A stretch of 64,000 bases of DNA, from contig JABSQV010000005.1 in assembly GCA_013215565.1 (NCBI GenBank), positions 1 through 64,000 on the forward strand. Direction: 5' to 3'. Below are positions 1 to 64,000 of this stretch, in pieces. The stretch comes from Myxococcales bacterium (GTDB lineage Bacteria; Myxococcota_A; UBA9160; SZUA-336). The notes below the pieces were generated by a model, which was given only the letters and a program-made list of their open reading frames with translations, did not search any database and was not told where the DNA came from. Position numbers and translations under genes: made by a program. The number at the start of each line of letters is the position of its first letter. Position 1 is the stretch's first letter.

Positions 1-1
1 A

Positions 2-1195
2 GACTTCCTGCACAAGACAGGAGTCATCCCGAAACCGGGCGGGGAGTTCGACATCGGGCTCGCGGTGGCCGACGCGCGACTCAACGCGGACGGCAGCATC
101 TTTTATGATTTTCTCGATCACAACGGGCACATCGGCGACCTCTTTATCGTCAACGGAAAGGTTCAGCCCTACCTCAACGTACAACGGCGCAAGTACCGTT
201 TCCGCCTCCTGAATGCCGGCAACGCCCGGATCTTCGAGCTCAGGCTCAGCAGCCGCAAGAAGATGTGCATCATCGGGACGGACAGCTGGCTGCTTCCGTA
301 CGGGGTCGAGGTCGAGAGTTTCGAAGTCTCCTCCGGGATGCGGCACGACCTCATCATCGACTTTTCTGAGTACGAGGACGGCGAGGAAGTCTACCTCGAG
401 AACATCATGATCCAGACGGACGGCCGGAAGAGCAAGAAAATTGATCCCGACCGGCCGACCCCACTCCTCAAGTTCAACGTCCAAGGGGCAGCTCACTCGG
501 AAGCACCGTGCGTAGACGGCACCGTGATCCGTGGCGTTCAAGGGGTGGACGAGGACCCGCCGGGACAGTGGGCGCTGATTCCAAAAGACGAGCTCGTGAC
601 GCAGCGCTACTTCCGGTTCGACCGCGCAATGGGCGCCTTCACGGTAAACAACCGCTTCTTCAATCCCAGGCGCTCCGACGCCAATCCCGAACTCGGGGTC
701 GGGGCCGAAGAATGGCTCTGGGAGAACAAGTCCGGCGGTTGGTTCCACCCGATCCACACGCACCTCGAGGGCCATCAGGTCATCACCATCAACGGAGAAC
801 CGCCACGCCGGGAGCGCCGACACAACCAGGATCTGACGATGCTCCACAATGGCGAACTCGTAGAACTCCGCGTCAAGTTCCGAACCTTCACCGGTCCATT
901 CGTGTTCCACTGTCACACGATCGAGCACGAGGACATGCGGATGATGGGCGTGGTCGATCCGACGCCGACGGACGAGACGGAGGGCGCCATCGACGAAACC
1001 CCGCCGTTGGACGGGGAGACCCGCATCGAAGCCGCGGTTTCGGGCGTGGTTCCGGACTGCATCGATCTCGAGCACGAGAAATACCTGTACTTCGATGTAG
1101 CCGGGGACCTGGAAACGATCGATGATCGCGGCGTTGGGTTCCCGGAATGCGAGTTCGACATCACGCTCCGCGGGAACCGGGGCAGGAAGAAGTGA
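2..1195 (+). CDS. multicopper oxidase, C-terminal part (5' end outside the window)
   Basis: Frame is open from base 2. Copper-ligand motifs HPIHTHLEGHQ and FHCHTIEHEDMRMMG are typical of the C-terminal cupredoxin domain of multicopper oxidases. Confidence 0.9.
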   Translation, partial: DFLHKTGVIPKPGGEFDIGLAVADARLNADGSIFYDFLDHNGHIGDLFIVNGKVQPYLNVQRRKYRFRLLNAGNARIFELRLSSRKKMCIIGTDSWLLPYGVEVESFEVSSGMRHDLIIDFSEYEDGEEVYLENIMIQTDGRKSKKIDPDRPTPLLKFNVQGAAHSEAPCVDGTVIRGVQGVDEDPPGQWALIPKDELVTQRYFRFDRAMGAFTVNNRFFNPRRSDANPELGVGAEEWLWENKSGGWFHPIHTHLEGHQVITINGEPPRRERRHNQDLTMLHNGELVELRVKFRTFTGPFVFHCHTIEHEDMRMMGVVDPTPTDETEGAIDETPPLDGETRIEAAVSGVVPDCIDLEHEKYLYFDVAGDLETIDDRGVGFPECEFDITLRGNRGRKK

Positions 1196-2211
1196 TCCCG
1201 ACTCCCGGCGCTCGCGCGGCCACGGGGCTATGCCTCGTGGCGGCCCTGGTACTGGCGTGCGGACCTCGCGCCCCGGACACGCGGGAGACTCCCGCAGACT
1301 CCACAGCCACGCCTAGAGCGGAGCCTGTCCAGCGCGGAGATCAGCGAAAGCAATCGGACGCTTTCTCCAACATCCTGCTGTATACGCAGCACGGCAAGCC
1401 CGTCCGCTTCTACGACGATCTGGTCAAGGACAAGGTCGTGATCATCAACCTGATCTACACCACCTGCCCCAAGATCTGCCCGGCCACGACCGCACAACTC
1501 GCGAAGGTCAACGACTCGCTGGGCCCCTGGATCGGCGAGGACGTGACGATGTTGTCGATCTCGATCGATCCCGAGGTCGATTCACCCGAACGTTTGAAAC
1601 AGTACTGGGAGCTCTTCGGGAGCAAGCCGGGCTGGCTCTTCCTGACCGGGGACTACGACGAGATCGATCAACTGCGCCACGAACTCGGGGTCTACGACCT
1701 CGACCCGGTGATCGACGCCGACAAGACCCAGCACGCCGGAATCGTGACCTTCGGCAACGACCGCACCAACCGCTGGTCGGCGCTGCCCGCACTCATGCAC
1801 CGGCGGCTACTGGCCAAGACGATCCTCCGGATCACCTGGGACGATCAATGGAAGACCACGGCGCGACGCGTGAGGCTCGCCTCGGACACCGGCGACACCT
1901 ATTCCGGGCACGGGATCGTTCGCGCGATCCACTCCCAGCGCGGCGAGGTCGTGATCGAGCACGAAGACATCCCCGGGCTGATGCTCGCGATGACGATGCC
2001 GTTCGAGGTGGCTGACCCCGCCCTGCTCGAGGGACTCTCGCCGGGCCAGACGGTCGACTTTGTGATCACGCTCGAGGGCAACGTCCACCGCGTCGTGTCT
2101 CTCACTCCGGTCGCGGACCGCGCGGCCCCTCGCGACGAGGCCGCGACACCGGGCCCGGCGCGCGCCCTCGCAAACACGGAGCGCCCTCGCACGGCCGGCC
2201 CCGCCTCCTGA
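1192..2211 (+). CDS. SCO1/SenC-family lipoprotein fused to a C-terminal CusF-like copper-binding domain
   Basis: Lipobox-like LVLACGP, SCO motif CPKIC (CxxxC) plus downstream His (QHAGIV), C-terminal segment HEDIPGLMLAMTMPFEV resembling CusF. GTG start overlaps the upstream TGA (GTGA); an ATG at 1147 is the alternative. Confidence 0.85.
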   Translation: MIPTPGARAATGLCLVAALVLACGPRAPDTRETPADSTATPRAEPVQRGDQRKQSDAFSNILLYTQHGKPVRFYDDLVKDKVVIINLIYTTCPKICPATTAQLAKVNDSLGPWIGEDVTMLSISIDPEVDSPERLKQYWELFGSKPGWLFLTGDYDEIDQLRHELGVYDLDPVIDADKTQHAGIVTFGNDRTNRWSALPALMHRRLLAKTILRITWDDQWKTTARRVRLASDTGDTYSGHGIVRAIHSQRGEVVIEHEDIPGLMLAMTMPFEVADPALLEGLSPGQTVDFVITLEGNVHRVVSLTPVADRAAPRDEAATPGPARALANTERPRTAGPAS

Positions 2212-2266
2212 TCCCGCGCGAAGGCCGCCCTCCTCCGCCTCCCTGATCTGCGAGAATGGTCCGAAC

Positions 2267-3862
2267 ATGGATCGTCTGCGTACGCCCCAGGTTCATCCCT
2301 TCTCGGGCTTCGACGTCGCACACCTGCTGGCCGCGCACGCGGCCGCGCGGCCCGAGCATCCGTTCCTGATCTGGGAGCCGTTCGACGGCCCGGGCCAGCG
2401 CTTCGGGTACGCGGCGTTTCACGACCGTGTGAAGAGGGTCGCGGCAGGTCTCGCAGCGCGCGGGGTCGGACCCGGCGACCGGGTTCTCGTGCACCTCGAC
2501 AACTGTCCCGAGAGCCTGCTCTCGTGGTTCGCGTGCGCGCATCTCGGTGCGACGGCCGTGACCACCAACGCTCGGAGCGTAGCCGACGAACTCGACTACT
2601 ACGCGGGCGACGCGGCCGCGGTGGGCGCGATCACGCAGCCGCGCTTCGCCGAACTCGTGAACTCGGCCTGCAAGGAAATCGGCTGGCTGGCCGTCACCGA
2701 CAGCGACAACGGAGCCGCGCCCGCGCCCGGCACCGCACCCGGACCCGGCGACGCGTTCTCGGCGCTCGACGGCAATCCGGAAGACGCGCCGCTCCGGGCT
2801 CCGGACCCGATGCTGCCGGTGGGGATTCAGTACACCTCGGGGACCACCTCGCGGCCGAAGGGGGTCGTTTGGACCCACGCCAATGCGCTCTGGGGCGCCA
2901 AGGTCTGCGCGCTTCACGAGAGTCTCCGCGCGGACGACGTGCACCTCACGTATTTGCCGCTCTTCCACACCAACGCGCAGTCCTACTCGATGCTGGCGTC
3001 GCTCTGGGTGGGTGCGACGGTGGTGCTGCAACCGCGCTTTTCGGCCTCGCGTTTCTGGCCCGTGTCGCTCGAGCACGGCTGCACCTGGACCTCGATGGTG
3101 CCCTTCTGCACCCGCGCGCTCGGCGCACACGAGGTTCCCGCGCACGGCTACCGACTCTGGGGCAACGCGCTGGTGAATCCGCGCTGGGACCGGAAGTTCG
3201 GCGTACACACGATCGGATGGTGGGGGATGACCGAGACGATCGCGCACGGGATCGTGAGCGACCCGTTCCACCCCGCCCCAGCCTTCTCGATCGGCAAGCC
3301 CTCCCCCGCCTACGAGATCGCGATCACGCGCGACGACGGTACGCCGGTCGAACTCGGAGAGACGGGCAATCTGCTGATTCGGGGTATTCCGGGACTATCA
3401 CTGTTTGCGGAATACCTGAACAACCCCAAGGCAACCGCCGAGAGCTTCGATGCCGCCGGCTTCTTCGTCACGGGCGACCGGGTGACGCTGCTCGCCGACG
3501 GCCACCTCGCATTCGCCGACCGCGACAAGGACATGCTCAAGGTGGGCGGCGAGAACGTCGCGGCGTCCGAGGTCGAGCGCGTCGTGATGAGCGTCCGGGG
3601 CGTCCAGGAATGCGCCGTCGTCGCAAAGTCGGACCGGATGCTCGACGAGGTGCCGGTGGCCTTCGTGCTCGTGCCCGGCGGCCCCGACCAAGCGCCTGCC
3701 GGTCTCGCGGAACGGGTGATCGACGCTTGCAAAAAGAGCCTGGCCGATTTCAAGGTCCCGCGCGAAGTCCGAATCGTGCCGGAGCTGCCGCGTTCGACGC
3801 TCGAGAAGATCGCAAAGGCGGAACTCCGGCGGCAGCTCGAGCAGGACCCGGCCGACGCCTGA
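2267..3862 (+). CDS. AMP-dependent acyl-CoA synthetase/ligase
   Basis: 531 aa ORF; YTSGTTSRPKGVVWTH and GWWGMTETIAHG motifs, FVTGDRV and DKDMLKVGGENV signatures of the ANL superfamily. Confidence 0.9.
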   Translation: MDRLRTPQVHPFSGFDVAHLLAAHAAARPEHPFLIWEPFDGPGQRFGYAAFHDRVKRVAAGLAARGVGPGDRVLVHLDNCPESLLSWFACAHLGATAVTTNARSVADELDYYAGDAAAVGAITQPRFAELVNSACKEIGWLAVTDSDNGAAPAPGTAPGPGDAFSALDGNPEDAPLRAPDPMLPVGIQYTSGTTSRPKGVVWTHANALWGAKVCALHESLRADDVHLTYLPLFHTNAQSYSMLASLWVGATVVLQPRFSASRFWPVSLEHGCTWTSMVPFCTRALGAHEVPAHGYRLWGNALVNPRWDRKFGVHTIGWWGMTETIAHGIVSDPFHPAPAFSIGKPSPAYEIAITRDDGTPVELGETGNLLIRGIPGLSLFAEYLNNPKATAESFDAAGFFVTGDRVTLLADGHLAFADRDKDMLKVGGENVAASEVERVVMSVRGVQECAVVAKSDRMLDEVPVAFVLVPGGPDQAPAGLAERVIDACKKSLADFKVPREVRIVPELPRSTLEKIAKAELRRQLEQDPADA

Positions 3863-3887
3863 GACCCGGGCCCGCGCGCCCGAGGGG

Positions 3888-5876
3888 TCAGTCCGGCCGG
3901 TTGCGCGCGCGCAGCGGCCGGTACAACTCGAGTCCCTCGGGCAGAAGTATCAGCATCCAGCGCTGTGCGCGTCCCGCGTCGTAGGGATGCCCGGAACCGA
4001 TGCCGAAGGGGTAGCCGCGCGCGGTTCCTGCGGCTGCGCGGTAGGCGGCGTCTCGCGCACGCTGCGCCTCCTGGTCCCGACCGGAACGTCCGAGCAGCGC
4101 GGCGAGGTTCGTCCAGGCCGGGGCGAGTCCGGGATCCAGTTCCAGCGCCGTGCGCAGGTCGGACTCCGCTTCCTCGAGACGCCCCGAGTTCGCGCGCAGC
4201 GCCCCGCGGTTTACCAGCACATCGACGCGGTTCCCGGTTCCGCTCGCGCGCTCCAGGATCGCGAGCGCCCGCACGTGGTCACCGGCGAGCGCAGTCGCCA
4301 CCGCGAGATTCCGCGCCAGGCCACCGTCCGGATCGCTCGCGAACGATACTGCGAAATCGTAGTACTCGCGCGCCTGCTCCGAATTGCCCGCAAGCAGCTG
4401 GATCCCGGCCAGGATCTCGTAGTGTCCGACCCGACCACCGCGCGTGCGCGGCCAGTGCCCGGCGAACTCGCGCTGTGCGGCGAGCGCACGCTCGGTTTCG
4501 CCGAAGTAGGCACGGACCGGGGCCACGTTGTAGCTCTCCGCCCGGCGGGGCAGCACCAGTCCCGAGGTGAACAAGGCGGCTGAGAGCAGGGCCGCCACGA
4601 TCACTGCGCCGGTCGCGATCCAGGCTGCGGGGCGCGGCCCCCGGCGCGAGAGGAACTCGATTCCGCGCGCCAGGAAGAGTCCGCACGCCGGCGAGAGCAC
4701 CAGCAGATACGACGCCTTGACCGCGGAGTTGACCGGAACCCGCCAGGTAAACCCGACCGACGCCAACAGCATGCCGCCCGAGAGGAGCAGCATCGCCAGG
4801 TCCGCGATTGCGCGCGGGTCGCGCAGCACCCGGCGGACGGAAAGCAGGACTCCGAGCACGAGAAGTGCGGTGGGAATCACGCCGGAGAGCGCGAGCAGCG
4901 TCGATACGAACTGTCGCTTGTCCGCATCGCGGGCGCTGAAGCGTGGCTGCTGCGACACCCCGAACAGATCGCTCCAGGCCCCGAGGTAAAAGGTGGCCCA
5001 GACGGATTCGGCCAGGTGCGGCTCGCCGGGTCGCGCGTCCGTGAAGATCCTGGGCGAGAAGCGCAGGTAGTGCCGCCAGCTGCGGGATCCGGGCGGCTGC
5101 ATCGCAACCAACTCGTCGACGTGCAGCAACGGAATCGGGGTTCCGAATTCCGCCAGATTGCGCGCGTAGTAGGGACCCGCGACGACCAGCACGAGGCCGG
5201 CGATCAGCACAGCCCGCCTGACCAGACCCGGGAGCGCTCCCTCCCGCAGTCTGCGTACCACGAGAAAAGCCAGGATCGCGACTGCCGCCACCGCGGCACT
5301 CGTCTTGGCGAGGATCGCCAGACCCGCGAGTCCCCCCGCAAGCGCGGCACGCCCGAGACCGGGTCGCTCCCGCATTTCGTTCAGTACCGCGGCGACCACC
5401 GCGGCCGAAGCCAGGAAGGCAGCCGTCAATTCGTTTCCGGGCATCGGCGAGGTGTAGAGATGTACGGGGAGAAATGCGACGGCCGTAAACGCGAGCAGCG
5501 CGAGTTTCGGCCGGGAGGGAAACGTCCTGTGCACCAGCAGCGCGCTCAGCACCGCGACCCCCAGGCTGTCTACACTACCGACGAGCGCGAGTCCTCGAAG
5601 AAGCACATCCGCCTGCCCGAACTGCGCGAGCACCCAGCCGAGCAGGTAGTGAAGCGGCGGATGAAAGAAGGACCAGCTCTGATCCGAGTACGGGAGCGAG
5701 CGGTAGAGGTCCAGAAAGAACACGTAGTTGTAGTGGCCCCAGGCGTCGTAGCCGTAGCCACTCGGCCCGGCCAGCGCGTTCCAGAGCCGGACGGCAACGG
5801 CCGTCCCGGCCGCAGCGAACCAGCCAAGGCCGAGCAGGCCGCGCGTCCGCTTCGTGAGTTGGCCTCGCCTCTCCAC
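3888..5876 (-). CDS. multi-pass membrane glycosyltransferase-like protein (GT39/PMT-like N-terminus) with TPR-like C-terminus
   Basis: Many hydrophobic helices, early YDAWGHYNYVFFL...FFHPPLHYLLG pattern, C-terminal repeats such as ALELDPGLAPAWTNLAALLG. GTG at 5876 proposed as start because the longer ORF overlaps the upstream ligase gene. Confidence 0.65.
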   Translation of the reverse strand: MERRGQLTKRTRGLLGLGWFAAAGTAVAVRLWNALAGPSGYGYDAWGHYNYVFFLDLYRSLPYSDQSWSFFHPPLHYLLGWVLAQFGQADVLLRGLALVGSVDSLGVAVLSALLVHRTFPSRPKLALLAFTAVAFLPVHLYTSPMPGNELTAAFLASAAVVAAVLNEMRERPGLGRAALAGGLAGLAILAKTSAAVAAVAILAFLVVRRLREGALPGLVRRAVLIAGLVLVVAGPYYARNLAEFGTPIPLLHVDELVAMQPPGSRSWRHYLRFSPRIFTDARPGEPHLAESVWATFYLGAWSDLFGVSQQPRFSARDADKRQFVSTLLALSGVIPTALLVLGVLLSVRRVLRDPRAIADLAMLLLSGGMLLASVGFTWRVPVNSAVKASYLLVLSPACGLFLARGIEFLSRRGPRPAAWIATGAVIVAALLSAALFTSGLVLPRRAESYNVAPVRAYFGETERALAAQREFAGHWPRTRGGRVGHYEILAGIQLLAGNSEQAREYYDFAVSFASDPDGGLARNLAVATALAGDHVRALAILERASGTGNRVDVLVNRGALRANSGRLEEAESDLRTALELDPGLAPAWTNLAALLGRSGRDQEAQRARDAAYRAAAGTARGYPFGIGSGHPYDAGRAQRWMLILLPEGLELYRPLRARNRPD

Positions 5877-5886
5877 GTCCTTGACC

Positions 5887-7494
5887 CTAGCCGGGTTTCT
5901 CGCCCGACTCGCGCGCGATCCGGCGTGCGAGGTCGGCGCGCAGCGCGCCCTTGGCGAGCTTGCCACCCGCGGCACGCGGCAAGCCGTCGACGACGATCAG
6001 GCGCTCCGGAAACCACTCGCGGCTCACCCCACGCGCGGCGAGATGCGCGCAGAGTGCCTCGAGACTGAGCGCGGGCGTGCGCGGCCCGGTCTCGACGTAC
6101 ACACACACCCGCTCGCCGAAGACCGGGTCCGGCATGGGGACCGCGGCCGCGAGCGCGACCGAGGGATGGCCCGCGACCGCTTCCTCGACAGCAGCCGCAC
6201 TGATGTTCTTTCCGCCGCGGATGATGAAGTCGGCGGTCCGCCCGACCACGGAGAGGTAGCCGTCCGAGTCGATGCGGGCGACATCGCCGGTGCGCATCCA
6301 GCCATCGGGTGTGTAGAGCCGCGCGTTCGCGTCCGGATCTTCGTAGTATCCGCGGCTCGTGAGGGGCCCACGGCAGGCGGGCTGGCCCTCGCCCGAGGCG
6401 CTTACGTCGCGCCCCGCCTCGTCGCAGAGTCGAACCTGCATCGATTCGATCAAGCGACCGGCCGTCCCGAGCCGCTTCTCTCGAGCATCGCGCAGCGTCG
6501 TGCGAGAGAGCGCACCGGTTTCGTTCGAGCCGTAGAACTGCAGTACGCGCGCGCCGCTCCGTTCCTCGAACTCCTCGGCCCGATCGTAGGGAACCGCCTC
6601 CCCGCCGGTGAAGAGCACGCGCAACGAACTCAGGTCGGTCGTGGACATCGCCCCGGATTGGAGCAGCATGATGAACTGGGTACTGACCGCGGCCAGCACC
6701 GTCACGCGGTGGCGCTCGATCGCGGCGAGCGTGGCCTCGGGCGTGAACCGCTCGAGCAGTACGCACGGGATCCCGAGCAAGGTCGGCGTGAAGTGCGCGG
6801 TCCAGAGTCCGAAGCCGAAGGGTGCGGGCAACGCGGACAGGAACACGTCGTCGGGACCTAGATCCGCGGCCTCGACTGCGAGATCGTGAAACCGAAACCA
6901 GCGTGCCTGGTGGTGCGTGACACACTTCGGGAGCCCCGTCGTGCCCGAGGTAGAGTTCAAGAGAAACAGTTCGTCGGCCTCGAAGGGCCGGGCGGCCGGC
7001 CGCAGCGCGGAAGCCCGGCCCGCCGGATCCCGCGCTTCCACTGCGCCCGATGAGCCGGCCCTGCCGCTCGAGCCGGAGACAACGACGTGGTACCGGAGCG
7101 GCAGGCCCTGGCCGCGCAGTTCTCGGTAGAGCGACGCGAGATCGAGATCTCCCTGCTGCTCGCGCGAGACCAGGGCGCGGGCTCCGGACTTTTCCAGCAG
7201 GTGCTGGATTTCGTCTGCACCCGCGCGCGCGCCGATGCCCATCACCACCAGCCCGGCTTTTTCACAGGCGATGAAGACGACGTGGACGTCCGGGTCATCC
7301 GGCAGCAACACGGCGACCCGGTCTCCGCGCGCGAGACCGAGCGCCGCGAGCTCGTTCGCGAAGCGGTCCGAACGCGTCGCGTACTCGGCCCAGCTGAGCG
7401 TCTCAGCCCCGCAGTAGAAGGCTGCCTGGTCCGGCTGCTTCGCGGCGAGCTCCTCGATCCGCCGCGCGAGCGTCGTGCTGTGCGGCTCAGGCAC
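5887..7494 (-). CDS. AMP-dependent acyl-CoA synthetase (benzoate-CoA ligase-like)
   Basis: 535 aa; LNSTSGTTGLPKCVTHHQ, YGSNETGALS, MRTGDVARIDSDGYLSVVGRTADFIIRGGKNIS motifs. Confidence 0.88.
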   Translation of the reverse strand: MPEPHSTTLARRIEELAAKQPDQAAFYCGAETLSWAEYATRSDRFANELAALGLARGDRVAVLLPDDPDVHVVFIACEKAGLVVMGIGARAGADEIQHLLEKSGARALVSREQQGDLDLASLYRELRGQGLPLRYHVVVSGSSGRAGSSGAVEARDPAGRASALRPAARPFEADELFLLNSTSGTTGLPKCVTHHQARWFRFHDLAVEAADLGPDDVFLSALPAPFGFGLWTAHFTPTLLGIPCVLLERFTPEATLAAIERHRVTVLAAVSTQFIMLLQSGAMSTTDLSSLRVLFTGGEAVPYDRAEEFEERSGARVLQFYGSNETGALSRTTLRDAREKRLGTAGRLIESMQVRLCDEAGRDVSASGEGQPACRGPLTSRGYYEDPDANARLYTPDGWMRTGDVARIDSDGYLSVVGRTADFIIRGGKNISAAAVEEAVAGHPSVALAAAVPMPDPVFGERVCVYVETGPRTPALSLEALCAHLAARGVSREWFPERLIVVDGLPRAAGGKLAKGALRADLARRIARESGEKPG

Positions 7495-9937
7495 GGACGC
7501 GTTCTCCGTGCGGATCGTAAAGCGGACGCAGCGAGGGCTTCGCGGAGAACCGCTCGCACGCGACCTCGATCTCGTAGCGCCCGGCCCGAACCCAGTCCGC
7601 GCTCACGCCCGAAGCAGAATTCAGGTAGCCGAGTGCAATCGAGCGGCCGAGCGTGTGCCCGAACATGCCCGAGGTAGTGTGCCCGACCAGTTCTCCGTCG
7701 CGCCAGATCGGCTCATCGTGGTAGAGCAGCGGCTCCGGGTCCTCGAGCGCAAACTGCACCAGGCGGCGCTCCGGTGGCCGGCCGCGCCGCGCGAGCAGCG
7801 CCTCGCGACCCAGAAAGCCGCCGGGCTTGTCGAAGGCCACGGCAAAGCCGAGACCGGCCTCGAGCGGCGTGTCATCGGTACAGATGTCGTGGCCCCAGTG
7901 CCGGTAGCCCTTCTCGATCCGGAGCGAGTTCAGCGCGTGGTAGCCGGCGTGCACCAGCCCGAAGGCCGGGCCCTGCTCGACAATCGCGTCGTAGAGTTCC
8001 GGAGCGTCGCCGGGGTCGACGTAGAGCTCGAAGCCGAGCTCTCCCACGTAGGTGATGCGCATCGCGCGAACCCGGACACCCGCGAGTTCGAGTTCTCGCG
8101 AGCTTCCGAACGGGAATGCGGCCGAAGACAGGACGGCGTCTGTGAGGGTACCGAGCAGCTCGCGGGAACGCGGCCCCATTACTCCGAGAACCGCGTAGTC
8201 CTCGGTCACGTCGGTCGCCGCGGCACGCGCGCCCTCGGGCAGCTGGCGGCGCAGCCAATCGAGATCGCGCACCTGACCCGGGGGCGAGGTCACGATCAGG
8301 AAGGACGTCGTTCCGAGCCGGGTCACGGTGAGGTCGGCCTCGATCCCACCGCGCTCGTTCAGCCACTGCGTGTAGACCACGCGACCGACCGGAACCGCGA
8401 CGTCATTGGCCGAGACCCAGCCGAGGGCGGCTTCGGCATCCGGCCCCTCGAGCCGAAACTTGGCGAACGAACTCTGGTCGAAGAGTCCGACCCGCTCGCG
8501 CACCCCCCGGTGCTCGGCCGCCGAATACTCGAACCAATTCTGGCGGCCGTAGGAATACAGGTAGCGCGGCTCGACCCCGGGCGGCGCGAACCAGTTCGGG
8601 CGTTCCCAACCCGCGAGTTCGCCGAAGCAGGCGCCGCGCGCGGCGAGCCGATCGTGAAGCGGTGAGAGGCGCATCCCGCGCGCCGTCTCGAACTGGCGGT
8701 AGGGCCAGTGCATGGCGTAGAGCAGGCCCAGCGTCTCGGTGGTGCGCTCGCGGAGATAGTCCGGGTCGGATTGGAACGAAAGCGCGCGTCGCAGGTCGAC
8801 GTCCCAGAGATCCATGGGTGGCCGCCCTTCCTTGATCCAGTGCGCGAGCGCCATGCCCGCGCCGCCCGCGGACTGGATGCCGATCGAATTGAAGCCGGCG
8901 GCGACGAAGAAGTTGCGGAGTCCCGGTGACTCGCCCAGGTAGTAGCGGTCATCAGGGGTGAAACTCTCGGGCCCGTTGAGAAAAGTCCGAATCCCGGCCT
9001 CACGCAGTACGGGCACGCGGCGGAGCGTCTCCTCGAGCTGGGGCTCGAGGTGCTCCCAGTCCTCGGGAAGCTGATCGAACGCGAAGTTCTCGGGAATCCC
9101 CTGCATGCCCCAGGGCTTGGCATGCGGTTCGAAGAATCCGATCAGGAGCTTTCCGCCGGCCTCCCACTTGTAGTAGGCGCAGGCACCCGGATCCCGCAGC
9201 GTCGGCAGGCGCGCCTCGAGACCCGGAACGGGTTCAGTGATCACGTAGAAGTGTTCGGCGGCGTGGAGCGGCACAAACGTCCCCGCGAGCCCCGCGATCT
9301 GATTTGCCCAGATTCCGCCACAGTTCACGACGTAGTCTGCCGAAACCTCGCCCGCCTCCGACACGACCCCGGTGACGCAGCCGTGCTTGCGGTGGATGCC
9401 GGTAACCCGCGTGTTCTCGCGGATCCGTGCCCCACCTGCCCGCGCTCCGCGCGCGAGCGCCAGGGTGGTATCTACGGGACTGGTCGAGGCATCTCCCGGG
9501 ACGTAGACACCGCCTACCAGGTCATGCGGGTCGAGCGCGGGCCAGATCCGCTTGATCTCGTCCGGCCCGACCGGCTCGACCTCGATCCCGAAGCAGCGCG
9601 CCATCGAGGCGCCGCGCAGCAGTTCCTCGAAGCGCTCGCGATCGCGCGCGATCGAGAGCGAAGCGGTGGGGACGAATCCGGTCGCCTGCCCGGTCTCGGC
9701 CTCGAGCCGCGCGTAGAGCTCGGCGCTGTACTGCGCGAGCCGGGTCAGATTGTGGGTCGCTCGGAGTTGCGCCAGCAGCCCGGCCGCGTGCCAGGTGGTG
9801 CCGCAGGTGAGCGACTTCCGCTCGAGCAACAGCACGTCCCGCCAGCCGAGCTGCGTCAGGTGATACGCTACGCTGCAGCCGATGATGCCGCCACCGATGA
9901 TGACGACGCGCGCGTGTGCTGGAAGCGGCTCGGACAC
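7487..9937 (-). CDS. FAD-dependent oxidoreductase with C-terminal GcvT/aminomethyltransferase domains (dimethylglycine/sarcosine dehydrogenase-like)
   Basis: N-terminal VVIIGGGIIGCSVAYHLTQLG Rossmann motif; C-terminal YVGELGFELYVDPGDAPELYD and LRIEKGYRHWGHD GcvT signatures. GTG start at 9937 proposed; ORF extends to 9982. Confidence 0.88.
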   Translation of the reverse strand: MSEPLPAHARVVIIGGGIIGCSVAYHLTQLGWRDVLLLERKSLTCGTTWHAAGLLAQLRATHNLTRLAQYSAELYARLEAETGQATGFVPTASLSIARDRERFEELLRGASMARCFGIEVEPVGPDEIKRIWPALDPHDLVGGVYVPGDASTSPVDTTLALARGARAGGARIRENTRVTGIHRKHGCVTGVVSEAGEVSADYVVNCGGIWANQIAGLAGTFVPLHAAEHFYVITEPVPGLEARLPTLRDPGACAYYKWEAGGKLLIGFFEPHAKPWGMQGIPENFAFDQLPEDWEHLEPQLEETLRRVPVLREAGIRTFLNGPESFTPDDRYYLGESPGLRNFFVAAGFNSIGIQSAGGAGMALAHWIKEGRPPMDLWDVDLRRALSFQSDPDYLRERTTETLGLLYAMHWPYRQFETARGMRLSPLHDRLAARGACFGELAGWERPNWFAPPGVEPRYLYSYGRQNWFEYSAAEHRGVRERVGLFDQSSFAKFRLEGPDAEAALGWVSANDVAVPVGRVVYTQWLNERGGIEADLTVTRLGTTSFLIVTSPPGQVRDLDWLRRQLPEGARAAATDVTEDYAVLGVMGPRSRELLGTLTDAVLSSAAFPFGSSRELELAGVRVRAMRITYVGELGFELYVDPGDAPELYDAIVEQGPAFGLVHAGYHALNSLRIEKGYRHWGHDICTDDTPLEAGLGFAVAFDKPGGFLGREALLARRGRPPERRLVQFALEDPEPLLYHDEPIWRDGELVGHTTSGMFGHTLGRSIALGYLNSASGVSADWVRAGRYEIEVACERFSAKPSLRPLYDPHGERVRA

Positions 9938-10038
9938 GGCCCGAATCCTATCACCCGGAAGTGGCGCGCCGGCCCGGCCCACTTCGGCCTCCGCTGAGCG
10001 TCGTACAGGTTAGAATACCCGCCGACGGAGGCGCCCGC

Positions 10039-11202
10039 GTGAAGGTCTCACTGTTTTATCTGCCCTCGGTCGGAAACCGCGCCGAAGTCGAGGAGGGCCG
10101 TGTCGGCCTTCGCGGCGACCTCTACGACCGCATGCTCGGCGAACTCTCTGAGCAGGCGAAGCTCGCAGACGACCTCGGTTACGACTCGATCAGCTTCACC
10201 GAGCACCACTTCCACATCGAGGGGTTCGAGCTTTCGAACAACCCCGTATTGCTAGACCTCTTCGTCGGGATGCAGACGACCCGGATCCGGGTGGGTCAAC
10301 TCGGCATCGTTCTCCCGGCCCAGAACCCGATTCGTGTGGCCGAAGACATCGCGATGCTCGATCACATGACGGGTGGCCGCGCCAACGCGGGATTCGCGCG
10401 TGGGTATCAGCGCCGCTGGGTCGACATCATGGCCCAACAGACCCACGGGATTCACGGCGCGCTGCCCCACGAGCACGACGAAATCGACGCCGCCAACCGC
10501 GCCGCGTTCGAAGAGTGTTTCCGAATCATCAAAGCCGCCTGGACCCAGGACCAGCTCTCCTTCCAGGGCAAGTACTGGCGCGTGCCGGCCGGGGAAACCC
10601 CCTGGGATCTCGAAGCCACACGGCTCTACGGCGCGGGCGTCGAAGGCGGCATGGTGCGGTCGGTCGGCGTCGTGCCGAAGCCCGTCCAGAAGCCCCATCC
10701 TCCGCTCTTCCAGCCTTTCTCCTCGTCGGAGCGAAGCGTGCGCTGGTGCGCGCAGGAGGGCGTCACCCCGGTCTTGCCCGCGCTGCGTCCCGCGCTCGAG
10801 CAGGAGTTGTTCCGCGTCTACGCGGAGACGTCCGGGAAGCCGCTGGGCGAGGACATCGGGGTACTGCGCGACGTAATCGTCGCCGACTCCGACGAGGAGG
10901 CGCGGCAACTCTGGGCCGACAGCGCCGCCTACGTCGGGGCCGCATGGTTCGCGCCATTTGGCTTTTCGAAGGGCCTCATCGACCCCGAGACCGGGGACGT
11001 GGCAGACCTGTTCTCGGACGGCCTGACGCTGGTGGGGAGCGTCGATACGGTGACCCGCCAACTCGAGGCGCTTCGGGCGCGGCTGCCGGCCCGTTGGCTC
11101 TTTGCCTGGACCTACAACGCGTTCATTCCGCACGCGAAGCTCATGAACTCGATCGAGAAGTTCTACACCAAGGTACTGCCGCGCGTGGCGGATGCGGGCT
11201 GA
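10039..11202 (+). CDS. LLM class flavin-dependent oxidoreductase (luciferase-like monooxygenase)
   Basis: DDLGYDSISFTEHHFHIEGF, TTRIRVGQLGIVLPAQNPIRVAEDIAMLDHMTGGR motifs. GTG start at 10039 (VKVSLFYLP). Confidence 0.88.
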   Translation: MKVSLFYLPSVGNRAEVEEGRVGLRGDLYDRMLGELSEQAKLADDLGYDSISFTEHHFHIEGFELSNNPVLLDLFVGMQTTRIRVGQLGIVLPAQNPIRVAEDIAMLDHMTGGRANAGFARGYQRRWVDIMAQQTHGIHGALPHEHDEIDAANRAAFEECFRIIKAAWTQDQLSFQGKYWRVPAGETPWDLEATRLYGAGVEGGMVRSVGVVPKPVQKPHPPLFQPFSSSERSVRWCAQEGVTPVLPALRPALEQELFRVYAETSGKPLGEDIGVLRDVIVADSDEEARQLWADSAAYVGAAWFAPFGFSKGLIDPETGDVADLFSDGLTLVGSVDTVTRQLEALRARLPARWLFAWTYNAFIPHAKLMNSIEKFYTKVLPRVADAG

Positions 11203-11235
11203 GCGAAGCGCCGCTGGGTTCGGGCTCTGCCGCGT

Positions 11236-12183
11236 TCAGCCTTTGGGTTCGGGAAGCTTCTCGCCCACCACGATCCGGTAGCTGAGCAGGCCCTGGGCGA
11301 TCAGGCGTCCGGTCTTCTCTCCGACGAGATCCACGCGGTTGCTGAACGCCTCCGCGTGCTTGCGCAGATTGCGTGAAAGCGCGACCACGCGCTCGCCTTT
11401 GGACGGGGCCGCGTAGCTAATCTGGATGCCGGGCGTCATGGCCTTGTGCGCGCCGAGCGGCACGAGAGACCACGAGCCAAGCGCTCCGGCCGTATCGAGC
11501 AGTGCCGCGAGCGCCCCGGCGTGGTGCGATCCCTCAGCGTCGAGCACCTCCGCCGCGGGCTCCATCGCGACCCGCGCGCGACCGGCCCCCATGTGCTCCA
11601 CCTCCATCAGACTGCCGATGAAGGGAGCCCGCCCCAACGCGCGGCCCATCGGTCCCGGATCCATTTCGCCCTCGATGAAGCGCTCGATTTCGATCCGGGC
11701 GGGATCCGGATCCTCGGCCGCGGCCCGCTCGGCCTGCGCGCGCGGGACCGAGCGGTAGGTCACCAGGCCCCGTGCCAATTCCCGGCCCGCGTCGTTGCTG
11801 ACCGAGGCCTCGCTGAAGACGATCTCGCGCCCGCGCCGAAGCACGCGGCCCTCCGCGTGAATGTCCTCGCCGATCGCGGCAGCCAGGTAGACCACCGAAA
11901 GGTCGATCACGCCTGCCTCGAGATCGGCAGAGTCATCCAGACCCGTCTCGGCAGCCAGCGAGCCCGCGAATGCGATCATCGAGGCGTTGACCCCACCGTG
12001 AAGCGCCCGGCCCGGGTTCGTGTTGAGTTCCAGATAGGGAAGGCGGAGACGCACGCGATCGGACTCGATCTCGTTCAACTCGCAGCCGAGGCGGCGCACG
12101 TAGGGCGTCTGTTCGAAGCGCTTTCGCCAGTAGTCGAGTGACAACGCCGGCCTCCTTCGTCGGTGCGGCCCGAAGGGTATCAC
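11236..12183 (-). CDS. PaaI-type thioesterase with two hotdog-like domains
   Basis: Two repeated segments of HGG/HAGALAALLDTAG type (LHGGVNASMIAFAGS and HHAGALAALLDTAGA), the usual hotdog thioesterase pattern. Confidence 0.75.
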   Translation of the reverse strand: MIPFGPHRRRRPALSLDYWRKRFEQTPYVRRLGCELNEIESDRVRLRLPYLELNTNPGRALHGGVNASMIAFAGSLAAETGLDDSADLEAGVIDLSVVYLAAAIGEDIHAEGRVLRRGREIVFSEASVSNDAGRELARGLVTYRSVPRAQAERAAAEDPDPARIEIERFIEGEMDPGPMGRALGRAPFIGSLMEVEHMGAGRARVAMEPAAEVLDAEGSHHAGALAALLDTAGALGSWSLVPLGAHKAMTPGIQISYAAPSKGERVVALSRNLRKHAEAFSNRVDLVGEKTGRLIAQGLLSYRIVVGEKLPEPKG

Positions 12184-12209
12184 GCACCCCGCGCGCCGGA
12201 CCCGGAAGC

Positions 12210-14330
12210 TCAGTCCACGTAGCCGAGCGCTCGGAGCTTTGCGGCCTGATCGGGATCGATCTCGTGAGGCGATGGCGCATCCGCAGGGGGCGCGGCCGCG
12301 CCGAGTTCGAGTTCGACCCGCTCGGCTTCGCGCTCAGACAGATACGCGTCGAGCAGCGCGCGGAGATCGGCGGCCTCCGCCGCTTTCTCCGGATAGAGGT
12401 CTCGCTGCTCCAACGGATCCTGCCCCAGATCGAAGTAGTGGTAGTCGGTCCCGGGACTCTGCCCGTAGCGAACCAGCCGGCGATCCCCCAGACGCACCGA
12501 GAGCGCGGGGATGCTCCGAGTGAGCCGGCGCAAGTCGAGAGCGAGGCCGCTCGGCACCCAGCTCTCGCTGAAGACCGGTTCCGGCGCCTCCGGCTCAGAC
12601 CCCTCGCCGAGAAGCTCGGGCGCAAAGCTCCTGCCCTTTGCAGAAGGGAGCGGAGGTACGCCAGTCAGGTCGAGCAGCGTCGGCGCAAGTCCGATCTGCC
12701 CGAGCGGGCCCGCCACACGCCGCCCCTCGGGGATTCCCGGTCCCCGCAGCATAAGCGGGACGTGCGTGATCTCGGAAAAGAGCGTCGGCCCGTGACCGAT
12801 GAAGCCGTGCTCGCCGAACTCCTCTCCGTGATCGGAGGTCACGACTACGAGCGTGTTCTCGTCGAGTCCGAGTTCCTCGAGCACCGCGTAGAACTCGCGC
12901 AGGCGATCGTCGGTGAAGCGAATCTCGCGGTCGTAGAGACGTGGATCGAACTCGGCCGGCAGGCTCACGGGTGGCTTTCGACCCTCGGGCAGGTCCGCAA
13001 AGAGTTCTGCGTAGTCTGCGGGCGGCGCGTAGGGATAGTGGACCTGATAGGTGTGCAGGAACAGGAAGAAGCGCTTGTCGCCGTTTCGCTCCAGCCAACT
13101 GCGGGCCCTTCGGAACATGAGTTCGATCTGGCCCCTCGGAAGGAACACGGTCGGACTCTTGTCTTCGAGGTAGGCATCGAAGCCTCGCCCAAAACCGCGA
13201 TCGATCATGAGGGCAGCATTCTCGGTCACGGCTCCGGTGCGAAAGCCGTGCGCCCGAAACTGCTCGGCCACGGTCACAGCGCCGGGAACGAGTTCGCGAA
13301 GCTGTCCGGCTTTGACTCCGTGCGCGGAGGGGTTCAGGCCCGTAAACGCCGTCATGTGTGCGGGCGCCGTGGTCGCGGCCGCGGCTTCCAGTTGCTCGAC
13401 GACGGTGCCTCCCTTCGCAAACGCTTCCTCCAGGAAGGGCGCCGTCTCGAGCGGGTAGCCGTAACTGTTCAGATGATCCGCGCGAAGCGTGTCGAGCGAG
13501 ATCAGGATCAGGTTCACATCGCCGTCCCGACGCAGCCCGGTCTTGTAGAGGGTCGGGGTCGACCAGACCGGGAGAGAGAAGCCGCCCGCGTCGTCGCGCA
13601 GCCGGGTCGTGGAGAGTCGGAGCGAGGCTTCGCGCCCGGCCCAGCGTGAGAGAGAAACCACCTCGTCGCGCCAGCCCGAGCCGCCCTCCGGGGGGGATTC
13701 GAGGGGATCCAGCGTGGACCGGAACAGCTCTTCACAGGCGCCGTCGCTGCAGACTTCGAGCAGAAACTCTACAGGGCCCTGGTCCCGCGCGAGTTCGAGC
13801 ACCCCGTAGCCGAATTCGAGGCGCGCACCGGGTGGGATCGGAACAGCTTGGGTCTGGTAGCTGCCCCGGTCCGATTCGGGCAGCACGGTGGCCCGGACGA
13901 GGATCGGGACACGCTCCCCGGCCGATCTGGGCGGGAAGACCACCTTCACCTCGAGGGTCAGCCTCTCTCCCTCTGGCTTGAGCGTGCGCACCTTCTGCGG
14001 AACCGGGTGAGCCCTTCCGCGGTACATAAAGCGCCCGTCCGTCACCACCCGCGAGGGCGCCCCGAGCGCCTCCGGCAATTGAATCCGCTTCTCGAACTGC
14101 TCGCTGGCGGAAATTTTCGTTCCGAAGGTGGCCAGCACGTGGGCACTGGGGTGCCCCCGGAACACGTAGCGCGTCTCGGCCCCGATCGTCTCGACCGGCA
14201 ACTCGCCGCCGGCTGCAGCCACCGCCTCCGCATCGACGAAGATCCGCTCGCGCTGCAGATAAGTTTCGCCGTCTCTACACCCGAGCGTACAGGTAAGCAG
14301 TGCGGCCGCGATCCACAGGGCACGCTTCAT
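12210..14330 (-). CDS. sulfatase-fold (PF00884-type) lipoprotein, predicted hydrolase with Thr at the nucleophile position
   Basis: ATG 14330 gives lipoprotein leader MKRALWIAAALLTCTLGC; LISLDTLRADHLNSYGY, ATTAPAHMTAFTG and VVTSDHGEEFGEHGFIGHG motifs. Confidence 0.85.
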   Translation of the reverse strand: MKRALWIAAALLTCTLGCRDGETYLQRERIFVDAEAVAAAGGELPVETIGAETRYVFRGHPSAHVLATFGTKISASEQFEKRIQLPEALGAPSRVVTDGRFMYRGRAHPVPQKVRTLKPEGERLTLEVKVVFPPRSAGERVPILVRATVLPESDRGSYQTQAVPIPPGARLEFGYGVLELARDQGPVEFLLEVCSDGACEELFRSTLDPLESPPEGGSGWRDEVVSLSRWAGREASLRLSTTRLRDDAGGFSLPVWSTPTLYKTGLRRDGDVNLILISLDTLRADHLNSYGYPLETAPFLEEAFAKGGTVVEQLEAAAATTAPAHMTAFTGLNPSAHGVKAGQLRELVPGAVTVAEQFRAHGFRTGAVTENAALMIDRGFGRGFDAYLEDKSPTVFLPRGQIELMFRRARSWLERNGDKRFFLFLHTYQVHYPYAPPADYAELFADLPEGRKPPVSLPAEFDPRLYDREIRFTDDRLREFYAVLEELGLDENTLVVVTSDHGEEFGEHGFIGHGPTLFSEITHVPLMLRGPGIPEGRRVAGPLGQIGLAPTLLDLTGVPPLPSAKGRSFAPELLGEGSEPEAPEPVFSESWVPSGLALDLRRLTRSIPALSVRLGDRRLVRYGQSPGTDYHYFDLGQDPLEQRDLYPEKAAEAADLRALLDAYLSEREAERVELELGAAAPPADAPSPHEIDPDQAAKLRALGYVD

Positions 14331-14396
14331 CTCGCAGTCCGCTCCCGGGTACACATCGCGGTTGCTATGATACCGGTCGGAGGGAGCCGGTCGAGA

Positions 14397-15176
14397 ATGG
14401 AGAGACTCACACGGCTGTCGCGATCGATCGAGGGCAAAGTCGCGCTCATCACGGGGGCCGCGAGCGGCATGGGCTACGCGACCGCGTGCCTGTTTGCGGA
14501 TGAGGGGGCCCGGATCGCCGCCGTGGACCTCAACCGGGAGGGAGTCCTCGAACTCGTGAAACGCATCGAGACAGCCGGGCACGAGGCCCTCGGACTCGAA
14601 CTCGACGTCTCCGACCCCTCGGCTGTTCGGGCCGCGGTCGAGCAGATCACCGACCACTTCGGAGGGCTCGACATCCTGGTAAACAACGCCGGAATGCCCG
14701 CGGGCCTGCCGGTCGAGGCGGAAGGCTACGACGAACTCTGGGAGCGGGCCCTGGCCGTCAACGTGTCCGCGCATCAGCGACTGATTCGGACCGCCCTGCC
14801 CTGGCTGCTCAAGAGCGAGTCCGGCCGCATCATCAACGTGGCCTCCACCGAAGGCCTGGGTGCGACGGCCGGCGTGAGCCCCTATACCGCCAGCAAGCAC
14901 GCCGTGGTCGGCCTGACCCGCGCCCTCGCGGTGGAGCTGGGCTCGCGCGGCATCACGGTCAACTGCATCTGCCCGGGCCCGATTCGCACCGCGATGACGG
15001 CGGCCATCCCAGACGCAGCCAAGAACAAGTTTGCCCGCCGACGGGTGCCGCTCCGCCGCTACGGCGACCCCGAGGAAGTCGCACACGGGACCCTTCACCT
15101 GGCCCTCCCGGCTTCGTCCTACATCAACGGCGCGATCCTGCCCGTCGATGGCGGACTGCTGGTCCAGAACACTTAG
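14397..15176 (+). CDS. SDR family NAD(P)-dependent oxidoreductase
   Basis: TGAASGMG, NNAG and YTASK motifs; C-terminal DGG. ATG at 14397 (MERLTRLSR). Confidence 0.92.
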   Translation: MERLTRLSRSIEGKVALITGAASGMGYATACLFADEGARIAAVDLNREGVLELVKRIETAGHEALGLELDVSDPSAVRAAVEQITDHFGGLDILVNNAGMPAGLPVEAEGYDELWERALAVNVSAHQRLIRTALPWLLKSESGRIINVASTEGLGATAGVSPYTASKHAVVGLTRALAVELGSRGITVNCICPGPIRTAMTAAIPDAAKNKFARRRVPLRRYGDPEEVAHGTLHLALPASSYINGAILPVDGGLLVQNT

Positions 15177-15237
15177 GCAGGCCCGAAACGCTGCGCGGGC
15201 TGTGTCCGGCTCGCACCCGGGGCGTTAGAATCGCGGC

Positions 15238-16014
15238 ATGTCCGAACCGACCGTGAGTGACGCCGACATCGAGAAAGTTCGCGGCTGGATCCGCGAAGCG
15301 GACTCCGTCGTGGTCCTGACCGGGGCCGGCATCTCGACGGACTCGGGGATCCAGGACTTCCGCGGACCGAAGGGACTCTGGACCCAGAATCCCGAGGCCG
15401 AGAAGATGGCCACGCTCCAGCACTATCTGGCCGAACCAGAGGTGCGAAAGCGCGCCTGGCGAAACCGGCTCGATTCCCCGGCCTGGCATGCCGAGCCGAA
15501 CCTCGGGCACCACGCGCTGGTCACGCTCGAGAAGCGCAACAAGCTCGACACGCTGATCACCCAGAACGTCGACGGCCTGCACCAGGCGGCCGGGATGCCG
15601 GCCGAACGGGTGATCGAGATTCACGGCAGCATGCGAGAGGTCGCGTGCCTCGACTGCGGCGAGCGCGCGCCCATGCAGCGCGCCCTGGAGCGGGTCCGGG
15701 CCGGTGAAGCCGACCCCGCGTGCCGAAGCTGTGGCGGGATCCTGAAGTCGGCCACCATCTCGTTCGGGCAGGGGCTGGTTCAGGAGGACCTGGCCCGCTC
15801 GGAGCGGGCCGCGCTCGAGTGCGACCTGCTGCTCGCGATCGGCTCGACGCTGGGCGTCAGCCCGATCAACGGCGTGGTCCCAATCGCGAAGCAGTCTGGC
15901 GCGCGGGTCGTGATCCTGAACGCCCAGCCGACCGAGATGGACGCGCTCGCAGACGTGATCTTCCTCAACGCGATCGCCGCGGTACTGCCGCGGCTCGCGG
16001 CACCGGACGACTGA
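15238..16014 (+). CDS. Sir2-family NAD-dependent protein deacylase
   Basis: [28 protein letters not shown] and CxxC...CxxC Zn pairs (CLDC, CRSC). Confidence 0.95.
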
Positions 16015-16066
16015 TCGCGCGCACCGCGAGCGCGTGCTTCGACACCCAGACCCGGAGTTCAGGCAC

Positions 16067-16309
16067 TCAGGGAAGCAGGCACTCGAGACGGTCGATCGCG
16101 TGGACGGGGGCGGCGTCTCCCTGCATGAGGTGCGCGATCGCCGCGTAGACGAGCTGGTGCTGTACGACCCGGGACTTTCCGCGAAACGCCTCGGCCGTGA
16201 CGCGCAGTGCGAAGTGGCCCGGGCTTGCGGCGCGCAGCTCGACGGCCGCTTCCGGGAGCGCGGCTTTGACCGCCTCCAGCAACGCCTGTTGCACGCGCAC
16301 GACGGACAT
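16067..16309 (-). CDS. BolA family protein
   Basis: 80 aa; GHFALRVTAEAFRGKSRVVQHQLVYAAIAHLM matches the BolA core pattern. Confidence 0.8.
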   Translation of the reverse strand: MSVVRVQQALLEAVKAALPEAAVELRAASPGHFALRVTAEAFRGKSRVVQHQLVYAAIAHLMQGDAAPVHAIDRLECLLP

Positions 16310-16449
16310 CCGAAGCCCTTCCCTCAGCCCGCGTCACCGGACTCCGGTACAGTACCAGAGCGCGCTCGGAGCACGACTGGAATTGACCGCGCCGGGCGGT
16401 TTCCCTTAGGTTTCGCATCGGGGACGAGCCGACCCCGGGAGATCCCAGC

Positions 16450-17004
16450 ATGCCGCCGATCCGAGTCACGCTGAAGCTTGCGGATGAGGACGTCGGCCAC
16501 CTGACCGCACTGATGGAGCAAGCCATCAAGTCCGCAGCCAGCCTGAGCGAGTCCGAAATCCGCGCCGCAGCCGTTCGGACGATCGAGACCACCCGAAGCT
16601 CGAAGGCTCCCGACTACGTCCTCGAGCGGATCGAGAATCTCGAGCTGGCGACCCGGATCATGGATGACCCCGACTGGAAGGTGCCGCCCGGCGCTCGCAC
16701 CCGGATCGTGACGGCGCTCAGCTACTTCTCAAATCCGGTCGACCTGATCCCGGACTCGGTCCCGGGACTCGGCTTCCTCGACGACACGATCATGATCGAG
16801 TTGTTGACTCGCGACCTCCGGCATGAGATTGCCGGATTTCGGGACTTCCTCCGCTATCGCGAGCGTGCCCTCGACGGCGGCGAGCGCCGGCAGAAGCGGA
16901 TCGAGAACTGCCGCAAGCGTCTACGCGCACGCATCCAGGAACGTCAGCATCGGGACGCGGATCGCACGCCGTGGGCGATCCGGCGGCTGTTCGGGAGTCG
17001 CTAG
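16450..17004 (+). CDS. YkvA/DUF1232 domain protein
   Basis: VPPGARTRIVTALSYFSNPVDLIPDSVPGLGFLDDTIMI is the typical DUF1232 segment (Y-x2-PxDLIPD). Confidence 0.8.
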   Translation: MPPIRVTLKLADEDVGHLTALMEQAIKSAASLSESEIRAAAVRTIETTRSSKAPDYVLERIENLELATRIMDDPDWKVPPGARTRIVTALSYFSNPVDLIPDSVPGLGFLDDTIMIELLTRDLRHEIAGFRDFLRYRERALDGGERRQKRIENCRKRLRARIQERQHRDADRTPWAIRRLFGSR

Positions 17005-17021
17005 ATACACACGATGCGGCA

Positions 17022-17732
17022 ATGCGACACGGCGTGAACGGCGAGACCACAGCGACAGTGGTGGTGACGGGAGGGACCGGGGCACTCGGACGCGCGGTGC
17101 TGCGCGCCTTCTTCGAGGTCGGCGACCGGGTGACCGCCGCCTGGCTGGTCGCCTCGGAGCGCGACGAGGTCGCGAGCCTGTTCGCGCCCGAGCTCGCAGA
17201 CGGCCGACTCGAGCTGGTCGAGGCCGACGTCGCAGAGGCCAAGGGCGCAGCCGAGGTCGCACGGGTCGCTGGTCCGGCCCGCGCGCTCGTGAACGGGGTC
17301 GGAGGCTTCGAGGGCGGGCTTCCGGTCCACGAAGCGGACCTCGAGGTCTGGGATCGCATGTACCGGATCAACGTCCGCACCGCGGTGGCCATGAGCCGTG
17401 CGGTTCTGCCCGGAATGTTCCAGCGCGGGCACGGCGCGATCATCAACATCGGCGCACAGGCCGCGGCCGCGCCGCCCGCCCGGCTCGCAGCCTATAGTGC
17501 CTCGAAGGCCGCCGTCGTAAACCTGACCCGGAGCCTGCACGCCGAGGCCGGCGACGCGGGGATTCGGGTCAACGCCGTGATTCCGACGACGATCGACACG
17601 CCCGCAAATCGAAAGGCAATGCCCGAGGCCGATCCCTCGACCTGGACCCCGCCTTCCAGGGTCGCAGAGGTGATCGTGTGGCTGGCGAGCGATCGGGCGG
17701 CGACGGTGCGAGGCGGAATGATCCCGGTCTAA
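17022..17732 (+). CDS. SDR family oxidoreductase
   Basis: VTGGTGALGRAV, NGVGG, YSASKAAVVNLTRSLH motifs; ATG at 17022. Confidence 0.88.
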   Translation: MRHGVNGETTATVVVTGGTGALGRAVLRAFFEVGDRVTAAWLVASERDEVASLFAPELADGRLELVEADVAEAKGAAEVARVAGPARALVNGVGGFEGGLPVHEADLEVWDRMYRINVRTAVAMSRAVLPGMFQRGHGAIINIGAQAAAAPPARLAAYSASKAAVVNLTRSLHAEAGDAGIRVNAVIPTTIDTPANRKAMPEADPSTWTPPSRVAEVIVWLASDRAATVRGGMIPV

Positions 17733-17762
17733 GATTCAGGCGGACACAAAAAGGGGGAAGAG

Positions 17763-18188
17763 GTGGCGAGGAAGCGGACTGCGAAGCAGGCAACAAAGAA
17801 GACGGCCAGTCGAAAGACCGGCACAAAGCGGCCCGCGGCAAAGGCCCCGGGAAGGGCCGGCCGCAAGCCGGTGACGAAGCGGAAGGCCGCCCCGAAGGCC
17901 GGCCGCAAGCCGGCGACGAAGCGGAAGGCCGCCCCGAAGGCCGGCCGCAAGCCGGCGACGAAGCGGAAGGCCGCCCCGAAGGCCGGCCGCAAGCCGGTGA
18001 CGAAGCGAAAGGCCGCCCCGAAGGCCGGCCGCAAGCCGGTGACGAAGCCCGCCGCCAAGGCACGGAGCAAGCAGCAGGCCCGCCGCCCGAAGGTCAAGCG
18101 TGCGGCCTCGGCCGCCGCGCCCGCGGACCGGTTCCAGGAAGCGCTCGCGGCCCGGCGCCAGCGCCTGCTATCAGGCCTCGGCTCGTAA
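17763..18188 (+). CDS. Lys/Arg/Pro/Ala-rich histone H1-like repeat protein
   Basis: 141 aa, very basic, with about 4.5 tandem copies of AGRKP(V/A)TKRKAAPK and a short non-repetitive C-terminus (PADRFQEALAARRQRLLSGLGS). Confidence 0.75.
   Translation: MARKRTAKQATKKTASRKTGTKRPAAKAPGRAGRKPVTKRKAAPKAGRKPATKRKAAPKAGRKPATKRKAAPKAGRKPVTKRKAAPKAGRKPVTKPAAKARSKQQARRPKVKRAASAAAPADRFQEALAARRQRLLSGLGS
17856..18047 (+). repeat. tandem 42-bp coding repeat (14 aa unit), four full copies plus one partial
   Basis: Unit gccggccgcaagccggtgacgaagcggaaggccgccccgaag starting at 17856, 17898, 17940, 17982, with a partial at 18024. Confidence 0.95.
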
Positions 18189-18536
18189 CAGGTCGCGCAC
18201 CGACTCGAGCCCACGCCGCAGCCCCGAGAAATCGCTCGGGCTCCCGGCTTCACCGCCGGCCTCGCTGCTGCGCAAAAGCTCATTCAGTCGCTTGCGTGCC
18301 CCTTCGATCGTGAAGCGCTTCTTGTACAGCAGCTGCTTGATCATCAGAACCCGCTCGATGTCCTTACGGCGGTACATGCGCTGGTTCGAACGCGACTTCG
18401 GCGGAACCATCGCCTTGAATTCGGTCTCCCAGTAACGGAGCACGTAAGGCTTGACCTTCGCGATCTTGGCGACCTCACCGATCCGGTAGTAGAGCTTGTG
18501 CGGCACGGCCTTCATGACCCTGTCGACTTCCTCCAT
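18171..18536 (-). CDS. MerR family transcriptional regulator
   Basis: YYRIGEVAKIAKVKPYVLRYWETEF...RSNQRMYRRKDIERVLMIKQLLY; sits downstream of ihfA as in many proteobacteria. Confidence 0.93.
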   Translation of the reverse strand: MEEVDRVMKAVPHKLYYRIGEVAKIAKVKPYVLRYWETEFKAMVPPKSRSNQRMYRRKDIERVLMIKQLLYKKRFTIEGARKRLNELLRSSEAGGEAGSPSDFSGLRRGLESVRDLLRAEA

Positions 18537-18652
18537 CTTCCCCCCTTCGAACGGGCCCCGCCCGAACGGAACCCGCCGCCCACATGACCCGGACGCGGAC
18601 GGCCCGACCGCGGGACTCCGGCCCCGCGAAACCGCCGCCTCCGGCGCGCTCC

Positions 18653-18946
18653 CTATGATGCGGAAACGTCCTTTTCGTTCAACTCATTCTTGAGTACCAG
18701 ACTTGGCTTGAAAGTCAGCACCCGCCGGGCCTCGAGCTGGATCTCCTCCCCGGTCTGAGGATTTCGGCCCTTGCGCGCGTTCTTTTCGCGGACCAGGAAA
18801 TTCCCAAAACCCGAAAACTTGACCTGTTCGCCGGACACGAGCGCTTCCTTGATCGAGTCGAAGACAGTCTCGACGAGTTCCGACGACTCCTTCTTCGAGA
18901 ACCCGACCCGCTCGTAAATCAACTCTACGATCTCGGCCTTGGTCAT
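18653..18946 (-). CDS. ihfA: integration host factor subunit alpha
   Basis: MTKAEIVELIYERVGFSKKESSELVE...FSGFGNFLVREKNARKGRNPQTGEEI...RRVLTFKPS; located after pheT. Confidence 0.93.
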   Translation of the reverse strand: MTKAEIVELIYERVGFSKKESSELVETVFDSIKEALVSGEQVKFSGFGNFLVREKNARKGRNPQTGEEIQLEARRVLTFKPSLVLKNELNEKDVSAS

Positions 18947-18967
18947 ACCTCCCCCTTCGCGTATTTG

Positions 18968-21379
18968 CTACCGAAGCTCCCCACCGAAGCGATGAGCCAG
19001 CATCTTGACGATCCGATCGGTCGTACCCGCGACTTCTGCGTCTCGAAGCGTGCGGTCGGGTCGCTGGAAGATCAGGCGGAAGGCCAGGCTGACCTTGCCG
19101 TCCGGAATGCCCTTCCCCTGATAACGGTCGAAGAGGGTCACAGAAACCAGCGTAGACCCTCCCCCCTTGCACATCGCCTCCAGTACCTCTCCCGCACCCC
19201 GCGCCTCGTCCACGAGAATCGCGAGGTCGCGGCGTACCGCTGGGAATTTCGAGACCTCGACGAACTTCGAGCGCGCGGCGCCGGCCTCGGCCGTTTCGAG
19301 CGCGTCCAGGTCGAGCTCGAGCACCCCGCAGGCGTCCTCGATCTCGAAGTGCGCGGCGACCTCGGGATGCAGCTCCCCGACGGTCGCCAGCACGTCCTTG
19401 CCCGCCACGAACTCGCCCGCGGCCGCGGGGTGCAGGTAGGGCTGCTCGGTCCCGCTTCGAAACCTCGCCTCGACCCGGAACTCGCGCAGCAACCCCTCCA
19501 CGATCCCCTTGGCCTCGAAGAACAGAGGAGCCGGCTCCGCGGCCTCCCACAGGTTCTGGCGCTCTCCCCGCGTCAGTACGGCGGCCGCGCGCAGGCGTTC
19601 CTCGGGCAGCTGCCGGCCCTCGCAGGTCCTGAACACGCGAGAAACTTCGAACAGCCGCACCCGGTCGAGCTGGTGAGAGAGGTTCCGATGGACCGCGCGC
19701 AGGAGCGTGGGCACCAGGTCGGACCGAAGGCAGGGCTCTTCCTCCACGATCGGGTTGAGCAAGCGCACCGAGCGCCGACGTGGATCGTCCTCCGCAAGCC
19801 GCATCGCGTCCAGGTCCGAGTCCGAAACGGCCGGGAACGCGCGCATCTCGCTCAGGCCGGATCCGACCAGCAGGTCCCGGACCCGGTCCGCAAGCCGGTA
19901 GGCAGCCGGCTCGGTCGCGGGCACGGCCGCGCCAATCGGCATCGTGGGCTCGATCTGGTCGTAGCCGAGCACGCGCCCCACCTCCTCGACGAGGTCCTCC
20001 GGGATCCCGAGATCGTTTCTCCAGCTCGGCGCAACGCACTCGAGTCGGCCATCGGGCGCGAGTTCGGTGCGCACACCGACCCGGCCGAGCATCGCGACGA
20101 CCTCTTCGGTCTGGAGTGGGACTCCGAGCAGCTGTTCCGGGAGCTTTGGATCGAGCCGGATCGGACCCGGCACCGGGGCGGGATCTCCTCTGGCTTCGAC
20201 GACACCGCGCGATACGGCGCCACCCGAGAGTTCCGAGAGGAGCCGCGCCGCGCGGTCGACCGCGCGCACGACACCCTCCGGGTCGATGCCCCGCTCGAAA
20301 CGGTACGAAGCTTCGGAGTGCAGGTTGAGCCTCCTCGCCGTGCGCCGCACCCGCGATGGAGCGAAGTGGGCGGACTCGAGCAAGATGTCGACGGTGGTCT
20401 CGCCCACCTCGGTTTCGACGCCCCCCATCACGCCCGCAATCGCGACTGGGCGTTCTGCATCCGCGATGACGAGGTCCTCGGTCGAGAGTTCGCGGGTCTG
20501 ACCGTCGAGCGTCACGATCCGCTCGTCCGCACGGGCCGCCCGGACGCGGATCTCTGCCCCCCGAATCGAAGCCAGATCGAACGCGTGTAACGGCTGACCG
20601 AATTCGAGCAGAGTCAGGTTCGTCACGTCCACGGCAATTCCGAGCGAGCGCTGGCCACAGGCCTCGAGGCGCTCCCGAAGCCAGTCGGGAGAGGGCCCGA
20701 GTTTCACACCGAGCACCACGCGGCCCGCATAGCAGTAGCACCCCGCTGGGTCTTCGATCGAAATTCGAATGTCGTCTGAGGCTTCGCGCTCGACCTCGTT
20801 CGGCTCGCAGGGCGGCAGCCGGAGCGTGCCGCCGAAGTGCGCACGGACCTCGCGCGCCACGCCCAGCAACGACGTACAGTCCCCGCGGTTCGGCGTCAGT
20901 TCCAGGTCGAGCACCGTCTCGCCGCCCATCTGGCTGGCAAGCGGCGCACCGATCTCGGCGTCGGCGTCGAGCACCAGAATCCCAGAGTGCTCGTCGCCCA
21001 GGCCAAGTTCGCGCAGAGAACAGATCATCCCGTGCGAGACCACGCCCCGGATCTTCGTCTTCTTGACCTTCGTCCCGTCGGGGAGCCGCGTGCCCGGAGA
21101 CACCACCGCGACTTTCTGTCCCGGCGCGACGTTGGGCGCGCCGCACACGATGTCGACTGGCTCGCCTTCTCCGAGGTCGACCCGGCAGAGCGAGAGGCGA
21201 TCGGCATTCGGGTGACGCTCGTGCGCTACGACCTGCCCGACGCGAACCCCCTCTAGCTCCGGGCCCGTCCGCAGAATCTCGTCGAGTTCGAGTCCGGCCA
21301 GGGTCAGCCGTTCCGCCAGCGTCTCCGGATCCTCGGGAAGATCGATGAACTCGGAGAGCCAGCCCAGCGGAACCCGCAT
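18968..21379 (-). CDS. pheT: phenylalanine--tRNA ligase subunit beta
   Basis: MRVPLGWLSEFIDLPED start, tRNA-binding domain (VAHERHPNADRLSLCRVDLG), B3/B4 and FDX-ACB regions; ATG overlaps the pheS stop. Confidence 0.96.
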   Translation of the reverse strand: MRVPLGWLSEFIDLPEDPETLAERLTLAGLELDEILRTGPELEGVRVGQVVAHERHPNADRLSLCRVDLGEGEPVDIVCGAPNVAPGQKVAVVSPGTRLPDGTKVKKTKIRGVVSHGMICSLRELGLGDEHSGILVLDADAEIGAPLASQMGGETVLDLELTPNRGDCTSLLGVAREVRAHFGGTLRLPPCEPNEVEREASDDIRISIEDPAGCYCYAGRVVLGVKLGPSPDWLRERLEACGQRSLGIAVDVTNLTLLEFGQPLHAFDLASIRGAEIRVRAARADERIVTLDGQTRELSTEDLVIADAERPVAIAGVMGGVETEVGETTVDILLESAHFAPSRVRRTARRLNLHSEASYRFERGIDPEGVVRAVDRAARLLSELSGGAVSRGVVEARGDPAPVPGPIRLDPKLPEQLLGVPLQTEEVVAMLGRVGVRTELAPDGRLECVAPSWRNDLGIPEDLVEEVGRVLGYDQIEPTMPIGAAVPATEPAAYRLADRVRDLLVGSGLSEMRAFPAVSDSDLDAMRLAEDDPRRRSVRLLNPIVEEEPCLRSDLVPTLLRAVHRNLSHQLDRVRLFEVSRVFRTCEGRQLPEERLRAAAVLTRGERQNLWEAAEPAPLFFEAKGIVEGLLREFRVEARFRSGTEQPYLHPAAAGEFVAGKDVLATVGELHPEVAAHFEIEDACGVLELDLDALETAEAGAARSKFVEVSKFPAVRRDLAILVDEARGAGEVLEAMCKGGGSTLVSVTLFDRYQGKGIPDGKVSLAFRLIFQRPDRTLRDAEVAGTTDRIVKMLAHRFGGELR

Positions 21380-22368
21380 CAGAGCTGCTCCCGGATGCGG
21401 ACGTCGCTGTCGAAGAGCGCGTGAATGTTGGGAATGCCGTAGCGGCGCATGGCCGTGCGGTCGATGCCCATCCCGAAGGCGAATCCTCGATAGCGGGCGG
21501 GATCGACGCCTACGTTCTCGAGCACGCGGGGATGGATCATCCCGCACCCGCCCCACTCGAGCCATTGATCGTTCCACCAAAAGTCCATCTCGGCGGACGG
21601 TTCGGTAAACGGAAAGAAGCTCGCGCGAAAACGCAGCGGGACATCGGAGCCCATCAGGTGGTGCGCGAACGCGTAGAGCACGCCCTTGAGGTCGGCAAAG
21701 GTCACCTCCTCATCGACCAGGAAGCCCTCGATCTGATGAAAGAGCGGCGACTTCGTCGAACCGTGATCGGTCCGGAACACGCGCCCGGGCGCGATGAAGC
21801 GGAATGGCGGTTCGCGGTCCCGCATCGCCCGGATCTGAACCGGGGACGTATGCGTGCGAAGCACCGCTCCTCCCTCGACGAAAAAGGTGTCGTGCATGTC
21901 GCGGGCGGGATGGTCCGGAGGGAAGTTCAGGGCCTCGAAGTTGTTGTAATCACTCTCAACCTCGGGACCCTCCACGACCGAAAAGCCGAGCCCCTGGAAG
22001 AACTCGACCATGTCGCGCTCGACGAACGTCACCGGATGCAAGGCGCCACGCCGCAGCGACGCTCCGGGCAGGGTGACGTCGAGGCGGTGCTTGGCGAGTT
22101 CGGCGCTCTGAAGATCGCGCTCGAGTTCGGCCTGCCGCTCCCCGACCCAGGCTTCGATCCGCTGCTTGAGCGCATTGGCGGCCGATCCGATGGCCGAGCG
22201 GCGCTCGGCCGGAAGTTCGCCGAGGCTTCGCAGCACCCCCGAGAGAGATCCCCTGCGGCCCAGAAAGCGCGCACGCGTCTCTCTCAGGCTCTGAGGCGTA
22301 TCGGCCGCTGCGACCTCCCCGAGAGCGGCTCGCTCGATCGCTCCGAGGTCCGGGGTCTCCGCAGGCAT
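21379..22368 (-). CDS. pheS: phenylalanine--tRNA ligase subunit alpha
   Basis: HPVTFVERDMVEFFQGLGFSVVEGPEVESDYNNFEALNFPPDHPARDMHDTFF; GMGIDRTAMRRYGI. ATG at 22368; ORF extends to 22419. Confidence 0.96.
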   Translation of the reverse strand: MPAETPDLGAIERAALGEVAAADTPQSLRETRARFLGRRGSLSGVLRSLGELPAERRSAIGSAANALKQRIEAWVGERQAELERDLQSAELAKHRLDVTLPGASLRRGALHPVTFVERDMVEFFQGLGFSVVEGPEVESDYNNFEALNFPPDHPARDMHDTFFVEGGAVLRTHTSPVQIRAMRDREPPFRFIAPGRVFRTDHGSTKSPLFHQIEGFLVDEEVTFADLKGVLYAFAHHLMGSDVPLRFRASFFPFTEPSAEMDFWWNDQWLEWGGCGMIHPRVLENVGVDPARYRGFAFGMGIDRTAMRRYGIPNIHALFDSDVRIREQL

Positions 22369-22378
22369 TCCGGGAACC

Positions 22379-22732
22379 TCAGACGGCCGGCTGCTTGGCC
22401 CGATCCGCGATCGCGGCAAACGCTTTCGGATCCTGGATTGCGAGTTCCGCCAGGATCTTGCGATCGATCTCGATCCCGGCCTGATTCAGCCCGTGGATCA
22501 ACTTGCTGTACGAGAGCCCGTTCTGTTGCGCCGCCGCACCGATCCGCGTGATCCAGAGCCGGCGGAACTGCCGCTTGCGCTGCCGCCGGTCGCGGTAGGC
22601 GTAGACCAGGCTCTTCTCCACCGCGAGCCGGGCCGGTCGAAAGAGCTTCCCCCGGGATCCGCGGAACCCGGACGCCTGTTTGAGCAACTTCCGGTGACGC
22701 CGCTGTCGCGTGACCCCTCGCTTCACTCTCAT
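22379..22732 (-). CDS. rplT: 50S ribosomal protein L20
   Basis: [34 protein letters not shown]...[24 protein letters not shown]. Confidence 0.98.
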
Positions 22733-22756
22733 GTCGAGTTTCCTCTTCCCAGACCC

Positions 22757-22954
22757 CTAGAGATAGGGGACCTGACTCTTGATTCGAGGCTCGTCGACCG
22801 AATCGACCAGCCCACCGCTGCGCAGATTGCGCTTTCGCTTCGGTGATTTCTTCGTGAGGATGTGATTCCGAAACGCCTTCTTGCGAGCGAGCCTTCCCTT
22901 TGCGGTCAACTTGAAACGTTTCGCGGCGCCCCGTCTGGTCTTGATCTTCGGCAT
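22757..22954 (-). CDS. rpmI: 50S ribosomal protein L35
   Basis: [48 protein letters not shown] at 22954. Confidence 0.97.
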
Positions 22955-22979
22955 TGCACTCCTTCCCGCGGATCCCGCC

Positions 22980-23675
22980 CTACTCGACGGCGGATTCCTC
23001 CTCGACCACTCCCAGGTCCTCCGTCCCCGCCGCCTCAACGGACCCGACGGCCGCTTCGCGCTCCTCGGCTTCGGCAGCCTCTGCCGACAGGCGTGCTGCC
23101 TCTTCCTTCCTGATCTTCTCGACCGCCGAGCGGATCGGTGCGAGCACCAGGTTGAGCGTGCGCCCTTCGCTTCGAACCGACTGCTCTACGGTCGCAATTT
23201 CACTCATGAGTTCCGAGATCCGCGCCAACAACACGCGGCCGAGATTCGTGAACAGGTTTTCTCGTCCGCGAAACATGACCGTACACTTGACCTTGTCACC
23301 CTCGATCAGAAATTTCCGCGCATTTCGCAACTTGAATTCGAGATCGTGATCATCGATCCGCGGCCTGAGCTTGATCTCCTTGAGCTGCGTCTGGTGCTGG
23401 GACTTCTTCGCGTTGGCGGCCTTCTTCTTCTGCTCGTACTTGTAACGCCCGTAGTCCATGATCTTGCAGACGGGCGGTCGAGCAGTGGGAGCGATTTCGA
23501 CCAGATCCAGTCCGACCCGCCCCGCGACATCCCTCGCGGCGTCGGCCGCCATCACCCCGAGTTGTTGGCCGTCATGGTTGATCAGCCGGACCTCTACGGC
23601 CCGAATCGCCGTATTGACCCGGACCTTGTCTTCGTCTGGACGCAGATCGCGCCAACGTCGTCTACGAAATCCCAC
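22980..23675 (-). CDS. infC: translation initiation factor IF-3 (with acidic C-terminal extension)
   Basis: [56 protein letters not shown]-terminal Ala/Glu-rich tail. GTG start overlaps thrS by 14 nt. Confidence 0.95.
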
Positions 23676-25593
23676 GCGTTTTCACTTCCTCCTCCAATGT
23701 GGAACAAGCTTCCTCGACCCCGACCGTGGTCTGGGCCTTCTGGTGGCGCCTGCGAACCGTGACCGTGCCGTCGGCCAGCTCGCGGTCTCCGGCCACCAGG
23801 ATATACGGAATCTTGGCGGTTTCGGCGGAACGAATTCGGTAACCGAGGGTTTCGCTTCGGGCATCGAGTTCCACTCGGATCCCGGATCCTCTGAGCACGT
23901 CGCAGACCTTGCCCGCATATTCCGCGTGCCGGTCGGCGATCGGCAGCACCTGGGCCTGCACGGGCGCCAGCCAGAGGGGCAGCTCGCCGGCCGTGTGCTC
24001 GAGGTAGATGCCGATGAAACGCTCGAGCGAGCCCAGGATGGCCTTGTGCATCATCGCAGGCACGTGCTCCTGGCCGTCGGCGCCCACGTAGCGAAGGTCG
24101 AAACGCTCGGGCATCGCCATGTCCATCTGGAGCGTCCCGAGCTGCCACTGGCGACCCAGCACGTCGCGGAAGTGGAACTCGATCTTGGGCCCGTAGAATG
24201 CGCCCTCCCCGGGAGCCCATTCGAAGGAGAAGCCGGCTCGCTCGGTCGCGTCGCCCAGCCGCTTCTCCGCACGTTCCCAGTCCCCGATCTCCCCGATGTA
24301 CTGCTCTGGCCGCGTCGCCACGCGGACTTCCAAGCCCGAGAGCCCGAGATCGCGATAGACCTCGGCGGTCATCCGGAGTACCCGGTCCATCTCGGCCTCG
24401 ACCTGGTCGGGCTGGCAGTAGATGTGAGCGTCGTCCTGGGACATCGCGCGCACCCGGGTCATGCCCAGCAGCGTCCCGGAGCGCTCGTTGCGGTGCAGGC
24501 GTGAGAACTCGGCCAGGCGCAGCGGCAGTTCGCGGTAGGAGCGCTTGCGCGAGCCGAAGATCAGGCAGTGACCGGGGCAGTTCATCGGCTTGACGCCGAT
24601 CTCTGCGTCTTCGCCGGAAGCACGGATCTTGAACATGTCCGGGAACATCTCGTAGTGACCCGAACGCTTGAAAATCTCGACGTCGAAGAGCAGGGGCGCG
24701 GTGACTTCCAGGAACCCGTACTTGAGGTTCAACTCACGCATGTACGCGACGAGCGTGTTGAAGAGCACCAGCCCCTTGGGCAGGTAGAAGGGCGCACCCG
24801 GCGCCCAGGCATGGAACCAGAACAGATCGAGGTCGGCCCCGATTCGCCGGTGGTCTCGTCGGCGCGCCTGCTCCAGCCGCTCCAGGTGCAAGCCGAGTTC
24901 CTTCTCGGTCGAGAAGGCCACGCCGTAGATCCGCTGAAGCATCGGGTTCGACTCGTCGCCCCGCCAGTAAGAGCCGCCGACCTCGGTGAGCTTGAAGGCC
25001 CCGATCTGCCCGGTCTGCTGCACGTGGGGACCTCGGCAGAGGTCGACGAAGTCGCCGTTCCGAAACAGCGTCAGCTCGGCGCCTTCGTCGATGTCGTCGA
25101 CCCGCGAGACCTTGAGTTCCTCTCCCAGCGACGCGAACAGGCGCTTCGCCTCCTCGCGCTCCACGACCTCCCGCTCGAGCGGTTGCTGCGCCTCGACGAT
25201 GCGCCGCATTTCGGCCTCGATCGACTCGAAGTGCTCGGGCGTCAGCCGGACCGGCACGTCGAGGTCGTACTGGAACTTCTCGCTGTGATCGGACCGTCCG
25301 ACGTCGATCTGTGTTTCCGGCCACAGCCGCTTGACCGCGGCCGCCATCACGTGCTCGGCCGAGTGGCGGATCACCTCGCCGGCCTCTGGATCTCGCGCCG
25401 TGATCACGCGAAACGGGCCGCTCTGCGAGAGCGGCTCGCGCAGATCGACGAGACGGCCCCCGATCGCCCCCGCCACGGCGCCGCGCGCGAGTCCGGGCCC
25501 GATCTTGGACGCGACGTCGAGCGGCGTCGCACCGAAGGGTACGCAGAGACAGGTCCCGTCCGGCAGCTCGAGTTCGAGCGATCGCTCACTCAT
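23662..25593 (-). CDS. thrS: threonine--tRNA ligase
   Basis: TGS domain, MNCPGHCLIFGS, FSRLHRNERSGTLLGMTRVRAMSQDDAHIYC motifs. Confidence 0.97.
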   Translation of the reverse strand: MSERSLELELPDGTCLCVPFGATPLDVASKIGPGLARGAVAGAIGGRLVDLREPLSQSGPFRVITARDPEAGEVIRHSAEHVMAAAVKRLWPETQIDVGRSDHSEKFQYDLDVPVRLTPEHFESIEAEMRRIVEAQQPLEREVVEREEAKRLFASLGEELKVSRVDDIDEGAELTLFRNGDFVDLCRGPHVQQTGQIGAFKLTEVGGSYWRGDESNPMLQRIYGVAFSTEKELGLHLERLEQARRRDHRRIGADLDLFWFHAWAPGAPFYLPKGLVLFNTLVAYMRELNLKYGFLEVTAPLLFDVEIFKRSGHYEMFPDMFKIRASGEDAEIGVKPMNCPGHCLIFGSRKRSYRELPLRLAEFSRLHRNERSGTLLGMTRVRAMSQDDAHIYCQPDQVEAEMDRVLRMTAEVYRDLGLSGLEVRVATRPEQYIGEIGDWERAEKRLGDATERAGFSFEWAPGEGAFYGPKIEFHFRDVLGRQWQLGTLQMDMAMPERFDLRYVGADGQEHVPAMMHKAILGSLERFIGIYLEHTAGELPLWLAPVQAQVLPIADRHAEYAGKVCDVLRGSGIRVELDARSETLGYRIRSAETAKIPYILVAGDRELADGTVTVRRRHQKAQTTVGVEEACSTLEEEVKTRGIS

Positions 25594-25669
25594 CGAAGAT
25601 CGGAGTTTTGGGACAGGCGCAAAATCAACCCCGCGGGTGCTTGGCTCGAGCCAATCGGCTCGACCTAGG

Positions 25670-25744
25670 TGGTAGGCACGGCCGGGATTGAACCGGCGAC
25701 CCCTACCGTGTCAAGGTAGTGCTCTTCCACTGAGCTACGTGCCT
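25670..25744 (-). tRNA. tRNA-Val (anticodon GAC), CCA encoded
   Basis: Minus-strand AGGCACG TA GCTC AGTGGAAG AGC A CTACC TTGACAC GGTAG GGGTC GCCGG TTCAATC CCGGC CGTGCCT A CCA folds as a complete cloverleaf. Anticodon loop TTGACAC gives GAC. Confidence 0.95.
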
Positions 25745-25758
25745 CTAACCACTCGGAT

Positions 25759-25787
25759 TCAATATCAATTTCGGATTCTGGTGTCAA
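25759..25787 (-). promoter_or_regulatory. predicted sigma70-type promoter for tRNA-Val (possibly also thrS operon)
   Basis: Minus strand TTGACA (25787-25782), 17 nt spacer, TATTGA (25764-25759). tRNA 5' end is 15 nt downstream of the -10. The -35 overlaps the stop codon of the AI-2E gene. Confidence 0.55.
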
Positions 25788-26854
25788 TTTCGTGAGGTCG
25801 GAGGCGCGGCCGGGTCCGGGCCCCAGATCCGGGGGACCACGAGAACCCGGGCCACCGCCAGAAGCGGCACTGCGAGCACGATCCCGGCGAAGCCCAGCAA
25901 CTGGCCCCCCGCGACCAGGCCCAGGATGACGACGCAGGGGTGCAGCCCGAGGCGATCGCCCACGATCCGGGGGGTGATCAGGGTCCCCTCCAGCGCCTGG
26001 ACGATCGCGAATCCCCCGGCGACCCAGGCCAGGCGCGCGTCCAGACCGTACTCGACCCCGGTCAACAGCAACGCCAGCCCGAAGCCGAGAGCCGGGCCCG
26101 CGTAGGGAATGATCACGAGAAATCCGGCCAGCGTCCCCACCAGGATCCCGGCCGGCACCCCCGCGATCGAGTACACGAGGCTGTACAGGAGCGCCAGCAC
26201 CAGACACACGCTGAGCTGCCCCCGAAGCCAGGCCGAGACCACCCGGTCCACCTGCACGCCCGCCTCGAGAACCGGATCCCGGGCCTCGGCCGGAAGCACG
26301 CCGACCAGGGTGCCGCGGAGCCTCGGGCCGTCCCGCATCGCGTAGAAGGCCAGTACCGGGAAGAGCAGGATCTCGAACGCGACGAATACCAGCGAGCTCG
26401 TGCTCCGAAACATCGCCGCGACCGCGGCCGTGAATGGTCCGCGAATGTCGAGCCTCTGAACCCGGGAGCGGAGTTCCGAGAGGGCCTCGGTACTGGTGTG
26501 CGGCAGGGAGAGGTCCAGGCGCTGTTCGACCCACGGGATCCAGTCGGTCTGCAGCCTGGACACCAGCCCCGGCAACTGCCCGATCAGGCCCAGGATCTCG
26601 GACTGAATCACCGGGAGCAGCACCAGGCAGAGCGCGGTCAGCAGCGCTCCGGCCAGTGCCAGCACGGCACCCGCGGTCGCTCCACGCGGAATCCCGAGGG
26701 CCTCGAGCCGGGTCAGCAGCGGACTCGCGAGGTAGGCGAGCAGGCCGGCCGCCGCCAGCGCGACCAGCACGTTCCGGAGTGCGATCACCGCCAGCAGCGT
26801 GGTCGCCGCCGTCGCACCCAAAATCCACCAGGCCCGTCGACTCACTGGCGCCAC
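25784..26854 (-). CDS. AI-2E family transporter (PerM-like)
   Basis: 356 aa with eight or so TM segments, VPAGILVGTLAGFLVIIPYAGPALGF and ALEGTLITPRIVGDRLGLHPCVVILGLVAGGQLLG motifs. Confidence 0.92.
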   Translation of the reverse strand: MAPVSRRAWWILGATAATTLLAVIALRNVLVALAAAGLLAYLASPLLTRLEALGIPRGATAGAVLALAGALLTALCLVLLPVIQSEILGLIGQLPGLVSRLQTDWIPWVEQRLDLSLPHTSTEALSELRSRVQRLDIRGPFTAAVAAMFRSTSSLVFVAFEILLFPVLAFYAMRDGPRLRGTLVGVLPAEARDPVLEAGVQVDRVVSAWLRGQLSVCLVLALLYSLVYSIAGVPAGILVGTLAGFLVIIPYAGPALGFGLALLLTGVEYGLDARLAWVAGGFAIVQALEGTLITPRIVGDRLGLHPCVVILGLVAGGQLLGFAGIVLAVPLLAVARVLVVPRIWGPDPAAPPTSRN

Positions 26855-28011
26855 GCCGGCGGAGCGGGGTCGGGTTGTTCGCTCTCAGAGATCCGGGCGA
26901 CGCCCAGCTCGACGAGATCGGAGGTCACGCGCACCCGTTCGAGCTCGAATCCCGGAAAGCCGGTTCGGACGAGCCGATCCTGAAGCGAGCCCGGAGAAAG
27001 CGTCGACGAAAGCTCGAACTCCGCGCGGAGCGGCCCGAGCAGTCGGAGCTTCGCGCCGTCGGCCCCGATCAGCTCCGTCAGGGCCTCGCGGACCGCATCG
27101 ACCTCGGCAAACTCGCGCACGTTGACCAGGATCAGTCGCAGCGGCCCCTGCGGCTGATCCAGCACCTGCCAGTTGCGATCGAGCTGCAGCAGCAGGTTCC
27201 GGACGACCTGTTCCTCGAGCGCCTCCAGCGCGCGCGCCGTGGCCTCGGCCGCGTCGCGGTGATACGCGGGCGTCTCGAAGGTCAGACGCGCCAGTTCGGA
27301 GCCGTCGGAGGCCCGCTCCGCCCGCACCTGAACCCGCGCGTCCCCACCCACCACGCCGGCGCCCATCCTGCGCGCACGCCACAACACCTCGACGTCCACC
27401 GCGACATCGGCCCCCAGCGCACGCGCAAGCTCCGGGGCCGTCGGCGGAACCCGACCGCGACCCGGTCGCAGCGGCGGCCGGACCAGCGTGTAACCCTGCG
27501 CGCTGAGGCTGCGTCTGAGCGTCTGCTCGAAGGCGTCGAGCGGGAGTTCGGGGCTCTCGACGGCGCGCACCACCAGCGCCACCGAGGGCCGCCTGGCGCC
27601 GCCTCCCAGATAGCCGAGTTCGGAGAGGCGCTCGCGGACCTGGGCTGCATCCACCGTGGCCACGATTGGCACCACGAACAGCGTCCGCTCGGGCGGGCCC
27701 GGGTCGTTCTGGATCTCCATTGCGCTCTCGGGCCGGTAGTTGAGCACCGAGCGGGCCGCCACCGGCACGAGGTCGACACGCAGCCGCTGCTCCTCGAGTT
27801 CGAATGTGGCCTGCGGAAGCATCTCGCGCGCGACCGCGAGGACTGCCTCGAGCAGCGCCTGATCGAAGGCCTGAGCGCGGGCCGAGTAGCGGTTCTCGCC
27901 GGTCACTTCGATCGAGCCAGCCACCCTCACCTGGACCGGCTCGACCGCGGGCGCGGCCCCGGGCGAAAGCGCGATCCAAACCCACGCGAAGACCGCTAGG
28001 AGAGCTGGCAC
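26842..28011 (-). CDS. DUF2066-like exported protein
   Basis: Signal peptide; SIEVTGENRYSARAQAFDQALLEAVLAVARE N-terminal pattern; family name is from memory only. Confidence 0.5.
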   Translation of the reverse strand: MPALLAVFAWVWIALSPGAAPAVEPVQVRVAGSIEVTGENRYSARAQAFDQALLEAVLAVAREMLPQATFELEEQRLRVDLVPVAARSVLNYRPESAMEIQNDPGPPERTLFVVPIVATVDAAQVRERLSELGYLGGGARRPSVALVVRAVESPELPLDAFEQTLRRSLSAQGYTLVRPPLRPGRGRVPPTAPELARALGADVAVDVEVLWRARRMGAGVVGGDARVQVRAERASDGSELARLTFETPAYHRDAAEATARALEALEEQVVRNLLLQLDRNWQVLDQPQGPLRLILVNVREFAEVDAVREALTELIGADGAKLRLLGPLRAEFELSSTLSPGSLQDRLVRTGFPGFELERVRVTSDLVELGVARISESEQPDPAPPAWRQ

Positions 28012-31000
28012 TCGACTACCGGTGCCTCGAAGAGCCGGTCCAGACCGTCGACCAGATCAGGGCTCACCGCCACACGGTGCCGCCTGAGTTCCAGGATGGC
28101 CTCGGCCCCGGAGGGCAGCCTCAGCCGAACCACGACGGGAACTTCTCCCGGGACCAGATCGAGCGTCTCTCTCAGAGCCCGGAGCCGCTCCGGGGACAGG
28201 GCCTCGTGATCGAGGCGCAGGTGCAACTCGCGCGTCCAGCGCGCGTAGCCGTCCTGCAGCAGGACCAGCTCGTCCCCGATCAACTCGCAGCGCCCCGACT
28301 CTATCTGGAGCTTGCCGCGCACCAGCAGCGCCTCGGTCGAGCGCAGCAGCTCCGAGTTGCGCTCGAACGCCTCGGGCAGGAAGACCACGTCGACCGTCCC
28401 GGCCAGATCCTCGAGAACCCCGCGCGCCATGATCGCGCCCTTGCGGGTCTTGCGCTGATCCAGCGCACTCAGCATCCCGGCCATCCGCACTTGCGCGCCC
28501 TGGTGCGCGTCCGAAATTCGATCCGAGCTCACGCTCGCGAGTTGCTCGAGTTCGCGCCGCCGCGCGCGCAGCGGGTGGCCGGTGATGTAGATGCCCAGCA
28601 TCTCTTTCTCGCCGGCCAAACGTTCCGGCTCGGGCCACTCCGGCAGCTCGGGCACGCGCGCCTCGACCGGGCCCGTCGCGTTTCCGAATAGCGAGCGCTG
28701 GCCGGACTCCCGGTCCCGCTGGGCCCGCTGGCCGGCTTCGATCGCGGGGGCCAGCACCGCCCAGAGCGAGGCGCGGCTCAGCTTGAGACAGTCGAACGCC
28801 CCGCAGCGGATCAGACTCTCGAGCGCCCGCCGGTTCAGACGGCGCCCATCCAGGCGCGAGCAGAAGTCGTAGAGGCTCTGGAACTCCTCACCCTCGCTGC
28901 GCCGCCTCACCAGCGAGTCGACCGCACCCTCCCCGAGGTTTTTCACGCCGCAGAGCCCGAAGCGGATCACGTCGCCCGAAGGCGCGACGCTGAACTGGGA
29001 CTCGCTGCGGTTGATGCACGGAGGCAGAATCTCGATGCCGCGGCCGCGCGCATCTCGAACGTAACGGTCGAGCTTGTCGCGATCCCGCCATTCTGCCGTC
29101 ATCAGCGCCGAGAGAAAGACCGCCGGGTAGTGCGCCTTCAGGTAGGCCGTCTGGTGCGTGATCAGCGCGTAGGCCGCGCTGTGCGCCTTCGGGAATCCAT
29201 AGCCCGAAAACTGATTCATGAGATCGAAGATCTGCGTGGCCTTTTCGGCCGGGAACCCGTTCCGGGCACAACCGTCGAGAAAGCGCTTCCGCTGTTGCTC
29301 CATCTCGGCCGGGATCTTCTTCCCCATTGCGCGGCGCAGCAGGTCGCCCTCGCCGAGCGAAAACGACGCCAGCCGGTTGGCGATCTGGAGCACCTGATCC
29401 TGGTAGACGATCACGCCGACCGTTTCCGCGAGAATCTCCTCGAGTTCGGGCAGCAGGTACTCGACGGGGGCACGCCCATGCTTGCGGCTGACGAAGTCGT
29501 CCACCATCCCCGATTGGAGCGGTCCCGGCCGGTAGAGCGCGATCAGGGGAACCAGGTCGCGGAGGTGGTTCGGTCTCACCTTGACGACCAGGTCGGTCAT
29601 GCCCTTCGAGAGTCCGACCTGGAAGACCCCCTCGGTATCCCCCGCCCGGAGCAGCGCGTAGGTCTCGGCATCGTCAGCCGGGATCCGCTCGAGCGAGAAG
29701 GCAGGAGCGTACGCCTCCCGAATCCGCCGCACGGCATCGGCCATGATGGTGAGCGTGCGAAGGCCCAGCAGGTCGAACTTGATCAGCCCCACCTTCTCGG
29801 CCGCGCGATAGTCGAACTGGGTCACGACGTCGGCGCGGTCCCGCGCGTCGCAGTAGAGGGGAACGGTCTCGAGCAGGGGCCGGGAGGAAATTACGATCCC
29901 GGCCGCGTGCTTGCTCGGGTGCCGGACCTGCCCTTCGAGACTGCGCGCCAGCTCGTAGAGTTCCGCGACCGCCGGGTCCCGCTCGACCAACTCGCGAAGC
30001 TCGCGCCCCTCCAGCGCCGCCTCCAGCGAAATTCCGAGCGTATTCGGGATCAGCTTGGCGATCCGGTCCACCTCGGGATACGGCATGCCCAGCACCCGGC
30101 CGACGTCCCGGATCGCGGCCTTCGCCTGCATCGTGCCAAAGGTCACGATCCCGGCCACGCGGCGGCTCGATTCGTCCTCCCCGTTGTACTTCTGCTCGAC
30201 GTACTCGATCACCTCATGCCGGCGATTCATGCAGAAGTCGACGTCGATATCCGGCATCGAAACCCGCTCGGGGTTCAAGAATCGCTCGAAGGGAATCGTG
30301 AAGTCGATCGGGTCGATGCCGGTGATCTCGAGCGCCCACGCCACCAGGCTGCCCGCGGAAGAGCCCCGTCCCGGACCCACCGGGATTTCGCGCTCCCGCG
30401 CGAAACGGATCAGGTCGGCGACAATCAGGAAGTAGCCCGAGTAGCCGCAGCGCTGGATCACGTCGATCTCGTAGCGAAGCCGTTGCTCGTACTCGGCGGC
30501 GTCGGAGGGCAGCACGGGCCCGCCGGGCTCGGGCTCGGGCTCGAGACCGAGCCGCGTTCGCAGGCCCCGGAACGCGAGCCCCTCGAGATAGCCGTCCAGC
30601 GTCTGGCCAGGCGGAACCTCGAATTCGGGCAGCAGCAGCTCGCCCGTCTCGAATTCGAACTCGCAGCGTTCGGCGACCTCTACCGAGTTCGTCACCGCCT
30701 CGGGGTGGTCGTGAAAGACCTCGAGCATCTCGGCCGGGTCCTTCACGTAGAACCCCTCGCCGTCGAAGCGGAAGCGTTTGGGGTCGTCGAGGGTCTTGCC
30801 GGTTTGAACGCAGAGCAGGGCTTCGTGCTGGCGCGCGTCACAGGCGTTCAGATAGTGGCAGTCGTTGGTCGCCAGAAGCGGCAGGCGCAGCTCTTCGTGC
30901 ATCTGGAGCAGCACGCGGTTCACCGTGTCCTGCAGCGGGATTCCGTGCCGCTGAAGCTCTAGGTAGTAGCGGCCCGGGAAGAGCTTCGAGTAGTTCTCGA

Positions 31001-31529
31001 CCAGCTCCCAGGCACGCTGCTCGCGGCCCTTGAGGACCTGCGAGGGAACCGCGCCGGAGAGACAGCCCGACGTGGCGATCAGCCCCTCCGCGTGCTGGCT
31101 CAGCAGCTCAAAGTCGATCCGCGGCTTGTAGTAGAAGCCCTCGAGGTAGCCCTTGGAGACCAGCTGGACCAGATTCCTGTAGCCGGTCTGGTTCATGGCG
31201 AGCAGGATCAGGTGATTGATGCCTTCGAAGCCTCCGGTCTCGGGGTCTCGATCGAAGCGGGAGCCCTGGGCGACGTAGACCTCGCAGCCGATGATCGGCC
31301 GGATCCCGGCCCGGCGAGCGGCTTCGTGAAACTCGACGGCTCCGAAGAGATTTCCATGATCCGTGATTGCGGCAGCCGGCATGCCGGTGCGCGCGAGCCT
31401 CTCCATCAAAAGCGGAATCGAGATCGCACCATCCAGAATCGAGTACTGGGTGTGCAGGTGCAGGTGCGCGAAACGCCCGGCTGCCGTCCCCTTGCTGGAA
31501 ACCGCCCGCCGTATCTTTGTCTGGGGCAC
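27996..31529 (-). CDS. dnaE: DNA polymerase III subunit alpha
   Basis: 1177 aa; PHP domain HLHTQYSILDGA, catalytic PDIDVDFCMNRR, GFPKAHSAAYALITHQTAYLKAHYP. Confidence 0.98.
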   Translation of the reverse strand: MPQTKIRRAVSSKGTAAGRFAHLHLHTQYSILDGAISIPLLMERLARTGMPAAAITDHGNLFGAVEFHEAARRAGIRPIIGCEVYVAQGSRFDRDPETGGFEGINHLILLAMNQTGYRNLVQLVSKGYLEGFYYKPRIDFELLSQHAEGLIATSGCLSGAVPSQVLKGREQRAWELVENYSKLFPGRYYLELQRHGIPLQDTVNRVLLQMHEELRLPLLATNDCHYLNACDARQHEALLCVQTGKTLDDPKRFRFDGEGFYVKDPAEMLEVFHDHPEAVTNSVEVAERCEFEFETGELLLPEFEVPPGQTLDGYLEGLAFRGLRTRLGLEPEPEPGGPVLPSDAAEYEQRLRYEIDVIQRCGYSGYFLIVADLIRFAREREIPVGPGRGSSAGSLVAWALEITGIDPIDFTIPFERFLNPERVSMPDIDVDFCMNRRHEVIEYVEQKYNGEDESSRRVAGIVTFGTMQAKAAIRDVGRVLGMPYPEVDRIAKLIPNTLGISLEAALEGRELRELVERDPAVAELYELARSLEGQVRHPSKHAAGIVISSRPLLETVPLYCDARDRADVVTQFDYRAAEKVGLIKFDLLGLRTLTIMADAVRRIREAYAPAFSLERIPADDAETYALLRAGDTEGVFQVGLSKGMTDLVVKVRPNHLRDLVPLIALYRPGPLQSGMVDDFVSRKHGRAPVEYLLPELEEILAETVGVIVYQDQVLQIANRLASFSLGEGDLLRRAMGKKIPAEMEQQRKRFLDGCARNGFPAEKATQIFDLMNQFSGYGFPKAHSAAYALITHQTAYLKAHYPAVFLSALMTAEWRDRDKLDRYVRDARGRGIEILPPCINRSESQFSVAPSGDVIRFGLCGVKNLGEGAVDSLVRRRSEGEEFQSLYDFCSRLDGRRLNRRALESLIRCGAFDCLKLSRASLWAVLAPAIEAGQRAQRDRESGQRSLFGNATGPVEARVPELPEWPEPERLAGEKEMLGIYITGHPLRARRRELEQLASVSSDRISDAHQGAQVRMAGMLSALDQRKTRKGAIMARGVLEDLAGTVDVVFLPEAFERNSELLRSTEALLVRGKLQIESGRCELIGDELVLLQDGYARWTRELHLRLDHEALSPERLRALRETLDLVPGEVPVVVRLRLPSGAEAILELRRHRVAVSPDLVDGLDRLFEAPVVECQLS

Positions 31530-31608
31530 CCCTGCTCCTCGAGAGTAGACGGAAATTCGGGGGGGGGCCGATCTTATCTCAGTACGCGCATCGACGCGTG
31601 CGACGCGC

Positions 31609-33153
31609 TCATTCCCACTCGACCGTCGACGGAGGCTTGGTCGAAATATCGTAGACCACGCGGTTGATGCCGGGCACCTCGTTGATGATCCGGTTCGAAA
31701 TCCGCGCCAGGAGTGCGTGTGGAATCTCGGCCCAGTCCGCGGTCATGGCATCGCGCGAGGTGACGCAGCGAACGCAGATGGCGTGTTCGTAGCTGCGCGC
31801 GTCTCCCATGACGCCTACGGAGCGCACGGGCAGATAGACCGCGAACGCCTGCCAGAGCCTCTCGTACCAGCCGGCTTCGCGGATCTCGCCAATCACGATC
31901 CGGTCGGCGCGACGCACGACGTCGAGCCGCTCGGGCGTGACCTCGCCCACCACGCGAATCGCGAGGCCGGGGCCAGGGAAAGGGTGCCGACCCCAGATTT
32001 CCTTAGGAATTCCGAGTCGATCTGCAACTTCTCTAACTTCGTCCTTAAACAATTCACGGAGCGGCTCGACCACCTCCATCCGCATCTTCTCCGGCAGGCC
32101 GCCCACGTTGTGATGCGTCTTGATCGTCGCGGAGGGACCCCACACCGACACCGACTCGATCACGTCCGGGTACAGCGTCCCCTGCGCGAGAAAGCCCGCG
32201 TCTGCGTAGCGGGCGGCCGCGCGCTCGAACACCTCCACGAAGGCGTGGCCGATCGAGACCCGCTTCTTCTCGGGATCCTCGACGCCTACGAGCCGCTCGA
32301 GAAACTCGGCCGAGGCATCGACGCACTCGAGCGGGATCCCGAGCCCCTTTCCGAACATCCGCTGGACCTCGGCAACCTCTCCGAGCCTCAGCAGCCCGTT
32401 GTCGATCATGATGCAGTGGAGCTGACTTCCGATCGCCCGGTGGAGCAGCGTGGCCACCACGGTCGAGTCGACGCCGCCCGAGACGCCACAGATTACCTGC
32501 CCGGCGCCAATCCGTTCACGCAGCAGCCCGAGCGTCCGGTCGATGAACTCCTCCATGGTCCAGGTGCCGCGCAGCCCCGCCACCCGGAAGAGAAAGTTCT
32601 CGAGCAGGCGGCGTCCCGCCTGCGTATGCGAGACCTCGGGGTGGAACTGGATGCCGTAGAGCGGTCGCGAGTCGTGGCGGATTGCGGCAAACGGGCTGTT
32701 CTCGGAGGTCGCCAGGCTCCGAAAGTCCTCCGGGAGCGCCGTGACGCGGTCACCGTGGCTCATCCAGACGGTGCTCGCGGCCGGGACGCCCTCGAGCAGA
32801 GGATCCCGGGCGTCGGCGACCCGGAGTTCGGCCGGGCCGTACTCGCGCTCGCCGGCCGCTTCGACCGTTCCCCCCAGGTGCCGGACCAGCACCTGCTGTC
32901 CGTAGCAGATCCCGAGCACCGGAATTCCGAGGTCGAGGATTTCACCCTGGATCTGGGGCGCATCCGCATCACCTACGCTGGCCGGTCCCCCGGACAGGAT
33001 CAGCGCGCGCGGCGCCTTCTCGCGCACCTGCTCGGCGGGCACCCAGGGGGGGACGACCTCGCAGTAGACGCGGAGCTCGCGGATCGTGCGCGCGATCAGC
33101 TGCGTGTACTGCGAGCCGTAGTCGACGATCAGTACCAGGTCGCTGCCCGGCAC
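31609..33153 (-). CDS. guaA: GMP synthase (glutamine-hydrolysing)
   Basis: GATase motif GICYGQQ, ATP-PPase SGGVDSTV, C-terminal KPPSTVEWE; GTG start overlaps the guaB TAG. Confidence 0.97.
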   Translation of the reverse strand: MPGSDLVLIVDYGSQYTQLIARTIRELRVYCEVVPPWVPAEQVREKAPRALILSGGPASVGDADAPQIQGEILDLGIPVLGICYGQQVLVRHLGGTVEAAGEREYGPAELRVADARDPLLEGVPAASTVWMSHGDRVTALPEDFRSLATSENSPFAAIRHDSRPLYGIQFHPEVSHTQAGRRLLENFLFRVAGLRGTWTMEEFIDRTLGLLRERIGAGQVICGVSGGVDSTVVATLLHRAIGSQLHCIMIDNGLLRLGEVAEVQRMFGKGLGIPLECVDASAEFLERLVGVEDPEKKRVSIGHAFVEVFERAAARYADAGFLAQGTLYPDVIESVSVWGPSATIKTHHNVGGLPEKMRMEVVEPLRELFKDEVREVADRLGIPKEIWGRHPFPGPGLAIRVVGEVTPERLDVVRRADRIVIGEIREAGWYERLWQAFAVYLPVRSVGVMGDARSYEHAICVRCVTSRDAMTADWAEIPHALLARISNRIINEVPGINRVVYDISTKPPSTVEWE

Positions 33154-34619
33154 TAGGACTCGAGCCGATAGTTCGGAGCCTCTTCCGAGATGATCACGTC
33201 GTGCACGTGCGACTCGCGCAGACCGGCCGCCGTCACGCGCACGAACTGGGCGCGTTGCCGGAGCTCCGGCAGATTCGCCGCACCGAGCAGGCCCATGCCT
33301 GCGCGGAGCCCTCCCACGAGCTGATAAACACTATTTGAAAGCGGCCCGCGGAAGGGCACGCGGCCTTCGATCCCCTCCGGCACCAGCTTGCCCGGTTGGT
33401 CCTCGCCTTCCTGGAAATAGCGGTCAGCGCTCCCCCGCCGCATCGCGGAGAGCGAGCCCATCCCGCGGTGGACCTTGTAGCTCCGGCCCTGGTAGAGGAC
33501 GACGTCGCCCGGCGCCTCGTCGGTCCCGGCGAAGAGCGCCCCGATCATGACGGTACTCGCACCCGCGGCGAGCGCCTTGGTCACGTCGCCCGAGTACTTG
33601 ATCCCGCCGTCTGCGATCAGGGGCCGGCCATGACGCTGGCACACCTCGCTGGTCTCGAGCACGGCCGTCAGCTGCGGCACCCCGACCCCGGCGACGATCC
33701 GGGTGGTGCAGATCGAAGCGGGACCCACCCCGCAGCGGATCGCGGACGCGTGCGCCTTGATCAGCGCCTCGGCTCCCTCGGCGGTGGCGACGTTGCCGGC
33801 CACGATCTCGGTTTCTGGAAACTCGGAATGGAGCTCCTCCACCGTGCGGATCACGGACTCCGCGTGGCCGTGGGAGCTGTCGACGAGCAGCAAGTCGGCG
33901 CCGGCGTCGAGCAGGGCGGCCGCGCGTTCGATCCGGTCCTCGGTGACCCCGACCGCGGCCCCGACCCGAAGTCGGCCCAGCGGGTCCTTGCAGGCATTGG
34001 GATACTGCTCCGCCTTCTCGATGTCCTTGAACGTGATCAGGCCACACAGGTTGCCCGCGTCGTCGGTGACCAGGAGCTTCTCGATCCGGTTCTCGTGCAG
34101 GAGTTGCTTGGCGCGATCGAGCGAGACCCCGGGACGCACGGTGATCAGCCCGTCCGAGGTCATCAGCGTCGAGACCGGAACGTCGAGCTCCCGAACGAAG
34201 CGAAGATCCCGATTCGTGACGATCCCGACGAGTTGTCGACCTCGCACGACCGGCAGGCCCGAGATCTGGTGGAGGTGCATGATGTCGAGCGCCGCCCGAA
34301 TCGACTCGCCCGGCTCAAGCGTGAGCGGGTCCACAATCAGGCCCGACTCGAAGCGCTTGACCTTCGCGACCTCGGCCGCCTGCGCCTCGACGGAGAGGTT
34401 CTTGTGGATGAAACCGATCCCGCCTTCCTGCGCCAGGCAGATCGCGGCGCGGTGCTCGGTCACGGTATCCATCGGCGCCGCAATCAAGGGCACGGAGAGG
34501 CGGACCTGCGGCGTCAACTGCGTGGACAGATCCACTTCGCTCGGATGCACCGAGGACGCCCTGGGCGCCAGCAGAACGTCGTCAAAAGTCAGGCCGTCTC
34601 GTATCGGGGCCTGGGACAT
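33153..34619 (-). CDS. guaB: IMP dehydrogenase
   Basis: [15 protein letters not shown], two CBS segments, [20 protein letters not shown] catalytic loop. Confidence 0.97.
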
Positions 34620-34723
34620 GCAACCTCCGGGTGGGTTGCCCGCGCAGGTTAGACGCCGCCCCGGTTCGCGTCAACCAGAGCCCGGCCCAGGCCGGGAGGA
34701 GCCCGGAACGAGCGATGCCACGG

Positions 34724-35266
34724 CTAGATCTTGTACCTGCCGAAGTCCTTCGGATCCATCTCCCCCAGCAGCTTCTTCCACGCCGCCTTGTCGGTCGGAA
34801 GCGGGACCTGGCGCGCTTCGGCCTGGCCTTCGGGCTCTCCGCCCTCCGCCGGCGCGGGATCGGACCCCGCTTCGGCCAGCACCGAGGCGTGGACCAGGAT
34901 CGGGGCGCCAAATCGCACCGCGACCGCGATCGCGTCGCTCGGCCGGCAGTCGAGTCTGCTCCGGCGCCCCTCCGCATGCTCGAGAATCAATTCCGCGTAG
35001 TAGGTGTTCTCGCGGAGCGACGTGATCTCGACCTGCGACACGCCGGCACCGAGCTCCTTGATCACGTCACGCAGCAGGTCGTGGGAAAGCGGTCGCGGGA
35101 GTTCGAGGCCCTCGATCTCCTTGGCGATCGAGGTCGCCTCGGCGATCCCGATCGCGATCGCTAGCTGCCGGCCATCCGAGGCCTCGAGCAGCAGTACGGC
35201 CTGCCCCGACTCCCGATCGAACGGGAGTGCTCGCACCTGCACCGGGACCGCATCACGATCGGCCAT
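34724..35266 (-). CDS. bifunctional nuclease (DUF151) family protein
   Basis: [30 protein letters not shown]... [17 protein letters not shown] ... [17 protein letters not shown]. Confidence 0.88.
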
Positions 35267-35268
35267 GT

Positions 35269-36708
35269 TCAGACCACGGGAAGCTGCAGCTCGCGCGGCG
35301 CGGGGCCGCGGGGTGCCTGCAGCTGCTCCAAGTTCTCGCCAGCGCGTTGCGCGGTCGCTTCGCCGAGCAACGAGTGAGGCGTGACGGAGGTGATCCGAAC
35401 CTCGGCGAAGACGCCCGCAGGAACGGGCTGCGGGGCGGTAAAGTTCACGATCCGGTGCTCCGGACAGCGGCCGGTCTGTTGTCCGCCCCCGTGGCGGCTC
35501 GCGCCCTCGACCAGGACGCGGGTGAGGCTGCCGAGCCGGGCGGCATGGGCGCGTTCAGTCAGCTCCGCCTGGAGCCGCTGCAGGCGCTCGAGGCGAGCCT
35601 GCGCCCGCTCCGGGTCGACCGGAGACAGCCCTCGCCGGACGGCTGGCGTCTCGGGCCGGGGCGAGTACTTGAAGGCGTAGCTGTCCACGAAGGCCACCTC
35701 GCGCACCAGGCTGAGGGTCGCCTCGAAGTCCTCGGGCGTCTCGCCCGGGAAGCCCACGATCAGGTCGGTCGTCAGCGCGAGCCCGGGACGTGCGCGGCGC
35801 AGCCCGGCTACGATCTCGAGGTAGCGGGCGCGCGTATAGCGCCGGCCCATCCGCTCGAGGACGCGATCGGACCCCGACTGAACCGGGAGGTGAAGGTGGG
35901 GGCAGAGTTCGGAGACCTCCGCGTAACAGGCCTCGAGTTCGGGGGTCATGAAGAGCGGGTGCGGGCTGGTGAAGCGGATCCGCTCGATCCCGGGAAGCTT
36001 GGCCAGCCTGCGGATCAGCTCGGCGAAGCTCACCTCGCCCGGCGCCCGTCCCGGCCGCGGGCGTCCGTAGGCATTCACGGTCTGCCCGAGCAGCGTGACC
36101 TCGACCACGCCTTTGGAGGCGAGCTCGCGCACCTCCTCGAGGATCGAGTTCGCGGGCCGACTGATCTCGCGGCCGCGTGTCCGCGGCACGACGCAGTAGG
36201 CACAGAACAGGTCGCAGCCTTCCATGACCGTGACGAAGGCCCGGCCCGGGGAGCGGGGCCCGAAGTCGGGGTGCCGTTCCGGGAGGTCGAAGCGCGCGTC
36301 CGACTCCTCGTAGTCGACCCTGAGGCTCCGGGCGCCCTCACCCGCCGCCCGAATCATCGCGGGCAGCGAACGGAGATTCTGGGATCCGAAGACGAAATCG
36401 ATGCCCGGGAAGCGCGCGAGCAGGCCGTCCGCCTCCTGCTGCGCCACGCAGCCGCCGACCCCGAGGATCAGATCCGGACGCTGCTGTTTGAGGGCACACA
36501 GCACGCCCAGCTCCGAGTAGAGCCGCTGCTCGGCCCGCTCGCGAACCGAGCAGGTGTGGACCACCACGACGTCGGCCCCGACCGCATCGGCGGCGGGCCG
36601 GAGCCCCTCATGGTGGAGAAGATTTGCCATCTTCTCTGCATCGTGCTGATTCATCTGGCACCCGAAGGTGCGTAGGTGAAAGCGCTTGTGCCGCTGCCCT
36701 CGCCGCAT
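35269..36708 (-). CDS. miaB: tRNA-2-methylthio-N6-dimethylallyladenosine synthase
   Basis: FGCQMNQHDAEKM, radical-SAM CDLFCAYC, C-terminal TRAM-like region. Confidence 0.95.
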   Translation of the reverse strand: MRRGQRHKRFHLRTFGCQMNQHDAEKMANLLHHEGLRPAADAVGADVVVVHTCSVRERAEQRLYSELGVLCALKQQRPDLILGVGGCVAQQEADGLLARFPGIDFVFGSQNLRSLPAMIRAAGEGARSLRVDYEESDARFDLPERHPDFGPRSPGRAFVTVMEGCDLFCAYCVVPRTRGREISRPANSILEEVRELASKGVVEVTLLGQTVNAYGRPRPGRAPGEVSFAELIRRLAKLPGIERIRFTSPHPLFMTPELEACYAEVSELCPHLHLPVQSGSDRVLERMGRRYTRARYLEIVAGLRRARPGLALTTDLIVGFPGETPEDFEATLSLVREVAFVDSYAFKYSPRPETPAVRRGLSPVDPERAQARLERLQRLQAELTERAHAARLGSLTRVLVEGASRHGGGQQTGRCPEHRIVNFTAPQPVPAGVFAEVRITSVTPHSLLGEATAQRAGENLEQLQAPRGPAPRELQLPVV

Positions 36709-36757
36709 CTCGCGCGAAGGTAGCCCGGCTTCAGGGCACCGTCATCAGGCCCATTCG

Positions 36758-36803
36758 GAAATTCAGAAAACCCTTCAATTACGCGGTTTTTGTACGGAAT
36801 TTC
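36758..36803. repeat. imperfect inverted repeat upstream of miaB
   Basis: GAAATTC (36758-36764) / GAATTTC (36797-36803) and inner AAAACC (36767-36772) / GGTTTT (36785-36790). Confidence 0.6.
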
Positions 36804-36853
36804 TGATCCAGAAGATTAGCCTCCGAGCGCAGCGCTGAAGCCCCGCCGCAGGA

Positions 36854-36870
36854 GTCAAATCGCATTTGAC
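36854..36870. promoter_or_regulatory. 17-bp palindrome GTCAAATCGCATTTGAC overlapping a -35 box (candidate operator)
   Basis: Perfect 7+3+7 inverted repeat; its right arm forms most of TTGACA at 36866-36871. Confidence 0.6.
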
Positions 36871-36893
36871 ATCTATTTCTCGCCGTGCATAAT
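36866..36893 (+). promoter_or_regulatory. predicted strong sigma70-type promoter
   Basis: TTGACA (36866-36871), 16 nt spacer, CATAAT (36888-36893). Confidence 0.7.
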
Positions 36894-36899
36894 CTGGAG

Positions 36900-37106
36900 A
36901 GGTAAGGGTTGATTGGTGGCCAGACGGGCACTTCTCGGACCCTTCGCAGCCAGGAGGTTTCCGGCCCAAACCGAGCTTTTACGGAGAAGGCGGTGGAGAC
37001 GACATTTCTTCTTTGAAATGTCCAACCTCTCACCCCCCACAGTCGCCACCGCCCTCTCCGACCCCTAAACGGCCCCCGGCAGAAATCGCCGGGGGCCGTT
37101 TTCTTT
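36900..37106 (+). ncRNA. orphan structured non-coding RNA candidate, about 205 nt
   Basis: Bounded by promoter and intrinsic terminator; no plausible ORF; 36982-37000 pairs with 37042-37060 (17 of 19 positions), inner perfect hairpin GACATTTC-TTCTTT-GAAATGTC (37001-37022). Confidence 0.65.
37067..37106 (+). terminator. intrinsic terminator, possibly bidirectional
   Basis: AAACGGCCCCCGGC (37067-37080) / GCCGGGGGCCGTTT (37088-37101), 7 nt loop, followed by TCTTT. The opposite strand could serve the vwa gene ending at 37196. Confidence 0.85.
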
Positions 37107-37195
37107 CGAGCGACGTAGCCCCCGGATCAGCCGGACGAGGTCCGGTGGAACGAAGCGGTGGACGGGGGCCCGCAGAGCCTGCGGCGCACCGCGAG

Positions 37196-38605
37196 CTAGA
37201 GCAGCAGCCGATCTACCATTCGGGAGAGCTGCTTCAGGTTGCGGCACTCCTCGGCGACGTCGCAATAGGGCAGGTAGCGGTCCATCACGCTGTCCCCAAA
37301 GCCCCAGGCGCCCGGAGCTTCGGGGTTGATCCAGACCACGTTCTTGGCCTTGCGGTGGATTTCCCGGAGGCACCACGCGCGCGGATCGTTGTAGTTGTTG
37401 CGGGCGTCGCCAATGATCACGACCGTGGTCCGGCTGTCGACGGCGGAGAGGAAGTCGCGCCAGAAGACGTGGAAGGCGAAGCCGAAGTTCGAGCGCGTGT
37501 ACACGTTCACGACCCCGCCACCATCGAGCGACTGGTCGATCCCCTGGTAAATGTCGTTGTCGCGCATGACCTGCGTGACCTCACCGAGTTCCGCGACGAA
37601 CACGAAGCTGCGGATCTTGGTGAAGGCCTCCTGCAGGCTGTGGACGAACTGGAGCATAAACCGAGAGACGTTCGCGACCGAACTCGAAACGTCACACAAT
37701 ATGATGAGTTTCGGGCGTTCCTTCTTCCGTTGCTTGAAGATGAGTTCAAACGGAATCCCGCCGTGGGCCATGTTTCGGCGCATCGTTCCCTTGAGGTCGA
37801 ATTTCCCCTTCCGCTGGCGCTTGCGGCGGATCGTGATCACGTTCTTGAGCTTCTGAGCGAGCCGGGCGACGAGCTCCCGCATGCGACGGATGTCTTCCTC
37901 GGTCAGGTTGTAGAAGCTCTTCTCCTGCAGGCTCTCGCGCCGAAACCGCTCTAGGTAGTCGTGGTTCTGTTTGTCGAGTTCCTGCTCGACGAACTGCCGC
38001 ACGGAGCGCCGCACGGCGTCCTGGACCGCCTGCATGAGCCGGCCCAGCTGTTCGAGTTCCTCTTCTCCCATCCCGGCCTCGCGCAGCTGGTCGATCAACT
38101 CCCGCAGATCGCCCCCTGCCCCCTCCAGTCCCATCTGCTCGATCATCCGGCGGCTGAAGAAACCGATCTGGAGCAGGTTCTGGATCCGCTCGATCCCGGT
38201 CTCGTCGGCCGCGTCGCGGATCATCTGCTCCAGCTGATTCGGGTCCATCGAGAGCATCGCCTTGGCCAGATCCGACAGGTCCACGTCCATGTTCTCGAGC
38301 ATCTGCCGCAGCGCCTCGAGCAACTGATCGAGGTCGACGTGATCCGGGAGGCCTCCGGTCGCCTGGCCCAACTGCTCCCGGAGCGCGTCGTGAAAGCCGG
38401 ACCAGTACAGGTCGAACAGCCGATCGTAGGTCGGGATGTCGTCGGAGCGCTTGACCATGGTCGCGCGCAGCGCGTCCTTGAACAGCTCCCGGTCGTCGAG
38501 GCTGAGTTCGTCGAGCGCCGCGAAGGCGTCGAGCGACTCGGCGACCGAGACCCGGACACCGGACTTCCGGAGCAGGTTCGTGAAATCGACGATTTTCTTC
38601 TGCAC
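37196..38605 (-). CDS. VWA domain-containing CoxE-like protein
   Basis: KLIILCDVSSSVANVSRFMLQF MIDAS motif (DxSxS); paired with MoxR ATPase upstream. Confidence 0.88.
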   Translation of the reverse strand: MQKKIVDFTNLLRKSGVRVSVAESLDAFAALDELSLDDRELFKDALRATMVKRSDDIPTYDRLFDLYWSGFHDALREQLGQATGGLPDHVDLDQLLEALRQMLENMDVDLSDLAKAMLSMDPNQLEQMIRDAADETGIERIQNLLQIGFFSRRMIEQMGLEGAGGDLRELIDQLREAGMGEEELEQLGRLMQAVQDAVRRSVRQFVEQELDKQNHDYLERFRRESLQEKSFYNLTEEDIRRMRELVARLAQKLKNVITIRRKRQRKGKFDLKGTMRRNMAHGGIPFELIFKQRKKERPKLIILCDVSSSVANVSRFMLQFVHSLQEAFTKIRSFVFVAELGEVTQVMRDNDIYQGIDQSLDGGGVVNVYTRSNFGFAFHVFWRDFLSAVDSRTTVVIIGDARNNYNDPRAWCLREIHRKAKNVVWINPEAPGAWGFGDSVMDRYLPYCDVAEECRNLKQLSRMVDRLLL

Positions 38606-38616
38606 GGGCTTCGGCC

Positions 38617-39612
38617 CTAGTGAAGGACGCTCTTCCTGGGCGGGGTCCCCGTGGCGGCGGGCTTCTCGCCGGCCTCTGCCTCCGGCCCCGGGCTCTCAGC
38701 GCCCTTCTCCTGGAGCAGCTTCGAGAGTTCCATCTGCGCTTTGTGAATGTCGCCCTCGTACTTGAGGATGATGTTGAGCGTCTCCTCCACGAGCGGCGCT
38801 TCCAGCGTGTCGGCGTTGAGCACCATCAGCGCCCGTGCCCAGTCCAGGGTCTCCGAGATCGAGGGCGCCTTCTTCAGATCGAGCTTCCGGATCGACTGGA
38901 TCAGCTTCACGATGTCTTCCGCCAGCCGCTGCTGGATCCCGTCGACCTTGAGGTTCACGATCGCGAGTTCCTGCTCCTCACCCGGGAAATCGATATAGAG
39001 GTGCAGACAGCGCCGCTTGAGCGCGTCGGTCATCTCGCGGGAGTCGTTCGAGGTCAGGAATACGAGGGGGATGTGCTTGGCCTCCATGGTACCGATCTCG
39101 GGGATGCTCACGGTGTAGTCCGAGAGCACCTCGAGCAGGAAGGCCTCGAACTCCGGGTCGGACTTGTCGACCTCGTCGATCAGGAGTGCAACCCGCTCCT
39201 CCGAGAGGATCCCGCGGAGCAACGGCCGTGGGACGATGAAGCGTTCGCTGAAGAAGACGTCATCCTGCTCTCCGATCCGGGCGGCCGCGTCCTTCAGCGT
39301 GGCGGCATCCCCGATCACCTGCTCGATCTTGTCGCGCAGCATCTGGGTGTAGAGCAACTGCTTCGAGTACTCCCACTCGTAGAGCGCCTTGGACTCGTCG
39401 AGACCCTCGTAACACTGCAGCCGAATCAGCGGGAGCCCCAGCGCGCGCGAAACGGCCCGGCCGAGTTCCGTCTTTCCGACGCCGGCGGGCCCCTCGATCA
39501 GAATGGGCTTCTGCAGCTTGGTCGCCAGGTACACGACCGTCGCGATGTTCTTGCCGCAGATGTAGTCCTGGTCGTGCAGCTTCTTCTCGACGTCTTCCAC
39601 CGAATCGAACAT
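38617..39612 (-). CDS. MoxR family AAA+ ATPase
   Basis: Walker A GPAGVGKTEL, Walker B LLIDEVDKSD, sensor VFLTSNDSREM. Confidence 0.93.
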   Translation of the reverse strand: MFDSVEDVEKKLHDQDYICGKNIATVVYLATKLQKPILIEGPAGVGKTELGRAVSRALGLPLIRLQCYEGLDESKALYEWEYSKQLLYTQMLRDKIEQVIGDAATLKDAAARIGEQDDVFFSERFIVPRPLLRGILSEERVALLIDEVDKSDPEFEAFLLEVLSDYTVSIPEIGTMEAKHIPLVFLTSNDSREMTDALKRRCLHLYIDFPGEEQELAIVNLKVDGIQQRLAEDIVKLIQSIRKLDLKKAPSISETLDWARALMVLNADTLEAPLVEETLNIILKYEGDIHKAQMELSKLLQEKGAESPGPEAEAGEKPAATGTPPRKSVLH

Positions 39613-39655
39613 GGTCTCTCCTCTTCAAGCTCGCGGATCGCGAGATCCCTCCGAG

Positions 39656-40240
39656 CTACGAACTCCGGCCCGCCACCCGCGGACTCCGGGCGGCCGAGCC
39701 GGCTGAAATCTCGAGCAATTCCGCCAGCCAGTCGCGCCGCATCTTCTGATACCGCACTCCGTACTCGACGATCATGCGCCGGTACGGGTCGGCTGCGTCC
39801 TGATCCATCCGCTCCTGGACCCCTTCGAGATCCGCGATCTGCTGGGAGACGCGCCCGAGTTCGACCGCACCCTGCTGCGCCACCTGTTCAGGCCCGAGAT
39901 GGCGAAAGAAGCCACAGCGTTGCAAAAAGGCGTGGCGCCAGTAGAAGTCGTAGCGAACCGGCTCGGCCTCGCCCGAATCCCCGCTGCCGGAGAGCCACTC
40001 GAAGAACGCCGCGTTGCCTGCGGGCGTCACCCGGTACAGGTGCTTGGCCGGGCTCCGGCGTTGGTGCACCACGCGCTTGCGAATCCAGCCTCGTGCCTCG
40101 AGCCGGCCCAGCGACGGGTAGAGCTGGCCGTCGTTCACACCGAAGTGGCGCGAGAAGTTCTCGAGCAGGTACTTCTTGATCGAGTAGCCGTGCGCGGGTG
40201 ACTCGATCAGCACCCCGAGGATGGTGTAATCGATGCTCAT
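39656..40240 (-). CDS. PadR family transcriptional regulator
   Basis: TILGVLIESPAHGYSIKKYL...GQLYPSLGRLEARGWIRKR typical PadR wHTH. Confidence 0.92.
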   Translation of the reverse strand: MSIDYTILGVLIESPAHGYSIKKYLLENFSRHFGVNDGQLYPSLGRLEARGWIRKRVVHQRRSPAKHLYRVTPAGNAAFFEWLSGSGDSGEAEPVRYDFYWRHAFLQRCGFFRHLGPEQVAQQGAVELGRVSQQIADLEGVQERMDQDAADPYRRMIVEYGVRYQKMRRDWLAELLEISAGSAARSPRVAGRSS

Positions 40241-41517
40241 CAGCGCTTCATCAACGAGAGCAGGTGACCCAGCTTCTCGCGTTTGGTCGTGAGGTACCCG
40301 AGATTCTTGTCGTTGGGCATCATCTCGAGCGGAACGCGCTCGACGAACTCCAGCCCGTAGCCCTCGAGGCCGGCCCGCTTCGCGGGGTTGTTCGTGATGT
40401 GGCGCATCTTGCCCACGCCGAGGCTGGACAGAATCTGGGCGCCGACCCCGTAGTCGCGAAGATCAGCCGGGAAGCCCAGTCGCTCGTTGGCCTGCACGGT
40501 GTCGAGACCTTCGTGATCCTGGAGCGCGTAGGCCTTGATCTTGTTCTCGAGCCCGATCCCACGCCCCTCCTGGCGCATGTAGAGGATCACGCCCTTCCCC
40601 TCCGCCGCGATCATCTGCATCGCGGCCGTGAGTTGCTCTCCGCAATCGCAGCGGAGCGAGCCGAAGGCATCGCCGGTCAGGCATTCGCTGTGAACCCGCA
40701 CGAGGGTCGGCTCGTCCGGGTGGATCTCACCCTTGACCAGCGCCACGTGGTCGACGTGATCGATCTCGTTCTTGAAGACGATCGTGCGGAAGCTCCCGTA
40801 CACCGTCGGCAACTCCGCCTCTGCGCCCTTCCAGACCAGCCGCTCGGTGCGAAGCCGATACCTGATCAGGTCCGCGATGGTGAGGACTGCGAGATCGTGT
40901 GTGCGCGAGAACCTCAGGAGATCCGGCATCCGCGCCATCGTGCCGTCATCGTTCATGATCTCGCAGACGATCCCGGCCGGCTCCAGGCCGGCGAGCCGCG
41001 CGAGGTCGACGCTGCCCTCCGTCTGTCCGGTCCGGCGCAGCACCCCGCCCTCCTTGGCCACCAGAGGGAAGACATGCCCCGGCCGCACGAGATCCTTGGG
41101 CCCGCAGTTCCGATCCATTGCGACCGCGATCGTGTGCGCGCGGTCCGCCGCCGAGATCCCGGTCGTGACCCCCTGTCGCGCCTCGATCGAAACCGTGAAC
41201 GCAGTCCCGAACGGGGTCTGATTCTGCGTGTCGGGCACCATCATCGGAAGTTCGAGTTCGCGGGCGCGGGCCTCGGTCAGCCCCAGGCAAATCAGCCCCC
41301 GCCCGTACCTGGCCATGAAGTTCACGGCCTCGGGCGTCACCTTCTCGGCCGCCATGCACAGGTCGCCCTCGTTCTCGCGATCCTCGTCATCGACCAGGAT
41401 CACCAGCCTGCCCGCAGCAATGTCCGCGAGCACGGACTCCACGTGCGCGATCAGATCCTCGCGGCAGACCGGGTCTCGAGCGCTTGCATCACCGGAGTGA
41501 GCGGAGGGGCGTGTCAT
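40240..41517 (-). CDS. ribBA: bifunctional 3,4-dihydroxy-2-butanone-4-phosphate synthase / GTP cyclohydrolase II
   Basis: [11 protein letters not shown] and [15 protein letters not shown] (RibB); [18 protein letters not shown] and [11 protein letters not shown] (RibA). Confidence 0.97.
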
Positions 41518-41591
41518 CTGGGTCGGGTCGCTCCCGGCCCCGGGGAACCAGCGGGCGCGCCAGCGCGGCCTCGACGCCTCGATCCGGGGCC

Positions 41592-41616
41592 CCCCTACCT
41601 ACCTACTAGGTAGGGG
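41592..41616. promoter_or_regulatory. palindromic candidate operator at the ribBA-padR-moxR-vwa promoter
   Basis: CCCCTACCTA-CCTAC-TAGGTAGGGG, perfect 10-bp arms; lies just downstream of the predicted -10. Confidence 0.55.
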
Positions 41617-41625
41617 TCGAGCGCG

Positions 41626-41654
41626 ACCGTACCAGCGGCGCCGGGGGCTGTCAA
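41626..41654 (-). promoter_or_regulatory. predicted promoter for ribBA operon
   Basis: Minus strand TTGACA (41654-41649), 17 nt spacer, TACGGT (41631-41626). Confidence 0.45.
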
Positions 41655-41677
41655 ATCCGCCCACCGCGGCCAACCTT

Positions 41678-41725
41678 CCGGAAATCGGGGCCTTCGCACA
41701 CCGGGAAATCGGGGCCTTCCGCACC
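41678..41725. repeat. tandem intergenic direct repeat, period 24 bp
   Basis: GGAAATCGGGGCCTTC(C)GCAC at 41680 and 41704. Confidence 0.85.
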
Positions 41726-41759
41726 CCGGCCGCTCGCGCGCGACGCGTCGCAGGCGGCG

Positions 41760-42434
41760 TCAGACGGACGAGTTCGGCGGCTTGGAGTCGAAGTGCCGCA
41801 TTACGCCCAGGATCAGGTCCTCGCGCGTAATCCCAAAGTTGCGGCCGAAGTCGTGAAGCTGCTCGAGATTCCGGTAGAGCGCCGAGAGCAGTTCGGTCAG
41901 GGTCTGTTGGACCCCCTCGCCCGTGATCGCGATGGCCGGAATCGTCGGAATCCCCGTCGCCGCCCAGGACTCGCGGATATCGGCCAGCGGCTTCACGTCG
42001 TCGAGGTCTCGCTTGTTGAACTGCAGCACTTTCGGAAGCCGGTCGAAATCGACTCCGTTGGCCCGCAGATTCGACTCCAGGTCCCGATACGAGAAGGCGT
42101 TCCCGGCCGCCGCGCGGCGCTGCGAATCCGCAATGAAGGCGACCGCGTCGGCCCCTGCCAGCACCACCTTCCGGGTGGCCCGATGCACCACCTGCCCGGG
42201 CACCGTGAAGAGCTTTAGCTTGATCCGGAAGTCCCCCTCCCCGAACTCGACCGGCAGGAAGTCGAAGTAGAGGGTCCGGTCGTTCTGGGTGTCGAGCGAG
42301 ACCATCTCGCCCCGCGTGTGATGCGGCAACTGGGCGTGGATCTGCTGCAGGTTGGTCGTCTTTCCGGACAGAGCCGGGCCGTAGTAGACGATTTTGAGCG
42401 TGATCTCACGCTGTTCGAGATTGAGCTGTGGCAC
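41760..42434 (-). CDS. MglA-like small Ras/Arf-type GTPase
   Basis: KIVYYGPALSGKTTNLQQIHAQL P-loop, FTVPGQVVHRATRKVVLAGADAVAFIADSQ, LQFNKRDLDD. Confidence 0.88.
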   Translation of the reverse strand: MPQLNLEQREITLKIVYYGPALSGKTTNLQQIHAQLPHHTRGEMVSLDTQNDRTLYFDFLPVEFGEGDFRIKLKLFTVPGQVVHRATRKVVLAGADAVAFIADSQRRAAAGNAFSYRDLESNLRANGVDFDRLPKVLQFNKRDLDDVKPLADIRESWAATGIPTIPAIAITGEGVQQTLTELLSALYRNLEQLHDFGRNFGITREDLILGVMRHFDSKPPNSSV

Positions 42435-42497
42435 GGGCGCCTCGTTCGCTTCCCTGATATCGGCGCGGGCGCAGCCGCCCCTTAGGGCGCCCGCCGG

Positions 42498-43502
42498 CTA
42501 GTCGCCCCGGGCATCGAGAAAACTGCGCAGCAGTTCGCGGGCCGCACGCGGCGGCGCCTGGGTCCGGGACTCGACCCGCTCCAGCACCCCGGGGAGCTTC
42601 GCGGACACGCGGGGATCCTGACGGAAGGCCTCGCCAAGGCCCTGCTCGAGCAGCGCCCAGAGCCAGGCCCGTGCCTGCTTCAGCCGGCGCGCCTCGAACT
42701 CGCCCGAACTCTGGAGCGCCTCGCGGTGCTTCAGCACCGCGCCCCAGAACTCCCGAATCCCGGTCCCTTCAAGCGCGCTGGTACAGATCACAGGAGGCGA
42801 CCACGATGCACTGCGCGGGCGCAGCAGGTGCAGGGCCGAGGTGTAGTCCGCACGCGCCCGCTCGGCTGCCCGGGCCTGGTCGCCGTCCGCCTTGTTCACG
42901 AGCAGCGCGTCGGCGAGTTCGACGACCCCCTTCTTGATGCCCTGGAGTTCGTCTCCGGCGCCCGGCTGCAGCAGCAGCGCAAAGAAGTCGACCATCGACG
43001 CGACCTCGGTCTCCGACTGCCCGACCCCGACCGTCTCGATCAGGACCACGTCGTAGCCGGCGGCCTCGCAGACCAGCGTGGCCTCGCGGGTGCGGTGCGC
43101 GACACCGCCGAGCGTACCCCCCGAGGGCGTGGGTCGAATGAAGGCGCGCTCGTCCTGGGAGAGCCGGCCCATCCGGGTCTTGTCACCCAGGATGCTCCCG
43201 CCCGTGACTGGGCTCGACGGGTCGACAGCCAGTACCGCAACGCGGTGGTCCTGCTCGATCAGATGCAGCCCGAGCGCCTCGATCCACGAGCTCTTGCCTA
43301 CGCCGGGCGGCCCACTCACGCCCACGCGCAGCCCGCCCCCGCTGTGCGACACCAGCAACTCGAGCAGGTCGAGCCCCTGCTCGAAGTCGGCCGCGCGGCG
43401 GCTCTCGAGCAGCGTGATCGCCTTCGCGACCGCGCGGCGGTCGCCCGACTGGACCCCGCGGGCCAGTTCGGCTGCCGGCGGAGCGACCGCGCGCGAACTC
43501 AC
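42498..43502 (-). CDS. meaB: methylmalonyl-CoA mutase-associated GTPase MeaB
   Basis: [61 protein letters not shown]. Confidence 0.93.
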
Positions 43503-45643
43503 CGGCCGCGAATCGCCTCGAGCACTCCGGCCGCCGCATCCGGCACGGCCGTCCCGGGACCGAAGACGCGCGAAACCCCGCTCTGTTCGAGGAATTCGTA
43601 GTCCTTCGGGGGCACCACCCCGCCGACGATCACCACCACGTCACCGGCACCGGCGGCAGCGAGTTCGGCGATGAGCGCCGGGACCAGGGTCTTGTGACCG
43701 CCCGCCTGGGTCGAGACCCCAACCGCGTGCGCGTCGTTCTCGATCGCCTGCCGGGCCGCTTCGGCCGGAGTCTGGAACAGCGGACCGATATCCACGTCGA
43801 AGCCGATATCCGCAAACGCCGTTGCAATGACCTTCATACCGCGGTCGTGGCCGTCCTGGCCGAGCTTGACCACCAGCATCCGCGGCCGTCGGCCCTCCTC
43901 CTGCTCGAAGGCCTCGACCTCCGCGCGAACCTCATCGAGTCCTCCGTCATCTCCGAAGGCGCCCCCATAGACGCCCGACACGACGCGGGTGTCGGCGCGA
44001 TGCCGTCCGACGACCTGCTCGATCGCGCTCGAGATCTCGCCCACGCTGGCGCGCACCCGCACGGCCTCGATGGCAGTCTCGAGGAGGTTTCCGGCGCCAC
44101 TGCGCATGACCTCGGTCAGGGCGTCGAGGCGCGCCTGCACTTCTGCCTCGTCCCGGCCGGCCCGCACCTTGCGCAGCCGCTCGACCTGGCTGCGGCGAAC
44201 CTCGGTATTGTCGATGTCGAGGACATCGATCGGCGCCTCCTCGGCGAGCCGGTACTTGTTGACCCCCACGATCACGTCGGCTCCCCGGTCGATGCGCGCC
44301 TGGCGCCGGGCCGCGGCTTCCTCGATGCGAAGCTTGGGCATGCCCTCGCTGATCGCGCGCGTCATCCCCCCGAGGGCCTCGACCTCGTCGATCAGCTTCT
44401 GCGCTTCTGCGGCCAGGCTGTGCGTCAGCGACTCCATGAAGTAGGAGCCCCCGAAGGGATCGACCACGTTCGGAATCCCGGTCTCCTCCTGCAGAATCAG
44501 CTGGGTGTTGCGCGCGATCCGGGCGGTGTCGTCGGTGGGCAGGCTCACGGCCTCGTCCATGGCGTTGGTGTGGAGCGACTGCGTGCCCCCGAACACGGCC
44601 GCCATGGCCTCGATCGTGGTGCGGACCACGTTGTTCATCGGGTCCTGCATGGTCAGGCTCCACCCGGAGGTCTGACAGTGGGTGCGCAGCAGAGAGGAAC
44701 GCGGATCCTCGGGGCTGAACTGCTGCATGAGCTTCGCCCAGAGCAGGCGTGCGGCCCGGAGCTTCGCGACCTCCACGTAGAAGTTCATGCCGATCGCGAA
44801 GAAGAACGAGAGCCGGGGGGCGAAGGCGTCTACGTCGAGCCCCTTCGAGAGCGCGGCGCGCACGTAGTCGAGCCCGTCCGCGAGCGTGAACCCGAGTTCA
44901 AGCGTCGCGTTCGCTCCGGCTTCCTGCATGTGGTAGCCCGAGATCGAAATCGAGTTGAACCGCGGCATGTGCTTCGCCGTGTACTCGATGATGTCCGCGA
45001 CGATCCGCATGCTCGGCTCGGGCGGATAGATGTAGGTGTTGCGAACCATGAACTCCTTGAGGATGTCGTTCTGGATCGTCCCCGAGAGCTTCTCGGGCGC
45101 GACGCCCTGCTCCTCGGCGGCCACGATGTAGCTGGCCAGCACGGGAAGCACGGCCCCGTTCATGGTCATCGAAACGGACATCCGGTCGAGCGGAATGCCC
45201 CCGAACAGGATCTTCATGTCTTCGACGGAGTCGATCGCGACCCCGGCCTTGCCGACGTCCCCTTCGACGCGCTCGTGGTCCGAGTCGTAGCCGCGGTGAG
45301 TCGCCAGATCGAACGCGACCGAGAGCCCGGTCTGTCCGGCCTCGAGATTGCGCCGGTAGAACGCGTTCGACTCTTCCGCGGTCGAGTAGCCCGCGTACTG
45401 CCGAATCGTCCAGGGGCGTTTCGTGTACATGCTGGCGCGCGGGCCCCGCAGATACGGGAACAGACCCGGCACGCTGTCGGTGAACTCAAGCCGGTCGAGG
45501 TCGCGGGCGGTGTAGAGCGGCTTGAGCTTCATGCCCTCCGGGGTCTCATGCGAGAGCTCCGCGGGATCAGCCCCTCGCAGTTCCTTCTGGACCAGCGCCT
45601 CCCACGCCTCCAGGTCCGCCGCACCCCTGCCGTCGTCTGCCAC
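43499..45643 (-). CDS. methylmalonyl-CoA mutase (single-chain, with B12-binding domain)
   Basis: [52 protein letters not shown]-terminal [15 protein letters not shown] (DxHxxG). Confidence 0.96.
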
Positions 45644-45708
45644 TCCGACCTCCTTCGTCGCGCCTCACACAGACCCCGCGGCGCAGTTTAGCCCGGACCC
45701 GACCGCCC

Positions 45709-48700
45709 TCACATCGCCCGGCGGTAGCGCCCGCCGACCTCGAAGAGCGCCTCGGTGATCTGCCCCAGACTGGCCCGCCGCGTGGTTTCGAGCAACTCGG
45801 CCAGCAGGTTCCCGCCCGCGGTCGCGACCTCCTGGAGCCGCTGCAGAGCCGGGCCCACGGCATCGGCGTTCCGGGCCTGGAAGCACTCCAGATTCTCGAG
45901 CTGGCTGCGCCTCTCCGCATCCGTAGCCCGGATCAGTTCCGGGGCCATGGGCGCCTCACTGGGCTCGGGATTCTGGAAGGTATTGACGCCGATCACGGGA
46001 ACCTCGCCCGAGTGTTTGCCCCGCTCGTAGAGCAGGCTCTCGTCCTGGATCCGGCCGCGCTGATACATCGTCTCCATCGCCCCGAGAACGCCCCCCCGTT
46101 CGGAAAGCCGCTCGAACTCCTCGAGCACGGCCTCCTCGACCTGATCCGTGAGCGCCTCGATCGCGTAGGAGCCCTGCAACGGGTTCTCGCTGCGCGACTG
46201 ACCGAACTCCCGGCCCAGGATCAACTGGATCGCGAGCGCCCGCCGAACCGACGCCTCGGTCGGGGTCGTCACCGCCTCGTCATAGGCGTTCGTGTGCAGG
46301 CTGTTGCATTGGTCGTCCAGCGCCGCGAGCGCCTGGATCGTGGTCCGGATGTCGTTGAACGCCATCTCCTGTGTGTGAAGGGAGCGCCCCGACGTCTGAA
46401 CGTGATACTTGAGCTTCTGGGAGCGCTCGCCGGCCCCGTAGCGGTCACGCATCGCGATCGCCCAGATGCGGCGGGCCACGCGGCCGATCACGGAGTATTC
46501 CGGGTCGAGACCGCTCGAGAAGAAGAACGAAAAGTTGGGCGCGAACTCGTCCACGGCCATGCCCTCGGCCAGGTAGTACTCGCAGTAGGTCAGGCCGTTC
46601 GCCAGGGTGAAGGCGAGCTGGGAGATCGGGTTCGCACCCGCCTCGGCGATGTGATAGCCCGAGACCGAGACCGAATAGAAGTTCCGGACGTCGTGATCGA
46701 CGAAGAAGCGCTGCACGTCCCGCATCATCCGGAGCGCGAACTCGGTCGAGAAGATGCATGTGTTCTGGGCCTGATCCTCCTTCAGGATGTCTGCCTGAAC
46801 GGTTCCGCGGACGCTGCGTAGCACCTCGGTGCGAATCCGCTCGTAGACCTCGGGCGCGACCAGTTCGTCCCCCGCAATCCCGAGCAGGCCCAGGCCCGTC
46901 CCGTCGTGTCCCTCTGGGAGTGGACCGGCGAATTCCGGGCAGCGGCGCGCCCGGATCGCGGCCCGCGCACGCTCGAGTTCTCCGGTCTCGCGCAGATGGC
47001 GCTCGACGCGCTGGTCGATCGCGGCGTTCAGAAAGAAGGCCAGTACGACGGGCGCGGGCCCATTGATCGTCATCGAGACCGAGGTCGCGGGGTCGCAGAG
47101 GTCGAAGCCGGAGTAGAGTTTCTTGGCGTCGTCGACGGTGCAGACCGAGACGCCCGAGGTACCGACCTTGCCCCAGATGTCGGGGCGGGGGTGCGGATCG
47201 CGCCCGTACAGCGTCACGCTGTCGAAGGCCGTCGAGAGTCGCACCGCCGGCTGCCCCCGCGAGAGCAAATGAAAGCGCCGGTTGGTCCGCTCCGGCGTTC
47301 CCTCGCCGGCGAACATCCGGGCCGGGTCCTCCTCGCGGCGCGCGAAGGGGAAGACCCCGCCGGTGAACGGGAACGACCCCGGGGGCCCCTCGCGCCCTAG
47401 GTAGCGGACGAGTTCCCCCCACTCGTCGGCTGCGGGCAACGCGACCCGCGGGAGCGCCAGTCCCGATTGAGTCCGGGTCCGGTTCTCGACCTCGATCTCG
47501 CGGTCTCGAACCCGGTAGGACTGCGATGTAGCCGCATAGCGATCGCGCAACTCCGCCCAGCCGGCGACTGCCTCACGAGTTCCGGACTCGAGCCGGGCCA
47601 GCGCCAGGTCGTAGCGGCGCCGCAACTCGCTCACCGCCTCGTTCGGAGCAGCGGCCCGGCCCGCACCCGAGTCGTAGGAGGTCAGGCGCTCGGGGGGCTC
47701 GTCACCGAGCGCACGGAGCGCACGGCCCAGCGCGTAGCCCTCGCGCGCGATTTCCGCCTGCTCGGCGCTGCGGCGGTGATAGGCGCGAACCTGCTCCGCG
47801 ATCTCGCCCAGGTAGCGCGCTCGGGCCTCGGGGATCAAAGGTGCCGGCCGCAGCGCCTCGGTGGGAGGAAGGACGCGTCGCGGGTACTCAGGAAAGCCCG
47901 CCTCTGCAATCCGGGCGAGCAGGGCCTGAAACAGTCGATCGGTCCCGGGATCTGCAAAGCGGCTCGCGATGGTGGCAAAGACCGGAACATCGTCGGGGGC
48001 CCGCGCGTCCGTGGGGTGGTCGCGCCGCCACTGGCGCGAGACCGCGCGCAGCGCATCCGGGCCGCCGCGCCGGTCGTACTTGTTGAGCACGACCAGTTCA
48101 GCGAGGTCGAGCATGTCGATCTTCTCGAGCTGCGAGGCGGCCCCGAACTCGGGCGTCATGACGTAGACGGAAAGGTCCCCGAGGTCGACGATCTCGGAGT
48201 CGCTCTGACCGATGCCGGCCGTCTCGACGATCACGAGGTCGTAGCCGGCACCCTGCAGCACCGCGATCGCGTCCGACACTGCGCGCGAAAGCGCCAGATG
48301 CGCCTGCCGCGTCGCCAGCGAACGCATGAACACGCCCGGACCGTAGATCGAGTTCATGCGCAGCCGATCTCCGAGCAGCGCACCGCCGCTCCGCCGCCGC
48401 GAGGGATCGATGCTCAGGATCCCGACCGAGCGGCCCGGGAACTCGCGCCGGTAGCGGCGGACGATCTCGTCGACCAGGCTGGACTTCCCGGCCCCGCCGG
48501 TCCCCGTGAAACCGACCACCGGCGCACGCGGGCTGCGCCGGCGCGCCTCCAGCCGTGACCGGATCCTGCCCCGCAGCGCAGCCGCAGGATCGACGCGGGC
48601 CTCGAACCAGCTGATCAACCGGCCGACAGCCGCCGGATTCTCGACGGACAGTCGTTCGATCTCGGACTCGGGCGCCGCGTGTGTGCGGCCCGTACACTCC

Positions 48701-49134
48701 CCCAGGATCTGGCGGACCATCCCATCCAGGCCCAGGGCCTGACCGTCCTCGGGACGAAAGATGCGCGCCACCCCGTAGCGCTCCAGTTCCCGGACCTCTG
48801 CGGGCGCGATCACGCCGCCACCGCCCGCGTACACGCGAACCTGTTCGCCGCCGCACGCACGCAGCTGGTCGACCAGGAAGCGGAAGAAATCGAGGTGACC
48901 GCCCTGATACGAGGACACGCAGACCGCATCCGCGTCTTCCTGGACCGCCGTACTCGCGATCTCTTCGACGGAGCGATCGTGTCCGAGATGAATCACCTCC
49001 GCTCCGGCGGTCTGCAGCAGGCGCCGGATCAGGTTAATGGCGGCGTCGTGCCCGTCGAAAAGGGCCGCCGCGGTCACGACGCGAACCGGCGTCCGGCGGG
49101 CCGGGGAGGATTCGCTGACGGGTGCGCTCTTCAT
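45709..49134 (-). CDS. icmF: fused isobutyryl-CoA mutase (IcmF: B12-binding + G-protein chaperone + catalytic domain)
   Basis: N-terminal [10 protein letters not shown] B12 domain, internal [21 protein letters not shown] GTPase, [28 protein letters not shown] mutase. ATG at 49134 (MKSAPVSES). Confidence 0.94.
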   Translation of the reverse strand: [1141 protein letters not shown]

Positions 49135-49271
49135 CTCTCGCAGAACCCCTCTGCTGTTCTCTTCGGTCCCCTTCCAGCTCTTCGGCCGCAGCGGGCCCGA
49201 GCCTTCCGGCGGGGACCCGCTGCCAGGAGGGCACCACACGGCAGCACGCGAAACTTACATGAAACCGACTA

Positions 49272-49294
49272 AATCACTGCAAAACATAGTGATT
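49272..49294. promoter_or_regulatory. AT-rich inverted repeat upstream of icmF (candidate operator/promoter)
   Basis: AATCACT-N9-AGTGATT in a GC-rich background. Minus strand TTGCAG-N17-TGTAAG promoter-like elements overlap it. Confidence 0.4.
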
Positions 49295-49355
49295 CTATGC
49301 CGCGGTCGCCGGCGCCGCAGTCGCCGGGCACTGACGCGGCCGGTCGCGGACCCGG

Positions 49356-50198
49356 CTAGTAGGAGTAGAAGCCGCGTCCGGTCTTGGTCCCGAGCCAGCC
49401 GGCCTCCACTCGCTTGCGGATCAGCGGGCAGAGCTTGTAGTGCGGGTGCCCGAGTTCGCGGTAAAGCGTGTCCAGGATCGCAGCCACCACGTCGAGCCCG
49501 ACGAGGTCGGCCAGCGCCAGCGGCCCCATCGGGTGGTTGCAGCCGAGCTTCATGCACTCATCGATCGCCTCGGGCTCCGCGACGCCCTGCATCAGTGCGT
49601 AGGCGGCCTCGTTGATCATGGGCATGATCACGCGGTTCACGACGAAGCCGGGCATGTCCCGGACCGGGACCGCGACCTTGTGGAGTTGCTCGGCGAGGTC
49701 CGTGACCGCCTGCGCAGTCGCGTCGCTGGTCTCGAGTCCGCGCACGATCTCGACGAGCTTCATGGCACCCACGGGGTTGAAGAAGTGCATGCCGATGAAC
49801 TTCTCCGCGCGGCCGGTATCCCGCCCCAGGTCGGTAATCGACAGCGAGGAGGTGTTCGTCGCGAAGATCACGTCCTCGGTGCAGATCTCGTGGAGCCGGG
49901 AGTAGAGCTCGAGCTTGGTCTCGCGATCCTCGGAAACCGCCTCGATCACAATGTCGCTGCGCTTGAGATCGTCGAGGGCCGAACTCCCCTGAATCCGCCC
50001 GAGCGCGGCGTCGCGGTCCGCCTGCGAGATCTTCTCGCGGCTCAGCATGCGGTCGAGCCCCTTGGTGACCGCGCCGAGCCCTTTCTCGACACTCGTCTCC
50101 CGGCGATTCCAGAACAGCACCTCGTAGCCGTTCTGGGCCGCGAGCTGAGCGATGCCGGCCCCCATCGTTCCGGTTCCGAGAACCGCCAGGGTCTTCAT
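49356..50198 (-). CDS. 3-hydroxybutyryl-CoA dehydrogenase family protein
   Basis: [58 protein letters not shown] 50198 overlaps thiolase stop. Confidence 0.93.
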
Positions 50199-51376
50199 CA
50201 GACCAGCTCCACGCCGAGCGCGACCGCCTCGCCACCGCCGATGCAGAGCGTCGCGACGCCGCGGCGCTTGCCCCGGTCGCGCAGCGCGTGGAGCAGGGTC
50301 ACGAGCACCCGCGCTCCCGAACAGCCGATCGGATGGCCCAGCGACACGGCTCCGCCGTGCACGTTCACGCTCTCTGGATCGAGCCCGTGCTCCTTTACGG
50401 CGGCCAGCGTCACGCCCGAGAACGCCTCGTTGATCTCGTAGAGATCCCAGTCTCGGGCTCGCGTCCCGCTCTTGTCGTAGAGCTTCTGAAGCGCTTGCAC
50501 GGGCGCGATCGTGAACCACTTGGGCTCGACGGCGGCCGAGGCATCACACACGATCCGCGCCAGCTTGCGAAGCCCGAGTTCCTGCGCCTGCTCCTCGCCG
50601 GCCAGCAGCAGTGCAGCCGCACCGTCGTTTAGCGTCGAGGCATTCGCGGCCGTCACCGTACCCTGCTTGCTGAAGGCCGCGCGCAGCTTCGAGAACTTCG
50701 CCGGGTCCCCGCGGGACGGCTCTTCGTCAGCATCGATCAGGACGGGGTCACCGCGCCGCTGGGGTACGGGCACCGGAACGATCTCGTCCTTGAACTTGCC
50801 GGCCTCCCAGGCCCCGAGTGCTCGACGATAGGACTCCGCCGCAAACGCGTCCTGGTCCTCGCGACTGAACGCGTACTTCTCGGCAACCAGGTCGCCACAG
50901 TTCCCCATGTGCATGTCGTCGTAGGGATCCCAGAGACCGTCGTGGATCATCGTATCGATGATCTGGCCGTTCCCCATCCGATAGCCACCACGCGCATTCG
51001 GCAGGCAGTAAGGAGCGTTGGTCATGCTCTCCATACCCCCGGCGACCATCACGCCGACGTCCCCGATCATGATCTCGCGGCGCGCGAACATCACAGCCTG
51101 AAGGCCGGATCCACAGACCTTGTTGATCGTGACCGCCTCGGTCGAATCGGGAAGCCCCGCCTTGATCACGGCCTGGCGCGCTGGCGCCTGGCCCATGCCG
51201 GCGGAGAGCACGTTGCCGAGGTAGACCCGCTCGACCTGATCCGGGGTCGCACCCGCGCGCGCAACGGCCTCCTTGACGGCCACCGCTCCGAGATCGGCCG
51301 CCGAAAGCGACGCGAACGCCCCCTGGAACGACCCGATCGGGGTCCGGGCGGCGCTACAGATCAGTACCTCGTTCAT
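50198..51376 (-). CDS. acetyl-CoA C-acetyltransferase (thiolase)
   Basis: [51 protein letters not shown]. Confidence 0.95.
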
Positions 51377-51514
51377 GGCTCTTCCTCCGGTTCGGGCAGC
51401 GGCTCAGGCGTCGCGACCCGCTCCCCGCGGGGCGCTGCCGCACGACCCCAAAAAGCTCTGCAATCTCGCAGGAGTCTACACTGCACCGTACCCGACCCCG
51501 GCTCGGAGCGTCAA

Positions 51515-52378
51515 TCAGAGATAGCCGAGTTCTCGGGCCCGCTTGAGCCGGCGCGTCCAGTTGCGGTCGGTCTTGACCCAGAGCTTCAGGTGAACGGGCT
51601 TTCCCACCAGTTCTGCAATCCGGCGACGAGCCTCGGTCCCCAGTTCTCGCAGCATCCGGCCCCCGTCCCCCACGACGATCCCCTTCTGCGAATCGCGCTC
51701 GACCAGTAGATTGGCCCGGATCCGCAGATCCGCGTCGGCTTCGTTCCACTCCAGAACCTCGGCCCCCAGCGAATACGGAATTTCGTCTCGGAGCAGTTCG
51801 AAGGAAACCTCACGCAGCAGTTCACAGGCCAGAAAGCGCAGTGAGCGATCGGTCAGCGCGTCCTCGGGATACAGGGCCGGTGACTCGGGGAGATGCTCGA
51901 TCAGGACTTCGATCAGCGCCTCGATGCCGGCTCCGGTCCGGGCCGAGATCTCGAGCACCGAGTCGAAACGCTCGCGGCTCGGCAGGGGGCCCGGCGCGCG
52001 CAGGTCACACTTGGTCCGTACAGCGATCAGGGGTGCGCTGAGCGACGCCAGCCGCTCTTCGGGTGTGTCCCAGGCCGCACCGGCGTCGAACAGCAGGACG
52101 CGCACGTCGGCGTCTTCGGCGGAGCGAATCGCGGCCTCGGTCAGCGCGAGATTGAAACGCGCCTGGCTGCGGTTGACGCCGGGTGTGTCGTGGAACAGAA
52201 GCTGGGCCCCGGGCCGGTGGACGACCCCGAGAATCCGGCTGCGCGTGGTCTGCGCGCGAGGAGACGTGATCGCGATCTTCTCACCCAGAAGCGCGTTCAG
52301 CAGCGTCGACTTTCCCGCATTCGGGCGGCCCAACAGCGCGACCACGCCGCAGCGGTGGCGGGCGGGGTCCTGGCTCAT
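51515..52378 (-). CDS. era: GTPase Era
   Basis: GRPNAGKSTLLNALLGEKIAITSPRAQTTR; C-terminal KH domain EVLEWNEAD...LLVERDSQKGIVVGDGGRMLRELG. Confidence 0.95.
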   Translation of the reverse strand: MSQDPARHRCGVVALLGRPNAGKSTLLNALLGEKIAITSPRAQTTRSRILGVVHRPGAQLLFHDTPGVNRSQARFNLALTEAAIRSAEDADVRVLLFDAGAAWDTPEERLASLSAPLIAVRTKCDLRAPGPLPSRERFDSVLEISARTGAGIEALIEVLIEHLPESPALYPEDALTDRSLRFLACELLREVSFELLRDEIPYSLGAEVLEWNEADADLRIRANLLVERDSQKGIVVGDGGRMLRELGTEARRRIAELVGKPVHLKLWVKTDRNWTRRLKRARELGYL

Positions 52379-53073
52379 TCGACGCCGAGGGTTCGGAGCG
52401 CGACCTCGGCCGCGAGCTGCTCCGCCTCCTTCTTTGAACGCGCGACGCCGGCGCCCACCGTTCGCCCCTCGACAACGACATCCACATGGAACTCGGTGAA
52501 TTCTCCCGCGCCCAACTCCGCGACGGTTCGATACTCGGCGCAGGTGACGCCGTCGCGCTGGAGTGCCTCGTTGAGACGCGTCTTCGCGTCGGCGACCGCA
52601 TGCGCGGCCTCGGCCAGACGATCTCCCAGTTGGTCGTCCAGGAACGCGCGAGCCGCATCGAATCCCCCATCGGTATGGATCGCGCCCAGCACCGCCTCGA
52701 ACACGTCGGCCAGCACCGCGTCGCTCGCGCGTGCGCCCTGCTTCTCGGCCCCCCGGCCGAGCCGGACGAAGGCGTCCAGCCCGATCTGTCGCGCGCAGCG
52801 GGCAAGCGCATCTCGGTTCACGAGGCTGGCCCGGCTCCGCGTGAGCCGGCCCTCCCGGGCCTCCGGATTCCGTTCCATCAGTCGCTCGGCCACGACCAGG
52901 CTCAGGACTGCATCGCCCAGAAACTCGAGACGTTCGTAGCTCTGGCCCAGGTCTCCCTCTTCCTCGGCGCGGGAGGGGTGCGTGATGGCCCGCAACAGCA
53001 GCTCCGGATCCTTGAAGCGGTGACCCAGGCGGCGCTGGAGCGGCTCGGTAGAATGGGTTTCACGCGGAGTCAG
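52375..53073 (-). CDS. rnc: ribonuclease III (start codon uncertain)
   Basis: YERLEFLGDAVLSLVVAERL signature and C-terminal dsRBD. The frame has no ATG/GTG/TTG near the expected start; CTG at 53073 is a guess. Confidence 0.9.
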   Translation of the reverse strand: MTPRETHSTEPLQRRLGHRFKDPELLLRAITHPSRAEEEGDLGQSYERLEFLGDAVLSLVVAERLMERNPEAREGRLTRSRASLVNRDALARCARQIGLDAFVRLGRGAEKQGARASDAVLADVFEAVLGAIHTDGGFDAARAFLDDQLGDRLAEAAHAVADAKTRLNEALQRDGVTCAEYRTVAELGAGEFTEFHVDVVVEGRTVGAGVARSKKEAEQLAAEVALRTLGVE

Positions 53074-54145
53074 CGATCCATCCTCCGCCGAGCACGCGCG
53101 TGTCCGACTCGTCGTAGACCACGGCGGCCTGGCCCGGCGCCGGCGCCCAGACCCGATCCGCGAACTCGATCCACGCACGCGACGGACCGTCCGCCTTGAT
53201 CCCGGCCAGAACGCTCGGGTGCCGGTGCCGCACCTGGACGCGGACCGGTCCCTTCGGGGGCTCGCCATCCATCCAAGACGCCCCCTCGACCTCCACCCTG
53301 GACCGGAACAACCCCTCGCGTCGGTCCACGACCAGCAGATTGTCGCGCGGCCGCACCTCCGTGACGTACCAGGGGCCGTCGGTGAGACCCAGGCCATTGC
53401 GCTGGCCCATGGTGAAACCCGCCGCGCCGGAGTGAGTCCCGCAGACGCTTCCGTCGCGTTTCTGGATCTCTCCCGCCCCGGGTGCCTCGGCGTCCGGCCG
53501 CAGGCGACGCAGCGCGCCACGGACATCCCCGTCGGGAATGAAGCAGATCCCCTGGCTGTCGGGCTTGTCGGCCGTCGCCAGACCGAGCGAACGCGCGAGT
53601 TCACGGACCTCGGACTTCTGGAGATCCCCGAGCGGGAACGCGACCTCGGGCAGGACTTCGCGCGGCAGGTCGAACAAGAAGTAGGTCTGATCCTTGGCGC
53701 GGTCCGCAGCCCGGAACAGCGCCGGGGTTCCCCCCGGACCGGGGGCGGTGCGCGCGTAGTGGCCGGTCGCAACGCCGCGGGCTCCGAGCGCACGTGCACG
53801 CCCGAGTAGAAGTTCGAACTTGAGCACGCGGTTGCAGGCCACACACGGAAGCGGCGTCGCTCCGGCCGAGTACGCGGCGACGAAGGGGTCGATCACGGCC
53901 TCGCGGAAAGGCTTCCGATAGTTGGCAACGTAGTGCCGGATGCCGAGCGTCGCCGCTACGGAACGGGCATCCTCCGCGTCGGGGAGACCGCAGCAGCGCT
54001 TGCCGGAGGAGGCCCCGGCAGTCTCGGGAGGCGTGCCGAGATCCATCGTCACACCGATGACCTCGTGGCCCTCCCGCGCCAGCAATGCGGCCGCAACCGA
54101 CGAATCGACGCCCCCGCTCATCGCGACCAGCCAGCGGTCGGTCAT
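53060..54145 (-). CDS. mnmA: tRNA-specific 2-thiouridylase MnmA
   Basis: VAMSGGVDSSVAAALLAREGHEVIGVTMDL; CVACNRVLKFELL; ATGHYAR. ATG at 54145. Confidence 0.96.
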   Translation of the reverse strand: MTDRWLVAMSGGVDSSVAAALLAREGHEVIGVTMDLGTPPETAGASSGKRCCGLPDAEDARSVAATLGIRHYVANYRKPFREAVIDPFVAAYSAGATPLPCVACNRVLKFELLLGRARALGARGVATGHYARTAPGPGGTPALFRAADRAKDQTYFLFDLPREVLPEVAFPLGDLQKSEVRELARSLGLATADKPDSQGICFIPDGDVRGALRRLRPDAEAPGAGEIQKRDGSVCGTHSGAAGFTMGQRNGLGLTDGPWYVTEVRPRDNLLVVDRREGLFRSRVEVEGASWMDGEPPKGPVRVQVRHRHPSVLAGIKADGPSRAWIEFADRVWAPAPGQAAVVYDESDTRVLGGGWIADSA

Positions 54146-55296
54146 TGGGCCTTCTCGCCGCGAACGCGTTCGACGATTTCCGGCAATACCTCGAGCACAC
54201 GAGTGATGTGTGCGTCGCGTGTATCGGTTCCGAGGCTGAAACGAATCGACCCGAGCCCGACCTCGGGCGGGATCCCCATCCCGAGAAGCACGTGGGAGGT
54301 CTCGGTCGAACCGGACGCGCAGGCGGCGCCGGACGCCACCGCGATCCCGGCGAGGTCGAGCGCCTCGACCAGCGTCTCGCCGTCCGCCCCGAGAAACGCG
54401 GCGTTCAACGTGTGAGGGAGCCGCGCCGTCGTCGAGCCGTTCACGCGAACCTCGGGAATCGCAGCCGCGATCCCGTTCCAGAGGCGGTCCCGAAGCCGGC
54501 CAAGCCGCTCGCTCCGCTCGCAGAGATCCCGACCGGCCGCCTCGCACGCGGCCCCGAATCCCACGATGCCGGGCACGTTTTCGGTTCCGGCCCGCCGGCG
54601 GCGCTCCTGCGGCCCGCCGCGAAGCAGCGCCGAGAAGCGACTGCCCTCGCGCACGTAAAGGGCCCCGACCCCCTTGGGCCCACCGAGCTTGTGCGCCGAG
54701 AACGAGGCGAACTCGATCGGATGTTCCCGCAGCGAGAGCTCGACCTTGCCAAGGGCCTGAACCGCATCGGTGTGAAACGGCACACCGTGCGCCGCCGCGA
54801 CTCGGGCGATCTCCGGAATCGGCTGCACCACCCCGGTCTCGTTGTTCGCCCACATCACCGTCACGAGCAGCGTCCGAGCGTCGAGGCACGCCGCCAAGCG
54901 TTCCGGATCCAGGATCCCGTCCGAGTCGACCCCGAGTTCGGTGACTCGAAGTCCTTCGCGGCGAAGGTCCTGGCAGAGCTCGCGCACCGAGGGATGCTCC
55001 GTGACGCAGGTCACGATGTGGTCACCGTGCCGGGGTGATCGCAGCGCGGTGCTCCGGAGCACGGTGTTGTTCGCCTCCGTCGCCGAACTCGTGAAAACGA
55101 CTGTCTCGGGCTCCGCGCCCAGGAGTCGCGCCACCTGCGCGCGCGCCGCCTCGACTGCCGAGCGCGCACGGCTTCCGGCCCAGTGAACGCTCGAGGGATT
55201 CCCAAACACCTCCTCCAGCACCTCGCGCATCGCCTGCAGGGCCTCAGGCCGGAGGGGCGTGGTGGCGTTATGGTCGAGGTAGACGGGCTCCATCAT
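54142..55296 (-). CDS. cysteine desulfurase (NifS/IscS family)
   Basis: YLDHNATTPLRPEAL; SFSAHKLGGPKGVGALYVR; ASGAACASGSTETSHVLLGMG. Confidence 0.95.
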   Translation of the reverse strand: MMEPVYLDHNATTPLRPEALQAMREVLEEVFGNPSSVHWAGSRARSAVEAARAQVARLLGAEPETVVFTSSATEANNTVLRSTALRSPRHGDHIVTCVTEHPSVRELCQDLRREGLRVTELGVDSDGILDPERLAACLDARTLLVTVMWANNETGVVQPIPEIARVAAAHGVPFHTDAVQALGKVELSLREHPIEFASFSAHKLGGPKGVGALYVREGSRFSALLRGGPQERRRRAGTENVPGIVGFGAACEAAGRDLCERSERLGRLRDRLWNGIAAAIPEVRVNGSTTARLPHTLNAAFLGADGETLVEALDLAGIAVASGAACASGSTETSHVLLGMGIPPEVGLGSIRFSLGTDTRDAHITRVLEVLPEIVERVRGEKAQ

Positions 55297-55305
55297 GCTG
55301 GGAAT

Positions 55306-56475
55306 TTAGCTACCTGGGCGCTTCGCGCCGCCCCCGCCGAGTGCCGACAGGACCTGCTCGAGCGAGATCGCCTCGGGCGACACGGCGGGCAGCAGCCCGT
55401 GATCTCCCTCGGGGTCGACCAGAATACCCGACCTGAGCAGCGGATCGATCGCGGCCTGCACCCGGCCAGCCTCGACCCCGAGCCAGACCGCGAGTTGGTC
55501 GGGGCGCGGGGTCGCGCGCCCTCCCCGGAAGGCCTCGATCACCAACCGCAGGATTTCCAGCCCCAGCGGCCGGGTCCCTTCCGGGTCGGGCCCGTCCGGG
55601 TCCGCTCCGCCGGCGAAGCGCACGCGCACGCGCACGATCAGCTCCGCGCCGAGGAGAACCAGGACCCACGACAGGTAGATCCAGACGAGCAGGATCGGAA
55701 GCTGAGCCAGCGCGCCGTAGATCGCGTTGTAGCGCGCGAACCCGAACTGCAGCTCGAGGTAGAGGAGCTGGACGGATTGAAACAGGGTCCCGCTCACGAC
55801 CCCGCCCAGCACCGCGAAGCGCAGCGGGAGGTGGGTGTTCGGCATCCAGGAGTACAGAAAGCTGAAGCCGATCCAGACGCTGACCCAGGGGAGCACGGCC
55901 AGAATTCCGTATGCCAGGCCGCTACCGATGCGATCGCCGAAGACCCGGGCCAGCAGCTCCGGGTTCCCGAGTAACGTCTGCAACACGACGGAAGCGACGA
56001 CCAGAATCGAGCTCACCATCAGCATCGACAGGTACTCGCCGATCCGCCGCAGGTAACCGCGCGCGGAGCGCACGCCGAAGATGTGGTTCAGCGACTGCTC
56101 GACGTTCCCGAACAGCGTCCAAACCGACACGAACAGCAGTGCGAGGCCTACGCCCCCGACCGCCTGCGCGTTGGCGCGACCGATGTATTCCAGAAGATCG
56201 TCGATCGATTGTTGCTCGATCACCGGAAAGCGGTCGAGCAGAAACGGGCGGAGCAGCTCCGCAAAGCCCGCACCCTTGAGGACCGCCAGAACTACCGCAA
56301 GCAGCGGAACCACGGCCAGCAGCGTCGAATAGGTGAGTGCCGACGCGCGCAGCAGACAGCGGTCGCGCTGGAAGCCCTCGATGGTTCGGAGCCCAAAGCG
56401 CAACCCCGGCATCGCGACCAGGGCGTCGCGGAGCGATACTGCGCGCGCGCGCCAGCGCTCCAGCAGGGCCGACAC
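55306..56475 (-). CDS. YihY/BrkB family inner membrane protein
   Basis: RDRCLLRASALTYSTLLAVVPLLAVVLAVL and YNAIYGALAQLPILLVWIYLSWVLVLLGAELIVR. GTG start at 56475 proposed. Confidence 0.88.
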   Translation of the reverse strand: MSALLERWRARAVSLRDALVAMPGLRFGLRTIEGFQRDRCLLRASALTYSTLLAVVPLLAVVLAVLKGAGFAELLRPFLLDRFPVIEQQSIDDLLEYIGRANAQAVGGVGLALLFVSVWTLFGNVEQSLNHIFGVRSARGYLRRIGEYLSMLMVSSILVVASVVLQTLLGNPELLARVFGDRIGSGLAYGILAVLPWVSVWIGFSFLYSWMPNTHLPLRFAVLGGVVSGTLFQSVQLLYLELQFGFARYNAIYGALAQLPILLVWIYLSWVLVLLGAELIVRVRVRFAGGADPDGPDPEGTRPLGLEILRLVIEAFRGGRATPRPDQLAVWLGVEAGRVQAAIDPLLRSGILVDPEGDHGLLPAVSPEAISLEQVLSALGGGGAKRPGS

Positions 56476-56476
56476 G

Positions 56477-56980
56477 CTAGCGGCCTCTTTGCGCCGGCGC
56501 GCGCGCGCCCAGACCCGCGGAGCAGGCCGGGTCGGGCCCGGCCAGGAACACGGCAGACCGGAGCGCTTCGACGCTGCGCGGGCCGATGCCGCGAACCCGC
56601 AGCAGATCTTCGATCCGCTCGAAACGGCCGCGCCGCTCGCGGTCGGCGACGAGTTCCGCGGCGCGCACCGGACCGATGCCGGGCAGGGCCGAGAGATCCT
56701 CCGGGGCGGCTTCGTTGAGTGGGATCGGCCAGCCGAACAAGCGACGCTGAGATCCCGTGAGCTCCGCACAACTGCACGGAGCCGCCGCCCCGGGGCGGTC
56801 GAGCCGGCAGCCCGACGCGTCGGCGACCAGTACCGCGGGTGTCGGGTCGGCGGGGTCGACGCCCGCGACCGCGACCGCTCCCGCGAGCGCGAGCCAGACC
56901 GCGAGGCGGGCGCCATCGAGCCCGGGTACACGCGCGGCCCTTGCCCGAGGCTGCCTCCGACCCTGCTCCAGGCGGCTCAT
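56477..56980 (-). CDS. ComEA-like helix-hairpin-helix DNA-binding protein
   Basis: [55 protein letters not shown]. Confidence 0.8.
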
Positions 56981-58230
56981 TTCGCCGGGAGGCCCTGCTC
57001 CTCGGAGGCGGTCCGCTCCTCGCCCAGTTCGAACGCGTCGTGGAGTGCGCGGCAGGCGAGTTCCGTGTACCGCTCCTCGATCACGACCGAAACCTTGATC
57101 TCGGAGGTGCTGATCATCTGAATGTTGACCCCTTCCTCCGCCAGCGCCGAGAACATGCGACTCGCAACACCGGCATGCTCCCGCATGCCCAGTCCGACCA
57201 CGGAGACCTTGGCAATACTCTCGTCCGAACTGACGCGGGGTGCGCCGAGTTCCGCGGCAACCGCTTCCGCGATCTCCAACGCGCGCCCGAGATCCGGACG
57301 CGGCACCGTGAAGGTGACATCGGTCCGCCCGTCCTCCGACACGTTCTGAACGATCACGTCGACCACGACCCCCCCCTCCGACAGGGGCCGGAAGATCCGG
57401 GCCGCGGCGCCTGGTGTATCGCGTACCCCCGAGATCGTCACCTTGGCTTCGTTGCGGTTGTAGGTCACGCCGGAGACGACCGGCCGCTCCATCACCTCTT
57501 CTTCCGGAATCACCCAGGTACCCTCCTCGCGTTCGAAGGTGCTGCGGACGTGGATCCGCACGCCGTACTGCTTGCCAAGACTGACCGAGCGCAACTGCAG
57601 GACCTTGGCCCCGAGGCTCGCCATTTCGAGCATCTCGTCATAGGCGATGTGGTCGAGTTTTCTCGCGTTCGCGACGACGTTCGGATCGGCCGTGAAGATC
57701 CCGGGTACATCGGTGTAGATTTCGCAGACATCGGCGCCGAGCGCCGCGGCCAGCGCGACCGCACTGGTATCCGATCCCCCACGTCCGAGCGTCGTGATGT
57801 TGCCGTCAGAGTCCGTACCCTGGAAACCCGCCGCCACCACGACCGCCCCCCGGTCGAGGTCGCGGCGAATCCGGCTCGCATCGATGCTGAGAACTCGCGC
57901 GCGCCCGTGGGAGCAGTCGGTACGCATGCCGAGTTGTACCCCCGTGAACGAGCGCGCCGGAACTCCGAGCGCCCGAATCGCGATCGCCAGCAACGCGATG
58001 GTCTGCTGCTCGCCGGTCGAGAGCAGGACGTCGAACTCGCGCGGGTCCGGGTCGGGAGAGGTCGCATTCGCGAGAGCGACCAGGCGATCGGTCTCGCCCG
58101 CCATCGCGGAAACCACCACCACCAGATCGTCGCCGCGCTTGCGCGCCTCGACGACGCGATTCGCAACCGCGCGAATCCGGTCGGTGTCCCCGACCGAGGT
58201 CCCTCCGAACTTCTGAACGATCAGGGCCAT
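56977..58230 (-). CDS. lysC: aspartate kinase
   Basis: [47 protein letters not shown] domains at C-terminus. ATG at 58230. Confidence 0.95.
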
Positions 58231-58694
58231 TGCTTCGTCGCGTGCTCCAGAAGCTGCATCGCTCGCCCGCCGGGGGCCGAAAGCCGGATCCGGCGGGACG
58301 ATTCTCCAACAAACTCCAGTTCGATCAAGAGCAGCCCGCTCGGGAGGGCCCGGGGGAACCGCTCGGGCCACTCGACCACGAGCACGCCGCGACCATCCAG
58401 CAGGTCGTCGAAGCCGGCATCTTCGAGGCGGCGGTAGCTCTCGACCCGGTAGAAGTCCGCATGCCGCAACGGGATGCGACCGGCGTATTCACCGACCAGA
58501 GTAAAGCTGGGACTCGTCACCGGCGTGCGGGGGTCCACACCGAGGCCGCGCGCGATCCCCTGGACGAGACAGGTCTTGCCGACCCCGAGCGGGCCTTCGA
58601 GCCCGATCACGTCCCCGGCTTCCGCCGACTTCCCGATCGCGGCCCCGAGGCTCCGGGTCTGCTCCGGACTAGGGGAATCGCCGCAGAAGGTCAC
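58221..58694 (-). CDS. tsaE: tRNA threonylcarbamoyladenosine biosynthesis protein TsaE
   Basis: [47 protein letters not shown] start at 58694. Confidence 0.92.
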
Positions 58695-60276
58695 CGTGCG
58701 GCTCCTCCGCCCGGGACTCCGAGCCCGCAAGGGCTTGCCAGGCCGCCGGAATGCGGTCCGCGATCTCGCCGGCCATGCTCCCGACGCCCGCGGCCGAAGC
58801 GAACGGCTGAGAGCCGCACATCCCGTGCAGATACACACCCACGGCCGCCGCCTCGAACGGCGCCGTGCCCGAAGCCAGAAGCGCCCCGATCACGCCCGCC
58901 AGCACGTCGCCCGTGCCGCCGGTCGCAAGCGCCGGGCCTCCGGTCGGATTCACGCTCAGCTCTCCATCCGGACCCACCACCAGTGAGCGCGCGCCCTTGA
59001 GCACCACCACCGCGCCGGTCCGGGACGCGAGTTCGCGCGCCGCGGCCACGCGGTCCCGCCCGACCTCCCGCGTCTGGCAGCCGAGCAGGCGCGCCATCTC
59101 CCCGGGGTGCGGCGTCAGCACCCGCGGCCCGGCACCGCGGAGCCCCTCGGGCGTGCGGGCAAAGGCGTTGAGCGCGTCGGCATCGACCACGCACGGAAGC
59201 CGGAGTCCGTCGAGCAGTTCCTGTACGGCGCTCACCGTCTCCGGGTGAATACCGAGCCCGGGTCCCACGACCAGGGCTTCCCGTGACTCGGCTTCGCGGA
59301 GCAGGGTCTTGGCCGCGATCGACGCGAACGCACCCGTGCCCGTGTCTTCGACCGGAAGCGTCATCGCCTCGGTCAGCTTCTCCTCGTAGACCGCGTGCAG
59401 TTCGCGCGGCGCGGCCACGGTCACCAGACCCGCGCCTGCCCGGAGCGCTCCAGCGGCGGCCAGACAGGCCGCCCCGGTCTTGCCCGTGGAGCCGGCCACG
59501 ACCAGCACGTGTCCGAAACTTCCCTTGTGCCCGGCGAGCGGTCGCGCCGGCAGGAGCCGCCCGGCTGCGGCCTCATCGAGCAGGAACTGCCGTACGCCGG
59601 ACGCTTCGAGCGAAGCGCGCGGGAACCCCAGGTCGGCCACGAGGACTTCAGCCTCCAGCGGGGCCAGGGCGAGGCCGAGCTTGGGAAATCCGAGCGTGAC
59701 CACGAGATCCGGCGGAAGCCAGGCGCCGAGCGGCTCTCCGGTATCGCTCGACAGACCCGAGGGAAGATCGACGGCCACGATCGGGGGCCCGCCGCGCAGC
59801 GCTTCCAACGCCTGCGCCAGCTCGCCCTCGACCCGGCGCGTGAGCCCGACGCCCAGGATCGCGTCGATCACCAGGTCCGATGCCGAGCGAAGCTCGCGGA
59901 GCCGGTCCGGCGTGGGGCGCGACACGACCTCGATCCCTGCTCGTTCGAGCAGCGCCAAATTGGCCCGGGCCTCCTCGGAGTGGCGCCCGGGTTCGGCAAG
60001 GGTCACGACGATGGGTGCAACCCGCGCATCCCAATCTCGAAGCGTCCTGGCCACGACATAGCCATCGCCTCCGTTGTTTCCGCCGCCGCAGACCACGAGC
60101 GGCCGGCGCACTTCGGGAAAGCGGAGCCGCACCGCGACCGCCACGGCCCGACCCGCACTCTCCATCAGCAGCCGACCCGGAAGTCCGCATTCCCGGATCG
60201 CGTGGGCGTCGATGCGCCGCATCTGGTCTGCGGTCGGGCAGGGCCAGCCACGCTCGGCGAGCAGAGCGCGATCCAT
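58669..60276 (-). CDS. nnr: bifunctional NAD(P)H-hydrate epimerase / ADP-dependent NAD(P)H-hydrate dehydratase
   Basis: CGGGNNGGDGYVVARTL (epimerase); GSFGHVLVVAGSTGKTGAACLAAAGALRAGAGLVTVA, LTPHPGEMARLLG, GGTGDVLAGVIGALLA (dehydratase). Confidence 0.95.
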   Translation of the reverse strand: MDRALLAERGWPCPTADQMRRIDAHAIRECGLPGRLLMESAGRAVAVAVRLRFPEVRRPLVVCGGGNNGGDGYVVARTLRDWDARVAPIVVTLAEPGRHSEEARANLALLERAGIEVVSRPTPDRLRELRSASDLVIDAILGVGLTRRVEGELAQALEALRGGPPIVAVDLPSGLSSDTGEPLGAWLPPDLVVTLGFPKLGLALAPLEAEVLVADLGFPRASLEASGVRQFLLDEAAAGRLLPARPLAGHKGSFGHVLVVAGSTGKTGAACLAAAGALRAGAGLVTVAAPRELHAVYEEKLTEAMTLPVEDTGTGAFASIAAKTLLREAESREALVVGPGLGIHPETVSAVQELLDGLRLPCVVDADALNAFARTPEGLRGAGPRVLTPHPGEMARLLGCQTREVGRDRVAAARELASRTGAVVVLKGARSLVVGPDGELSVNPTGGPALATGGTGDVLAGVIGALLASGTAPFEAAAVGVYLHGMCGSQPFASAAGVGSMAGEIADRIPAAWQALAGSESRAEEPHGDLLRRFP

Positions 60277-60278
60277 GC

Positions 60279-60677
60279 TCAGTCTCGCTCCGGGGCGACC
60301 GGCGCCCGCTCCAGCCAGACGCTGGCCACCGCAAAATCGGGATCGTGTGTGAGCGAGAGACCGAATTGGAACCCCCGGGTCCGCGCCGTCTCGCGCGTGA
60401 GCCGCAGCGTCGGCTCGCCACTCGGAAGCCGCGCGACCTCGATCTCGCGCAGCGGAACGGGCCCGGTCAACACACCCGCGAGCGCCCGACGTCCCGCACA
60501 CTTGGCCGCCAGGCGCGCCGCCAGGCTGTGTGCGCGATTTCGCTTGCGCGCCGCGTAGCGGAGTTCGTCCGGCAAGAAAATCCGCTCCTCGAATCGCCGC
60601 CCGAAGCGGTCGAGTACCCGCTGCAGGTGCGGAACCGAGACCAGGCCAACGCCGAGGCCCGAGATCTCAGCCGACAC
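60279..60677 (-). CDS. AcpS-like 4'-phosphopantetheinyl transferase homolog lacking canonical metal ligands
   Basis: AcpS-like length and layout (RFEERIFLPDELRYAARKRNRAHSLAARLAAKCAGRRAL, FGLSLTHDPDFAVASVWLE) between nnr and pdxJ. Mg-binding Asp/Glu replaced (see findings). Confidence 0.8.
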   Translation of the reverse strand: MSAEISGLGVGLVSVPHLQRVLDRFGRRFEERIFLPDELRYAARKRNRAHSLAARLAAKCAGRRALAGVLTGPVPLREIEVARLPSGEPTLRLTRETARTRGFQFGLSLTHDPDFAVASVWLERAPVAPERD

Positions 60678-61386
60678 GGGCCTTCATCTCGCGAACCGCG
60701 CGTTCGATCCCGACCAGAATCGCGCGGCCCACGATCGCATGCCCGATCGAGAACTCCTCGATCTCGGCCCGGGCCACAAGCGGAGCGACGTTGCGATAGT
60801 CGAGCCCGTGCCCCACTCCGACATCGAGTCCCAGGCGCGCCGCGAGTTGCGTCGCATCAAAGACGCGTTCGAGTTCCTGTCCGGCGGAGCCCGAGTCCGC
60901 AACGGCGTCGGCGTAACAGCCGGTATGGATCTCCACGGCATCGGCTCCGAGACGGTGAGCGGCCTTCACCTGCTCCAGCGCCGGATCCACGAAGAGGCAA
61001 ATGCGCAAACCGGCCTCGGAAAGCGCACCAAGAATCTCCTGCAGCTTGCCGCGCTGCGTGACCACGTCGAGTCCCCCCTCGGTCGTCAACTCCTCGCGCC
61101 GCTCGGGAACCAGGGTGACCGACGAGGGCCGAACTTCCAGCGCGTGCTTCAACATCTCCGGGACCGGCGCCATCTCGAGGCAGAGATAGCCGGGCACGGT
61201 TTCGCGGAGCAGGCGCAGATCGCGCTCCTGGATGTGGCGCCGGTCCTCGCGCAGATGTACGACGATGCCGTCGGCGCCTCCGACTCCGGCGAGCACGGCA
61301 GCCGCCACGGGATCCGGTTCGGCGATCCCGCGCGCCTGCCGCACCGTTGCCACGTGATCGACATTCACGACTAGACGTCGCGTCAT
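60667..61386 (-). CDS. pdxJ: pyridoxine 5'-phosphate synthase
   Basis: NVDHVATVRQARGIAEPDPVAAAVLA, GIVVHLREDRRHIQERD, TTEGGLDV, EIHTGCYADA. Confidence 0.97.
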   Translation of the reverse strand: MTRRLVVNVDHVATVRQARGIAEPDPVAAAVLAGVGGADGIVVHLREDRRHIQERDLRLLRETVPGYLCLEMAPVPEMLKHALEVRPSSVTLVPERREELTTEGGLDVVTQRGKLQEILGALSEAGLRICLFVDPALEQVKAAHRLGADAVEIHTGCYADAVADSGSAGQELERVFDATQLAARLGLDVGVGHGLDYRNVAPLVARAEIEEFSIGHAIVGRAILVGIERAVREMKARVG

Positions 61387-62801
61387 GACCGCCCGACCTC
61401 CCCGATCGCCTTCTCGATCTCGGCACTGATCTCGGCGGCTACCTTCGTAATCTGCGCTTGGTTCTCGCCCTCGACCATCACGCGTGCGAGCAGTTCCGTC
61501 CCCGAGTAGCGAACCATCACCCGGCCCCCGCCCTCCAGTGAGGGCTCGAGGCGTCTGATCGCGCTCGAGACACTGGCAAGGGTCTCGAGCGGCGGCTTCT
61601 CGCGCACGCGCACATCCTCGAGAACCTGGGGCAGCGACTCCATCGCCGCCGCCAGTTCCTCGAGCGGACGCCCCGTCCGCCGCATCAGGGCCAGCACCTG
61701 GAGTCCGGTCAGCATCCCGTCGCCGGTCGAGATCCAATCGCGCATGATGATGTGACCGGACTGCTCGCCGCCGAGGTTTGCCCCCTCCCGCTGCATCGCC
61801 TCGAGCACGTAACGATCCCCGACCGGCGCACGCACGAAGCGGATCCCCTCGCGCTCGAGCGCGATCTCGAGCCCGGCATTGCTGTACTGGGTCCCGACGA
61901 CGGTCGATCCTTCCAGCCGGCCGTTCTTGTGGAGATCGATCCCGAGCATCGCCAGCACATGGTCCCCGTCCACGATCGCACCCTTGGCATCGCACATGAT
62001 CGCGCGGTCGGCGTCACCATCGAGCGCGATGCCGAGGTCGGCCCGATAGGTGCGGACGGCTTCCGTCATCTTCTCCGGATGCAATGCCCCGCATTCGAGA
62101 TTGATGTTGGTCCCGTCCGGCGAGGTCCCGATCGGAATCACGTCGGCTCCGAGTTCTTCGAGCACCATCGGTCCAACTTGGTAGGCCGCACCGTTCGCAC
62201 AGTCGATCGCGATCCGCAGGCCCTCGAGATCGAACTCCTTAGGGAAGGTCTTCTTCAAGAAGACGATGTAGCGCCCCGAGGCGTCGTCGATCCGCTGGGC
62301 CCGGCCGATGTCGGCTCCCACCGGGCGCGCCCTCTGGAGCTCCTCCGAGAACATGAGAGACTCGATCCGCGCCTCGACCTTGTCGGGAAGCTTGAGTCCG
62401 TCGCCGGAAAAGAACTTGACTCCGTTGTCTTCGAAGGAATTGTGGGAAGCCGAGATCATTGCGCCCGCATCGCAGCGCATGTCGGCCGTCAGGAAGGCGA
62501 GTCCGGGCGTCGGCATCGGTCCGACCTGCAGTACGTTGACGCCCATCGAACAGATCCCGGCAGCAAGCGCATCCTCGAGCATGTAGCCTGAGCGCCGCGT
62601 ATCCTTGGCGATCAGGACTCGGTGTTCGCGCACCTGTGCCGGACCGAGTTGGAAGACCATGGCGAGCGCACGGCCGAGTTCGAGCATCACCTCCCCGCGC
62701 ATCGGGTATTCGTTGGCTCGTCCACGGATCCCGTCGGTTCCGAACAGCTTGCGCCCGGACCCCGAGCCGGTCTCTGTGCCGCCTGCGGCTGGCTTCCTCA
62801 T
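61383..62801 (-). CDS. glmM: phosphoglucosamine mutase
   Basis: KLFGTDGIRGRANEYPM, MISASHNSFEDNGVKFFSGDG, DGDADRAIM. Confidence 0.96.
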   Translation of the reverse strand: MRKPAAGGTETGSGSGRKLFGTDGIRGRANEYPMRGEVMLELGRALAMVFQLGPAQVREHRVLIAKDTRRSGYMLEDALAAGICSMGVNVLQVGPMPTPGLAFLTADMRCDAGAMISASHNSFEDNGVKFFSGDGLKLPDKVEARIESLMFSEELQRARPVGADIGRAQRIDDASGRYIVFLKKTFPKEFDLEGLRIAIDCANGAAYQVGPMVLEELGADVIPIGTSPDGTNINLECGALHPEKMTEAVRTYRADLGIALDGDADRAIMCDAKGAIVDGDHVLAMLGIDLHKNGRLEGSTVVGTQYSNAGLEIALEREGIRFVRAPVGDRYVLEAMQREGANLGGEQSGHIIMRDWISTGDGMLTGLQVLALMRRTGRPLEELAAAMESLPQVLEDVRVREKPPLETLASVSSAIRRLEPSLEGGGRVMVRYSGTELLARVMVEGENQAQITKVAAEISAEIEKAIGEVGRS

Positions 62802-63490
62802 TCGTCCTCCACGCCCCCCGTCTGCGATCCTTCCGCTTCCGCATCGGCCGGTGGGCCCTCGATCAGAACCTCTACGCGAATCGGGTCCAGCGGCTCAACC
62901 CGCCAGATGTCTGAACTCTCGAGAGAGAGGCGGGTCTCGATGACTGCGTTCTCCTCCATCCCGCTCACGTCGATCCGGTCTGTCAAGACGTCGCGAATTC
63001 GCCGCATCGCGAAGCGCGCGCCCTCGAGGTTGACGGCCTCTGGCTCGACCGAAACTCCGAGCACCCGGTAACCCTCCCGCGGTTCGCCGGACCAATCCAC
63101 GCGAACCGGAACACGCTTACTCGTACGCGAGTCGAGCGTCAGCGTGACGGTCGAGGGCGAGCGCGCCGAGACGGTGGCTCCCCGTGGGATCTGAAGCCGC
63201 TCGACCTCGATCGCGAAGCGAGCCTCCCCGGGTCGGACTCCGGACAGGTCGATCGGGTAGCGGACCAACTGCTTGGCCGCACGACGAAGCGCCGCACGGC
63301 TGCCGTTCAGACGCAGGTTGACCTCGCGTGCCGACTGCGCGATTACGACGACGTCCGCCGGTGTGTTCTCGGGCGCGATCGGAATGTCGAGACTCTGCTC
63401 GATCGAACGAAACCCCTGCGCGCCCATCCAGAGCAAGACTGCGAGGAAAAGGGCCACGATCTTGTAGAGCGCGTTGTTGAAAATCCGCAT
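62798..63490 (-). CDS. YbbR-domain protein (CdaR-like)
   Basis: N-terminal TM ALYKIVALFLAVLLWMGAQG followed by YbbR-like repeats; between glmM and cdaA. Confidence 0.85.
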   Translation of the reverse strand: MRIFNNALYKIVALFLAVLLWMGAQGFRSIEQSLDIPIAPENTPADVVVIAQSAREVNLRLNGSRAALRRAAKQLVRYPIDLSGVRPGEARFAIEVERLQIPRGATVSARSPSTVTLTLDSRTSKRVPVRVDWSGEPREGYRVLGVSVEPEAVNLEGARFAMRRIRDVLTDRIDVSGMEENAVIETRLSLESSDIWRVEPLDPIRVEVLIEGPPADAEAEGSQTGGVEDE

Positions 63491-63493
63491 GGC

Positions 63494-64000
63494 TCAGGAG
63501 GACGGCTCCGGGACTCGAACCGGATCGGATACCGGGTCCGGCGATTTCTGTCCGCCCGCCGGATCTTTGGGACTCTGCGCTGCCGATTCTTCGACCGGAA
63601 GAGCGGGCGCTTCGGGCTCTCGGATGTGGCCTGTGAGGCGCAGCAATCGCTGACGAAGCTGCGGACCGTCGAGGGCTTCTTCGATTGTACCGGCGGCCAC
63701 CAGCGAAATCCTTCCGGTCTCCTCTGAAACCACGATCGCGATCGCGTCCGTTTCCTCGGTAATCCCCACGGCTGCGCGGTGACGAGTCCCGAGGATTGCG
63801 GGGAGATTCGAACTGAGACCCAGCGGCAGGATGCAGCGAGCCGAGACCACGCGACCTTCGCGGATCACGACCGCGCCGTCGTGCAGCGGCGAGTAGGGCA
63901 GGAACAGAGCGATCAGCAGGTCCCGGGTCATTGCCGCATCGATGTGCGTTCCGAGTTCGAGGTGATCCTCCAGACTCACCTCCCTCTCCATGACCAGCAG
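63494..64000 (-). CDS. cdaA: diadenylate cyclase CdaA, C-terminal part (5' end beyond window)
   Basis: LLVMEREVSLEDHLELGTHIDA, PLHDGAVVIREG (DGA), LGTRHRAAVGITEETDA (RHR) catalytic motifs; frame open to the window edge. Confidence 0.9.
   Translation of the reverse strand: MLVMEREVSLEDHLELGTHIDAAMTRDLLIALFLPYSPLHDGAVVIREGRVVSARCILPLGLSSNLPAILGTRHRAAVGITEETDAIAIVVSEETGRISLVAAGTIEEALDGPQLRQRLLRLTGHIREPEAPALPVEESAAQSPKDPAGGQKSPDPVSDPVRVPEPSS

Follow-up and report, generated by a model that had tools for sequence, protein, structure and literature searches.

What is encoded between miaB and the VWA/coxE-like gene of the window, the whole 64,000-nt stretch of DNA analysed here, and what might its product do? 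A first-pass annotation had proposed a standalone structured RNA of about 205 nt, possibly of an undescribed family, transcribed on the plus strand from a TTGACA-N16-CATAAT promoter, folded into a hairpin with a one-sided C-rich bulge, and ended by a 14-bp terminator hairpin with a T-rich tail. The promoter, hairpin and terminator all lie where that annotation had placed them (Table 1). As read from the sequence, TTGACA (36866-36871) and CATAAT (36888-36893) flank a 16-nt spacer, and this near-consensus promoter is the sole sigma-70-like site in the 551 bp scanned, compared to 0.0 expected from shuffles; the transcript start is predicted near 36900. The 207-nt predicted transcript has a folding energy of -99.5 kcal/mol (z = -6.1, equalled by 0 of 200 shuffles). 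Its outer helix joins CGGAGAAGGCGGTGGAGAC to GTCGCCACCGCCCTCTCCG with two mismatches and its inner hairpin pairs perfectly, leaving CAACCTCTCACCCCCCACA (37023-37041) unpaired, with a mean unpaired probability of 0.998 in the predicted fold. Fourteen perfect pairs make up the terminator stem (37067-37101), which precedes the T-rich tail and has a folding energy of -30.4 kcal/mol; a simple terminator scan did not list it, though its fold is clear.

Table 1. Features of the small RNA locus and its neighbours (positions in the window).
Feature	Position	Strand	Basis
miaB, divergent neighbour, constant in all relatives	35269..36708	-	Pfam Radical_SAM, UPF0004, TRAM; synteny
Promoter TTGACA-N16-CATAAT	36866..36893	+	Sequence reading, promoter scan, relatives
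Leader of hypervariable sequence and length, likely dispensable	36900..36981	+	Alignment of relatives
Outer helix, 5' arm	36982..37000	+	Fold; changes on both sides of pairs in relatives
Inner hairpin GACATTTC-TTCTTT-GAAATGTC	37001..37022	+	Fold; re-paired in L082, L093 and phage copies
C-rich single strand CCAACCTCTCACCCCCCA, proposed antisense segment	37022..37039	+	Invariance, unpaired probability, complementarity
Outer helix, 3' arm	37042..37060	+	Sequence reading, fold, covariation
Intrinsic terminator, 14-bp stem and T-rich tail	37067..37106	+	Sequence reading, fold
VWA/coxE-like gene, convergent neighbour	37196..38605	-	Pfam VWA_CoxE; synteny

In the window scan with Rfam 15, no family reached its gathering score within the locus, where only sub-threshold matches appeared at a lax threshold, so that the proposed novelty is not refuted; six diverse members of the family likewise gave no Rfam 15 match. 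ARAGORN and Rfam placed no tRNA or tmRNA at the locus, the only tRNA in the window being a tRNA-Val at 25670-25744. A strong promoter, a single copy and a length of about 200 nt would also suit a diverged housekeeping RNA such as 6S, but RF00013 has no match here and is found at separate loci in two genomes (G007 and G024) that also carry the present RNA. We therefore rejected 6S, as the first-pass annotation had done, and with no Rfam match at the locus or in relatives we give a diverged housekeeping RNA next to no likelihood.

By DNA search, 49 of 60 relatives have the core, and a covariance model built on 67 distinct copies of the RNA found the gene in 76 of the 91 genomes of the window's class. 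It is single copy except in the isolate ANT-51 (G031), whose two copies (L044 and L082) each lie beside a miaB and are more likely to come from an assembly of mixed strains than from a duplicated gene. In the other 15 genomes the model had no match; they comprise one with a diverged copy (G011, discussed below), two in which a DNA match runs into a contig end (G001 and G039), four whose assembly breaks within miaB (G042, G054, G061 and G087), six with only miaB fragments, paralogues or nothing (G002, G004, G021, G032, G051 and G065), and two that were not traced further (G059 and G066). Because most of them lack an intact miaB locus in the assembly, absence of the RNA within the class looks to be mostly an assembly matter. 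Among 378 genomes drawn from the phylum, we found no convincing model match outside the class; one weak match (G277, 29 bits) was rejected because its hairpin falls within a local repeat, and pattern matches L032, L060, L045, L075 and L086 (Methanothrix, an alphaproteobacterium and two more) lack the structure. The named records are MAGs that mostly bear the label Deltaproteobacteria or Myxococcota, with UBA9160, UBA4427, UBA6930 and SZUA-336 among them, and we infer that the class carrying the RNA is GTDB class UBA9160. The gene is divergent from miaB wherever the contig reaches that far, and coxE-moxR-ribBA usually follows it on the other strand, with extra genes inserted on the coxE side. 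Beyond this constant adjacency in a conserved gene neighbourhood, there was no sign of a miaB-specific role.

Promoters of near-consensus quality precede the hairpin in 58 of 71 distinct copies from the class, compared to 1 of 71 shuffled regions. The first 80 or so nucleotides are hypervariable across relatives and almost absent in some, with the -10 box of L070 and L087 ending only 7 nt before the hairpin. Since the leader is unconserved and can be this short, the functional RNA is probably the hairpin (about 80 nt) plus the terminator, at whose position relatives have a GC-rich hairpin of different sequence; the plus-strand small RNA gene thus stands, with its conserved part narrowed from the proposed 205 nt to these two elements. 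A hand-written structure pairs in 95% of alignment cells, whereas sliding the partners gives no more than 54%, and both sides have changed in 8 pairs among the aligned copies, a signal of covariation that common descent may partly explain. Several inner pairs changed together in L082, L093 and the phage copies, and G-U cells in the helices outnumber A-C cells (108 versus 37), which favours the plus strand as the RNA. The near-invariant part of the RNA is its unpaired strand, CCAACCUCUCACCCCCCA; the segment AACCUCUCACCCCCCA, including AACCTCTCACCCCCCA, is invariant in the 67 aligned copies. Some of these copies came from scans that required most of the strand, whereas the 49 DNA-search matches did not. 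The open strand stays constant while the helices change, including the re-paired helices of the phage copies. With its own conserved promoter, a single copy, helices with the compensatory changes that the first-pass annotation had named as support, and no Rfam match, the locus is a genuine small RNA gene that, to our knowledge, had not been described before; its transcription is inferred.

Copies of the RNA also occur on two related viral contigs from IMG/VR, flanked by the same pair of phage genes in each (L160, 3140-3215; L172, 1520-1595); their inner hairpins are new and their C-rich strand is the same. The genes of L160 include those for a phage clamp, clamp loader, dUTPase and amidase, and the contig resembles T4-like phages. 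On two more IMG/VR contigs, L167 (665-760) and L170 (about 13600-13730, minus strand), the C-rich strand sits in a new outer stem of the right shape, in L167 just upstream of a serine-recombinase-like gene; their membership in the family is possible but unproven. We attributed the viral match L159 to chance, along with L165, L166, L168, L169 and most other viral pattern matches.

The complement of the strand, UGGGGGGUGAGAGG, resembles a Shine-Dalgarno sequence, and the reverse complement of the strand, UGGGGGGUGAGAGGUUGG, has the look of a ribosome-binding site with a start codon after it. Elsewhere in relatives, several near matches fell on translation starts; the remaining ones have no family-like fold and were dismissed. 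A class-wide, gene-blind search for GGGGTGAGAGNATG returned 18 matches, of which those before recognisable genes (named by reading the translations) precede ftsZ (3), ftsA (2), Lys-rich histone-like genes (2), fabH, pilC and a membrane protein gene. Searches with 18-mers and 14-mers of the complement gave no clear numerical excess per genome over controls, and for this reason we rejected the idea of one dedicated target that is complementary over a very long stretch. The signal lies in the position of complementary sites relative to gene starts, not in their number per genome. Two other starts deserve mention as possible further targets: that of glmM in the window (62801, minus strand), which reads GGGGGGCGUGGAGG and has a predicted duplex with the strand of -23 kcal/mol, and that of a response-regulator gene (AVDDQRYFRELI...) near guaB/miaB, which is repeatedly G-rich (L070, L087, L091, L101 and L122).

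We located ftsZ in 85 genomes and took the surrounding regions from 80. Runs of at least 5 G occur at the ftsA site in 66 of 73 genomes and at the ftsZ site in 60 of 63, and runs of at least 6 G in 51 of 73 and 50 of 63, respectively. Both sites could be scored in 59 genomes, 53 of which have at least 5 G at both and only two of which (G003 and G051) have it at neither. At control starts, runs of at least 6 G occur in 4 of 245 cases from the same regions and in 10 of 372 from around miaB, giving 101 of 136 for ftsA and ftsZ versus 14 of 617 for other starts (Fisher p = 2e-78). Such p-values overstate independence because the genomes share ancestry, and serve as a guide rather than a probability; the start codons of ftsZ and of the controls were picked by a generic anti-Shine-Dalgarno rule and are not known. 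Perfect complementarity of at least 10 is found at 52 of 136 fts sites versus 1 of 245 controls, and the mean predicted duplex is -21.7 kcal/mol at fts sites versus -10.9 kcal/mol at controls, a contrast matched by 0 of 300 shuffled strands. Bases after the G-run at fts sites follow the complement of CUCUCA. The predicted duplexes in the window's genome are -28.8 kcal/mol for ftsA and -22.0 kcal/mol for ftsZ, with the match in the window's own family lying mainly in the G-run and less in the UGAGAG part. The ftsA and ftsZ sites of E. coli show no match to the strand.

G011, a genome of a divergent family, has an RNA at the matching position upstream of miaB (model match E = 7e-4), in which the outer stem is re-paired (GGAGGAGCGACGGA/UCCGUCGCUUCUCC) and the strand reads CAAUCCCCCCCCC; a plain DNA search of the other genomes found no relative of this diverged RNA. 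Its ftsA site, GGGGGGAUU, is the exact complement of AAUCCCCCC in its own strand, and the predicted duplex is -19.7 with that strand compared to -15.2 with the canonical one. As judged by this complementarity, RNA strand and ftsA site have changed together in G011. In G051, from the same family, no RNA was found in an assembly that is 74% complete, and the sites at ftsA and ftsZ are plain, making a natural loss of the whole circuit possible. In G003 the RNA is present and its strand intact (L006 and L126), yet the ftsA and ftsZ sites (L216) are ordinary, which makes this genome an unexplained exception.

We consider it likely, with a probability of roughly 0.78, that the RNA is a trans-acting antisense RNA that occludes the ribosome-binding sites of ftsA and ftsZ; transcription, pairing in the cell and repression are all inferred. 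A strong promoter would drive a small RNA that acts in trans on the two mRNAs, in which the closed outer helix and small inner hairpin would hold the C-rich strand open on one side. The strand core CUCUCACCCCCC would pair with GGGGGGUGAGAG, the unusual Shine-Dalgarno region that lies immediately before the start codons of ftsA and ftsZ, ribosomes would be blocked from starting, and less FtsA and FtsZ would be made. The RNA probably controls cell division, and the phage copies are inferred to be used to hold back division of the host. Two properties of a trans-acting small RNA are met, namely a promoter and terminator of its own away from the targets (which lie on other contigs, as with C71 versus C100 in G000) and a conserved unpaired segment complementary to the target start regions. 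Because the comparison of fts sites does not extend to sister classes that lack the RNA, the G-run could predate the RNA or be independent of it. That both division genes keep a hexa-G site so that one invariant antisense RNA can read them and set FtsA and FtsZ levels together, and that lytic T4-like phages use re-stemmed copies to shut down host division, is a more tentative proposal to which we give slightly under even odds.

The strand may instead be a general Shine-Dalgarno blocker of a larger regulon with G-rich starts, in which ftsA and ftsZ are only the most constant members. The occurrence of the search pattern before two histone-like genes, fabH and pilC fits this, as do the G-runs at glmM in the window and at the recurrent response-regulator gene near guaB. 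However, G-runs are rare across the 617 other starts and no other gene recurs like ftsA and ftsZ in the data examined, leaving the larger regulon a serious possibility but not one we favour. We consider it unlikely that the strand's partner is a protein or the ribosome, with the complementarity to ftsA and ftsZ a by-product of these genes' preference for G-rich Shine-Dalgarno sequences: although the strand is conserved at every base, including a CCAA that pairs only partly with the start codon region, and although G-rich motifs are generally favoured at ribosome-binding sites, other genes of the same clusters have no G-run, the bases beyond the G-run follow the complement, and G011 shows a concerted change. 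We also find it very doubtful that the RNA activates FtsA and FtsZ or sets their ratio, for example by protecting the mRNAs or by keeping an inhibitory structure from forming. The essentiality of both genes and the apparently strong expression of the RNA suit tuning more than a switch, but the predicted duplex covers the ribosome-binding site, an arrangement that is repressive in DicF and DinR (PMC5069750, PMC10907235).

Antisense occlusion of the ftsA and ftsZ ribosome-binding sites remains our preferred reading, and the co-change of RNA and target in a divergent lineage, together with phage-owned copies, makes RNA control of division testable by reporter swaps. The analysis also suggests a route to such circuits from sequence alone, by searching for invariant strands whose complements read as odd ribosome-binding sites.

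Small RNAs with C-rich loops, such as RsaE/RoxS, pair an unpaired C-rich segment with Shine-Dalgarno regions; they differ from the present RNA in architecture and hosts, with sequence comparison limited to the Rfam scan. Among cell-cycle RNAs, EcpR1 targets dnaA and gcrA and is not known to act on the fts genes. EcpR1 is a broadly conserved trans-acting small RNA of Sinorhizobium that acts on the cell cycle (PMC4414408), an alphaproteobacterial RNA unlike ours. StfZ of E. coli is an antisense RNA to ftsZ (PMC9628754); it is a cis-antisense RNA opposite the ftsA-ftsZ junction, whereas the present RNA is encoded elsewhere. A close likeness is to DicF, a small RNA of the E. coli Qin prophage that pairs with the ftsZ ribosome-binding site and represses translation, being 53 nt long, processed from an mRNA and Hfq-bound, with ftsZ, xylR and pykA as reported targets (PMC5069750). 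Both would act against the ftsZ ribosome-binding site and both are phage-linked, and a phage-borne anti-ftsZ RNA would parallel prophage-encoded DicF (PMC5069750). Unlike DicF, however, the present RNA has its own promoter and terminator, is a class-wide core gene, is matched to ftsA as well as ftsZ, and carries its strand in a one-sided bulge. DinR of Klebsiella pneumoniae occupies the ftsZ ribosome-binding site, with pairing confirmed by compensatory mutations, and is a LexA-controlled, Hfq-dependent RNA released from the 3' end of the dinI mRNA (PMC10907235); we predict the same occupancy at ftsZ and claim no similarity of sequence or structure. The putative mechanism would thus be like that of DicF and DinR in an unrelated family with two targets, as nothing we found makes the RNA a member of either, a judgement that rests on differing origin and gene context and not on direct alignment. 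The antisense controls of ftsZ that we found described belong to enteric bacteria, where the RNA is carried on a prophage, processed from an mRNA or encoded in cis. In the present case, the RNA is part of the core gene set of a whole class, most of it uncultured, and appears to be connected to ftsA as well as ftsZ.
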